A DNA stretch of 49,453 nucleotides from positions 1 through 49,453 of the forward strand of contig NZ_FUXG01000023.1 of NCBI RefSeq assembly GCF_900167095.1, written 5' to 3'. Source of the DNA: Oceanospirillum multiglobuliferum. Its GTDB lineage: Bacteria; Pseudomonadota; Gammaproteobacteria; Pseudomonadales; Halomonadaceae. This document shows positions 1-49,453 of the stretch, one piece after another (the stretch's first letter is position 1; the number at the start of each line of letters is the position of its first letter). A program made the translations under genes and the position numbers. The notes under the pieces are model-generated. The model was not told where the DNA came from. It was given only the letters and a program-made list of their open reading frames with translations, and made no database searches.

Positions 1-120
1 GAATTGATTCGAGTTTGCTTACCTTGATAATCTTGTGACTTTCCAAGACCATCGAAGCAAGCGCCCACACGAATTATCTGATTGAATTTTTAAAGAGCAA
101 TTTAGTTAATCGAAGGAGAG
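1..120 (-). other. rRNA operon leader with boxA, upstream of a 16S gene lying beyond the left edge
   Basis: Read on the minus strand, this stretch carries a boxA-like antitermination signal, TGCTCTTTAAAAATT (positions 85-99). It is followed by a spacer resembling the region just before a 16S gene. In gammaproteobacterial rrn operons boxA is bound by NusB/NusE and lies about 100 nt before the mature 16S end, so 16S should begin just left of position 1. No 16S sequence is inside the window. Confidence 0.75.
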
Positions 121-157
121 ACAGAATCTCGATCACTTCGCTCAACTGAGGCTGCGT

Positions 158-187
158 ATTCTACAGAACCGAACCTCGTATTGTCAA
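158..187 (-). promoter_or_regulatory. rrn promoter P2 (leader-proximal)
   Basis: On the minus strand a perfect TTGACA (182-187) is followed by an 18-bp spacer and TAGAAT (158-163), just upstream of the boxA leader. By position it is the second of two tandem promoters feeding the leftward rRNA operon, as is usual for gammaproteobacterial rrn operons. The 18-bp spacing is slightly long. Confidence 0.6.
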
Positions 188-320
188 CCACTTTTTTCAA
201 CTTTCTTTTCAGTGCCGATCAACTCAGAAAACCGAACCAATCAAATATCGCACTCAAAAACATCAGTATAAACAAGCACTTAACACTTCCAATCAAGCCT
301 TGCCTGACTAGAGAGCGCGT

Positions 321-380
321 ATTATACGCAGCAGAATGCATTACGCAACTGTTTTTTTGAAAAAAGATAATAAAGCGTAA
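321..380 (-). promoter_or_regulatory. rrn promoter P1 with AT-rich UP-like element
   Basis: On the minus strand TTGCGT (343-348), a 16-bp spacer and a perfect TATAAT (321-326) are followed by a G+C-rich discriminator beginning ACGCGCTC. Upstream, 350-380 is a long A/T-rich run like an UP element. A short spacer with a GC-rich discriminator is the known signature of stringently controlled, growth-rate-regulated rRNA promoters. This is inferred as the main promoter of the rRNA operon leaving the left edge. Confidence 0.7.
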
Positions 381-433
381 AAATAAGAGTAGAAGTGGCG
401 AAGACGAGCAGTATTACAGGGTTTTAATACACA

Positions 434-457
434 AAAGCCCGCTAAACAGCAGGCTTT
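434..457 (-). terminator. Rho-independent terminator after ppk
   Basis: A 10-bp stem with one G-U pair and a 4-nt loop, AAAGCCTGCT / AGCGGGCTTT on the minus strand, lies about 20 nt after the ppk stop codon and is followed by a T-biased stretch. It would separate ppk transcription from the downstream rrn promoters, which point the same way. Confidence 0.7.
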
Positions 458-477
458 GTGGGTGTGTTAAGACTTAA

Positions 478-2685
478 CTAGCGCTGAGCATAAGCATCTA
501 ACAATGTTTCTTGAGCACTAACCTCATCAGTCCCTTCTGCCTGAGTTACTGCAGAGTAGCTACCATCGGTTTGCAGCACCCAGCTTTGGCAATTATCCAA
601 AAGATAGGTCTCAAGGTCATTTTTAACCCTTTGCGCCAACTTTTTAGCATTAATAGGGAAGCAAGTTTCAACTCGCTTGAACAGATTACGCTCCATCAGA
701 TCTGCACTTGCGCAGTAGATCTCTTCATTACCGCCATTCTGGAAGTAATAAACCCTTGTATGTTCGAGGAAACGCCCGACAACTGAGCGAACGGTGATGT
801 TTTCAGATACATCTTTCACTCCCGCTCTTAAGCAGCACATACCGCGAACAATCAAATTCACTTCAACACCTGCTTGCGAGGCTTTATAGAGTGCTTTGAT
901 AATTTTAGGCTCGGTTAAAGAGTTACACTTAAATATCAAGCGAGCAGGTTTTCCTTTTGCGGCCAACTCTGCCTCTCGTTCAATTTTCTCAATTAGGCTT
1001 TTGTGCAATGTAAACGGTGCGTGCAACAACTGCTTCATATTAAGGGTTTTACCCATACCCGAAAGCTGCATAAAAACCTTATGTACATCTTCACAAAGTG
1101 CTGGATCACTGGTTAGCAAGCTGTAGTCAGTATAGAGCTTCGCCGTTTTAGCGTGATAGTTACCCGTTCCTAAGTGTGCGTAATAACGAATCTTTGTGCC
1201 TTCTCGGCGTACTATGTGCATCATTTTGGCGTGAGTTTTATAAGCCACAACACCATAAATCACTACTGCACCTGCCTCTTGCAATCTGCTAGCAAGTTGC
1301 AGGTTATCTGCTTCATCAAAGCGAGCACGCAGCTCAATCACTACGGTCACTTCTTTGTTATTACGCGCAGCCTCGACTAAGGCATTTACGATTTCTGAAT
1401 CTGCACCTGTACGGTATAACGTTTGCTTAATGGCTAACACTTGTGGGTCACGAGCCGCTTCACGCAAAAGATCTTCAATTGGGGTAAAAGATTCAAATGG
1501 ATGCTGAAGTAAGATGTCATTCTGTTGCATCGCTTCAAAAATACTATTCCCACGACGCAGCGGTTTTGAAGTACCCGGTGTAAAGGGTGGGTATAATAAA
1601 TTTGGACGATTTAACTCTCCCATCACTGCCATTAAGCGATTCAGGTTTACAGGCCCTTCTACTTTGTAGAGCTCCTGATCGGTTAAGTTGAACTGCTTTA
1701 ATAGAACATCAATTAGCTCTTGCGGGCAGGTATCAACCACTTCTAATCGAACCGCATCACCATAGCGACGGGATAACAGCTCACCACGTAGAGCGCTGGC
1801 AAGATCACTCACTTCCTCAGGATCTACAATCAAATCTGCATTTCGAGTTAAGCGGAACTGATAGCAGCCCTTAACTTGCATACCTGGGAAAAGTTTATCG
1901 GCATGCGCATGGATCATCGAAGATAGGAAGACGAAATTATCCCCCACATCACTGATTTCATCTGGAACTCTAATGAGACGCGGCAATGAGCGTGGCGCAG
2001 GAATAATTGCCAAACCACCTTCGCGACCAAAGGCATCTTTACCCTCTAGTGAAACAATAAAGTTCAGGCTTTTATTCACTAGCCGCGGAAATGGATGAGA
2101 TGGATCTAAGCCAATAGGACTGATCACAGGCTGAATCTGGTCTCGGAAGTAATCAAATACCCAGTCAGACTGCTCTTTACTCCAGTTTTGCCGACGTAAG
2201 AATCGAATGTTTTCTTCTTCTAATGCAGGAATCAGCACATCATTCAGAATGCGGTACTGGCGTTCTATCTCTACATGACAGATATCACTAATGCGTCTTA
2301 ACAGCTCTTGGGGCATTAAACCGTCAATATCGCTAGTTTCACGACTGAAGGCAATTTGGCGCTTAAGACCTGCTACACGAATTTCAAAAAACTCATCCAA
2401 GTTACTACTAAAAATCAATAGAAATATCAGTCGATTAAGCAGTGGATGAGAGACATCTAGCGCCTGTTCTAGTACTCGAATATTAAACTGTAGGTGGCTT
2501 AACTCACGATTAATATACAGCTCAGGGCTGTCTAGATTAATCTCGCTATCAAGCTCACTGGCTGTTTTACCTCGCGTACCGCTGTCTGAGCGATTCACCC
2601 GTAAAATCGGGCGAGCTGCACCATCTTGCAGCCCAGTATCCTCTTGGCTTATTTCAGGTGACGTCGTTTGATTTGTCTGATCCAT
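478..2685 (-). CDS. ppk: Polyphosphate kinase 1
   Basis: PPK1 reversibly polymerises the gamma phosphate of ATP into inorganic polyphosphate at the inner membrane. The 735-residue product has the PPK N, middle and C1/C2 domain order. The autophosphorylated histidine is H485 in the motif KTHAKM, and the second catalytic histidine is H642 in FLEHTR. Their 157-residue spacing equals that of E. coli H435/H592. Compared with the ~690-residue E. coli enzyme, about 47 extra polar residues sit at the N-terminus before the conserved [10 protein letters not shown] start of the family. The ATG is preceded by GGAGG at good distance. ppk lies downstream of hemB on the same strand with an 82-nt gap, and a hairpin terminator follows. 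No convincing PhoB box is visible. Confidence 0.97.
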
Positions 2686-2767
2686 TTATCATCCTCCACT
2701 TGTTATTCATATCGCCACCTGAACAAACAGGTTATTGTATTAACCATGTATACCTATCTTTGCATTA

Positions 2768-4022
<1,255 letters not shown>

Positions 4023-4853
4023 ATGACTGAAACCAGTATCAGATTGAGCATTTTTATTGCGTTACTGATTATACTCGCTATTGCACAATGGCGCTTCCCT
4101 AGACGCTCCCCTTTACAATCCGTTGCAAAACGTTGGCTGACAAACTTTTCTCTCGTTGTTGTCGATACGTTGGTTGTACGCTTCCTTTTAGGTTCTCTAC
4201 TACCTGTCTCTATTGCTTTTTGGGCAGAAGAGCACAGCATAGGGTTACTCAATCTTTGGTCTATTCCAAATGGTATCTCGGTTGTACTGAGCATTATCGC
4301 TTTAGATGGCTTAATCTATTGGCAGCATCGACTATTTCATCAGTCATCTTGGCTGTGGCGATTACATCGCATACACCACTACGACCAAGATTATGATTTA
4401 TCCACAGCCTTACGTTTTCACCCTATTGAAATCATATTCTCTGTATTCATAAAAAATATTGCGATAGTACTGTTAGGCACTCCTGCAATTGCAGTATTGA
4501 TATTTGAGGCGCTTCTAAATGGTATGGCACTGTTCAATCACGCCAATATTGCATTGCCAATCAAGTTAGATCAGAAACTACGTTTATTGTTTGTCACCCC
4601 AGATATGCATCGAGTACATCATTCAACAGAAACCAATGAGATGCACCAAAACTTTGGGTTTAATCTCAGCATCTGGGATCGTTTATTTCACAGTTATGTG
4701 GCTCAGCCAAAACTAGACCATACTGAAATGAACATTGGTCAACCTGAGTCGCCCACTTTGCCCACTAATAATTTAGGTTGGCTACTATGGGGTGCTCTAA
4801 AGCAGCCAGTTCATCGTGCAGCAAACCAGCAAAAAAATAAGCAACGTGAATAA
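4023..4853 (+). CDS. Sterol desaturase / fatty acid hydroxylase superfamily membrane protein
   Basis: Members of this superfamily are integral-membrane di-iron enzymes that hydroxylate or desaturate lipids. The 276-residue product has hydrophobic segments near residues 8-22, 41-66, 84-100 and 138-170. It carries the expected histidine clusters: H102xxxH106, H115xxH118H119, H133 (RFHP), H173 (NHAN), H196xxH199H200 and H208. The tail FNLSIWDRLFHSY matches the family's conserved end. All eight or so iron ligands appear intact, so it is probably active. The substrate is unknown and should not be assumed to be a sterol. elbB follows 72 nt downstream on the same strand, after which a strong hairpin ends the unit. 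Confidence 0.85.
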   Translation: MTETSIRLSIFIALLIILAIAQWRFPRRSPLQSVAKRWLTNFSLVVVDTLVVRFLLGSLLPVSIAFWAEEHSIGLLNLWSIPNGISVVLSIIALDGLIYWQHRLFHQSSWLWRLHRIHHYDQDYDLSTALRFHPIEIIFSVFIKNIAIVLLGTPAIAVLIFEALLNGMALFNHANIALPIKLDQKLRLLFVTPDMHRVHHSTETNEMHQNFGFNLSIWDRLFHSYVAQPKLDHTEMNIGQPESPTLPTNNLGWLLWGALKQPVHRAANQQKNKQRE

Positions 4854-4925
4854 ATTGAATACCAACTCAGGCTAACCTCTAATCACCTATTCTAAACATT
4901 GGCTCAAATGTATTTGGAGAACATC

Positions 4926-5582
4926 ATGCAGAATAAAAAAGTTGCCGTTGTATTATCTGGTTGTGGCGTTTTTGATGGTACAGAGATTTTCGAAGCCACA
5001 CTTACACTACTAAGACTCGATCAACTTAATTGTAATGTGCAATGTTTTGCACCTGACATAATGCAGCACCATGTTTTAGATCATCGTACGGGTGACTTAA
5101 TGCCAGAGCAGCGTAATGTGCTTACTGAAGCTGCACGTATCAATCGCGGAAATGTTCATGCACTAGCCGAGGCTAACGCAAATGATTTCGACGCACTGAT
5201 TATTCCCGGTGGGTTTGGTGTGGCAAAAAACCTTTCAACCTTTGCCTTCTCCGGCACAGATTGCGAGGTTAACGCTGAATTTAGCCGCCTAGTACAACAG
5301 TTTCATCAGCAGAAAAAACCTATTGGTATGATCTGCATTGCACCGACTTTACTGCCTAAGATATTAGGTCCTGGGGTTAGTTGTACTATTGGTCATGATG
5401 CCGCAACAGCAGGGAAAATTGATGAAATGGGTGGTCTCCATATCGGTTGTGATGTCGATAATATCGTTATCGACTACGAGCACAAAGTCATCACTACACC
5501 AGCTTATATGGAAGCAACAAGAATATCAGAAGCGGCTGTAGGCATATCCAAGCTTGTGGATAAGGTCATTGATCTGAGTTGA
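4926..5582 (+). CDS. elbB: Isoprenoid biosynthesis glyoxalase ElbB (ES1/DJ-1 superfamily)
   Basis: ElbB belongs to the DJ-1/PfpI class I amidotransferase-like fold. E. coli ElbB has weak glyoxalase activity and is linked genetically to isoprenoid output, but its physiological role is unsettled. The start is the ATG at 4926, preceded by TTGGAGA. An upstream in-frame TTG at 4899 has no such signal. The resulting 218 residues match the ~217-residue family length. Recognisable motifs are SGCGVFDGTE at the N-terminus, IIPGGFG in the middle and the nucleophile-elbow ICIAPTLLPK with its cysteine. Pairing with the membrane di-iron protein upstream may be an operon, but no functional link is established. 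Confidence 0.92.
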   Translation: MQNKKVAVVLSGCGVFDGTEIFEATLTLLRLDQLNCNVQCFAPDIMQHHVLDHRTGDLMPEQRNVLTEAARINRGNVHALAEANANDFDALIIPGGFGVAKNLSTFAFSGTDCEVNAEFSRLVQQFHQQKKPIGMICIAPTLLPKILGPGVSCTIGHDAATAGKIDEMGGLHIGCDVDNIVIDYEHKVITTPAYMEATRISEAAVGISKLVDKVIDLS

Positions 5583-5636
5583 GTGTAACAGCACAGAAGG
5601 ATTATAAGGCAAGTGGATTAAGCCACTCTAAGTTGC

Positions 5637-5667
5637 ACCACCATCCTTTCAGCAAAAGGATGGTGGT
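5637..5667. terminator. Perfect 13-bp hairpin between convergent genes
   Basis: ACCACCATCCTTT (5637-5649) pairs perfectly with 5655-5667 across a 5-nt loop. It lies between the end of elbB (+) and the end of the HD-GYP gene (-), where a bidirectional terminator is expected. Neither side has a clear T-run, so termination efficiency is uncertain. Confidence 0.55.
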
Positions 5668-5678
5668 ATGTCATGTTG

Positions 5679-6869
5679 CTAAATTCTGTTCTTTTTACCC
5701 ATTTGCAATGCATTAATTCCCCACAATATTGCGGGGTTCACAGCGACTTTATCCTTTTCAGAGCAGGTGGCTCGAATCGAAAATTCTTCAGACTCTGTAT
5801 TACGCCTACGCGGACTTAAAAACACATTACCATCTGGCTTACGCACACTGGCAACCAATGGCTGTTTTGGACTTTCTGTGCGACCTACCACTACGGCTAA
5901 TTCACCATTCTGTAGCTTGACGTAAACACCTGGTGGATAGAGGCCAAGTTCATGTACAAAAACTGTCGTTAAGCGTTCATCTACAGTACGTCCACGCTGA
6001 ACAAAAAGTTCTCTTAGCGTTTCTTTATATGAAACTGGCTGCCGATAAGGGCGAGGCGTCACCATCGCACAGTAAACATCTGCCAATGCAATAATTTTAG
6101 CCTCTATAGGTAACGCTTCTGCTTTTAAACGCTTAGGATAACCACTACCGTCTGGGCGCTCATGGTGCTTACGCACAAGCATTAACCACAATTCATCAAC
6201 CACACCTGCTGCTTGCAATATAGCCGCACTGATATCGGGGTGTTTTTCGATTACACCTCTTTGCTGATCGTTTAGAGGCTGCCTTTGCTGGTGTAGCTTC
6301 ACCTGATAGGAGTTCATCGCAATATTGCAAGTTAACGCTGCAGCTAACATCGACAAGCGTTGCTCTTGCTCTAGGCCTAGCCGATTGGCAATAATTTCAC
6401 ATAGCACAGCAGACTGTACTGGGTGTAATACATGATAAGGGAAGTTATCTTGAAGATGCACCGCCCCTATCATCGCATCTGCATCATGCGCTACTAAACC
6501 TTGCAGGTAGACCACTATATCCATAATCCGCTTATGAATAAGATCTTGTTGCAGGTCTTTCTTTTTTTCTAAAAGCTGAAAGAGTTCCGACAAACGTAGG
6601 CAAATATCATCAAACTCAGCAAAAGGGTTCACTGGCCGATTAAATATAATCGGCTTAAGTTTGCCCTCTTTTTCAGACTCATCATCCACTGTTTCTTGGG
6701 CGTACAAGCCCACACGAATCAGAATATCGCGCTGACGTTCGGTACGAATAATCGAACCCTTAGCCATTAGCAGTTTGCCAAACTCATCATAAACAGGCCA
6801 AGGTACTGGCTCATTAATTTTTAAGTCGACAGGAGCAATTGAGCTAAGCTCAAAATCTTTCATGATCAT
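5679..6869 (-). CDS. HD-GYP-family protein with degenerate HD motif
   Basis: HD-GYP domains are metal-dependent phosphodiesterases that hydrolyse cyclic di-GMP. This 396-residue protein has an N-terminal segment (about residues 15-60, WPVYDEFGKLLMAKG) seen in other HD-GYP proteins, a linker, and an HD-GYP-like domain at roughly 140-310. The GYP half is intact: H235-H236-E237, then D240 and G243-Y244-P245. The signature HD pair, expected after the helix ending AAALT, is replaced by T180-C181 in TCNIAMN. The metal centre therefore lacks normal ligands and the protein may be inactive or only bind a partner. A conserved-looking C-terminal segment (VKLQNGELAVVVGR) follows. It is the last gene of a unit with two diiron-type MBL proteins, 30 nt upstream. 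ATG codons at 6869 and 6863 are both possible starts. Confidence 0.8.
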   Translation of the reverse strand: MIMKDFELSSIAPVDLKINEPVPWPVYDEFGKLLMAKGSIIRTERQRDILIRVGLYAQETVDDESEKEGKLKPIIFNRPVNPFAEFDDICLRLSELFQLLEKKKDLQQDLIHKRIMDIVVYLQGLVAHDADAMIGAVHLQDNFPYHVLHPVQSAVLCEIIANRLGLEQEQRLSMLAAALTCNIAMNSYQVKLHQQRQPLNDQQRGVIEKHPDISAAILQAAGVVDELWLMLVRKHHERPDGSGYPKRLKAEALPIEAKIIALADVYCAMVTPRPYRQPVSYKETLRELFVQRGRTVDERLTTVFVHELGLYPPGVYVKLQNGELAVVVGRTESPKQPLVASVRKPDGNVFLSPRRRNTESEEFSIRATCSEKDKVAVNPAILWGINALQMGKKNRI

Positions 6870-6899
6870 CGGGTGTTACCTTAAAGCACATTCCTGCAC

Positions 6900-7694
6900 T
6901 CAAAACCGCTCATTGCGATAGATCTGATCGATATAATCGCCGCCACAACGCAGTTCACTGAACCAACCTAAAAAACGCTCAACTTGATCCTCAGGGAAAA
7001 TAGCACCATGCTGCGGCACAATCATTTTCACCTTGAGCTTACGAATCAGGTTGACCCACTTGGCACAAACTTGATTGCTATGCATGTAGCGCTTATGAAA
7101 GCCTTCCATGTACTGCAGATGCTCATCAAAATCATCCACAAACATATAACGCTTATTGGGAGGAAAAATCGCCGCACCAATATCACCTGAGAACAAAATA
7201 CCAGAGCGACTATCATACAAACTGAAGTTGCCTTCACTGTGTAGAAAATGCGCCGGAATCAAAGCGATATAGTCACCGCTATCCAAAGTGATTCGGCCAC
7301 CGTTATCTGGTACAGCCATCACTCGGTCGATATCCTCCATACCGAAGTGAGAGACAAAATGTAGCCACAATCTAGATATTAGAAGATCCGCGTCTGTTGT
7401 TTTCATCCAATATGGAATTGAAGAGCACACATCAGGATCCTGATGGGTGGCAAACAGATAACGAATCTGCCTTGGATTGATGACGCGCATAATGTTTTCT
7501 AATACATGGTGGAAAACATAAGTACCGCCCGGATCAAAAAAATACCCTTTGTCTTGATTCACAACTAAGCATTGATTAGTTTGCACAAAGGCGTCTGAAC
7601 CTTCCTGTTCTTCCCAGCCAAACCAAACCACCTGATGCTCGTCATCCTCATAGAGAATTTTGCTCTCATCAACTCGTGTAATTTTCTGATCCAT
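6900..7694 (-). CDS. Flavodiiron-like metallo-beta-lactamase-fold protein (ODP-type), second copy
   Basis: The 264-residue product is a stand-alone metallo-beta-lactamase fold with the metal-ligand pattern of flavodiiron proteins rather than hydrolases: H84-x-D86-x-D88 (motif THQDPDV), H152 (FLHSEGNF), D171 (SGDIGA) and H229 (PQHG). Spacings match flavodiiron NO/O2 reductases almost exactly, but there is no flavodoxin domain. This resembles the oxygen-binding diiron proteins (ODP) described from Treponema. The usual HxExDH is HxDxDV, so one carboxylate is Asp and the following His is absent. It is preceded by GAGGTGGG and lies 26 nt downstream of a close paralogue (7721-8494) and 30 nt upstream of the degenerate HD-GYP gene. 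O2/NO sensing or reduction is inference. Confidence 0.8.
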   Translation of the reverse strand: MDQKITRVDESKILYEDDEHQVVWFGWEEQEGSDAFVQTNQCLVVNQDKGYFFDPGGTYVFHHVLENIMRVINPRQIRYLFATHQDPDVCSSIPYWMKTTDADLLISRLWLHFVSHFGMEDIDRVMAVPDNGGRITLDSGDYIALIPAHFLHSEGNFSLYDSRSGILFSGDIGAAIFPPNKRYMFVDDFDEHLQYMEGFHKRYMHSNQVCAKWVNLIRKLKVKMIVPQHGAIFPEDQVERFLGWFSELRCGGDYIDQIYRNERF

Positions 7695-7720
7695 TGCCCA
7701 CCTCTTCTTATTGTGATGTC

Positions 7721-8494
7721 TTAGGCAAGTGCGTTGTCATAGATCTGGTCCAGCAGATCCGTCCCACACTCCAGCTGTTCTAACCATGCAAAAAACTGTG
7801 GCACCATCTCTTTCGGAATAATGGCACCGTGCTGCGGCACTATGCTGCTGATCTCTAAATGGCGCACACTTTGAATCCAGCGCCGAAGGGCCAAGTTATT
7901 ACCCATGTAACGTTTATGAAAGCCTTCCATGTAGGAGACATGAGTTTCCCAATCAGAAACCTCTAAATAACGTTCGCCCTTTGGAAATACGGCCGCCCCA
8001 ATATCACCTGTGAAAAGAATTTTTGAGCGGGTGTCATAAAAACAAAAATTACCCTCACTGTGTAAAAAGTGTGCAGGTAGTAGCTTGATATACTCGTTAC
8101 CATCAAGACGAATCTGTTTTCCATGATCTTCGATTGAGACTAACCGGCTGTTATCGCTAAAACCAAAGTGCGATACAAAACGAATCCATAGACGTGAAAC
8201 TAGTAAACGAGCATTTGTGGACTTCAGCCACAGAGTAATAGACGACAAAACGTCAGGGTCTTGGTGAGTGGCTAAAATATAGCGAATCTGGCTCAGAGGA
8301 ATATATTTGGCAACTTCTGAGGCAACTTCTGAAAAGATGTACGCTCCACCTGGATCAAATAGGTAAGCGTTATCTGCATTGATAACCAATAGTTGATTTG
8401 ATTGTACCAAGGACTCGTGCTCGTGATCCTCCCAGCCAAACCAAATAACTTGGTGCTCATCGTCCTCGTAGAGAATTTTACTTTGATCAACCAT
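7721..8494 (-). CDS. Flavodiiron-like metallo-beta-lactamase-fold protein (ODP-type), first copy
   Basis: This paralogue of the adjacent protein shares SKILYEDDEHQV at the N-terminus, THQDPDV, HFLHSEGNF, GDIGAA, GFHKRYM and VPQHGAI, so the pair is an old tandem duplication. Numbered from the ATG at 8494 the ligands are H77, D79, D81, H145, D164 and H222. A TTG six bases upstream (8500) is better spaced from AAGGA and could be the real start. The start codon lies inside a perfect inverted repeat (8482-8501). No flavodoxin or rubredoxin domain is attached, so if it reduces O2 or NO it needs a separate electron donor; otherwise it would be a sensor. It is first in the three-gene unit ending in the HD-GYP protein. 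Confidence 0.8.
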   Translation of the reverse strand: MVDQSKILYEDDEHQVIWFGWEDHEHESLVQSNQLLVINADNAYLFDPGGAYIFSEVASEVAKYIPLSQIRYILATHQDPDVLSSITLWLKSTNARLLVSRLWIRFVSHFGFSDNSRLVSIEDHGKQIRLDGNEYIKLLPAHFLHSEGNFCFYDTRSKILFTGDIGAAVFPKGERYLEVSDWETHVSYMEGFHKRYMGNNLALRRWIQSVRHLEISSIVPQHGAIIPKEMVPQFFAWLEQLECGTDLLDQIYDNALA

Positions 8495-8501
8495 GATCAA
8501 A
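8482..8501 (-). promoter_or_regulatory. Perfect 8-bp inverted repeat over the start codon of the first ODP-type gene
   Basis: TTTGATCA (8482-8489), a 4-nt spacer and TGATCAAA (8494-8501) form a perfect inverted repeat. In the mRNA it would fold into a stem with the AUG at the stem-loop junction. As DNA it could be an operator: the half-site contains TTGAT, but the gap between TTGAT and ATCAA is 8 rather than the 4 of an FNR box. Confidence 0.5.
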
Positions 8502-8651
8502 AATATCCTTATATCCAGTCAAAATAAATATCCTTCACTAAAATCAAGCAATAGCTAAATTGCCATGCCTGAAAAACAGCTGGATTATTAAAGACTAGAT
8601 ATTGAGAGAATAATTTGATCTAAAACAAAAAGAGGTGTGGTATAGCAGATC
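8495..8651 (-). promoter_or_regulatory. Upstream region of the ODP/HD-GYP unit
   Basis: This A/T-rich region must hold the promoter of the three-gene unit. AAATATCCTT occurs twice (8501-8510 and 8526-8535, 25 bp apart) with a further ATATCC between at 8511. The copy nearest the gene supplies its ribosome binding site (AAGGA on the minus strand). No confident -35/-10 pair could be chosen. Confidence 0.35.
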
Positions 8652-8717
8652 TCTTACATCTTCTTTGTAAGAAGCTGTAACAAAGTTAAGTTAGAGCCTG
8701 CATAAACCCTAACTTAA
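8652..8717 (-). terminator. Two tandem hairpins after tatC
   Basis: A 9-bp perfect stem (8686-8694 with 8709-8717, 14-nt loop) lies just after the tatC stop, and a second 7-bp stem (8652-8658 with 8666-8672) follows. They separate the tat operon from the ODP/HD-GYP unit on the same strand. Neither has a long T-run, so they may terminate weakly or only protect the mRNA end. Confidence 0.4.
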
Positions 8718-8727
8718 TCTATAAAAC

Positions 8728-9525
8728 TTATTCGTTAGGGCTTTGCTCTGCGTCACGAGAATCGGGCGAACCTTTTTTTACAAATCGCCCCATGATAATA
8801 CCCAGCTCATATAGTAGCCACATAGGTAGCGCTAATAAGGTCTGTGAAATCACATCAGGAGGCGTCAGTAACATGCCAATGACAAAACAGAATATCACCA
8901 CATAGGGGCGCTTCTCTGACAGAGACTCGACCGATGCAATACCTGTCCAAATCAAAATAAAAGTTGCAACCGGAATTTCAAAAGCGACGCCAAAAGCAAA
9001 GAAAAGCTTCAAAACGAAATTAAGGTAGGAGTTAATATCCGTCATGATGGCCACATCAATGGGGCCTGCCGAAGTAAAGAACGCGAAGATAATTGGAAAC
9101 ACTACATAGTAGGCAAAAACTGCTCCTGCATAAAACAACACCACACTAGAAGCCAGCAGTGGTAACGCGATTTTTTTCTCATTTTGATATAAGCCTGGTG
9201 CGATAAAGCTCCAGACTTGATACAGCAGATAAGGCACCGCCGCAAAAATAGAGACCACCAACGTCAGCTTAAAGGGTGCTAAAAACGGAGAGGCAACTTC
9301 TGTTGCAATCATCTGCGTACCTTCTGGTAATAAGGTACGTAGTGGCTCAGAAACGATCATATAAAGATCATTCGAGAAATAGTACAAACCCAGAAAGATG
9401 GCTAAGATTACTAGCACTGAGCGCAGTAAGCGCGTGCGTAGCTCTATCAGGTGCTCAATTAGGGGCGCGTGCTTACCTTCCTCTAACTCTGGAGGCGGTA
9501 ACTGAGGTTGTTCAGTTTGGCTCAT
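8728..9525 (-). CDS. tatC: Sec-independent protein translocase TatC
   Basis: TatC is the six-span inner-membrane receptor that, with TatB, recognises twin-arginine signal peptides on folded proteins. The 265 residues include the cytoplasmic N-terminal motif E24-H25-L-I-E28-L-R30, which contributes to signal-peptide binding, and the first-loop motif FIAPGLYQNE with the conserved glutamate E116. Six hydrophobic segments are visible. The N-terminal 20 residues are Pro/Glu-rich and the C-terminal tail is short and charged. It is the last gene of hisE-tatA-tatB-tatC and starts only 2 nt after the tatB stop, so it is probably translationally coupled. Confidence 0.96.
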   Translation of the reverse strand: MSQTEQPQLPPPELEEGKHAPLIEHLIELRTRLLRSVLVILAIFLGLYYFSNDLYMIVSEPLRTLLPEGTQMIATEVASPFLAPFKLTLVVSIFAAVPYLLYQVWSFIAPGLYQNEKKIALPLLASSVVLFYAGAVFAYYVVFPIIFAFFTSAGPIDVAIMTDINSYLNFVLKLFFAFGVAFEIPVATFILIWTGIASVESLSEKRPYVVIFCFVIGMLLTPPDVISQTLLALPMWLLYELGIIMGRFVKKGSPDSRDAEQSPNE

Positions 9526-9527
9526 GT

Positions 9528-9974
9528 TCAGCTTTTACGCTCCGGCTCAGTACTGCCATAAGGCGAGTCGTCTGCTTTGGAAGGGGAAGAATTTACACTT
9601 TGTGCAAGAGCTTCAGTACTAGTCTCTGAAGCAATTTCAACAGAACCATTATGATTGGTTGTGGGCGCATCAGAGTTCGGGCCGTTAGTTTTAGCTGCAG
9701 CAATACTTTCATCTGAGCGATCAGGCTGAGTTAATAGCGCCTCTTGTTGGCGCAAAGTGTCTTCTAACTTACGGCGGTTTTCATCCAACTGCCGCTGCAT
9801 CTCTTCCATGTGCAACTGTTGATTAATTTCTTGCTGAATACTGCCCACGCTCTGTTTGATACGGCCAACCCACATCCCTGCAGTTCGAGCAGCTTTAGGC
9901 AGACGCTCAGGCCCAAGCACTAACAGCGCCAAAATACCAATTACCACTAACTCAAAAAAGCCAATATCAAACAT
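9528..9974 (-). CDS. tatB: Sec-independent protein translocase TatB
   Basis: TatB pairs with TatC to form the twin-arginine substrate receptor. The protein has 148 residues. An N-terminal membrane helix (about residues 5-20) contains the conserved E8 and ends at the G21-P22-E23 hinge, followed by an amphipathic helix with LPKAARTAG. Residues 38-80 are Gln/Glu-rich and probably coiled coil. The rest is a low-complexity Ser/Thr/Asn/Asp tail, which varies widely in this family. The glutamate and the GP hinge separate it from TatA. It sits 44 nt downstream of tatA. Confidence 0.93.
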
Positions 9975-10018
9975 CGCCTGCGCTCATCAAAAATACTAGT
10001 TCAAAAACCCTTCAGAAT

Positions 10019-10258
10019 TTATGGCTTCTGTTGAGTTTTCTCAGCGGTGCTATCGATCACTTGATCTGATTCTTTCTTCTCGATGCTGGCCTTTTCTACA
10101 CCTTCATCTTTCTTTTCAGGGTTACTCACGGCTTCTTTAAAGCCCTTTACCGCACCACCTAAATCACTGCCTACATTACGCAGTTTTTTAGTGCCAAAAA
10201 TCAGAATGATGATGCCAAGAACAATCAACAACTGCCAAATACTGATGCCACCTAACAT
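10019..10258 (-). CDS. tatA: Sec-independent protein translocase TatA
   Basis: TatA oligomerises to form the transient passage used by the twin-arginine system. The 79-residue protein begins [15 protein letters not shown], a typical TatA membrane helix, and has the F21-G22 hinge followed by the amphipathic helix [18 protein letters not shown] and a charged tail. This arrangement and length are standard for the family. It lies 45 nt after hisE and heads the tat cluster. Confidence 0.95.
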
Positions 10259-10303
10259 AAATAGTCTCCCATGATTGAATAGGGTTTAGCGCTGAATTAG
10301 CGT

Positions 10304-10630
10304 CTACTTTCTTGAGGCTTTTTCTTCTAAGCCAGATAAACCAAAACGACGAGATAGCTCATCTAAAACAGCCTGAGGCTGTACACCTAAATGAGATAGC
10401 GCGACTAAGCTGTGAAACCATAAATCAGCAGTTTCGTATACTAAGTCATCACAATTACCACTGTTTTGTGCATCTTTGGCTGCGATAATTGTTTCCGTCG
10501 CCTCTTCACCGACTTTTTCCAGAATTTTGTTCAGGCCTTTATGATGCAGTTGTGCTACATAAGAAGACTCAGGGTCAGCATTACGACGCTGTTCCAGAAT
10601 TTGACCTAGCTGTTGCAACACATCACTCAT
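10304..10630 (-). CDS. hisE: Phosphoribosyl-ATP pyrophosphatase
   Basis: HisE hydrolyses phosphoribosyl-ATP to phosphoribosyl-AMP in the second step of histidine synthesis. The 108-residue product is all-alpha with the MazG-like metal-binding motifs [15 protein letters not shown] and [14 protein letters not shown]. In Pseudomonas and relatives hisI (the next enzyme, PR-AMP cyclohydrolase) sits between ubiB and hisE. Here only 92 nt separate ubiB from hisE, so hisI is not in the cluster and hisE is not fused to it. Confidence 0.94.
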
Positions 10631-10722
10631 CCATCACCAACCTTTTGTTAACACTTTGTTTTGAAAAACCTTAGGGTCACAAGGTAGCCAAGCATAAAGT
10701 AATTTTATGCCAGAAACCACGT

Positions 10723-12354
10723 TTAACGACGTGCTAAAAGTAGCACGCCAGCCGCCAACAGCCACTGTGCAGAAGTTGGTAATTCTAGCAACCATTGCCA
10801 ACCATCAGAAGCGGCAAGAATCGCTGCTAAAATTAAAAACCAACCTAAAGAAACTGAACCAAAACGCCGCTTACGCTCACCACTTTCAACCAAACGTGTC
10901 AGCAGAGCCTCTTGTTTGATTTGACGACGCTCAGTACGCTGACTTTGCTCCAGTGCGTTGTACACCAAATTCGGTAGTTCCGGAAGTTGCTCCATCCAAT
11001 TAGGAAATTGAGTACGGATATTTTTCCAAACGCCTTTTGGCCCCATACGCTGTTTAACCCATGACTCTAAAAAGGGTTTGGCAGTGGTCCAAAGATCCAA
11101 ATCAGGGTAAAGCTGGCGACCTAGCCCCTCAATATTCAGTAAGGTTTTCTGCAACAAGACCAGTTGAGGTTGCACCTCCATATTGAAACGACGGGCGGTT
11201 TGAAAAAGCCCCAGCAGAACCTGACCAAATGAGATCTCTTTTAGCGGCTTCTCAAAAATAGGCTCGCAGACAGCACGAATGGCCGTAGCAAATTCGTTAA
11301 CTTTTGTCCCTTCGCCCACCCAACCCGATTCAATATGCAGACGCGCAACTTCGTTATAATCTTGGCGGAAAAAAGCCAATAAATTACGTGCCAAATATTG
11401 CTGATCTTCCTCTGACAAGCTGCCCACGATCCCACAATCAATACCGATATACTGTGGATCATGGGGATGTTCGAAAGAGATAAAAATATTACCTGGGTGC
11501 ATATCCGCATGGAAAAAATTATCGCGAAACACTTGGGTAAAAAACACCTCTACCCCACGTTCCGCCAACTTTTTCATATTGATACCATGCTCGATTAAAC
11601 GGTCTACCTCAGCCACTGGTATACCATAGATGCGCTCTTGCACCATCACGCTACGACGAGTGTAATTCCAGTAAACCTGTGGCACGTACAGTGCTGGTGA
11701 ACCCTCAAAGTTTCGACGGAGCTGCGAGGTATTGGCGGCCTCTTTTTGCAAGTCTAACTCGTCAAATAAAGTAACTTCGTAATCTGCAACAATGGCGACA
11801 GGGTGCAAGCGTTGCGCATCAGGCACCCAACGGTTCAGCAGGTGCGCCAAGGTATAAAGCAGCTTGATGTCTTTGCGCAGTACCTTTTTGATGCCGGGAC
11901 GAATCACTTTTACGACTACTTTTTCACCCGTTTTCAGCTCTGCCGCATGTACCTGTGCAATAGAGGCAGATGCCATTGGCTCACGTTCAAAAAGTTTGAA
12001 TAGCTCATCAACAGGCTGGCCTAACGCCGTTTCAATCTCTTTTACAGCAAGATGACTAGGAAAAGGCGGCACTTGATCTTGTAGCTTTTTCAACTCATCG
12101 GCGATGTCATCAGGCAGCAAGTCACGACGAGTGGATAGCATCTGACCAAATTTGATAAAAATTGGCCCTAGCTCTTCTAAAGCTAAACGCAGACGCTCCC
12201 CACGGCTCTTAGCACCTATAGGGATCAAATTCAAAGGCGAATAGCGCAGTAGAAAGGCCGCAAGCCAAGGCAGACGTTCAAGTGGAATCAAACTGTCCAG
12301 ACGGTAACGGCTGAATACAAACAAAATTCTAAGCAGGCGACGCAGACGGGACAC
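10723..12354 (-). CDS. ubiB: Ubiquinone biosynthesis accessory protein UbiB
   Basis: UbiB is an atypical protein-kinase-like ATPase of the ABC1/ADCK family that supports the ubiquinone biosynthetic complex at the membrane. The 543-residue protein shows the family's K68-F-G-Q71 motif (KxGQ), the Ala-rich loop ASASIAQVH at 128-136, the nucleotide-site lysine K149 in VVVKV, and the metal-binding IDCG in place of the usual kinase DFG. Two C-terminal hydrophobic segments (about 500-517 and 525-542) form the membrane anchor. It begins 14 nt after ubiJ in the conserved order ubiE-ubiJ-ubiB. Confidence 0.96.
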
Positions 12355-12368
12355 GATGACTCCGAAAC

Positions 12369-13025
12369 TTATCTTGTTGAATCCTGAGTGCGCAAGGATT
12401 CAAGTTGGGATTGCAAACGCTGTACACGGGCTTCTAAGCGCTCAGTGGATTGGCGCAAGCCATTGATATTATTACAATAGTAATGAAGCTCATGACGACT
12501 AGGCAGCACAGATAGCTCATATTGCAAATACTCTTGCCAATCAGCTTGGCTAGTGCCAAGTGCTTGTTGACGCCATGTCTGTAATGCCTTCAAGGGCGCT
12601 AATAATAGTGCCGTAGGCACTGTACCTAAGCCTGACTCCAGTAGCCTAGACCAGTCTAAATCAATTGTTTTTAATATTGTTTGTAAACGCTGTACAAGCT
12701 GCGTATCACCACTGAGCTGAAGCTGGCCTTGGAAAAGCAGCCTTTCTTGCTCGGCTCCTGCGAGCATAAAGCGTCGGAACTGGGCGCTTGTACCACAAAT
12801 TTCTGCATCAACATCAAGCGCTGGAATACTCTCATCCCAACACTCTTTTTCTAAGGACAAGCCTTGAACAGAAGGCCAAACTAAACAGCTAAAAGCAGGC
12901 TCAGTACATCGAATACGCAGTACTTTACCCTGCAACTGTTGCAGTTGGGTTTGTGCACCAACATCTTGAGCAATCAGGCCATTCATCGTGACCTGTGCGA
13001 ACTCTAGTACGCCATGCCACAACAT
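12369..13025 (-). CDS. ubiJ: Ubiquinone biosynthesis accessory factor UbiJ (SCP2 domain)
   Basis: UbiJ binds ubiquinone intermediates through a sterol-carrier-protein-2 fold and organises the soluble Ubi complex. The 218-residue product has the SCP2-like region at about residues 15-115 and a C-terminal coiled coil at about 190-215 ([19 protein letters not shown]), a known combination in UbiJ. Its ATG directly abuts the ubiE stop (TAAATG), indicating coupled translation. Similarity is judged from architecture and position, since this family diverges fast. Confidence 0.9.
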
Positions 13026-13787
13026 TTAAAGCTTAATGCCTCTGTGCAGAGCCACTACACCACTGGTCATATTGTGATATTCAACACGAGACAAACCAGC
13101 GGCCTCCATCATGCCTTTCAAAGTTTCTTGATCAGGATGCATACGAATGGACTCTGCAAGATAACGATAGCTTTCAGAATCGTTGGTCACCAACTTACCC
13201 ATAAATGGTAAGGCCGTGAATGAGTAAGTATCGTAAATTTTGCTCATGACGGGATTGGTTGGTTTAGAGAACTCTAGCACCAACAAGCGTCCACCCGGCT
13301 TAAGAATACGCGCCATAGAACGTAACGCCATATCTTTGTCGGTGACATTACGCAGACCAAACGCAATGGTAATACAATCGAAGGTATTGTCAGGAAAAGG
13401 TAGGCACTCTGCATTGGCTTGAACAAATTCAACATTACCGCTACAGCCTTTATCCAGCAGCTTATCACGACCTACTTTCAGCATGGAGTCGTTGATATCC
13501 GCCAAAACTACGCGACCCTCTTTACCCACAAGACGCGAGAATTTTAGCGTTAAATCCCCTGTACCACCTGCAATATCCAGCACTTGATGGCCTTGACGCA
13601 CACCACTCATTTCAATGGTCATGCGTTTCCATAGACGGTGAATCCCCATAGACATCAAGTCATTCATCAGATCATATTTAGCTGCAACTGAGTGGAATAC
13701 TTCAGCCACTTTTCCAGCTTTTTCATCTACCGCAACTTGCTGATAGCCAAAATGCGTAGTTTGTTTTTCATTACCTGAATCTGACAT
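13026..13787 (-). CDS. ubiE: Ubiquinone/menaquinone C-methyltransferase UbiE
   Basis: UbiE is the SAM-dependent methyltransferase that acts on the benzoquinol ring in ubiquinone synthesis (and demethylmenaquinone where present). The 253-residue protein carries FGYQQV near the start, the SAM-binding glycine loop D71-IAGGTGD78, DINDSML, the [13 protein letters not shown] acidic segment and the C-terminal [12 protein letters not shown] typical of UbiE. It starts the ubiE-ubiJ-ubiB unit. An 86-nt gap separates it from the DUF971 gene. Confidence 0.97.
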
Positions 13788-13873
13788 GATGAGACCTTCA
13801 CTAACAAAATTGCGTCATTGTAAACCGACAAGGCGCTTTTGTCTTTGTCAGCGCAAGGTGGATTATCAATGGC

Positions 13874-14293
13874 TTATAACTGTTTGATTGAAATCAGCTT
13901 TGGTTCTCGACTGGCGTTCGCTTCCGCCAAACGTTTTAAATACCCTTGCCAAAATACCTCTTTATGGCGACCTATTTCGTAAAGATAGTCCCAAGAGTAC
14001 AGGCCGGAGTCATGGCCATCATCAAAGATGATTTTGATGGCGTAACTACCTGCAGGCAGAATATTCTGAATGGCGACATATTTTTTGCCGACCTGCAAAA
14101 CTTCAGAACCTTCACCGTGGCCTTTCACCTCAGCAGAAGGAGAGTAAACCCGCAAAAATTCTGCCTCTAACTCGTATACCGTACCATCAGCATAAGTCAG
14201 CGCTAATAGATTAGATTTTTTGCGGTATTTAATATCAGTAGGTACAAGCTGCGGTGCATCAGATGGTGTTGTTTGAGGGGTGTCTTGAGACAT
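13874..14293 (-). CDS. DUF971 protein (gamma-butyrobetaine hydroxylase-like N-terminal domain)
   Basis: The 139-residue product consists mainly of a DUF971 domain (about residues 18-115), the small domain that also occurs at the N-terminus of eukaryotic gamma-butyrobetaine hydroxylases. Recognisable stretches are LTYADGTVYELEAEFLRVYSPSAEV and the end FDDGHDSGLYSWDYLYEIG. The start is the ATG at 14293, preceded by GGAGG; the frame stays open a further 23 codons upstream without such a signal. Stand-alone copies next to hslU and ubiE are a conserved arrangement in gammaproteobacteria, but the function is not established. No cysteine cluster is present. Confidence 0.8.
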   Translation of the reverse strand: MSQDTPQTTPSDAPQLVPTDIKYRKKSNLLALTYADGTVYELEAEFLRVYSPSAEVKGHGEGSEVLQVGKKYVAIQNILPAGSYAIKIIFDDGHDSGLYSWDYLYEIGRHKEVFWQGYLKRLAEANASREPKLISIKQL

Positions 14294-14389
14294 AAAAGCC
14301 TCCACAAAACTGTGAAAAAGTTGAATACCCGCAAAAACAAGATGGGCGGAAAATCCGCCCATCTGTTCGCAACGGAGAAACTGGCTGTT

Positions 14390-15718
14390 TTATAGAATAA
14401 AGCGACTTAGATCTTCATCACGCGCTAGATCATTCAATTGGCCATCAACATAAGCCGCATCAATGGTAATTTTATCTGTTAGATCACTGGCCTCGAAAGA
14501 GATGCTCTCTAACAAACGCTCCATCACCGTATGCAAACGACGGGCACCGATATTTTCTGTGCCTTCGTTAACCTGCCATGCAATTTCAGCCAGACGGTTA
14601 ATGCCGTCTTCTGTGAATTCAATATCTAAACCTTCAGTGGCTAACAACGCCTTGTATTGAATGGTCAGTGCAGCATCAGGCTCTGTCAAAATGCGTTTAA
14701 AATCATCAGGTGTTAAGGCGTTTAGCTCAACACGGATTGGCAAACGACCTTGTAGCTCAGGAATCAAGTCAGAAGGTTTGCTCAAGTGGAAAGCACCTGA
14801 GGCAATAAACAAGATGTGATCAGTTTTCACCATACCGTGTTTAGTTGAAACTGTGCTACCTTCGATTAAAGGTAGCAGGTCACGCTGTACACCTTCACGC
14901 GAAACATCGGCACCACTACCAGATTCACCACGCTTGGCCACTTTGTCGATCTCATCAATAAAGACGATACCATTTTGCTCAACCGCATCAATCACTGAGC
15001 CTTTTAGTTCATCCTCATTTACCAACTTAGAAGCTTCTTCATCAGTCGCTTGGCGCAGTGCGTCTTTTACTTTCATCTTGCGCGTTTTAGTGCGCTCGTT
15101 AGACAAATTCGAGAACATACTTTGCAACTGACTGGTCATCTCTTCCATGCCTGGGGGCGCCATAATTTCAACACCCACATTTGGCGCAGCGACATTGATT
15201 TCAATCTCTTTGTCGTCTAGCTCACCTTCACGCAATTTTTTGCGGAACACTTGGCGAGTGCTTGAGTCTGCACGAGCAGGTTCCTCATTAAAACCTGCAC
15301 GCGGCGGTGGCAGTAATGCGTCTAAAATACGCTCTTCAGCCGCTTCTTCTGCACGGTGGCGCACAGACTTAACTGCTTGCTCACGTAGCATTTTCATCGC
15401 CATGTCGGTCAAATCGCGGATAATGGTTTCCACATCACGCCCCACATAACCCACTTCAGTGAACTTAGTGGCTTCAACTTTGATAAAAGGCGCATTTGCC
15501 AGCTTGGCTAAACGACGAGCAATTTCTGTTTTACCCACACCAGTTGGGCCAATCATCAAAATATTTTTTGGTGTTACTTCCGCTCGTAATTCAGCAGGTA
15601 ACTGCATTCTGCGCCAGCGATTACGTAAGGCAATGGCAACCGAGCGTTTTGCACCCGCTTGACCCACAATATAACGATCTAATTCAGATACAATCTCACG
15701 CGGTGTCATTTGTGACAT
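14390..15718 (-). CDS. hslU: HslU, ATPase subunit of the HslVU protease
   Basis: HslU is the AAA+ hexameric unfoldase that feeds substrates to the HslV peptidase. In the 442-residue product Walker A is G57-PTGVGKT64, the pore loop is G89-Y-V-G92, Walker B reads VFIDEID, and the inserted I-domain spans roughly 110-230. The C-terminal tail DLSRFIL is the segment that docks between HslV subunits. The gene follows hslV by 83 nt in the usual order, and expression is expected from the heat-shock promoter upstream of hslV. Confidence 0.97.
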
Positions 15719-15801
15719 AGTTTTATCTCTATAATCTGGGCAATCTTGATAAAGCGTTTGTGGTAATCAAATTAAATTCAAGCTTAATTTAGTAAAACGA
15801 C

Positions 15802-16326
15802 TTACCAGTTCAATTCTTCAATAGTTGGCGTGTGATTGGTAAATACACAAATATCACCCGCCATTGCCAAACTTTTCTCTACAATCTCTTTGGCTGACAT
15901 ATCGGTATTTTCATGCAAAGCACGAGCAGCAGCTAAAGCATAGTTACCGCCAGAACCGATTGCGACCACACCATGCTCGGGCTCTACAACGTCACCCGTA
16001 CCTGAGATCACTAAAGAAGCCGTTTTATCAGCTACTACCAACATCGCTTCTAAACGACGCAGTGCACGGTCAGTACGCCAATCTTTTGCCATTTCTACAG
16101 CTGCCCGCACCAGTTGGCCTTGGTGTTTTTCTAGCTGTGCTTCAAAACGCTCAAACAAGGTAAAAGCATCCGCTGTACCGCCTGCAAAGCCCGCTATCAC
16201 TTGATTACGATATAAACGGCGTACTTTACGGGCATTACCTTTCATCACGGTATTACCTAAAGAAACCTGTCCATCACCACCTAATACAACTTGATTATCG
16301 CGACGCACAGCAACAATGGTAGTCAT
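15802..16326 (-). CDS. hslV: HslV, peptidase subunit of the HslVU protease
   Basis: HslV is the proteasome-beta-like threonine peptidase. After removal of Met1, T2 becomes the catalytic N-terminal nucleophile (MTTIVAVRR). Other family marks are [14 protein letters not shown], the lysine in GNARKVRRL and the C-terminal [10 protein letters not shown]. Its 174 residues are the standard length. A GGAG ribosome site precedes the ATG, and a perfect 10-bp hairpin and a sigma-32-like promoter lie upstream. Confidence 0.97.
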
Positions 16327-16342
16327 CTTTTACTCCAGTATG

Positions 16343-16368
16343 GACAACAAACACTAAGGTTTGTTGTC
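16343..16368 (-). promoter_or_regulatory. Perfect 10-bp hairpin in the hslV 5' untranslated region
   Basis: GACAACAAAC (16343-16352) pairs perfectly with 16359-16368 over a 6-nt loop, about 17 nt upstream of the hslV start and just before the ribosome site. It is followed by mixed sequence rather than a T-run, so an mRNA-stability or translational role is more likely than termination. An inverted repeat in the same position is reported for the E. coli hslVU leader. Confidence 0.55.
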
Positions 16369-16415
16369 TCTAAATCTCTTCACAGATAACGGGTAGAACC
16401 ACCCCAAAAATAAGA

Positions 16416-16443
16416 AAATGGTGGCGTTTACAAGGAATTCAAG
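16416..16443 (-). promoter_or_regulatory. Candidate sigma-32 heat-shock promoter of hslVU
   Basis: On the minus strand CTTGAA (16438-16443) and CCACCATTT (16416-16424), 13 bp apart, resemble the sigma-32 consensus CTTGAAA / CCCCATNT. hslVU is a classical heat-shock operon, and the site lies about 90 nt before the hslV start. Confidence 0.55.
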
Positions 16444-16513
16444 CATTAGGATAGATTTATTGCCAAAGAGTACCGAGGGCAACTGCAAAATATTAAGGAA
16501 AATACGACTGTCA

Positions 16514-16543
16514 AAAAAATAGCCCCATAAGAGGCTATTTTTT
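16514..16543 (-). terminator. Rho-independent terminator after the SPOR-domain gene
   Basis: AAAAAATAGCC / GGCTATTTTTT forms an 11-bp stem (16514-16524 with 16533-16543) with an 8-nt loop and a T-run on the minus strand, immediately after the SPOR gene. It ends the argS-SPOR unit upstream of the hslVU promoter region. Confidence 0.85.
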
Positions 16544-16548
16544 AGAAT

Positions 16549-17190
16549 TTACTTAGGCAACCTAATCAAGAGTGACTGAATATTTTGCTTCGCCATCTGA
16601 TCTTGCGCTTTATTCAATTTACGTCGATCTTGAAATGGCCCAATACGCACACGATGCCACTCAGTACCAGTCTCTGCTGTAATAGAGGAGATTTGCGAGG
16701 TAAAGCCCATCTCCTTTAGCTTAGCCACAAACTGGTCTGCTTCAGCTTTAGTCTTAAAGGAGCCAACTTGTAGCATATATTCCGGCAGGCTTTCATCATC
16801 ACGCGGCGTTGACTTGTACTCTTCTACCTTATCCATGGTGACCTCTTGCTCTGGCAAGAGGTTGTAAAAATCATAGCGTTTACGATCAGAATCAGATTCT
16901 TCTGCCGGTGTAGCTGCTACAGGCTCGACTGCTTGCGGCTGAGGTCTAGCAGGCTGTATAGCCGGCAGATTTTCTACAGGTTGTGCGCTTTCACCTGTCC
17001 AGCGCGCCAAACCAAAGCCCAGCACTACGCCAAAAATCAACCAAGTCCAAGCAGGTAAAGACTTACGTTCTACTACCACAGCCTCTTTAGGTCGAGGTGA
17101 CGCGCCAGCACGCACCGACGTGCCCGCCTCTGGCTTTGAGTTTGCAGCAGAGTTTCTGTTTCTATTGGCTTTGACGTAGGGCTTGCTCAT
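16549..17190 (-). CDS. SPOR-domain single-pass membrane protein, FtsN-like
   Basis: SPOR domains bind denuded septal peptidoglycan and localise proteins to the division site. The 213-residue product has a basic cytoplasmic N-terminus, one membrane helix at about residues 46-63 (AWTWLIFGVVLGFGLARW), a Pro/Ala/Glu-rich linker and a SPOR domain at about 136-213 (YMLQVGSFKTKAEADQF ... HRVRIGPFQDRRKL). The short linker and place downstream of argS match proteins annotated as FtsN-like in Pseudomonas relatives. The helical FtsN activation segment is not obvious, so the FtsN name is not certain. It begins 5 nt after argS. Confidence 0.85.
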   Translation of the reverse strand: MSKPYVKANRNRNSAANSKPEAGTSVRAGASPRPKEAVVVERKSLPAWTWLIFGVVLGFGLARWTGESAQPVENLPAIQPARPQPQAVEPVAATPAEESDSDRKRYDFYNLLPEQEVTMDKVEEYKSTPRDDESLPEYMLQVGSFKTKAEADQFVAKLKEMGFTSQISSITAETGTEWHRVRIGPFQDRRKLNKAQDQMAKQNIQSLLIRLPK

Positions 17191-17195
17191 TACAG

Positions 17196-18959
17196 TTACA
17201 TCTCTTCCGGCGCTTGCACACCTAATAGACCTAGACCGTTTGCTAATACTTGACGAACAGCATCACTCAGAGTCAACCGCGCGTTACGTAACACTTCGTC
17301 TTCTTCCAACACTTTTAAGGCGTTATACCAAGTGTGAAATTCAGATGATAAGTCTTTCAGGTACAGCGCTAAGGCATGCGGCTCATAGTTTAATGCAGCG
17401 TTTTCTAAAATTTCTGGATAACGCGCCAAAGCGGTCATCAGATTTTTCTCGTAGTCACTGTCTAAGCGATCTAAGTTAGCCAAGCCCAATGCCGCATCAA
17501 ACTGCCACTGATGTTCCGCAAGCTTACGCATCACACTGCACACCCTAGCGTGAGCATATTGGATGTAATACACAGGGTTGTCTTTGGATTGAGACTTGGC
17601 CAAATCTAAATCGAAATCCATATGCTGATCAGATTTACGGCTGACATAGAAGAAACGCGCAGCATCATTGCCTACTTCATCACGCAGTTCACGCAAGGTG
17701 ACAAATGAACCTGAGCGCGTAGACATCTGAACACGTTCAGTACCACGATAAAGAATCGCGAACTGTACCAAACGGAAATCAAGCTTCTCTAATGGATAAC
17801 CCAACGCCTGGCAAACGGCTTTCATACGTGGCAGATAACCATGGTGATCCGCCCCAAATACGTACAACACTTTGTCAAAACCGCGCTCGAACTTATTGTT
17901 CATATACGCAATATCAGAAGCAAAGTAGGTGGTCATGCCATTTTCACGGCGCACACAACGATCCTTATCATCACCAAAGGCGGTCGAACGGAACCAAAGC
18001 GCACCATCTTCTTGCTCGTAGATGTGACCCGCATCTTGTAGCAGCTTCAGCGATTTCTCAACATCACCGCCACGGGTTAACGAACGCTCTGAGAACCATT
18101 TCTGATAACGCACGCCAAATTCAGCCAAGTCATCTTCAATGTCCCAACGAATATCGTTCAATGCAATATCAAATAGGCCTTCGTAGTTCACGATACCTAA
18201 TAGCGATTTTGCTTTAGCGATTAGCTCGTCAATGTGGATCTCTTTATCGCCACCTTTTGGCTCATCAGCACTCACGCCATCAAAAACGTCTTTTGCAGAT
18301 TTGATCAAGGCTTGACCAAACTGATCCTGCACCTTACGTGCGATTTCGCGAATATACTCACCTTTGTAGCCGTTACTTGGGAACTCTAAACGCTCTCCCG
18401 ACAACTCTAAGTAACGTAGCCACACGCTAGTCGCCAGAATATCCATCTGACGACCTGCATCATTGACGTAGTACTCACGGTAAACATCAAAACCAACAGC
18501 GGCCAATAGATCAGAAATCGTTGCACCATAGGCCGCACCGCGACCATGACCCACATGCAGTGGGCCAGTTGGGTTGGCTGATACAAACTCAACCTGCACC
18601 CGTTGTTTTGCACCTACTTGGCTTAAGCCGTAGCTTTCTTTTTGCGCCAGAATCTGACCAACCACTGCATTGATCGTTTCAGAGCTTGCGAAAAAGTTAA
18701 TAAAACCAGGACCAGCAATATCAACCTGTGTCACGCTGTCGCTCTTTGGCAAAGCTTCAACCAACTTTTGCGCTAAATCGCGCGGCGCACAACGCGCCTG
18801 TTTAGCTAACATCAAAGCGATGTTGGTTGCAAAGTCACCATGCGACTTATCTTTAGTGTTTTCCACCATCACGCGAGCGGTCAGGTCAGTGGGCAACACA
18901 CCCTGCTGCTTCAGTGTGTCTATGGCGACACCAATCAGTTCTGCAATATGTTCTTTCAT
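17196..18959 (-). CDS. argS: Arginyl-tRNA synthetase
   Basis: ArgS charges tRNA-Arg. The 587-residue class I synthetase has the N-terminal additional domain, the ATP-binding motif H135-V-G-H138 in [14 protein letters not shown], and MSTRSG where other class I enzymes have KMSKS. Lack of a canonical KMSKS is normal for many ArgRS. The C-terminal anticodon-binding domain ends [13 protein letters not shown] well-formed promoter lies 68-96 nt upstream, and the SPOR gene follows within 5 nt, so the two are probably co-transcribed. Confidence 0.97.
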
Positions 18960-19026
18960 TTCAACCTAGATCTGCTAACTAAACGAGGGGGAAGGGTTTA
19001 CACCCGTTTCAAATTTATAACCCGCT

Positions 19027-19055
19027 ATTATCGTCTTTCTGAGCCTGACTGTTAA
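19027..19055 (-). promoter_or_regulatory. Sigma-70 promoter of argS
   Basis: On the minus strand TTAACA (19050-19055), exactly 17 bp, then GATAAT (19027-19032). Each hexamer has one mismatch to consensus, and the site is in the gap between priA and argS. I infer it drives argS and the SPOR gene. Confidence 0.65.
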
Positions 19056-19111
19056 CTGCTTTTTAAAATCTACTTTTAAATCCTCAAAGCAAGCGTCAAT
19101 ACGCTACAACC

Positions 19112-21373
19112 TTACAACATCTCTTGAGGGTCAACATCCAGAGACCAGCGCACTTTTCGACTTAACTTATCTTGTTCGATATACCAGACCAGCTTTTCTA
19201 AGGCCTGATGTAAAGAGGCTCGACGGCTCGACTGAATCCAAAGTTGCATATGATAACGTCCAAAACGGCGTTCCATTGGTGCAGGCATTGGCCCTATTAT
19301 CTCAAGCTCTGGCGATGCAGATAACTCAGACTCAATACTGTTTAGGGCCATGTTTAAAAACGCAGATACGTCTTCTGTTTTCGGAGCTTCTGCCCTCAAT
19401 AGCGCCATATAAGAAAAAGGTGGCAATAAGCCCTCTTCACGCTGCATTAAGAGTTGGGCGGAAAACTCTGGGTATCGGTGTTCGGCCAGCAAATTCAGCA
19501 GAGGGTCTTCAGGGTGTAGAGTTTGTACAACAACTTTTCCACGTCGCTGCTCTCGACCAGCCCGTCCTGCAACCTGCGTGACCAGCTGCCCCATACGCTC
19601 TAGCCCGCGAAAATCTGAACTATAAAAACCACCGTCAGCATCCAATATCAACACTAAAGACACCGCAGGAAAATGATGCCCTTTCGCCAACATTTGAGTG
19701 CCCACTAGAATACAGGGTTGTCCGGATCGCACTGCTGTCAGTAATTTTTCCATCGAACCTTTTCGGCTGGTGCTGTCGCGGTCAACTCGATAAACAGGCC
19801 GGTCGGCAAATGCTTGTTCTAACGCTTCCTCTGTTCGCTCAGTTCCTGCCCCCATAGGGCTTAACTCAGGGTGAAAGCACTTTGGACATTGGCGCGGGAT
19901 AGCTTGCACTGCATCGCAATGATGGCAGTGCAACTTGGGTGGTTCACGGTGCAACGTCATCCTAGCATCGCAGGACTGACACTCTGCCATCCAACCACAT
20001 TCATGACACATTAAAGTTGGCGCAAAACCACGGCGATTGATAAATACTAAAACTTGCCCACCTGACTCTAAGTGCTCTCGCATCACGGGTAGCAGCCCCA
20101 AATCAAAGCCTTGGCGCAGTTTTTTATGCTGTACATTATGCAGATAAATTTCCGGCAAAGTTACGGCCTTACCCGCACGTTCACTCAGTTTCAACCATTT
20201 ATAGCGCTGAGTTTTAGCATTGTGCAAAGTTTCCAATGCCGGAGTTGCAGAGCCAAGCACTACTGGAATATTCAGCATATTGCCGCGTACTAAAGCCAAA
20301 TCACGGGCAGAATAACGAATCCCATCCCCTTGTTTATAAGAAGCGTCATGCTCTTCATCTATTACAATCAAGCCCAGATCATAAAAAGGCGTCAATACCG
20401 CTGAACGCGTACCGATCAAAATACCTGCTTTACCAGATTGCGCCAGCAACCATGCATCTAAACGTTCTTTTTCATTCAGGCTAGAGTGCAGAGTCAAAAC
20501 AGGCACAGTGAAACGATGTTTAAAGCGGTCAACCGTTTGCGGAGCCAAACCTATTTCAGGCACCAGCACCAACACCTGACGCTTTTGCTTAAGAACCGCC
20601 GCGATAATTTGCAGATAAACCTCAGTTTTACCGCTCCCTGTTACCCCCTCTAACAAGAAGGTTTGATGTTGATCTAAACAGGCTTTAACAGCATCAACGG
20701 CTTGCTGCTGTTCAGAGTTAAGCGCTAGACCCACTTCAGCCAAAACGGGCTCTGAGCTATCACGCGCCAGTAGATCAACCTTTGCAGCGCCTCTTTTAGG
20801 TTGTAGCACCTTTTGAGCTAAACCTTTATCCGCTAAAGCAGTCATCTGCACTAACGTAAAGTGCAGCGCTCTTAATATAGAGGCGGGAACAGGCTGCTGA
20901 TGTTTTTGCAGCTCTTTGATTAAAGCGGCTTGCTTGGTGGCATTTTTAATTTGAGATGGATCTACCTGACGACCACTTTTAGTCAGCTGCCAACACACTT
21001 CTTCCTGCAAGTGAGCAGGCACCCCTTGGCGCAATAAAGTCGGCAGCATCAAAGTCAGTACTTCACCAATAGGTGCATGATAATAACGCGCCACCCAGTT
21101 TGCTAAAGCAATTTGGTGCTCGTCCAGCAAAGGGGTATCGTCCAGTAACTCTTGCACCATTTTAAGCTTTTCAGGCGCGATATCAGGCTCAACATTACGC
21201 TGCCAAACCACCCCTACCATTTTTTGATTACGGTAGGGCACTAACACTCGCGCGCCTATGGGCAAATAATGGCGCTGTAATATCGGTGGCAAAACATAGT
21301 CAAAGCAACGCCTTAAAGGCACCGGCAATGCTACTCGAACTACGGGGAGGTCATCATCAAATAACGAGGTCAT
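19112..21373 (-). CDS. priA: Primosomal protein PriA, replication restart helicase
   Basis: PriA recognises stalled forks and reloads the replisome. The 753-residue protein has the N-terminal 3'-end-binding domain, helicase Walker A G243-VTGSGKT250, the DEEH box at 339-342, and the zinc module with all eight cysteines (456, 459, 465, 468, 483, 486, 496, 499). The C-terminal helicase motif RAGREQRRGKV is also present. Length and architecture are normal. It is divergent from rpmE, as in many gammaproteobacteria. Confidence 0.97.
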   Translation of the reverse strand: MTSLFDDDLPVVRVALPVPLRRCFDYVLPPILQRHYLPIGARVLVPYRNQKMVGVVWQRNVEPDIAPEKLKMVQELLDDTPLLDEHQIALANWVARYYHAPIGEVLTLMLPTLLRQGVPAHLQEEVCWQLTKSGRQVDPSQIKNATKQAALIKELQKHQQPVPASILRALHFTLVQMTALADKGLAQKVLQPKRGAAKVDLLARDSSEPVLAEVGLALNSEQQQAVDAVKACLDQHQTFLLEGVTGSGKTEVYLQIIAAVLKQKRQVLVLVPEIGLAPQTVDRFKHRFTVPVLTLHSSLNEKERLDAWLLAQSGKAGILIGTRSAVLTPFYDLGLIVIDEEHDASYKQGDGIRYSARDLALVRGNMLNIPVVLGSATPALETLHNAKTQRYKWLKLSERAGKAVTLPEIYLHNVQHKKLRQGFDLGLLPVMREHLESGGQVLVFINRRGFAPTLMCHECGWMAECQSCDARMTLHREPPKLHCHHCDAVQAIPRQCPKCFHPELSPMGAGTERTEEALEQAFADRPVYRVDRDSTSRKGSMEKLLTAVRSGQPCILVGTQMLAKGHHFPAVSLVLILDADGGFYSSDFRGLERMGQLVTQVAGRAGREQRRGKVVVQTLHPEDPLLNLLAEHRYPEFSAQLLMQREEGLLPPFSYMALLRAEAPKTEDVSAFLNMALNSIESELSASPELEIIGPMPAPMERRFGRYHMQLWIQSSRRASLHQALEKLVWYIEQDKLSRKVRWSLDVDPQEML

Positions 21374-21382
21374 GCCTATCTC

Positions 21383-21410
21383 TTGCCTCAGAAAAAAACT
21401 CTGTTATTAT
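21383..21410 (+). promoter_or_regulatory. Sigma-70 promoter of rpmE
   Basis: TTGCCT (21383-21388), a 16-bp spacer and TATTAT (21405-21410) lie just outside the divergent priA start. Initiation here would give a leader of about 115 nt before the rpmE start codon. Confidence 0.6.
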
Positions 21411-21425
21411 GCTTCACCCTCTTGC

Positions 21426-21510
21426 TTAGGCGCTAGACTATAGCCGCCTAAAAGAGAAAACCGGTTTTCTGTTACTTTGAACGGTGCTTGGCAAGACCAA
21501 GTGGCGGTTC
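21426..21510 (+). promoter_or_regulatory. Structured leader of rpmE, candidate L31 autoregulatory element
   Basis: Three pairing elements stand in tandem before rpmE. The first is a 10-bp hairpin with one bulge (21426-21435 with 21441-21451). The second is a 16-nt perfect palindrome (21455-21470). The third is a hairpin with an internal loop (21479-21510: GAAC/GTTC outside, CTTGG/CCAAG inside). Gammaproteobacterial L31 leaders have been proposed as a family of r-protein autoregulatory RNAs. Assignment to it is inferred from position and structure, not from alignment. Confidence 0.5.
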
Positions 21511-21532
21511 AACATTGATAAGGCTTCATAAA

Positions 21533-21748
21533 ATGAAACAAGATATCCATCCGGAATATAAAGATCTGACTGCAACTTGTACTTGCGGCCACACTTTCCA
21601 ACTGCGTTCAACTATGAAGAGCGAGTCTCTACACGTTGACGTATGTTCACAGTGTCACCCGTTCTACACTGGCAAGCAGAAGCAAGCGTCTACTGGCGGT
21701 CGTGTTGACAAGTTCAAACAGCGTTTTGCAAGCCGTATTGCTCGTTAA
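21533..21748 (+). CDS. rpmE: Ribosomal protein L31 (zinc-binding form)
   Basis: L31 is the 50S protein that bridges to the 30S head. The start is the ATG at 21533 (MKQDIHPEY), giving 71 residues as expected; an open frame extends upstream but is not L31-like. The zinc ligands C16, C18, C38 and C41 are all present, so this is the zinc-containing C+ paralogue that is usually exchanged for a C- form under zinc limitation. It is divergent from priA, has its own promoter, leader and terminator, and is monocistronic. Confidence 0.97.
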
Positions 21749-21767
21749 TACGCAAACAACGCTCGTT

Positions 21768-21794
21768 AAAAAGCACCTATCTGGTGCTTTTTTT
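21768..21794 (+). terminator. Rho-independent terminator after rpmE
   Basis: AAAAAGCACC pairs with GGTGCTTTTT over a 5-nt loop, followed by further T residues, 20 nt after the rpmE stop. Confidence 0.9.
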
Positions 21795-21987
21795 ATGCCT
21801 AAAATATGACCCTATATTCAGGGTAGTCAAATTACAACATATTGATTCAAATACTATTTTTTGTCATAAAAAAGCACTTTTCTTGTAAAAAAAGTTCTTT
21901 GACTTTTGTTTAATATGCGCCTTGTTCCCCCTGTCCTTTTTCTATATGCTCTGAAGTGCTAAACCCTAACAACCGGAACATAAAAAT

Positions 21988-23232
21988 ATGTCAGAAGAAT
22001 TGAAAAAAGCTGCGCTGGACTATCACGCCAATCCGATTCCGGGCAAATTAAGCGTTGAAATTACCAAGCCTGCACAAACAGCTCGCGACCTATCTTTGGC
22101 TTATAGCCCAGGTGTTGCCGAGCCTGTTCGTGAAATTGCAAGAGACCCAGAACTGGCCTACAAATACACAGGTAAAGGCAACCTAGTTGCAGTTATCTCT
22201 GATGGTACCGCTATCCTAGGACTAGGTAACTTAGGCCCATTGGCCAGTAAACCTGTTATGGAAGGCAAGAGCCTACTGTTCAAACGTTTTGCGAATATCA
22301 ACTCTGTTGATATCGAAGTGAACGCAGAAAGCCCACAAGCTTTTATCGACACAGTAGCGCGTATTGCTGACACTTGGGGTGGCATTAACCTAGAAGATAT
22401 TAAAGCACCTGAGTGTTTTGAAATTGAGCGTACTCTAATCGAGTTATGTGATATTCCAGTATTCCACGATGACCAACACGGTACAGCTATTGTAACAGCT
22501 GCTGGCATGTTGAATGCGTTGGAAATCCAAGGCAAAACGATCGAAACCGCTAAAATTGTTTGTCTAGGTGCTGGTGCAGCCGCTGTTGCTTGTATGAAGC
22601 TACTTGTCAGCTGTGGCGCGAAGATCGAAAACATCTACATGCTAGACCGTAAGGGTGTGATCCACTCAGGTCGTGACGATCTTAACCAGTACAAAGCGAT
22701 GTTTGCGAATGATACAGACAAGCGCACACTGGACGACGCGATCGACGGCGCAGACGTATTTGTTGGTCTATCAGGCCCTAACCTACTGAGCGCAGAGCAA
22801 CTGCTGAAAATGGCATCTAAGCCTGTTGTTTTCGCATGCTCAAACCCAGATCCAGAAATCAGCCCAGAACTGGCTAATGCCACTCGTGATGATTTGATTA
22901 TGGCAACGGGTCGTTCTGACTATCCAAACCAGGTGAACAATGTACTGGGCTTCCCGTTCATCTTCCGTGGTGCGCTAGACGTGCGTGCACGCCGCATCAA
23001 CGAAGAGATGAAATTGGCAGCAGCACACGCCATTAAAGATCTAGCAAAACTCCCAGTTACTCAGGAAGTTAAAGATGCTTACAACGGTATCGAGCTAGAA
23101 TTTGGCCCTCAGTACATCATTCCAAAACCAACAGATACTCGTCTGCTGAATGCCGTAGCGTCTGCTGTTGCTAAAGCCGCCGTTGACTCTGGCGTGGCTC
23201 GTCTGCCTTACCCTGAACACTACCCACTATAA
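21988..23232 (+). CDS. maeB: Malic enzyme, short form without phosphotransacetylase domain
   Basis: The enzyme oxidatively decarboxylates malate to pyruvate, probably with NADP. The 414 residues cover only the catalytic and nucleotide-binding domains: Y39 (SLAYSPGVAEP), K94 (MEGKSLLFKR), E136-D137, D161-D162 (HDDQHGTA) and the dinucleotide loop G194-AGAAA. The ~330-residue C-terminal phosphotransacetylase-like domain of E. coli MaeB is absent, as in Pseudomonas-type enzymes. Cofactor preference cannot be told from sequence alone. It stands between two terminators and is monocistronic. The 193-nt upstream gap after rpmE holds the rpmE terminator and an A/T-rich region without a clear promoter. 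Confidence 0.92.
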   Translation: MSEELKKAALDYHANPIPGKLSVEITKPAQTARDLSLAYSPGVAEPVREIARDPELAYKYTGKGNLVAVISDGTAILGLGNLGPLASKPVMEGKSLLFKRFANINSVDIEVNAESPQAFIDTVARIADTWGGINLEDIKAPECFEIERTLIELCDIPVFHDDQHGTAIVTAAGMLNALEIQGKTIETAKIVCLGAGAAAVACMKLLVSCGAKIENIYMLDRKGVIHSGRDDLNQYKAMFANDTDKRTLDDAIDGADVFVGLSGPNLLSAEQLLKMASKPVVFACSNPDPEISPELANATRDDLIMATGRSDYPNQVNNVLGFPFIFRGALDVRARRINEEMKLAAAHAIKDLAKLPVTQEVKDAYNGIELEFGPQYIIPKPTDTRLLNAVASAVAKAAVDSGVARLPYPEHYPL

Positions 23233-23280
23233 GTCAGACCGTGCTTGAGATTGTCTAACCGACAATTGTTCCGGCCATAA

Positions 23281-23314
23281 AAAAACGGCACCTCACAAGG
23301 GTGCCGTTTCTTTT
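23281..23314. terminator. Bidirectional terminator between maeB and ponA
   Basis: AAACGGCACC (23283-23292) pairs with GGTGCCGTTT (23300-23309) across a 7-nt loop, with T-rich sequence on both strands. It lies between convergent genes and serves both. Confidence 0.88.
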
Positions 23315-23366
23315 ATTTATGCTAAATAGATTAGCTTTATCTTTTATCTGCAACGTACAAGACCGA

Positions 23367-25898
23367 TCAAAACAATGCCTCAGCAGCAGGCACATCTTCT
23401 TGCACTGGTGCCGAAGGACCACCCTGTATCAGCTCGCGCTCGCTACTAGGCTCTATACTCTCAGATTGTAGCTCCTGCGGTACGTTCTCAACTTTGAACA
23501 CTTCGAAAATGGCATTCTGCTGACCTGGGCGCGCCCGGTTACCCGTTTCAGGATCAATACGCACGGTAACAATTCCAGATGGTTGAGCCATACTACGTTC
23601 AGGCTTGCCAGCTAAAACCACAGACATAAAATCAGTCCAGATAGGCAGCGCAGCTTTACTACCATATTCAGCAATTGTTTCCGGCTGATCAAAACCAACC
23701 CATGCTGTCGCAACAACATCCTGATTAAAACCTGAGAACCAAGCATCTTTTTGATCGTTTGTAGTGCCTGTCTTACCTGCAACATCGCCGCGTCCTAAAG
23801 ACTTCGCATGCTGCCCTGTGCCTTGAGTAATTACGTCTTTTAACATCGTGTGCATGATATAAATACTGCGCTCATCCGCAACGCGCTGTGCCACAGGCCG
23901 AACTTTATCGTCTGTCACCACCTCTGTTACCGACGGGTCACAGCTACGACACACCACTGGCGGAGTTGCCTCAAACAATAACTCACCAGCACTATTTTCA
24001 ATACGCTCAATGAAATAAGGCTCTACTTTAAAACCACCATTAGCAATCACAGCATAGGCTGAAGCCATTTCAAATGGCGATAAGGTAGCACTTCCTAATG
24101 CTAAAGACAGATCCTTAGGGAGTTGCTCTGGGTTGAAGCCAAAGCGACTGGCAAACTGTATAGCATCTTTCACGCCGATTGCTCTTAAAATGCGAATAGA
24201 TACTAAATTTCGAGACTTATACAGCGCATGACGTAAACGAGTAGGGCCATAAAATTTGCCACTGGAGTTACTTGGACGCCATGTTGACTCTAACTCTTTA
24301 TCATCAAATACCACGGGAGCATCATTGATAATTGACGCTGCGGTAAAACCATTTTCAAGAGCTGCGGTATAAACAAAGGGCTTGAAAATAGAACCTGCCT
24401 GCCGCCCACCTTGATAAGCTCGGTTAAATTTATTTTGATAGAAATTAAACCCACCTACTAAAGCCAACATACGGCCATTTTCAGGCGACATTGAAACAAA
24501 TGCCCCCTGAATAGCAGGAAGTTGTGACAGTGCAAAACCCGACTCTGTTTTCTCAACATAGATCAGATCACCTCGCTTTAGAATATCACTGGTCGCTTTG
24601 AGCGATGGGCCAGCCCAATAAGGGTTATGATAAGGCTTAGCCCAAGTGATGGTATCCCAAGGCACATCGACATAGTCACCACTCTCCAGCACCACTTGCA
24701 GATTCTGCCCCTCAGCTAGCGTAACAATTGCTGGAGTTAAGCGGCCGTAAGAAGGGGTTTCTCGCAGCACTTTTAACCAATTGCTGATATTTTCACCAAT
24801 AGAAGCCCCCTCTGAAGCACCCAACCCCTGACCCAAGCCTAGGTCTAGCTCACCCTCAACAGACTGTACTGTAGCTGATGCCTCAATTTGCGTACTGGCT
24901 AGAACCTGTGGCACATTGATGACCTGATCTTTGCGCCACCCGTGACGCTTATCATAAGCAAGCAGACCATTGACCAGCGCACTATTAGCGGCTTCCTGTG
25001 CCTTACTATCAATCGTTGTATACACTCGATAGCCTGCTGTATAAAGCGCCTCTTCTCCAAGCTGCGCACCTACCTGTGCACGAATCATTTCAGCGACATA
25101 AGGCGCCTCAACTTCTGGCTTTAAACCATGATACTTAGCACTAATGGGCTCTCGAACCGCTTGATCATAAGTTGAGAAATCTATCATTTGCAGATCATAC
25201 ATACGCTGAATAATCCAGTTGCGGCGCAACAAAGCACGGCGAGGATTAGCGATGGGGTTATAACGAGAAGGGGCTTTAGGCAAGCCTGCGATCATGGCCA
25301 GCTGAGCGAGACTAAGCTCATGTAACTCTTTGGCATAATAAACTTCTGCCGCAGCATCAATACCGTAAGCACGATTACCCAAGTAAATTTTATTAACGTA
25401 AAGCTCCATAATCTCTTGCTTGCTGAGGATTTGCTCCATCTGCAATGAGATTAGAATCTCTTTAAATTTCCGAGTAAACGTTTGATCTAGAGTCAGCAAA
25501 TAGTTACGTGCCACCTGCATGGTAATAGTACTACCACCAGATTGAATATGGCCTGTTTGCGCCAGCTGTACAAATGCTCGCGCCAAGCCTTTAATATCAA
25601 TACCCGAATGTGAATAAAAACTGGTATCTTCTGCTGCTAAAATGGCCTGAATAAATGCACTTGGAATTTGCTCATAAGTCACAGGCGTACGACGCTTCTC
25701 ACCAAACTCTGCAATAAGTTTGTTGTCTTGCGTAAAAATACGCAGAGGTGTTTGCAGCTGAACGTCTTTTAACTGCTCTATATCAGGTAGTTGAGGTGTC
25801 AGATACAACAGTATGCTAAAAGCGACTGCGGCTGCACCAGCAACCCCCAATAACAGCATGTAGCTGAACCATTTTAAAATATTCAATGTGATCCGCAT
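23367..25898 (-). CDS. ponA: Penicillin-binding protein 1A, bifunctional peptidoglycan synthase
   Basis: PBP1A polymerises glycan strands and cross-links them at the inner membrane. The 843-residue protein has one N-terminal membrane span (about 11-33). Its GT51 domain has the catalytic glutamate E90 (AAEDTSFYSHSGID). An OB-like insert follows, and the transpeptidase has S503-xx-K506, S562-R-N564 and K709-T-G711. A Gly/Ser-rich segment at 350-372 within the insert is low complexity. The C-terminal tail beyond the transpeptidase is acidic and disordered. It is divergent from pilMNOPQ, the classic arrangement in pilus-bearing gammaproteobacteria. Confidence 0.96.
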   Translation of the reverse strand: MRITLNILKWFSYMLLLGVAGAAAVAFSILLYLTPQLPDIEQLKDVQLQTPLRIFTQDNKLIAEFGEKRRTPVTYEQIPSAFIQAILAAEDTSFYSHSGIDIKGLARAFVQLAQTGHIQSGGSTITMQVARNYLLTLDQTFTRKFKEILISLQMEQILSKQEIMELYVNKIYLGNRAYGIDAAAEVYYAKELHELSLAQLAMIAGLPKAPSRYNPIANPRRALLRRNWIIQRMYDLQMIDFSTYDQAVREPISAKYHGLKPEVEAPYVAEMIRAQVGAQLGEEALYTAGYRVYTTIDSKAQEAANSALVNGLLAYDKRHGWRKDQVINVPQVLASTQIEASATVQSVEGELDLGLGQGLGASEGASIGENISNWLKVLRETPSYGRLTPAIVTLAEGQNLQVVLESGDYVDVPWDTITWAKPYHNPYWAGPSLKATSDILKRGDLIYVEKTESGFALSQLPAIQGAFVSMSPENGRMLALVGGFNFYQNKFNRAYQGGRQAGSIFKPFVYTAALENGFTAASIINDAPVVFDDKELESTWRPSNSSGKFYGPTRLRHALYKSRNLVSIRILRAIGVKDAIQFASRFGFNPEQLPKDLSLALGSATLSPFEMASAYAVIANGGFKVEPYFIERIENSAGELLFEATPPVVCRSCDPSVTEVVTDDKVRPVAQRVADERSIYIMHTMLKDVITQGTGQHAKSLGRGDVAGKTGTTNDQKDAWFSGFNQDVVATAWVGFDQPETIAEYGSKAALPIWTDFMSVVLAGKPERSMAQPSGIVTVRIDPETGNRARPGQQNAIFEVFKVENVPQELQSESIEPSSERELIQGGPSAPVQEDVPAAEALF

Positions 25899-25981
25899 GA
25901 ACAGATGAATTCCATTTTATACCAAGCTGCACATTTGCCAGCAAAGCTGCCATTATAGGAATGCTGAGCGATAGATTCCAA

Positions 25982-26010
25982 TTGCAGCGAGTAATTAAAC
26001 ATTATTTAAT
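25982..26010 (+). promoter_or_regulatory. Sigma-70 promoter of the pilMNOPQ cluster
   Basis: TTGCAG (25982-25987), exactly 17 bp, then TTTAAT (26005-26010), about 57 nt upstream of the pilM start. A small inverted repeat, GTTACT-TTTC-AGTAAC (26018-26033), lies in the presumed 5' untranslated region. This 168-nt gap also holds the divergent ponA promoter. Confidence 0.55.
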
Positions 26011-26066
26011 TCTCGCCGTTACTTTTCAGTAACATAACGAGCTGAATAAACACAAGGATTGTACCT

Positions 26067-27143
26067 TTGTTTGATTTTTTTCGCGGTAAAAAACAGAACA
26101 TGCTGGGATTGGATATCAGCAGTTCATCAGTCAAGCTTCTTGAACTTAGCAGCCGCAATGGTCGCCTTGAGATTGAAAGCTATGGCGTTGCTGCGCTACC
26201 GGCCCTTGCCGTTGTTGAACGAAAAATCCAAGATCCAGAACAAGTTGGCGAAGCAATCAAACTAGTGGTAGAACGCGCAAAACCAAGCACCCGACACACT
26301 GTTGCTGCTGTTTCTGGCGCCTCGGTCATCAGCCGAAAAATTCAACTTAGCGCATCACTACAACCTCAAGAGCTTGAAAGTCAAATACTGATCGAAGCAG
26401 ACCAGTTTATCCCATTCCCATTAAACGAAGTCAGTTTGGACTTTGAAGTACTAGGCCCAGCCAAAGGTCGTCCCAATAAAAATGAGATTTTATTGGTCGC
26501 TTGCCGATTAGAAACTGTTGACCAGCTACAAGATGCTCTTAAGCACGGCGGACTCATTCCCAAAGTGGTTGATGTTGAAAACTATGCCATCGAACGCGCG
26601 GTTTCACTATTAAAGCCCCAATTTAAAGTCACAAGCAACGACCCTCTCATTGCGGTAGTGGATATTGGCGCAACAATGACCAACCTGAGCATACTGCATC
26701 AGGGTGAAATCATTTACAGTAGAGATCAAGTATTTGGAGGTAAACAACTCACAGATGAGATCATGCGTCGCTTTAACTTGTCATTTGCTGATGCCGGATT
26801 TGCTAAAAAGAAAGGGGGCTTACCACCTGAATACCAGCATGAGGTTCTGATTCCCTTCCAGCAAGCAGCCGTACAGCAAATAAACCGCTCCTTACAGCTT
26901 TTCTACTCTTCAAGTGCTTTTAATAATATTGATTATATTTTGCTAGCTGGCGGCAGCTCTGCGACTCTAGGCTTGGCCAGCGTTGTCAAAGAGTACTTAG
27001 GCGTACCTTGTTCCGTTGCCAACCCATTCCTACTCACTAACATCAACCCGCGCATTAGCAAAGAAGCTTTAAACAATGATGCTCCAGCACTCCTAGTTGC
27101 CTTTGGATTAGCCATGAGGAATCTTGATAATGCCTCGGATTAA
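26067..27143 (+). CDS. pilM: Type IV pilus assembly protein PilM
   Basis: PilM is the cytoplasmic actin-like ATP-binding protein of the type IV pilus alignment complex and binds the PilN N-terminus. The 358 residues begin at a TTG (26067), preceded by AAGGA at 8 nt; no upstream ATG or GTG fits. Actin-fold motifs are GLDISSSSVKLLEL near the start, VVDIGATMTNLSI in the middle and ILLAGGSSATLGL near the end. It opens the tightly packed pilMNOPQ run, overlapping pilN by 14 nt. Confidence 0.96.
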   Translation: MFDFFRGKKQNMLGLDISSSSVKLLELSSRNGRLEIESYGVAALPALAVVERKIQDPEQVGEAIKLVVERAKPSTRHTVAAVSGASVISRKIQLSASLQPQELESQILIEADQFIPFPLNEVSLDFEVLGPAKGRPNKNEILLVACRLETVDQLQDALKHGGLIPKVVDVENYAIERAVSLLKPQFKVTSNDPLIAVVDIGATMTNLSILHQGEIIYSRDQVFGGKQLTDEIMRRFNLSFADAGFAKKKGGLPPEYQHEVLIPFQQAAVQQINRSLQLFYSSSAFNNIDYILLAGGSSATLGLASVVKEYLGVPCSVANPFLLTNINPRISKEALNNDAPALLVAFGLAMRNLDNASD

Positions 27144-27693
27144 TCTACTACCTTGGCGTGAAGAGCAGCGCCAACAGCGCCAACAGCAGTTTATTCGCAT
27201 ATTGGTATTGGTAGTATTGGTTGCTGTGCTTTTGATTGCAGGTGTAGCTCAACTGATCAAACAGCAGCAGCAGACACAACAAAATCGCAATAACTTTATT
27301 CGATTACAGATTGAACAGCAGAATAGCGAAATTAAAGAGGTGCAAGCGCTACGCAAACAGCGCAGTACATTATTGGCATGGATAGACATAGTGCATCAAT
27401 TGCAATCTGATCGAAGCCATATTGTCAGTCAGCTCAACTTACTGGCTCGTGCTGCTGTTGACGATTTATATTTCACCAGCGTTCAACAAACTGATGGTTA
27501 TTTAATTATAAAAGGTGAGGCAAAAAATAATCGTCAAATTTCCGATTTAATGCGCCATCTTGCCCATTCAGAGCTAATGAAAGAACCGCTATTAACCGAT
27601 GTTAGCACCAGCCAAATAAATACAGGCTTTAGCCAATTCACCTTGCAAATATCAAAAGCAGAGCCAGTGCAAAAGGAGACTTCGGCCAAATGA
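27130..27693 (+). CDS. pilN: Type IV pilus assembly protein PilN
   Basis: PilN is an inner-membrane bitopic protein whose short cytoplasmic tail docks into PilM. The start is the ATG at 27130, with GAGGA upstream, rather than the TTG at 27124. The 187-residue product shows the PilM-binding tail RINLLPWR (residues 3-10), a membrane helix at about 22-41, a Gln-rich coiled coil and a periplasmic ferredoxin-like domain that pairs with PilO. Its ORF overlaps both pilM and pilO. Confidence 0.95.
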   Translation: MPRINLLPWREEQRQQRQQQFIRILVLVVLVAVLLIAGVAQLIKQQQQTQQNRNNFIRLQIEQQNSEIKEVQALRKQRSTLLAWIDIVHQLQSDRSHIVSQLNLLARAAVDDLYFTSVQQTDGYLIIKGEAKNNRQISDLMRHLAHSELMKEPLLTDVSTSQINTGFSQFTLQISKAEPVQKETSAK

Positions 27694-28340
27694 ATGCCAA
27701 ATCTCAAAAAAAGAGCATTGACCTAAAAGCGATACAAGTATACTTGGCTCAAGTTGACCTCAACGATATTGATTTTAAATCAGCGGGATCTTGGCCTTTA
27801 GCAGGACGAATAAGCGCCAGTATTCTTGTTTTCGTTATCGCTTTAATATTGGGGTACTTCCTTTACCTTTCGCCATTACAGTCGGAGCTAAAGCAACTCC
27901 GAAAGCAAGAGCCAGAGCTGATCCAAACATTTGAGATCAAAGCATTTCAAGGTGCAAATTTGGCGGCCTATCAAGAGCAAATGCGTAAAATTAGCAGCCA
28001 AATTGAGGCGCTTGCCACGCAACTACCTAACAATAGCCAAGTACCTGAATTAATAGAAAAAATAGGCGAACAAGCTCAAGTCAATCGAGTAGACATTCGC
28101 TCTCTAAAGCTTTTGCCAGAAGAAGATTACCCTCTTTATTTAGCACAACCAATGCAGCTAGACGTGGTTGGAAACTTTCACAACATCAGCCTATTTATCG
28201 CAGGCATTATTGGCTTAGAGCGTATCGTGACTTTACATGAGTTTTCTATTACACCAGACCAAGAACAACTCAAGCTAAGCGTGCGTGCTAAGGCTTATCA
28301 CAGCAAAAAAACCGACTCTAACGGAGATCTAAAGCCATGA
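27690..28340 (+). CDS. pilO: Type IV pilus assembly protein PilO
   Basis: PilO heterodimerises with PilN in the periplasm and contacts PilP. The 216-residue protein has a 40-residue cytoplasmic start, one membrane helix (about 41-61), a coiled coil (about 64-115) and a C-terminal ferredoxin-like domain. The start codon overlaps the pilN stop by four bases (ATGA), indicating translational coupling, and its own stop overlaps pilP in the same way. Confidence 0.95.
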   Translation: MNAKSQKKSIDLKAIQVYLAQVDLNDIDFKSAGSWPLAGRISASILVFVIALILGYFLYLSPLQSELKQLRKQEPELIQTFEIKAFQGANLAAYQEQMRKISSQIEALATQLPNNSQVPELIEKIGEQAQVNRVDIRSLKLLPEEDYPLYLAQPMQLDVVGNFHNISLFIAGIIGLERIVTLHEFSITPDQEQLKLSVRAKAYHSKKTDSNGDLKP

Positions 28341-28924
28341 GTCGAAACCGTGCTGCGTCAGGTTTTAATATGCATTTCAGCTATCGGTATTTTCTATCCG
28401 CACTGGTAGTAATCGGTCTTTCTTTGTTGGCGCTATCAGCCTGTAGTCCACAGCACTCATTAGATGAGCTACGTAACAAGTTGGAGCAGATCAAAAATCG
28501 GCCATCGGGCAATATTGAAGCCCTACCCCTAGCACCTAAGTATCAGCCGGAAAGCTATACCGCCAGTGCATTGCGCAACCCATTTCAGCTGAACTTCACA
28601 ACCGAAGCAAACCACCAGCAAAAAGGCAGCCAACAGAAACCTGATCTTTCTCGTCAAAAAACAGAACTTGAGCTTTTGCCTTTAGAGAGCTTCAGCATGG
28701 TAGGCACAATTCAGTTTGCAGATGAAAAAGAGGCTTCAGCATTAATTCAAGATGCTCAAGGCAAAGTATATAAAGTTACAATAGGGCAACATTTAGGCCA
28801 AGATTTTGGTAAGATTCTTAACGTCACTTCGCAAGCTATTTTACTTGAAGAGATTGTACAGGATGAGCTAGGTGGCTGGATTAAACGTCCACGACAGATC
28901 AAGCTGGTGGGTAGTGAACAGTGA
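28337..28924 (+). CDS. pilP: Type IV pilus lipoprotein PilP
   Basis: PilP is the inner-membrane lipoprotein that connects PilN/PilO to the PilQ secretin. The 195-residue product has a lipoprotein signal ending in the lipobox LSAC with C36 as the acylated residue, a disordered Pro/Gln-rich linker and a C-terminal beta-sandwich domain (about 110-190; FSMVGTIQF, VYKVTIGQHLG). The ATGA overlap with pilO favours the first ATG, though M12 (28370) would give a more typical signal length. Confidence 0.95.
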   Translation: MSRNRAASGFNMHFSYRYFLSALVVIGLSLLALSACSPQHSLDELRNKLEQIKNRPSGNIEALPLAPKYQPESYTASALRNPFQLNFTTEANHQQKGSQQKPDLSRQKTELELLPLESFSMVGTIQFADEKEASALIQDAQGKVYKVTIGQHLGQDFGKILNVTSQAILLEEIVQDELGGWIKRPRQIKLVGSEQ

Positions 28925-28977
28925 CAATGGAACGACCAAGGCAACCCAAGGATCAGCCCTCATCAGGAACGATACGG

Positions 28978-31020
28978 ATGCATATACTATTGCGCCAACT
29001 GCTATTTAGCGTTTTGCTACTGATCGCACCATTTAGTTATGGAGAGGGTGCTGCGCTTAAAACAATGGATTTGCGTCAAACTGAAGGTCAGCTCACTGAG
29101 ATCACTATGGAGCTGGACCATCCTGCTGCCAAAGTACAAAGCTACCAAACCGACAACCCTGCTCGACTGGTCATTGACCTCTTTAACACATCCAACCACC
29201 TGCCTCAAAAGCAATACCAATATCAAAAGGGTGTTGTTGAAAGTATTACCGCCCTTCAGGCGGGCAATAGAACCCGCCTAGTTGTTAAACTTGAGCGCTC
29301 TGTATCATTTCAAACCATCAACAAAGGCCGTCAGATTAAAATTGAGCTAGGCCACAAGCAACCTGTCATCGTTGCATCAAAGGCTCAAAGAAACACTAAT
29401 ATCAGTACAGAAAGCAGTTTAAAAGCACCTTCAATTCGTGATATCGACTTCAGAAAAGGGACCAATAATGAAGGACAGCTGCTAATCCAACTAGAACACG
29501 CAGATACCGATTTTCAGCTTAAGCCGCTAGATAATGAAACATTATTACTAACATTTCAGCAAGCTGAACTGCCAAGAGCACTGCGAAGGGTATTAGACGT
29601 GATGGACTTCGCAACCCCTATTGAAAACATCACCGTACAACAAAAAGGATCAGAGGCTCAGTTTTTTATCAAGCTGCGCGGCCATTACAACTATATGGCC
29701 TATCAAACAGGCCAATTATTAACCCTTGACGTAAAACCTATTACCGAAGCCGAGAAAGAAGCACAATTTAAACAAAAATTTCCTTATAGCGGTAAAAAGC
29801 TTTCCCTGAACTTTCAAAACATTGATGTTCGCGCAATTCTGCAAATCATTGCAGAAACAACAGGACTTAATTTAGTTACTAGCGACAGCGTTCAAGGCAA
29901 TGTCACCTTAAGGTTAGAGCAAGTACCTTGGGATCAAGCCTTACAGTTAGTAATGGACAGCAAAGGATTAGCCAGCCGCCAATCAGGTAACGTGTTATTA
30001 GTTGCGCCAGCCAACGAGCTTAACGAGCGAGAAAAAGAAGAGCTTAAAGCCAGCCAAGAGAATAAAGAGCTGGCCGCATTAAGTTCAGAATTTCTACAAA
30101 TCAAATATGCAAAAGCCTCTGATATGGCATTGATATTAAACGGTGCAGAAGGCACTGGTGGCGGCTTATTATCCAAGCGTGGCAGGGCGTTAGTGGATGA
30201 ACGCACCAACACCATTTTACTGCAAGATGTTCCAAGCTCTTTAGAAGCCATTAAATCTGTTATTAACGAATTAGATGTCCCCGTACAACAGGTACTGATT
30301 GAAGCCCGCATTGTGATAGCCAGAAGTAATATTGGCAGCGAGCTGGGTGTGCGCTGGGGTGGTGGCGCCAACGCAGCCATTGATAAGGGACTCGCCAAAC
30401 TAGGTAACAACGATCTAACCGTTGATCTCAGCAGTCGCTCTGGTGGTTATACCAACTTCAACCCCGGTTCCGGCACATTTGCTTTGGGTTATGCGGATGC
30501 CAACATTCTGGTTGATATGGAGCTGGCCGCACTAGCCAGCGAGGGCAAAGGTGAGATTATCTCTCAACCTAAAGTGATTACCGCCAACAAACGTAAAGCG
30601 CTGATTAAGTCAGGCAAACAGATTCCTTACCGTGAAGAATCATCTTCTGGCGGCACTAAAATTGCGTTCAAAGATGCTGTATTAGCGCTTGAAGTGACAC
30701 CACAGATTACACCTGATGAACATATCATTATGGACCTAAAAATCACTCAGGATGCTTTAGGTAAGCAAGAGTTTGACGGCGCGCCAGCCATTGACACCAA
30801 CGCCATTGAAACTCAAGTACTGGTTAACAATGGCGAAACCATTGTCTTAGGTGGGATTTACACCTCCGAGTCATTCGATCAGAATTACAAGATTCCGGTT
30901 CTGGGCGATATTCCTTTGTTAGGCGCACTATTCCGCCGTTCCGAAAAATCCCAAGAAAAAGTAGAATTACTGATATTTATTACGCCCAGGCTGATTGAAA
31001 ATAGCATCAGCCTGAACTGA
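28978..31020 (+). CDS. pilQ: Type IV pilus outer-membrane secretin PilQ
   Basis: PilQ forms the outer-membrane channel for the pilus. From the ATG at 28978, preceded by AGGA, the 680-residue precursor starts with a clear signal peptide (MHILLRQLLFSVLLLIAPFSYG). A GTG at 28921 overlapping the pilP stop (GTGA) would add 19 polar residues before the signal and is less likely, though that overlap would suit coupling. AMIN domains that bind peptidoglycan lie in the first ~250 residues, then the N0/STN region (KKLSLNFQNIDVRAILQIIAE) and the secretin core with VPVLGDIPLLGALF near the end. Confidence 0.96.
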   Translation: MHILLRQLLFSVLLLIAPFSYGEGAALKTMDLRQTEGQLTEITMELDHPAAKVQSYQTDNPARLVIDLFNTSNHLPQKQYQYQKGVVESITALQAGNRTRLVVKLERSVSFQTINKGRQIKIELGHKQPVIVASKAQRNTNISTESSLKAPSIRDIDFRKGTNNEGQLLIQLEHADTDFQLKPLDNETLLLTFQQAELPRALRRVLDVMDFATPIENITVQQKGSEAQFFIKLRGHYNYMAYQTGQLLTLDVKPITEAEKEAQFKQKFPYSGKKLSLNFQNIDVRAILQIIAETTGLNLVTSDSVQGNVTLRLEQVPWDQALQLVMDSKGLASRQSGNVLLVAPANELNEREKEELKASQENKELAALSSEFLQIKYAKASDMALILNGAEGTGGGLLSKRGRALVDERTNTILLQDVPSSLEAIKSVINELDVPVQQVLIEARIVIARSNIGSELGVRWGGGANAAIDKGLAKLGNNDLTVDLSSRSGGYTNFNPGSGTFALGYADANILVDMELAALASEGKGEIISQPKVITANKRKALIKSGKQIPYREESSSGGTKIAFKDAVLALEVTPQITPDEHIIMDLKITQDALGKQEFDGAPAIDTNAIETQVLVNNGETIVLGGIYTSESFDQNYKIPVLGDIPLLGALFRRSEKSQEKVELLIFITPRLIENSISLN

Positions 31021-31044
31021 CATGATCATTCAGCATAGAACTTC

Positions 31045-31566
31045 ATGCACTATAACCACACTATCGTCCTAGTTGGACCGATGGGCGCAGGCAAAAGCAC
31101 CATCGGCCGTTTATTAGCAACAGAACTTGGCCTGAATTTTTTTGATTCTGATCGAGAAATCGAAGCACGCTGTGGCGCCAATATCCCTTGGATTTTTGAT
31201 AAAGAAGGGGAGGAAGGTTTCCGCAAACGTGAGACACAGACAATCGCAGAACTACTTGAGGCGCCAGACAATATCGTAATGGCAACAGGTGGTGGTGCGA
31301 TTCTGAAGCCAGAAAACAGGGATATTATCGGTAAATACAGTACGGTGATTTATCTACATACAACGGTTGCGCAACAGTTACAGCGCACAGCCAAAGATAA
31401 GAATCGACCACTGCTACAAACTGAAAACCCCGAAGCAGTGCTCAAAGCACTATTTGAGGTGCGCGACCCACTTTACCGAGAGGCCGCCGACATTATTGTC
31501 AATACAGATCGCCAATCACCCAAAAGTGTTGTGCGCACCATTATGAAAAAACTGAACTCTCTGTGA
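31045..31566 (+). CDS. aroK: Shikimate kinase I
   Basis: AroK phosphorylates shikimate at the 3-OH in aromatic amino acid synthesis. The 173-residue P-loop kinase has Walker A G11-PMGAGKST19, the shikimate-binding residues in FFDSDREIE and FRKRE, the GGG loop (ATGGGAIL) and the lid RDPLYRE with its ATP-binding arginine. It lies 24 nt after pilQ and 7 nt before aroB, the standard pilQ-aroK-aroB arrangement. Confidence 0.97.
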
Positions 31567-31573
31567 GCTATAC

Positions 31574-32671
31574 ATGCTGCAAACATTGAATGTTGATCTA
31601 GGTGATCGTAGTTATCCCATTTACATTGGCAACAATCTGTTGACACAAGCTGACCTTCTTCGCCCTCATATTGTTGGCAAGCAGGTTATGATTGTCAGTA
31701 ACACAACGGTTGCACCCTTGTACTTAGCGCAACTGAAAGCGACTCTCGGAGATCAATATCAAGTAGCAGAAGTCATTCTGCCAGATGGTGAGCAATACAA
31801 AACCCTAGAATACGTGAATCATATTTTTGATGGCCTGTTAAAAAATCGCTTTAACCGTACCTGCACATTAATTGCTTTAGGCGGTGGTGTGATTGGCGAT
31901 ATGACGGGATTTGCAGCATCAGCCTATCAGCGCGGCGTGAGTTTTATTCAGATCCCAACAACCTTGCTATCTCAAGTTGACTCATCTGTAGGCGGTAAGA
32001 CCGGTGTTAATCACCCTCTTGGCAAAAATATGATCGGGGCTTTTTGGCAGCCAAAAGCCGTACTCGCAGATACTCAAGTTTTGAAGACATTGCCAGAACG
32101 CGAGCTAGCCGCAGGTATTGCTGAAGTCATCAAGTACGGCCTTATTTGTGACCCTGAGTTTTTTCAGTGGCTCAATATTAATATGCCTGCACTACTTAAC
32201 CAAAATGACAATACCCTTGCTGAAGCGGTTTACCGCTCTTGCCTGAATAAAGCTAGCGTGGTTGCTGAGGACGAAACTGAAACAGGTGTTCGTGCCACAT
32301 TGAACTTAGGCCATACATTTGGCCATGCCATAGAAACAGAGCAAGGCTATGGTAAATGGCTGCACGGAGAAGCTGTTGCAACAGGCATGCTAATGGCCGC
32401 TGAGCTGTCTCAGCGGGAAGGCTGGCTAAGTGCTGAGGATGTTAAAGCTGTCAGAGATATTCTAATTTCAGCAAACTTGCCAATCGTTGCGCCAAGCGAC
32501 ATGTCAGCACAAGCCTTCTTACAACATATGGCTGTGGATAAAAAAGTTTTAGATGGCAGCTTGCGCTTGGTGCTGCTGCACAAAATTGGCCAAGCGGTCA
32601 TTACCAACCAGTTTAATCAAGATAACTTGATGAAAACCTTGAATTCAGGCGTTCAGCTGGGACAAATTTAG
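31574..32671 (+). CDS. aroB: 3-Dehydroquinate synthase
   Basis: AroB converts DAHP to 3-dehydroquinate using NAD and a divalent metal, the second step of the shikimate pathway. The 365-residue product shows the nucleotide-binding stretch [10 protein letters not shown], the [15 protein letters not shown] loop, [21 protein letters not shown] and the metal ligand histidines in [12 protein letters not shown] and WLHGEAV. Length and motifs are ordinary. Confidence 0.97.
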
Positions 32672-32770
32672 ACTGAACCCTTCCAGAAAATGGCATAACA
32701 GCCTATTATCTGGGACTTTAATTAATCTAAGAACAGTTGCCAGTAGCATCGCAGCGGGATTAAATCGTCT

Positions 32771-34432
32771 ATGTTCGGAAACAACAGAAAAAATAAGGAT
32801 TCAGGCATGTCTGGAGACGACATCTCCTTTACTCCAATTACCCCTTCAGTAACCGACGGCGTGATTGAGGAAACTCTGTTTTTTCCGGCACAGCAGCACA
32901 GCCAGGTAATTGAGCTGGTGGGCCACCTTAGCCGTTATAGCAACTTGCTATTAACCATCACAGGTCAAGAAGGCTCTGGAAAAAGCTTAATTAAACGCAA
33001 AATACTAGAGACAATGGACTCTGGTGTTCAAATTTGTGATTTTGCCGCAGACAGAGTTATTGCCGCACAAGGCTTAATGGGCGAGCTTTCTCAAAGCCTA
33101 GGCCTTGGTTTAAGCAAGCAAACTGATCTAAACCAATACCTACAGAAACTGAAACAATATTTAGCACAGCTGCATCGTGACGGGCAGACTTGCTTAATCG
33201 TTATTGATGACGCGGAGCAACTCAGCAGTGAAACTTTGGAACTGTTGATTATCTTGTTATCTGATGACGATGAAAATAAACGGCCACATATTCTATTGTT
33301 AGGCTCTGAAGAGTTGATTGAGAAGCTAAGGGCATCTCGGTTAAAAGAACGCTTCACCGCAATAGGACACCACTTAAAGCTAGAGCCTTTTGGCACAGAA
33401 GAAGCTTGGGGTTACCTTGAATATCGCCTTAGCGCTGTAAGTTTACTTAACCACATCAGCGAAACAGCTAAAGCCGATATTATTCGCGCATCAGGCGGGG
33501 TACCCGGCCAGATCAACCGTATGACCAACTTGGCACTAACAGATCCTGAGGGCTTGCAAAAAGTTGCCAAGATTACCGGCATGAAGCCAAGCGCTGCACC
33601 TAAGTCCAGCCCCAAAAAAGCAGCTGCCAAGCCTCAGGTTACGGCACCAACCAAAGACAAACCTGCACGTAAATCTAGCCCAATTCCTATTTGGCATATC
33701 ACTGCGCTAGCTGTTGTTGCATCACTATTAATCGGCGCGTTTCTATATCAGGATGATTTTCTATCAAGCTCAGAAACTAGCAAAGTAGCAGAGAACACTC
33801 CGCTTACGGATCTAAACCGCTTGGCTCACCCTGCCGAAGAAACTATCGCAGATAACACTGTATTGTCAGAAGATAGTGCAGCTAATACTGACCAAGAGTC
33901 CGTCACAATTATCAAACCTGTATTCCCTCAGACCGAAAGCGACACGACAAAAGATAAGCGTGCTGCTGACGAAGAACTATTAAATAGCAAACCTCAGCCT
34001 ACAGCTCCCTCCACCGCCATCAGTACAGCACCCAAGCTAGCGACAGTGGAGGACAAACCAAAGCTAGAAACAAAAGCACAACCAACCGTTGCCGTGCAAT
34101 CAAGCAACCCTGTACCAGCCGTTGTAACTAGCCCTTACAAACAAGAGGAAGCCCTACTTAAACTAAAAGGCACTCAATACACCCTACAGCTATTGGGTAT
34201 CCACTTGGAAGAGAGCGCAATCAAGTTTATCGACGGATTAAGTGACAAAAGTGGCGTGCGCTACTTCGAAACCCTATACAAAGACAAAGCTTGGTTTGTG
34301 GTCATACAAGGCGAGTACCAGAATCGTGATACTGCTATTGCCAGTATCAGCAAACTGCCTAAAGATATTCAAGACCGCAAACCTTGGGCGCGTAGCATTG
34401 CAAGCGTTCAAGCCGACATCAAAAAGAAATAG
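32771..34432 (+). CDS. damX: DamX-like SPOR/AAA membrane protein
   Basis: DamX-type proteins localise to the septum. This 553-residue protein has an AAA ATPase module of the ExeA/DamX kind (about 35-265) with Walker A G65-QEGSGKS72 and Walker B LIVIDDAEQ (142-150). It is followed by a basic Ala/Lys/Pro linker, a single membrane helix (about 306-326), a long Ser/Thr/Asp-rich periplasmic linker and a C-terminal SPOR domain (about 465-550; YTLQLLGIHLEESA ... WFVVIQGEYQNRD). The position between aroB and gltB is the conserved one. Walker motifs look intact, although many DamX homologues are not thought to hydrolyse ATP. Confidence 0.88.
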   Translation: MFGNNRKNKDSGMSGDDISFTPITPSVTDGVIEETLFFPAQQHSQVIELVGHLSRYSNLLLTITGQEGSGKSLIKRKILETMDSGVQICDFAADRVIAAQGLMGELSQSLGLGLSKQTDLNQYLQKLKQYLAQLHRDGQTCLIVIDDAEQLSSETLELLIILLSDDDENKRPHILLLGSEELIEKLRASRLKERFTAIGHHLKLEPFGTEEAWGYLEYRLSAVSLLNHISETAKADIIRASGGVPGQINRMTNLALTDPEGLQKVAKITGMKPSAAPKSSPKKAAAKPQVTAPTKDKPARKSSPIPIWHITALAVVASLLIGAFLYQDDFLSSSETSKVAENTPLTDLNRLAHPAEETIADNTVLSEDSAANTDQESVTIIKPVFPQTESDTTKDKRAADEELLNSKPQPTAPSTAISTAPKLATVEDKPKLETKAQPTVAVQSSNPVPAVVTSPYKQEEALLKLKGTQYTLQLLGIHLEESAIKFIDGLSDKSGVRYFETLYKDKAWFVVIQGEYQNRDTAIASISKLPKDIQDRKPWARSIASVQADIKKK

Positions 34433-34728
34433 TTACTCCCTCCAAAACTCTTTCCGGCAACAGCAGAATCATCTAAAAACACCTGATGTTGCCGGATATT
34501 CCACAACAAACTAGACCTTTTGCCAATTACATTTCTCACGTTACCTATGTTACAGAATGACACAGGAAATATCTGAAGTTTGAGATTACAGCTGTAGATG
34601 TGTAGAATCTCTATCCCTTTGCCTCGTGAGAAAGCCCCTGTCAGGACGGAAGTGCGCACTCGACGAACACAACAAAAAGAAGCTTCAGAGGCTATAACAA
34701 CGATTTTGTACTAGCGAGAGTTAGCTTT
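34433..34728 (+). promoter_or_regulatory. gltB upstream region: promoter, hairpin and 120-nt leader
   Basis: A strong promoter, TTGAGA (34580-34585), 17 bp, TAGAAT (34603-34608), sits mid-gap and would give a leader of about 115 nt. Before it, CCGGCAACAGCAG (34454-34466) pairs with 34483-34495 with a single mismatch, probably ending the damX transcript although no T-run follows. Near the start codon, CTAGC-GAGA-GTTAG (34711-34724) is a GNRA-capped hairpin that holds the likely ribosome site GAGAG. Confidence 0.55.
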
Positions 34729-37700
34729 ATGAGAACTGGTCTGCATCATCCTGGTGAGTTTAGGGATAACTGTGGCTTTGGCCTGATCGCCCATATGAAT
34801 GGCGATGCCAGCCATAATTTATTACAGACAGCGATCGAAGCATTAACCTGCATGACTCACCGCGGCGGTATCGCGGCTGACGGTAAGACGGGTGACGGCT
34901 GTGGTCTGCTGCTGAAAAAACCGGACTCCTTCCTACGCACCATTGCCAAAGAGCAGTTCAATGCTGAATTGTCTGACAATTTTGGCGTGGGCATGGTTTT
35001 TCTATCTCAAAACGAAACCAACGCCGACGCGGCACGCGCGACTGTAAGTGCCGAACTAACCGCGCAAGGTTTAGATGTTGTGGGTTGGCGTACCGTTCCA
35101 ATTGATACTACTGTTTGCGGCCCTATGGCATTAGCTTGCCTACCTCGCTTTGAGCAAGTATTTGTTAACGCTGACAACCTAACTGAGCAACAGCTTAGCG
35201 TTAAGTTATTCATGGCACGCCGCAAAGCTGAGATGGCGTTGAAAGATGATCCTGACTTTTACGTGTCTAGCCTGTCATCACAGGTTATTTCGTACAAAGG
35301 TTTGGTCATGCCTGCGGATCTACCAAACTTCTATAAAGATTTAGGTGATGAGCGTCTGGAAACCGCCATTTGCGTATTCCACCAGCGCTTCTCTACCAAC
35401 ACGGCACCAAAATGGCCATTGGCGCAACCATTCCGCTATCTCGCACACAACGGTGAAATCAATACCATTGAAGCCAACCGTAACTGGGCGAACGCACGTA
35501 AGAGTAACTTCAACAACGAACTGTTGAACATTGATGAATTAGATCAAGTGGTCAATACCACAGGTTCTGACTCATCCAGTATGGACAACATGTTGGAAGT
35601 GCTGCTGACAGGCGGTATGGATCTATTCAAAGCCGTACGCTTGATGATCCCACCTGCGTGGCAGAATAACGACACAATGGATGCTGATTTACGTGCATTC
35701 TACGAATACAGCTCTATGCACATGGAGCCTTGGGATGGCCCTGCGGGCATCGTATTAACCGATGGCCGCCATGCAGTTTGTATGCTAGATCGTAACGGTC
35801 TACGTCCTGCTCGTTGGGTAATCACCAAAAATGGCTATATCACACTAGCATCTGAAATTGGTGTTTATGATTACAAACCGGAAGATGTGATAGCTAAAGG
35901 CCGTGTTGCCCCAGGTCACATGTTGGTTGTAGATACCCAAACTGGCGAAGTGATGCACCGTGAAGACATCGACAACCGTCTGAAGTCTGCGCATCCTTAT
36001 AAACAGTGGCTACGTGAAAAAGCGACTTTCCTAGAATCCACATTAGGTGAGTTACAAGGGCCAAAATTCGAGCCTTTGTCACAGGAAGATCTACAAGCGC
36101 ACATGAAGATGTTCCAAGTGAGCTTCGAAGAGCGCGATCAGGTTTTACGTCCGTTGGCCGAAAGCGGCCAAGAGGCCGTTGGCTCTATGGGTGATGATAC
36201 CCCTATGGCCGTACTGTCTCGTCGTCATCGCTTGACCACAGACTACTTCCGTCAGAAATTTGCTCAAGTCACCAACCCGCCTATTGACCCATTGCGTGAA
36301 GCAATTGTGATGTCATTGGAAACCTGTTTGGGTGCTGAGCTGAATGTTTTTGAAGACAGTATCGAACACGCAAACCGTATCGTACTAACAACCCCAGTTC
36401 TTTCACCTCGTAAATTTAAAACGCTGGTGTCAGAAGAGCGTGAAGGTTTTGCATCACACACCATCAACTTGCAGTATGACCCAGCGAACACTGGTCTAAA
36501 GCAAGCCTTGATTAATGTTTGTGAGCAAGCAGAGGAAGCCGTTCGCTCTGGTAAAGTCGTGATTGTACTGACCGACCGCCAGATTGAAAAAGGCTTACTA
36601 CCTGTTGACGCAGTAATGGCGACTGGTGCAGTACACCATCACTTAAGTAACAAAGGCTTACGCTGCTTATCGAACATTGTAGTTGAGTCCGGCTTAGCCC
36701 GTGACTCGCATCAGATGGCGGTATTCTTCGGTTTCGGTGCAACTGCGATCTATCCATATCTGAGCTATCACGTATTGGCAGACCTACAGCGCACAGGCGA
36801 ACTGCAAGGTGATCCAGCCGATATTCGTGAAAACTATCGCAAAGGTATTCAGAAAGGTCTGTTGAAGATCCTATCAAAGATGGGTATTTCAACAATCGCC
36901 TCATACCGTGGTGCACAACTGTTTGAAGCCGTTGGTTTATCAGAAGAAGTTTGCAATCTTTGTTTCCACGGCGTTGCTTCTCGCATCAAAGGTGCAGAGT
37001 TTGCTGACTTCCAATTACAGCAAGAGCTTTTGGCAAATGTTGCTTGGAACCCACGCAAAATCATTGATCAAGGCGGTTTACTGAAATATGTACACGGCAG
37101 CGAGTACCACGCTTACAACCCAGATGTGGTTAAAGCGGTACAAGAAGCGGTACAAACTGGCAGCTATGACGCCTTTAAACGCTTTGCAAAACTGGTAAAT
37201 GAGCGCCCAGCTGCGACCATTCGTGACTTGTTGAAGCTGAACAAAGCCTCTAACCCAATTCCGCTAACTGAAGTTGAACCGATTGAATCAATTATTCGTC
37301 GCTTCGACTCTGCGGCAATGTCCTTGGGTGCACTGTCTCCTGAAGCACATGAAGCCTTAGCACAGGCGATGAACGAGCTTGGTGGCCGCTCCAACTCAGG
37401 TGAAGGTGGTGAGGATGCTGCACGTTTTGGCACCATCAAAAACTCAAAAATCAAACAGATCGCATCAGGTCGTTTCGGCGTAACACCACACTATTTGGTA
37501 AACGCTGAAGTACTACAGATCAAAGTGGCACAAGGTGCGAAACCAGGTGAAGGCGGCCAGTTACCGGGCGGTAAAGTAAACGCGCTAATTGCACGTCTGC
37601 GTCACTCTGTACCGGGTGTGACACTGATTTCTCCACCTCCGCATCACGATATCTATTCAATCGAAGATTTGGCACAGCTGATTTTCGATCTGAAGCAAGT

Positions 37701-39180
37701 GAACCCAGATGCACTGATTTCAGTAAAACTGGTTTCTGAGCCGGGCATCGGCACCATCGCAACAGGTGTGGCGAAAGCGTATGCGGATTTAATCACTGTT
37801 TCAGGTTATGACGGTGGTACTGCAGCAAGCCCGCTTACCTCTATCAAGCATGCAGGCTCACCTTGGGAGCTAGGCTTACCAGAGGTACACCAAGCACTGC
37901 GCATCAACAATCTGCGTGGCAAAGTACGTCTACAAACAGATGGTGGCTTGAAAACTGGTCTTGATGTAATCAAAGCGGCCATTTTGGGTGCAGAAAGCTT
38001 TGGCTTCGGTACCATTCCAATGGTTGCATTAGGTTGTAAATATCTACGTATCTGCCATTTGAACAACTGCGCAACAGGTGTTGCTACTCAGAACGAGCAA
38101 CTGCGTGAAGAGTACTTCATCGGTACCGTTGAGATGGTGAAAAACTACTTCCGCTTTGTAGCTGAAGAAGTACGTGAAATCATGGCAGAGATGGGTGTAC
38201 GTCAGTTCGAAGACCTGATCGGCCGCACTGAACTGCTATCTGCCGTTACTGATGCACCAGGTAAACTACAAAAGTTAGACCTGACCAACTTGCTACAAAA
38301 TGACTTTGTACCTGTAGATGCGCCACAAACTTGCCAACAGCCGCGCAATGAACCTTTCGATAAAGGTGCATTGGCTGAGCGTATGGTGACAGAAACACTG
38401 TCTGCCATCGAAAGTGGTAAAGGCGGTGAGTTCCACTTCACCGTCACCAACTGTGACCGCTCGATTGGTGCTCGTCTGTCTGGCGAAATCGCCAAACGTT
38501 GGGGTGAGGAAGGCTTAAGTGCAAACCCTCTAACGCTGAAACTGAAAGGGGTTGCCGGTCAAAGTTTTGGTGTTTGGAACGCCAAAGGTCTTGAGATGTA
38601 CATTGAAGGTGATGCCAACGATTACGTAGGCAAAGGTATGAACGGTGGTAAGTTGGTATTGACGCCACCACAAGGCAGCCCATTCAAAACACAAGACACA
38701 GCGATCATTGGTAACACCTGCTTATACGGTGCAACTGGCGGTAAGCTATTTGCCGCAGGTACTGCAGGTGAGCGTTTTGCGGTACGTAACTCAGGCTGTC
38801 ATGCGGTTGTTGAAGGCGCAGGCGATCACTGCTGCGAATATATGACAGGTGGTCTGGTTACCGTACTAGGTCAAACAGGCTATAACTTTGGTGCGGGCAT
38901 GACGGGCGGTTTCGCTTATGTCTTAGACATGGATCGTACCTTCGTTGACAAATACAACCACGAGCTGGTCGATATTCACCGTATCAGCTCCGAACCGATG
39001 GAAGCTTATCGTAACCATCTGCGCAGCGTTATCGCTGAGTTTGTTAAAGAGACCAATAGCGCTTGGGGACAAGAGCTGCTGGAAAACTTTGCTGATTACT
39101 ATCGTCACTTCTGGCTGGTTAAGCCAAAAGCGGCCAGTATTGGTAGCTTGCTAGACAGCACGCGCCAACGCCCAGAGTAA
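34729..39180 (+). CDS. gltB: Glutamate synthase (NADPH) large subunit
   Basis: GltB transfers the amide nitrogen of glutamine to 2-oxoglutarate, forming two glutamates. The 1483-residue precursor is processed to expose C15 (DNCGFG) as the N-terminal glutaminase nucleophile. The glutaminase domain covers about 15-430, the central domain follows, and the FMN synthase domain is at about 860-1230. The 3Fe-4S cluster ligands are C1103, C1109 and C1114, nearly identical in numbering to E. coli. The C-terminal beta-helix repeats (GxxGG) end the protein. gltD follows 48 nt later. Confidence 0.98.
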
Positions 39181-39216
39181 TTAATACGCAGATTTGTGAA
39201 TTTAAGCTTTTAGTGA

Positions 39217-40650
<1,434 letters not shown>

Positions 40651-40684
40651 TCTAAACACTCCTCTGTTTTAGTAGTTTCAAAAA

Positions 40685-40713
40685 GAACCGCATCTTCGGA
40701 TGCGGTTTTTTTT
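40685..40713 (+). terminator. Rho-independent terminator after gltD
   Basis: AACCGCATC pairs with GATGCGGTT over a TTCG tetraloop and is followed by a run of eight or more T. It is one of the strongest terminators in the window. Confidence 0.93.
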
Positions 40714-40794
40714 GCACCTCGCATTAATTAATCAGATACGATTGATATACTAATTTTTTCTCCTTTGCTTTCTAGGCCAAATACTCTAATCTAG

Positions 40795-40814
40795 TTTTAA
40801 TCAACCGATTAAAA
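40795..40814 (+). promoter_or_regulatory. Perfect palindrome, likely operator of the TetR-family gene
   Basis: TTTTAATC (40795-40802), AACC, GATTAAAA (40807-40814): a perfect 8-bp inverted repeat with a 4-nt spacer, 30 nt upstream of the regulator's ATG. TetR-family proteins commonly bind such operators to repress their own gene. That this protein binds here is inference. Confidence 0.55.
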
Positions 40815-40843
40815 TATTGGTACAACGAGTTAATTTGATCCCT

Positions 40844-41494
40844 ATGAACGCACAATTCAAACCAGAGAAAGAGAAAAAGCGTGGGCGCCCCACTAATAAG
40901 AGCGCTCGCAATGTCCGTGACAGCCTAATTGAGGCTGCTCGTCTTTGCTTCATTGAAAAAAACTATCAGCAAGTCACAACCCGTGAAGTCGCAACTCGTG
41001 CTAACTCAACAATGGCCATGATCCATTATTACTTCGGTAATAAAGAGGGTTTATTTCAAGCAATGTTTATTGAAACCTTTGAGCCTGTGCATAAGTTAGT
41101 ACAGGACGGTTTGAATAACCCGCCAGATAGCTTTGTTGATTTTTTCAAGCGTTACTACGCTTTGATGGCAGAGTATCCAGGCTTTGTCGTGGTTATTCTA
41201 AAGTGTCTACTATTTGAAAATGGCCCGCTAGAAGAACGCTTTATCCATGAGCGTATTCGTGAAAAAGGCGAGCCAATGGAAAAGATGCTGAAAAAAATGC
41301 AACAGAAAGGCGTTATCAATCCAGAGCTAGATCCAAAGATGCTGCATATCAGCATGGTTAGCTTGATGAATATGCCATTTTTGATGGAGCCCAATCTTGA
41401 AGCCACTATGGGGATCAAGCCTGATCGTGACTTCTGGGAAAGAATGGCTATACATCAGTGCTTGCTACTAGAACAAGGTTGTCTAAAAAAATAG
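40844..41494 (+). CDS. TetR/AcrR-family transcriptional regulator
   Basis: The 216-residue product (from the ATG at 40844; TTG codons at 40835 and 40817 are also open) begins with a basic stretch KEKKRGRPTNKSARN. A TetR helix-turn-helix follows at about 22-70 (SLIEAARLCFIEKNYQQVTTREVATRANSTMAMIHYYFGNKEGLF). The C-terminal ligand domain carries MEKMLKKMQQKGVINPELDPKML. No ligand can be named. It lies between the gltBD terminator and the convergent pgpA end, with no partner gene, so its regulon is elsewhere except perhaps itself. No good ribosome site precedes the ATG. Confidence 0.88.
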   Translation: MNAQFKPEKEKKRGRPTNKSARNVRDSLIEAARLCFIEKNYQQVTTREVATRANSTMAMIHYYFGNKEGLFQAMFIETFEPVHKLVQDGLNNPPDSFVDFFKRYYALMAEYPGFVVVILKCLLFENGPLEERFIHERIREKGEPMEKMLKKMQQKGVINPELDPKMLHISMVSLMNMPFLMEPNLEATMGIKPDRDFWERMAIHQCLLLEQGCLKK

Positions 41495-41509
41495 GGGTGT
41501 GATTAGCCT

Positions 41510-41986
41510 CTATACTAGGCGAGCTATGATCTGTAAGACCAGCCAAGCATAAATACCTGCCAGCAAATCATCAAACATAATGCCGAAACCGCCCGCCACT
41601 CGGCGGTCGGCCCACTTCACAGGCCAAGGTTTCAACACATCAAAGAAACGAAAGAGGATAAAACCGACCAAAGCCCACTGCCAACCCGGTGGTGCCATCA
41701 GCATGGTCAACCAATAGCCCACAAACTCATCCCAGACTATGCCTGAGTGATCATGCACCCCCAAATCCTGAGAGGTTTTTTCACATAGCCATACACCCAC
41801 AACAAAACTAATAGCAATGATCAGGCTAAACGTTAAGATCGGTAGCTGTTGCAGCCATAATAGATAAGGCACAACCGCCAATGCAGTTCCAACCGTACCC
41901 GGCGCCCAAGGCGCAGCACCGCTACCCAAGCCAAAAGCCAAGAAGTGAACAGGATTACGCCACACACTGCTAGGGGCACGATTCAT
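41510..41986 (-). CDS. pgpA: Phosphatidylglycerophosphatase A
   Basis: PgpA dephosphorylates phosphatidylglycerophosphate to phosphatidylglycerol at the inner membrane. The 158-residue membrane protein has the motifs PWAPGTVGT (26-34), DHSGIVWDE (79-87) and FDDLLAG (138-144) and about four hydrophobic segments. The start overlaps the thiL stop by one base (TAATG). It ends the nusB-thiL-pgpA run, converging on the TetR gene with only 15 nt between them. Confidence 0.96.
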   Translation of the reverse strand: MNRAPSSVWRNPVHFLAFGLGSGAAPWAPGTVGTALAVVPYLLWLQQLPILTFSLIIAISFVVGVWLCEKTSQDLGVHDHSGIVWDEFVGYWLTMLMAPPGWQWALVGFILFRFFDVLKPWPVKWADRRVAGGFGIMFDDLLAGIYAWLVLQIIARLV

Positions 41987-42957
41987 TACTGAGCACCTAT
42001 TGGCTGAGCAAAATGATCAAAACCACCAAGCTGATAAGCCCCTAACCCTTTGATACCAGGTTCTGCTGTAATCACACCGATAGGGTGAATAGCCAAACCA
42101 CTTTGCTCTGCGCTTACTTCAAGCTCCAAGCGACGTTGAGGACTCACAGTAAAACAGAGTTGGTAATCATCACCACCTGTCAGGGCATATTTCAGCGCGT
42201 GCTCTGCACCCACCAAAGTTTTTAGCGCCTCTGAAATAGGAATTCGTTTCAGATCAATCTGTGCTCCCAAGCGGGAGCCTGTCAAAATATGCTGAAGATC
42301 AGCAAGAAAGCCATCTGAAATATCAATGGCACTGCTGGCACGACTTGACAAAATAGGTAGCAAATCAAAACGCGGCTCAGGGCGAAGATAGGCTTGAATC
42401 AAAGATTGATAAGTTTCATCAGCTGCATGATGAGGTTCAGATTGCAAAATATGCAAACCTCCTGCTGCATCACCTAATGTACCTGAAACATAAATAATAT
42501 CGCCTACTTTGGCACCTGATCGTAACCAAGCCCCTCCTTGACTGATATAGCCTTGCACTTGGACTGTAATAGACATAGCCCCACGAGTCGTATCACCACC
42601 CACAAGGGCAATACCATAACGAGAGGCCAAAGCCGCCATACCATCGGCAAATGCTTTCAACCAATCTTGATCGGCATTAGGAAGGGTTAGTGCAAGGGTA
42701 AACCAAGCGGGCTTAGCACCCATTGCAGCAAGATCACTCAAGCTAACGGCCAAAGCACGCCAGCCAATATCAAAAGCAGGGGCATCCTCCAAAAAGTGTA
42801 CACCTGCGATAGAGGTATCAACAGATACCGCAAGCTGTTTACCTTGCGGCACACTTATCAAGGCACAGTCATCTCCGATAGCTAAATTGATATCTCTACG
42901 AGCAGGCTGTAGGACAGAGTTTCGAAAAAATCGATTTATCAGTTCAAATTCACCCAC
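41986..42957 (-). CDS. thiL: Thiamine-monophosphate kinase
   Basis: ThiL phosphorylates thiamine monophosphate to the active cofactor thiamine diphosphate. The 323-residue protein begins at GTG (42957) with MGEFELINRFF, has the metal-binding GDDCA (28-32), VDTSIAGVHF, the ALVGGDTTRG nucleotide loop and DISDGFLADLQHI. No TPP riboswitch is apparent, since the gene is internal to the operon. It follows nusB by 32 nt. Confidence 0.96.
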   Translation of the reverse strand: MGEFELINRFFRNSVLQPARRDINLAIGDDCALISVPQGKQLAVSVDTSIAGVHFLEDAPAFDIGWRALAVSLSDLAAMGAKPAWFTLALTLPNADQDWLKAFADGMAALASRYGIALVGGDTTRGAMSITVQVQGYISQGGAWLRSGAKVGDIIYVSGTLGDAAGGLHILQSEPHHAADETYQSLIQAYLRPEPRFDLLPILSSRASSAIDISDGFLADLQHILTGSRLGAQIDLKRIPISEALKTLVGAEHALKYALTGGDDYQLCFTVSPQRRLELEVSAEQSGLAIHPIGVITAEPGIKGLGAYQLGGFDHFAQPIGAQ

Positions 42958-42989
42958 GGAGGATCGACCTTATTAAGCACTGATGAAGA

Positions 42990-43490
42990 CTAATCAGCTT
43001 TATTGCGACCAGTCACTTCGGCATTACGCAAACGTTGTGCTAAGCGATCCAAAATACCATTAACGTATTTATGGCTTTCTGTCGCACCAAAACGTTTAGC
43101 AAGCTCAATACCTTCATTGATTACAACGCGGTAAGGCACATCTAAACGCTTACTCAGCTCATAGCTGCCGATACGCAAAATTGCCAACTCAACAGGGTCA
43201 AGCTCATCAATTCGACGATCTAACAATTGCTCAAAGTTTGCATCCAGCTCTGTTTTATTAGCTGGAATATTATGCAGTAACTCGCTGAAATAGTTCAGGT
43301 CTGCAATTTCAACAGCTGAGCTAATATCTTCATACGACTCCAAACCATCATCAGGCTGAGCCATACGAATTTGGCGTTCAACCTGTTGCAATGAGGCAGA
43401 AGTCATATGCCACTGATACAGACCTTGTAGCGCCAGTTGACGAGCGGCATGACGCGCTTCTGTTCTACTGGTTTTTTTACCTTGAGACAT
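42990..43490 (-). CDS. nusB: Transcription antitermination protein NusB
   Basis: NusB with NusE (S10) binds boxA RNA and supports rRNA antitermination; a boxA is visible at the left edge of this window. The 166-residue product from the ATG at 43490 (MSQGKKTSRTEARHAARQLALQ) has the all-helical NusB fold with the conserved ELDPVELAILRIGSYEL and NEGIELAKRFGATESHKYVNGILD. A TTG at 43505 would add five residues. There is no clear ribosome site, so coupling to ribH 18 nt upstream is likely. Confidence 0.96.
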   Translation of the reverse strand: MSQGKKTSRTEARHAARQLALQGLYQWHMTSASLQQVERQIRMAQPDDGLESYEDISSAVEIADLNYFSELLHNIPANKTELDANFEQLLDRRIDELDPVELAILRIGSYELSKRLDVPYRVVINEGIELAKRFGATESHKYVNGILDRLAQRLRNAEVTGRNKAD

Positions 43491-43508
43491 GAGAGTAGGA
43501 ACCAAAGG

Positions 43509-43976
43509 TTAAAGGTTATTAAACAGGCTGACCATTTCCAGAGCACACAAAGCTGCTTCCGCACCTTTATTACCTGCTTTGGTTCCGGAGCGCTCAATGG
43601 CTTGCTCAATCGTATCAACAGTTAAAACACCGTTAGTGATCACAACACCAGTTTGTAGAGATAAGCTGCCAAGACCTTTAGCACACTCACCTGCAACATA
43701 TTCAAAGTGTGGCGTACCGCCACGAATCACTGCACCTAGTACAATCACCGCATCAGGCTGTTGCTTTTCAATGACCTTTTTAGCAACAAGTGGTAACTCC
43801 CAAGCACCAGGCGCACGTACGACCGTGATATTGCTCTCATCAACACCGTGGCGACGTAGTGCATCTACCGCACCCTCAACCAAATGCTCAACAACAAAGC
43901 TGTTAAAACGGCCAACAACAATACTGTACTGGCCATTACAATTTACAAAGTTACCTTCAACGGATTTGATCGTCAT
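43509..43976 (-). CDS. ribH: 6,7-Dimethyl-8-ribityllumazine synthase
   Basis: RibH condenses 5-amino-6-ribitylaminouracil with dihydroxybutanone phosphate. The start is the ATG at 43976 ([10 protein letters not shown]), 7 nt after AGGA, giving 155 residues, the usual length. The open frame continues upstream into ribB but without support, and an ATG at 43982 is too close to the AGGA. Motifs are [20 protein letters not shown], the catalytic H90 in [10 protein letters not shown] and the [16 protein letters not shown] end. The same gene is called ribE in E. coli. Confidence 0.96.
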
Positions 43977-43989
43977 TTTCATGTCCTGA

Positions 43990-45108
43990 TTATTCTTCGC
44001 AGGGAATATATTCTTCAATTTCAAGGTCAAAACCAGAAATTGCATTAAACTTCATTGGTGAACTGAGCAGGCGCATTTTACCAACACCAAGATCACGCAA
44101 AATTTGAGAGCCTGTGCCAACGGTTAAGTATGCCCCTGACGCACTGATATTTACTTTTGATGGTTGGCGACCATTCAACATCAGCTCTACAGAGTCATGA
44201 ATGTCAATACGCTCGCTAGAGTCCAGTAATAAAACAACGCCTTTACCTTCTTTAGCAACTTTGGCTAAAGCATTACGCATTGTCCACTTACGCTCGCCAT
44301 CAGGCAGCATGGCACCTACAACATCACGCAGTACTTCCGTGCGGTTATGAACTCGAACAATAGTGGGTTCATCTGCACTAATTTCACCTAGTGTCATTGC
44401 TAGATGCGTGCAGTTTTGAATTTCATCGCGATAAGTAACGTAGTTAAAGTCGCCATACTCAGTTGGCATCACCCCTTCTTGCGCCCGTACCACAGTGTGT
44501 TCTTTGGTCGTGCGGTAATGAATCAGATCTGCAATAGTACCAATTTTGATGCCATGCTCTTGTGCAAATAATTCAAGATCAGGACGACGCGCCATAGTGC
44601 CATCATCGTTCATAATCTCAACAATCACTGATGCCGCTTCATAGCCTGCCATACGTGCCAAATCACAACCTGCTTCTGTGTGACCTGCTCGACTTAAAAC
44701 ACCACCAGGCTGAGCCATCAATGGAAAAATATGGCCGGGCTGCACAATATCTTCAGGCAACGCGTTAGATTTAACGGCAGTCAAAACAGTATGTGCACGA
44801 TCTGCCGCAGATATACCTGTTGTTACACCTTTAGCTGCTTCAATCGACAAGGTGAAGTTAGTCGAAAACTGAGCACCATTGCTCTGCACCATCAACGGTA
44901 GTTTCAATTGCTCACAGCGTTTACGGGTTAGGGTTAAGCAAATCAAGCCACGAGCGTACTTCGCCATAAAGTTAATATCTTCAGGACGAACTCTCTCCGC
45001 AGCAATTACCAAGTCACCTTCATTCTCTCGGTCTTCATCATCCATCAGGATGACCATTTTGCCCTGACGGATATCCTCTAGCAGTTCTTCAACTGTATTT
45101 AATTGCAT
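43990..45108 (-). CDS. ribB: RibBX: dihydroxybutanone-phosphate synthase with a degenerate GTP cyclohydrolase II-like domain
   Basis: The N-terminal half (1-200) is an intact 3,4-dihydroxy-2-butanone-4-phosphate synthase with D23-DEDRENEGD and R140-AGHTEAGCD. The C-terminal half (about 205-372) looks like RibA but has [13 protein letters not shown] (251-263) and continues without the three zinc-binding cysteines of GTP cyclohydrolase II (normally SLRCDCG and a preceding Cys). It therefore cannot be a working RibA. This matches the RibBX variant described as widespread in Proteobacteria; a true ribA must be elsewhere. It lies 17 nt after ribE. Confidence 0.93.
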
Positions 45109-45125
45109 GATTAATCTCTTAGTGG

Positions 45126-45785
45126 CTAAGCACGGTTAAAGCCGTGTTGAGCTAAAAATTCTAAACTCAAATTCGATTCAGATTTTGCTTCACTAGGCTG
45201 ACTGATTAAACGCTCTAGATAACGCGCAACAAGATCAACCTCTAAGTGTACTTTCTGGCCTGCATGGTACTGTTCTAAAACAGTGCCTGCTAAGGTATGC
45301 GGCACAATATTCAACTCGAAAACATCGCTTTTAATACTGTTCACTGTAAGGCTTGTACCATCTATAGTGATAGAGCCTTTGTCTGCGATATATTTCAACA
45401 ATTGTGAAGGTGCCTGCACTCGAAAGCGCACCGCTCGACCATCCTCTCTACGATCAAGAATAGTCCCCACACCATCAACATGCCCGCTGACAATATGCCC
45501 ACCCATTCGAGAGGTTGGCAACAGTGCTTTCTCTAAATTTACTTTGCGCCCAGCACGATAATCAGAGAAGCAGGTATGGCGCACAGTTTCTAACGAAACA
45601 TCGGCAGAGAAACCTTTTGCAGTCAAAGCTGTAACCGTTAAGCACACACCATTAACCGCAATGCTGTCACCTAAACACACATCAGCCATATCCAAGGAGC
45701 CAACTGCAACCTTTACACTGTAATCTCCGCCAGCAGGTTGTAATGCCTCAATTGTACCAATCGCTTCTATAATTCCGGTAAACAT
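45126..45785 (-). CDS. ribE: Riboflavin synthase alpha chain
   Basis: The enzyme dismutates two lumazine molecules to riboflavin. The 219-residue product has the expected two repeated lumazine-binding beta barrels: MFTGIIEAIGTI with NGVCLTVT in the first, and GGHIVSGHVDGVGTI with DGTSLTVNSI in the second. The acidic C-terminal tail after about residue 195 is variable. It begins 2 nt after ribD and so is coupled to it. E. coli nomenclature calls this gene ribC. Confidence 0.97.
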   Translation of the reverse strand: MFTGIIEAIGTIEALQPAGGDYSVKVAVGSLDMADVCLGDSIAVNGVCLTVTALTAKGFSADVSLETVRHTCFSDYRAGRKVNLEKALLPTSRMGGHIVSGHVDGVGTILDRREDGRAVRFRVQAPSQLLKYIADKGSITIDGTSLTVNSIKSDVFELNIVPHTLAGTVLEQYHAGQKVHLEVDLVARYLERLISQPSEAKSESNLSLEFLAQHGFNRA

Positions 45786-45787
45786 TC

Positions 45788-46918
45788 TTACTGGTTTCCT
45801 GAAAATCGTGCCGTTAACATCAAATCTTTGCCGACAACACGGCTAGAGAGTATTTCTAAGGGCTGCTGATCTGCCATTTTATGTATTGTAGGTAAGTTAA
45901 ATAGGCCGCGAGCACTATGCCCTAGTAATGTCGGAGCCATAAAGATAATTAATTCATCAATAAGGCCTGCCTGCACAAATGCACCTGCGAGTGTCGCCCC
46001 TGTTTCTAACAATACATCGTTACACTCTCTCTGATAGAGGTAATCCATAACCGCTTGTAATGACACTCGTCCAACTTCATCTGCAGCCAACTGTACGCAG
46101 GTTACACCTTTCGCAAGCAGGGCTTGCTCTTTATCAGCGTTGCTTTGACAAAAGAGCACAACCGTTTCACCTGCTTGCTTCAGAATTTTAGCAGTAAGCG
46201 GTACACGCAATTGAGAGTCTAGTATTACACGCAGCGGTTGACGTTGTGCAATCTGCTCAGCCTGCTCTAAATCCAATTGTTCTGCACGAACAGTTAGAGA
46301 GCAATCGTCGTAAATGACAGAACTTACACCTGTGATAATGGCAGAGCTTGAGGCTCTCATTCGCTGCACTTGCGTGCGTGCTGAAGCACCCGTAATCCAC
46401 TGGCTTTCACCAGACTGCATCGCAGTACGGCCATCAAGACTCATCGCCATTTTACAGCGTAAAAATGGGCGCTTGCGCTCCATTCGGCTGATAAAGCCTT
46501 TGTTCAAAGCCTTAGCTTCACTCTCCAATATACCCACAACCACTTCTATGCCTGCCGCCTCTAGTTTGGCGATACCACGACCTGAGACAAGTGGATTAGG
46601 GTCTTTCATCGCAATAACAACTTTATTAACACCAGCACTCACCAAAGTGTCTGCACAGGGCGGTGTTCGACCTTGGTGTGAACAGGGTTCAAGCGTGACA
46701 TAAGCAGTTGAGCCTTTGACTTCATCAATATTTACCACGCTAGCTAATGCATTAACTTCAGCATGGCCTTCACCCGCTTTTTGATGCCAGCCTTGGCCAA
46801 TAATCTGACCATCGCGAACCAATACACAACCTACATTTGGGTTAGGGAATGCAGTGTAACGCCCTAAACGTGCTAAGCGTAGGGCTTGAGCCATGTAATA
46901 TTGATCAACCTGCGTCAT
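45788..46918 (-). CDS. ribD: Bifunctional deaminase/reductase RibD
   Basis: RibD carries out the deamination and side-chain reduction in riboflavin synthesis. In the 376-residue product the zinc deaminase domain (1-145) has H52-A-E54, C79 and C88 (PCSHQGRTPPC). The reductase domain (about 148-376) has the KMAMSLDGRTA substrate loop and LLETGATLAGAF. It follows nrdR by 61 nt and opens the rib run. No FMN riboswitch fits in that gap. Confidence 0.97.
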   Translation of the reverse strand: MTQVDQYYMAQALRLARLGRYTAFPNPNVGCVLVRDGQIIGQGWHQKAGEGHAEVNALASVVNIDEVKGSTAYVTLEPCSHQGRTPPCADTLVSAGVNKVVIAMKDPNPLVSGRGIAKLEAAGIEVVVGILESEAKALNKGFISRMERKRPFLRCKMAMSLDGRTAMQSGESQWITGASARTQVQRMRASSSAIITGVSSVIYDDCSLTVRAEQLDLEQAEQIAQRQPLRVILDSQLRVPLTAKILKQAGETVVLFCQSNADKEQALLAKGVTCVQLAADEVGRVSLQAVMDYLYQRECNDVLLETGATLAGAFVQAGLIDELIIFMAPTLLGHSARGLFNLPTIHKMADQQPLEILSSRVVGKDLMLTARFSGNQ

Positions 46919-46979
46919 GCCATTACTCTTTTGAAAGGGCTAAAATAAAGTACGAGCAGCACAAAGGTGCCACACAGCT

Positions 46980-47486
46980 TCAATCCTCTATTTCATCTCT
47001 TTGATTACTGTGATGTTCACCTTTTGCAAAAGGTGGATCCTGTGCTAAACGATCAATTTCCGCACGAAACTCATCTAAGTCTTGGAAACTTCGGTAAACT
47101 GAAGCAAAGCGAATATAAGCCACTTGATCAAGCAGTCTGAGCTGAGCCATTACTTCTTCGCCGATTAGGCGAGAAGGGATCTCACGTTCACCTTTTGCAC
47201 GCATTCTTTGCCGAATACGCTCAATGGCAGCCTCAAATGACTCTGTACTAACAGGGCGTTTTTCTAAAGCCCGCAGGATACCTGCCCGCAGCTTTTCCTC
47301 TGAAAACAGCTCTCGCGTACCATCATGCTTGACCACTCTGGGCATGACTAATTCAGCAGTTTCATAAGTCGTAAAACGCTCTCCACAGCCTAAACATTCA
47401 CGGCGACGGCGTACTTGATCACCCTCTGCTACAAGGCGAGAATCAGTGACTTTAGTTTCCTGTGCTCCACAAAAAGGACAGTACAT
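46980..47486 (-). CDS. nrdR: Transcriptional repressor NrdR
   Basis: NrdR represses ribonucleotide reductase genes in response to ATP/dATP. The 168-residue protein has a zinc ribbon with C3, C6, C31 and C34 ([13 protein letters not shown] ... CLGCGERF) and an ATP-cone domain at about 49-139 ([30 protein letters not shown]). The C-terminal tail is slightly longer and polar. Its location between glyA and ribD is the conserved gammaproteobacterial one. Confidence 0.97.
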
Positions 47487-47580
47487 AAGTTGGCTCTACG
47501 CTGAATACATTGATCAAAAAACAAGCAGTGCGTTAATTCTGCTTTAGGCTCAGTTATTTTACCTTTTACCTGCTTGTAGA

Positions 47581-47616
47581 TACAAATAAGCCCGGTCTAT
47601 GCCGGGCTTATTTGTA
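47581..47616 (-). terminator. Terminator after glyA
   Basis: A perfect 15-bp stem, TACAAATAAGCCCGG (47581-47595) with 47602-47616, has a 6-nt loop and sits about 40 nt after the glyA stop. The outer A/T pairs give a partial T-tract on either strand. It isolates glyA from nrdR; nrdR then needs its own promoter in 47487-47580. Confidence 0.8.
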
Positions 47617-47654
47617 GTACTATTTTCAGTTAACGGGGTAAATACCCGTCAAAA

Positions 47655-48911
47655 TTAAGCGTAAACAGGGAAGGTTTTGCAGATTGCTTTTACTTTCTCT
47701 TTTACAGCCAAAATAGTGTCTTCGTTATTAATATCATCCAGAATATCACAGATCCAGTTTGTCAGCTCTGTTACTTCCGCTTCTTTGAAGCCGCGACGTG
47801 TGACTGCAGGAGTACCAATTCGCAAGCCAGAGGTCACAAATGGTGAGCGAGGATCATTTGGCACTGAGTTTTTATTCACAGTGATAAACGCTCGACCTAA
47901 AGCTGCATCAGCATCTTTACCACTGAACTCTTTGTCGATTAGATCAACCAAGAATAGGTGGTCATCAGTACCATCAGACACAATTTTGATGCCACGGGCT
48001 TTAAACGCTTCAGCCATCGCTTGAGCATTTTTCACAACCTGAGCTTGATAAGCCTTCCACTCAGGCTCCATTGCCTCTTTAAAGCAAACCGCTTTTGCTG
48101 CAATTACATGCATCAAAGGGCCACCTTGAGACTCAGGGAATACCGCAAAGTTTAGTTTCTTCTGTAGATCTTCATCTGCACGTGCAGACAAAATCAAACC
48201 ACCACGAGGACCACCCAAAGTTTTGTGAGTGGTAGTCGTTACAACGTCAGCAATTTGTACAGGTGATGGATAAACACCCGCAGCAACCAGACCCGCGATG
48301 TGAGCCATATCTACAAAAAGGTAAGCACCGACTTTGTCTGCGATATCGCGGAAACGCTGCCAATCAACAATACGAGAGTATGCAGAGAAGCCCGCTACGA
48401 TCATTTTTGGCTTGTGCTCAACGGCCAAACGCTCAACTTCAGCATAATCAATTTCGCCTGTTTCAGGGCTCAAACCGTACTGAACTGCATTATAAATACG
48501 GCCTGAGAAAGAAACTGCAGCACCATGCGTTAAATGACCACCATGAGCCAAGCTCATACCTAAAACGGTATCACCAGGCTTGCACAACGCCATGTAAACT
48601 GCGGCATTGGCTTGAGAACCAGAGTGTGGCTGAACGTTAGCATAGGTTGAACCGAACAGTGCATTGGCACGATCGATCGCCAGCTGCTCGACAACGTCCA
48701 CATACTCACAACCACCGTAGTAACGCTTATTTGGGTAGCCTTCTGCATATTTGTTTGTCAGAACAGAACCCTGCGCCTGCATTACACGCGGGCTGGTGTA
48801 GTTTTCAGATGCAATCAGTTCAATGTGCTCTTCCTGACGAACTGCCTCTGACTGCATAGCAGTCCACAGCTCATCGTCATAGCCTGCAATGGTCATGTCA
48901 CGTGTGAACAT
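47655..48911 (-). CDS. glyA: Serine hydroxymethyltransferase
   Basis: GlyA interconverts serine and glycine using tetrahydrofolate and pyridoxal phosphate, supplying one-carbon units. In the 418-residue protein the PLP lysine is K230 in [14 protein letters not shown]. Other marks are [10 protein letters not shown] near residue 31, [10 protein letters not shown] and D201-MAHIAG. The start [12 protein letters not shown] aligns well with other GlyA proteins. It is monocistronic, with a terminator after it and its own upstream region. Confidence 0.98.
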
Positions 48912-49144
48912 TCTCTACCTCTAGCCTGAATGTTGAGTAAATTCGAACAGATACTTCTGCTCGCTCAAAAACTGGAAAAGCGGATTCTAACGTACTTAGA
49001 CACAAGGTTCACTTGAAAAGAATCACTATTGGGACGTAAATAATTCATTTAGATCTAAAACAAGGTGTTTCAACTTCTAATACTTCTCTTTTCAGCAGCA
49101 TCGCTCTAAATAATCCAGCCCCTTTCAAACGCTTGAAACGAAAA
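48912..49144 (-). promoter_or_regulatory. glyA upstream region
   Basis: About 230 nt between the rrn terminator and glyA. A -10-like TAGAAT occurs on the minus strand near 48985-48990 without a convincing -35. I see no MetR-type TGAA-N5-TTCA site, riboswitch or RNA gene. Nothing else could be supported here. Confidence 0.35.
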
Positions 49145-49172
49145 AACCCCAGTCTATCGCTAGACTGGGGTT
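49145..49172 (-). terminator. rrn operon terminator after 5S
   Basis: AACCCCAGTCTA pairs perfectly with TAGACTGGGGTT (12 bp, 4-nt loop) and is followed on the minus strand by six T, 11 nt beyond the 5S end. It closes the rRNA operon that enters from the right edge. Confidence 0.92.
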
Positions 49173-49183
49173 CTATATAAGGC

Positions 49184-49300
49184 GCTTGACGATGTCCTAC
49201 TCTCACATGGGGAGACCCCACACTACCATCGGCGCTGTACCGTTTCACTGCTGAGTTCGGGAAGGGATCAGGTGGTTCCAATACGCTATTGTCGTCAAGC
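49184..49300 (-). rRNA. rrf: 5S ribosomal RNA
   Basis: On the minus strand the 117-nt gene begins GCTTGACGACAATAGCG and ends with the pairing TCGTCAAGC, forming helix I. Internal hallmarks are CCCGAACTCAG, AGTGAAACGGTACAGCGCCGATGGTAGTGTGGGGT (written in parts: AGTGAAAC, GCGCCGATGGTAGT, GTGGGGTCTCCCC) and GAGAGTAGG. It is the last gene of an rrn operon oriented leftward. Confidence 0.97.
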
Positions 49301-49453
49301 AAAAAAGGTGTAGATTGAATGTCTGCCAATTAAGCCTATCTGTTATTAGGCCTTCTACTTTGTTCGTATCTTGTATTCTTACGTCCAAGCCTGAGCTTGT
49401 CGCTTGTAATCTCTGACGTATCCGTCGATTGTTAAGCAAGTCAAAAACTGCTT
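49301..49453 (-). other. 23S-5S spacer of the right-hand rrn operon
   Basis: The remaining 153 nt to the window edge are the upstream flank of 5S. I do not recognise the conserved 23S 3' end, so 23S must lie beyond the right edge. No tRNA cloverleaf was seen. Confidence 0.7.

Follow-up and report, generated by a model that had tools for sequence, protein, structure and literature searches.

A conserved pair of ODP-family di-iron proteins encoded with an HD-less HD-GYP protein in Oceanospirillum: a candidate oxygen-signalling unit

Introduction

Oxygen-binding di-iron proteins (ODPs) are described as oxygen sensors that act with a partner receptor (PMC7666581). In the case treated there, the ODP of Treponema denticola (TDE2498) is a stand-alone di-iron protein that serves as an oxygen sensor in chemotaxis and has the cytoplasmic receptor TDE2496 as its partner (PMC7666581, reporting Muok et al. 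2019). The occurrence of ODPs in operons with, or fused to, chemotaxis and other signal-transduction genes or domains has already been described (Muok et al. 2019, via PMC7319448). Among HD-GYP proteins, DvhD of Desulfovibrio vulgaris (9rbz) is without HD and is reported to bind c-di-GMP with no cleavage, its residue E668 helping with nucleotide specificity (PMC13090378). Degenerate HD-GYPs are also reported to regulate other c-di-GMP enzymes (PMC12570481).

Here we describe a locus in Oceanospirillum multiglobuliferum in which the two kinds of protein are encoded side by side. It lies in a window of 49,453 nucleotides, the whole stretch of DNA that was analysed, where three genes are tightly packed on the minus strand at positions 5679-8494:

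7721-8494, minus strand: M2, the first gene; 257 aa from the ATG at 8494; a stand-alone MBL-fold protein of the ODP family
6900-7694, minus strand: M1, the second gene; 264 aa; ODP family
5679-6869, minus strand: H, the third gene; 396 aa; HD-GYP fold without the HD dyad

Results

Start codons were assigned mechanically; the open reading frame lister placed the start of M2 at a TTG at 8500, giving 259 aa. The coordinates leave intergenic gaps of 26 nt and 30 nt, confirming the layout given in the first-pass annotation, of two MBL genes and an HD-GYP gene at those spacings. Because the same order recurs in 13 further loci, the three-gene arrangement is not due to chance.

The order is found in 14 loci, the window included, from three genera, and Terasakiispira has a two-gene form consisting of M2 and H; H is present alongside the ODP gene or genes in 15/15 loci. 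The cassette has been seen in one family only, so its conservation spans a limited evolutionary time, nor are the loci and relatives independent of one another. A search at E 1e-75 or better turned up no additional protein of the M1/M2 type among 390 genomes sampled at the level of the order and 369 at that of the class, samples drawn evenly that each included the window's own genome and, beyond its own genus, seemingly took in no cassette-bearing genus. The first-pass annotation had staked its reading on gene order being conserved beyond close relatives; the order does extend beyond the species, but this expectation holds only in half because it stops at three genera plus the two-gene form in a fourth.

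Could the three genes have been kept together by the local tat-hemB synteny alone, with no joint function? The flanking genes (the tat genes, elbB, hemB and ppk) are indeed conserved in Oceanospirillum, Marinospirillum and Terasakiispira as well. However, relatives keep these flanks without the cassette: in a comparison of 30 tatC loci, drawn from TatC matches in 58 genomes, elbB or hemB comes next after tatC in 19 of the 23 loci that lack it. Conversely, Allopseudospirillum carries the cassette without these flanks, away from tatC and beside tRNA-Lys genes. Pure synteny was rejected on these two grounds and we regard it as very unlikely. At the level of genome comparison, M2, M1 and H are shown to be inherited as a unit, and their joint presence or absence across the tatC loci supports the earlier proposal of a single gene unit.

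M1 and M2 match the Pfam model PF19583 (ODP, oxygen-binding di-iron proteins) with E-values of 2.5e-77 and 1.4e-73 and scores of 259.6 and 247.4 bits, against a curated cut-off of 27.2. The best PDB matches of M1 are the solved oxygen-binding di-iron proteins 6qrq (E 3e-85) and 6qnm (4e-81), whereas full flavodiiron proteins match at merely E 3e-9 to 9e-9. Besides ODP, Pfam returned only Lactamase_B matches for the two proteins, and neither a flavodoxin nor a rubredoxin domain. M1 and M2 are about 56% identical, and the H-x-D-x-D, H, D, H di-iron ligand set is complete in 14/14 M1 and 15/15 M2 sequences. In the alignment the seven ligand-region residues (H84, D86, D88, H149, H152, D171 and H229) are invariant in all of these sequences and in 82/82 other aligned ODPs. 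The Pfam results and the invariant ligand residues bear out the earlier description of stand-alone di-iron MBL proteins that lack flavodoxin and rubredoxin domains; its comparison with flavodiiron proteins holds for the ligand set but says too little, M1 and M2 being members of the known ODP sensor family. An ordinary zinc hydrolase was rejected on sequence grounds, the second His of the HxHxDH motif being Asp in 111/111 aligned ODPs, as was a classical flavodiiron enzyme, M1 and M2 having no C-terminal FMN-binding flavodoxin domain in the Pfam search.

M2 forms one clade (support 100/99) in an ODP tree built from 75 of the 111 rows, including 29 of the 65 distant ODPs, with the proteins trimmed to their last 265 residues. 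A third ODP is encoded elsewhere in the same genome (G000:C31:34062-34769), where it adjoins a short MCP-like gene; it belongs to a different clade from M1 and M2 and was rejected as a member of the system.

An alternative to sensing is that M1 and M2 are scavenging O2/NO reductases, induced by FNR and drawing electrons from a distinct flavoprotein or rubredoxin, and that H is a regulator of its own that has only the operon in common with them. The resemblance of their ligand set to that of flavodiiron proteins, their weak hits against flavodiiron structures and a flavorubredoxin model, and the fact that FNR-type control (see below) suits detoxification genes as well as sensors all speak for it. 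We nevertheless consider it unlikely: neither a flavodoxin domain nor a gene for an electron donor is found among the three, the closest solved structures bear the name oxygen-binding di-iron proteins, H occurs with ODPs at every one of the 15 loci, and two non-identical scavengers would be redundant.

H matches the Pfam models HD_5 and HD and has the HD-GYP fold and profile, with the HHE, GYP and RPYR motifs retained; its N-terminal 70 residues had no Pfam match and a pLDDT of mostly 37-52. The position of the HD dyad reads C-N. The dyad is present in 0/15 H orthologues, with Asn replacing Asp in every case, confirming the annotation of a degenerate HD-GYP protein, and it is missing from 42 of the 43 rows of the H subfamily that are readable at that position. 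Since the catalytic dyad has been lost in every orthologue, a normal phosphodiesterase activity on c-di-GMP is unlikely for H, judging by its sequence. All 15 orthologues retain the HHE and GYP motifs. When H is compared with DvhD at the eight canonical c-di-GMP contacts, six are identical (Y145, L199, Y244, M269, R273 and Y275 in H); K582 is replaced conservatively by R204, and E668 by R292. The H residues at all eight positions are invariant (15/15), some of these positions being common to HD-GYP domains generally.

These retained features leave some room for H as an enzyme still, an HD-GYP variant that would be switched by the ODPs and would hydrolyse a cyclic dinucleotide by means of its remaining candidate ligands (H149, H210, HHE and D264). 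Its fold is intact, it keeps most of the DvhD nucleotide contacts, and H149, H210, H235, H236, E237 and D264 are invariant in 15/15 orthologues, while DvhD has lost the double His too. Yet Asn is fixed at the Asp position of a dyad that is absent throughout the orthologues and almost throughout the subfamily, and H has Met for Lys in the HDxGK motif; we judge an enzymatic H to be quite improbable.

Three elements lie upstream of M2:

8615-8628, minus strand: FNR-type box TTGTTTTAGATCAA, with one mismatch to TTGATNNNNATCAA
8584-8592, minus strand: -10-like A/T-rich element (TTTAAT at 8592-8587, AATAAT at 8589-8584), 22-25 nt past the box
8686-8717, minus strand: terminator-like hairpin between tatC and M2, from a consensus scan

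A box within one mismatch is found upstream of M2 in 14/15 loci, against 0.285 sites expected over all 15 from mononucleotide shuffling; it is absent from the upstream region of M2 in Terasakiispira. In a control within the same 14 loci the box occurred in 12/13 tested M2 regions compared with 1/59 other upstream regions, locus L013 falling outside this control (80-nt filter) yet inside the count of 14/15. Within the window alone, the variant motif within one mismatch is found at 6 sites against 6.3 expected; as this frequency is no higher than chance, the case for the FNR-type box rests on its conservation. The box also precedes H paralogues in 2/23 regions (0.6 expected) and third-type ODP operons in 2/11 (0.2 expected), one of these being a perfect box; the four Oceanospirillum loci of the third ODP that were scanned had none. 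A second apparent box in Marinospirillum, TTGATATATATTAA, overlaps the -10-like sequence TATATT and is probably no FNR site.

The distance between box and -10 in class II FNR promoters is near that of the element preceding M2, and a -10 hexamer (at least 4/6 matches) lies 24-25 nt after the box in 7/14 box-bearing loci. A promoter scan of the region gave 3 sites, compared with 7.0 expected in shuffles. Between 5500 and 8900 there are 5 terminator-like sites where shuffles give 2.9 (sd 1.7), a weak excess, and the hairpin at 8686-8717 is consistent with a separate transcription unit for M2-M1-H. An FNR-type protein whose Cys cluster is FNR-like is encoded in the genome. The operon is probably under FNR control, as far as its upstream sequences indicate; the FNR box is a matter of regulation by oxygen, not of the sensing of oxygen.

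Discussion

On balance, and with some reserve, we favour a role for M1 and M2 as a pair of O2/Fe(II) sensors that is induced anaerobically and signals through the non-catalytic HD-GYP protein H. At low oxygen the FNR-type regulator would turn the operon on, as the conserved box and the FNR-type gene suggest. M2 and M1, which have the full set of di-iron ligands and no flavodoxin electron donor, would then load iron and, if they behave as their family does, hold O2 as a stable di-iron adduct without turnover. The structure of the operon and the co-inheritance of its genes suggest that oxygenated and deoxygenated M1 and M2 would touch H in different ways. By analogy with DvhD and NosR, and given the nucleotide contacts that it has kept, H would most likely bind c-di-GMP uncleaved or act on another c-di-GMP enzyme, and may thereby pass information on oxygen to motility or attachment. 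The O2-related sensing and signalling role proposed in the first-pass annotation is plausible in the light of the conserved FNR-type box and the unit-like presence and absence of the genes. A heterodimer of M1 and M2, also proposed there, is possible but not required, because Terasakiispira has M2 and H without M1.

If this sensor-pair reading is right, a little-studied class of O2/Fe(II) sensor is joined to a non-catalytic HD-GYP protein, oxygen input is achieved with neither a kinase nor a fused domain, and the fixed loss of the HD dyad acquires a function. The locus would also provide a compact module, probably FNR-controlled, for the study of signal transfer from a free-standing di-iron sensor.

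A paralogue of H adjoins a cytochrome c' gene in 13/13 genomes that have the unit. Tentatively, and as a possibility that we hold to be on the doubtful side, HD-less GYP proteins may form a gas/redox signalling family in the Oceanospirillaceae whose paralogues plug into unrelated metalloprotein sensors, the cytosolic di-iron ODP pair in one case and the exported haem cytochrome c' in the other. Each would serve as a non-catalytic switch that reads c-di-GMP or controls a c-di-GMP enzyme, and the ODP operon would amount to an ODP system tied to a c-di-GMP receptor, with FNR setting its amount and O2 its activity. Through the cytochrome c'-linked paralogue one can test directly whether relaying the gas state is a general role of HD-less GYP proteins.

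The nearest described counterpart is the ODP of Treponema denticola, which, like M1 and M2, is a stand-alone di-iron protein linked genetically to a partner in signalling. That partner is a chemoreceptor in Treponema denticola and an HD-less HD-GYP protein here; Treponema denticola has one ODP and the present locus two old paralogues; and the FNR-type control seen here has no counterpart in what PMC7666581 relates of the Treponema denticola protein. The ODP groups of Muok et al. (2019) resemble M1 and M2 in having been recruited to varied signalling systems, and the account of ODP operons in PMC7319448 mentions no HD-GYP partners and no tandem ODPs. Our own sample of 82 other ODP loci (distant relatives were represented by the best 80 of 245 confirmed, from exact peptide patterns, so that contexts are a sample) included 33 with a signalling gene on the same strand and no more than 200 nt away, GGDEF-EAL in 6 of them; none of the 82 had a same-strand HD-GYP gene next to the ODP, the one nearby (L046) being convergent. 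The first-pass annotation knew of no described system of this composition. Since signalling operons with ODPs have been described before, novelty is limited to the combination of partners: two ODPs with an HD-less HD-GYP protein, which appears new, though it may figure in the tables of Muok et al. 2019.

HnoD of Shewanella is reportedly a degenerate HD-GYP protein of a gas (NO) sensing pathway. NosR of B. pseudomallei is, like H, a degenerate HD-GYP protein, and it too acts in a gas (NO) sensing pathway (PMC12570481); NosR is a REC-domain response regulator driven by a kinase, whereas H has no REC match and its unit no kinase gene. DvhD, as described in PMC13090378, is a membrane-bound receptor that combines PAS with HD-GYP domains; it has lost the double His that H keeps, and has Glu where H has Arg at the E668 position. 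Metal-based sensing of O2 or redox state is also joined to an HD-GYP domain in Bhr-HD-GYP (PMC8846402) and in a globin-coupled HD-GYP sensor (PMC10882959), but these are single-chain hemerythrin and globin fusions, whereas in M2-M1-H the ODPs are separate proteins.

The three-gene cassette and its ODP pair

The first-pass annotation had described two paralogous MBL-fold genes and an HD-GYP gene separated by gaps of 26 and 30 nt; its coordinates and its account of the motifs proved correct for all three open reading frames, which are arranged as follows.

8494-7721, minus strand: M2, first gene of the three
7694-6900, minus strand: M1, second gene, 26 nt after M2
6869-5679, minus strand: H, an HD-GYP-fold protein that has lost the HD dyad, third gene, 30 nt after M1

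M1 and M2 are members of the oxygen-binding di-iron protein (ODP) family: Pfam PF19583 matches both (259.6 and 247.4 bits; cut-off 27.2), and in the PDB M1 matches most strongly the ODPs 6qrq (E 3e-85) and 6qnm (E 4e-81), with full flavodiiron proteins lower (E 3e-9 to 9e-9). The window is Oceanospirillum DNA, and among the best 80 of 245 relatives, the closest named loci for M1 are those of O. sanctuarii and O. beijerinckii (88% each). Seven residues, numbered as in M1 (H84, D86, D88, H149, H152, D171, H229), show no variation in M1 (14/14), M2 (15/15), the third ODPs encoded outside the cassette (5/5), other ODPs of the order (12/12) and distant ODPs (65/65).

In a tree of 75 rows, with midpoint rooting for drawing only, M1 (100/98) and M2 (100/99) are each a single group and the two are joined (99/94); the pair therefore looks, from its sequences, like an old local duplication of which both copies have been kept intact. 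Next to the joint group (95/88) come the ODPs encoded by Calescibacterium and by two similar bacterial genomes, and a soluble chemoreceptor gene lies directly 3' of these ODPs in 3/3 cases (Pfam run on one).

Distribution and inheritance as a unit

The order M2-M1-H occurs in 13 loci besides the window: five in Oceanospirillum, one in Allopseudospirillum, six in Marinospirillum (one an uncultured MAG) and one in a MAG that bears a Pseudomonadaceae label and clusters with Marinospirillum. In Terasakiispira the only copy is of the M2 type, with H still adjoining, which suggests that M2 and H are able to function without M1. An ODP of any kind (E <= 1e-3) was present in 25 of 117 close relatives, 13 of which, the window's own counted, carried a copy of the M1 or M2 type. 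Samples of 390 order-level and 369 class-level genomes, searched with a threshold of E 1e-75, each gave one match, the window's own, and no further M1/M2-type protein.

The flanks of the cassette (tat genes, elbB, hemB, ppk) are conserved too, so synteny alone is a weak argument. An ODP adjoins tatC in 7 of 30 tatC loci; in the other 23, elbB or hemB adjoins in 19, ppk in one and none of these in three. Allopseudospirillum has tatC on a different contig from the cassette, which there lies just downstream of two tRNA-Lys genes (L010, 4563-4724). tRNA genes are frequent integration spots. The cassette genes have been gained or lost and relocated jointly, M1 in Terasakiispira excepted.

A conserved FNR-type box upstream of M2

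Upstream of M2 lies TTGTTTTAGATCAA (8628-8615), a sequence one mismatch away from the FNR consensus. Across the window the consensus was slightly above chance (6 sites; 2.5 expected) and the variant motif at chance level (6 sites with at most one mismatch; 6.3 expected), so one box alone carries little weight. The argument rests instead on conservation. A site with at most one mismatch was found in 14 of 15 upstream regions, against 0.285 sites expected over all 15 in mononucleotide shuffles, Terasakiispira being the sole region where none was found. All three full-cassette genera have the box, including Allopseudospirillum despite its different flank. The 72 intergenic regions examined in the 14 relative loci comprised 13 M2 regions and 59 others; 13 of the 72 held a site, 12 belonging to the M2 set and one to the rest. 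Seven of 14 loci have a -10-like hexamer (at least 4/6 matches) 24-25 nt past the box; none of the remaining seven has one when judged in this way.

Since sites also precede some H paralogues, the HD-GYP-fold homologues encoded outside the cassette (2/23 regions; 0.6 expected), and third-type ODP operons (2/11; 0.2 expected), the box is typical of the cassette operon and not wholly private to it. The site upstream of one such ODP operon (L160, 6601-7200) is perfect. Two boxes lie upstream of the gene after the Allopseudospirillum cassette (L010, 8270-9895).

The source genome encodes an FNR-type regulator (L200) that has a cysteine cluster, CVTCSLSSLC, and a helix, ETVSR. Box and regulator support a predicted anaerobic induction of the cassette; by themselves they are no proof of O2 sensing by M1/M2.

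H paralogues and a working model

In 13/13 cassette-bearing genomes a paralogue of H has a cytochrome c' (PF01322) gene directly 3' of it in the same orientation, as judged from coordinates with Pfam run on four of these neighbours; nine further cytochrome c' matches are located elsewhere. The paralogue lacks HD in 12/12 genomes readable there, that of the source genome being a fragment at a contig start.

H paralogue and cytochrome c' loci
L144, 2801-4487
L145, 2890-4631
L147, 3517-5268
L167, 322-1348 (source genome)

The four cytochromes read have a signal-peptide-like start and a CxxCH motif. Two unrelated gas-reactive metalloproteins adjoin two HD-less paralogues, which is the strongest hint that this subfamily may serve gas or redox signalling. 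Against such a role, the cytochrome would be exported, whereas H has no sign of export, and the genes around other HD-less homologues (L148 to L151) are unrelated. In one Marinospirillum genome a CheV-type gene (CheW plus receiver) follows a close HD-less paralogue, about 50% identical to H (L143, 3649-5907).

The most likely reading is that FNR-type control would induce the ODP pair, that M1/M2 would respond to O2/Fe(II), and that they would act on H as a non-catalytic HD-GYP protein. The analysis establishes that M1 and M2 are ODP-family members with conserved ligands, that H has lost HD, that the genes are inherited as a unit and that the promoter box is present; we infer M1/M2-H contact, gas binding, c-di-GMP binding and an output. 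The main rival is that the cassette serves detoxification.

Comparison with known ODP systems

We did not find an ODP pair with an HD-less HD-GYP protein, or the link between cytochrome c' and an HD-less GYP protein, in the open-access papers searched, and novelty of the composition is claimed relative to those papers only. Among 82 sampled other ODP loci, none had an HD-GYP gene adjoining on the same strand. In 33 of them a signalling gene on the same strand lay no more than 200 nt away (Roadblock-type 12, GGDEF-EAL 6, soluble MCP 3, MCP 1, and short MCP-like 11 of the 82, this last assignment being weak: L155 scored 20.9 bits against 34.6, and L004 and L168 had no match); the remaining 49 had none of the types looked for in that range.

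In the source genome a 205-aa MCP-like gene comes before the third ODP gene (L004, 8042-9438; G000:C31), the pairing seen in the 11 short MCP-like loci, and GGDEF-EAL and MCP genes lie on the flanks. A same-strand GGDEF-EAL gene directly 3' of the ODP in Tepidiphilus, Hydrogenophilus and one betaproteobacterium (L026, L028, L029, L030, L066, L080) links ODPs to c-di-GMP outside the cassette family. The Roadblock-type gene precedes the ODP (L024, with a weak receiver match; L034, L035, L039-L042, L048, L050, L053, L056, L061), possibly as a separate ODP system. A CLC chloride-channel gene is divergent from the ODP, less than 200 nt away, in 15 loci, mostly of Azoarcus-like bacteria.

ODP and CLC loci
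L043, L044, L045, L049, L052, L055, L057, L063, L064, L067, L070, L072, L073, L075, L078

According to PMC7319448, ODP genes share operons with genes for chemoreceptors and for other signal-transduction proteins, and the neighbours in the 82 loci agree with that general pattern.
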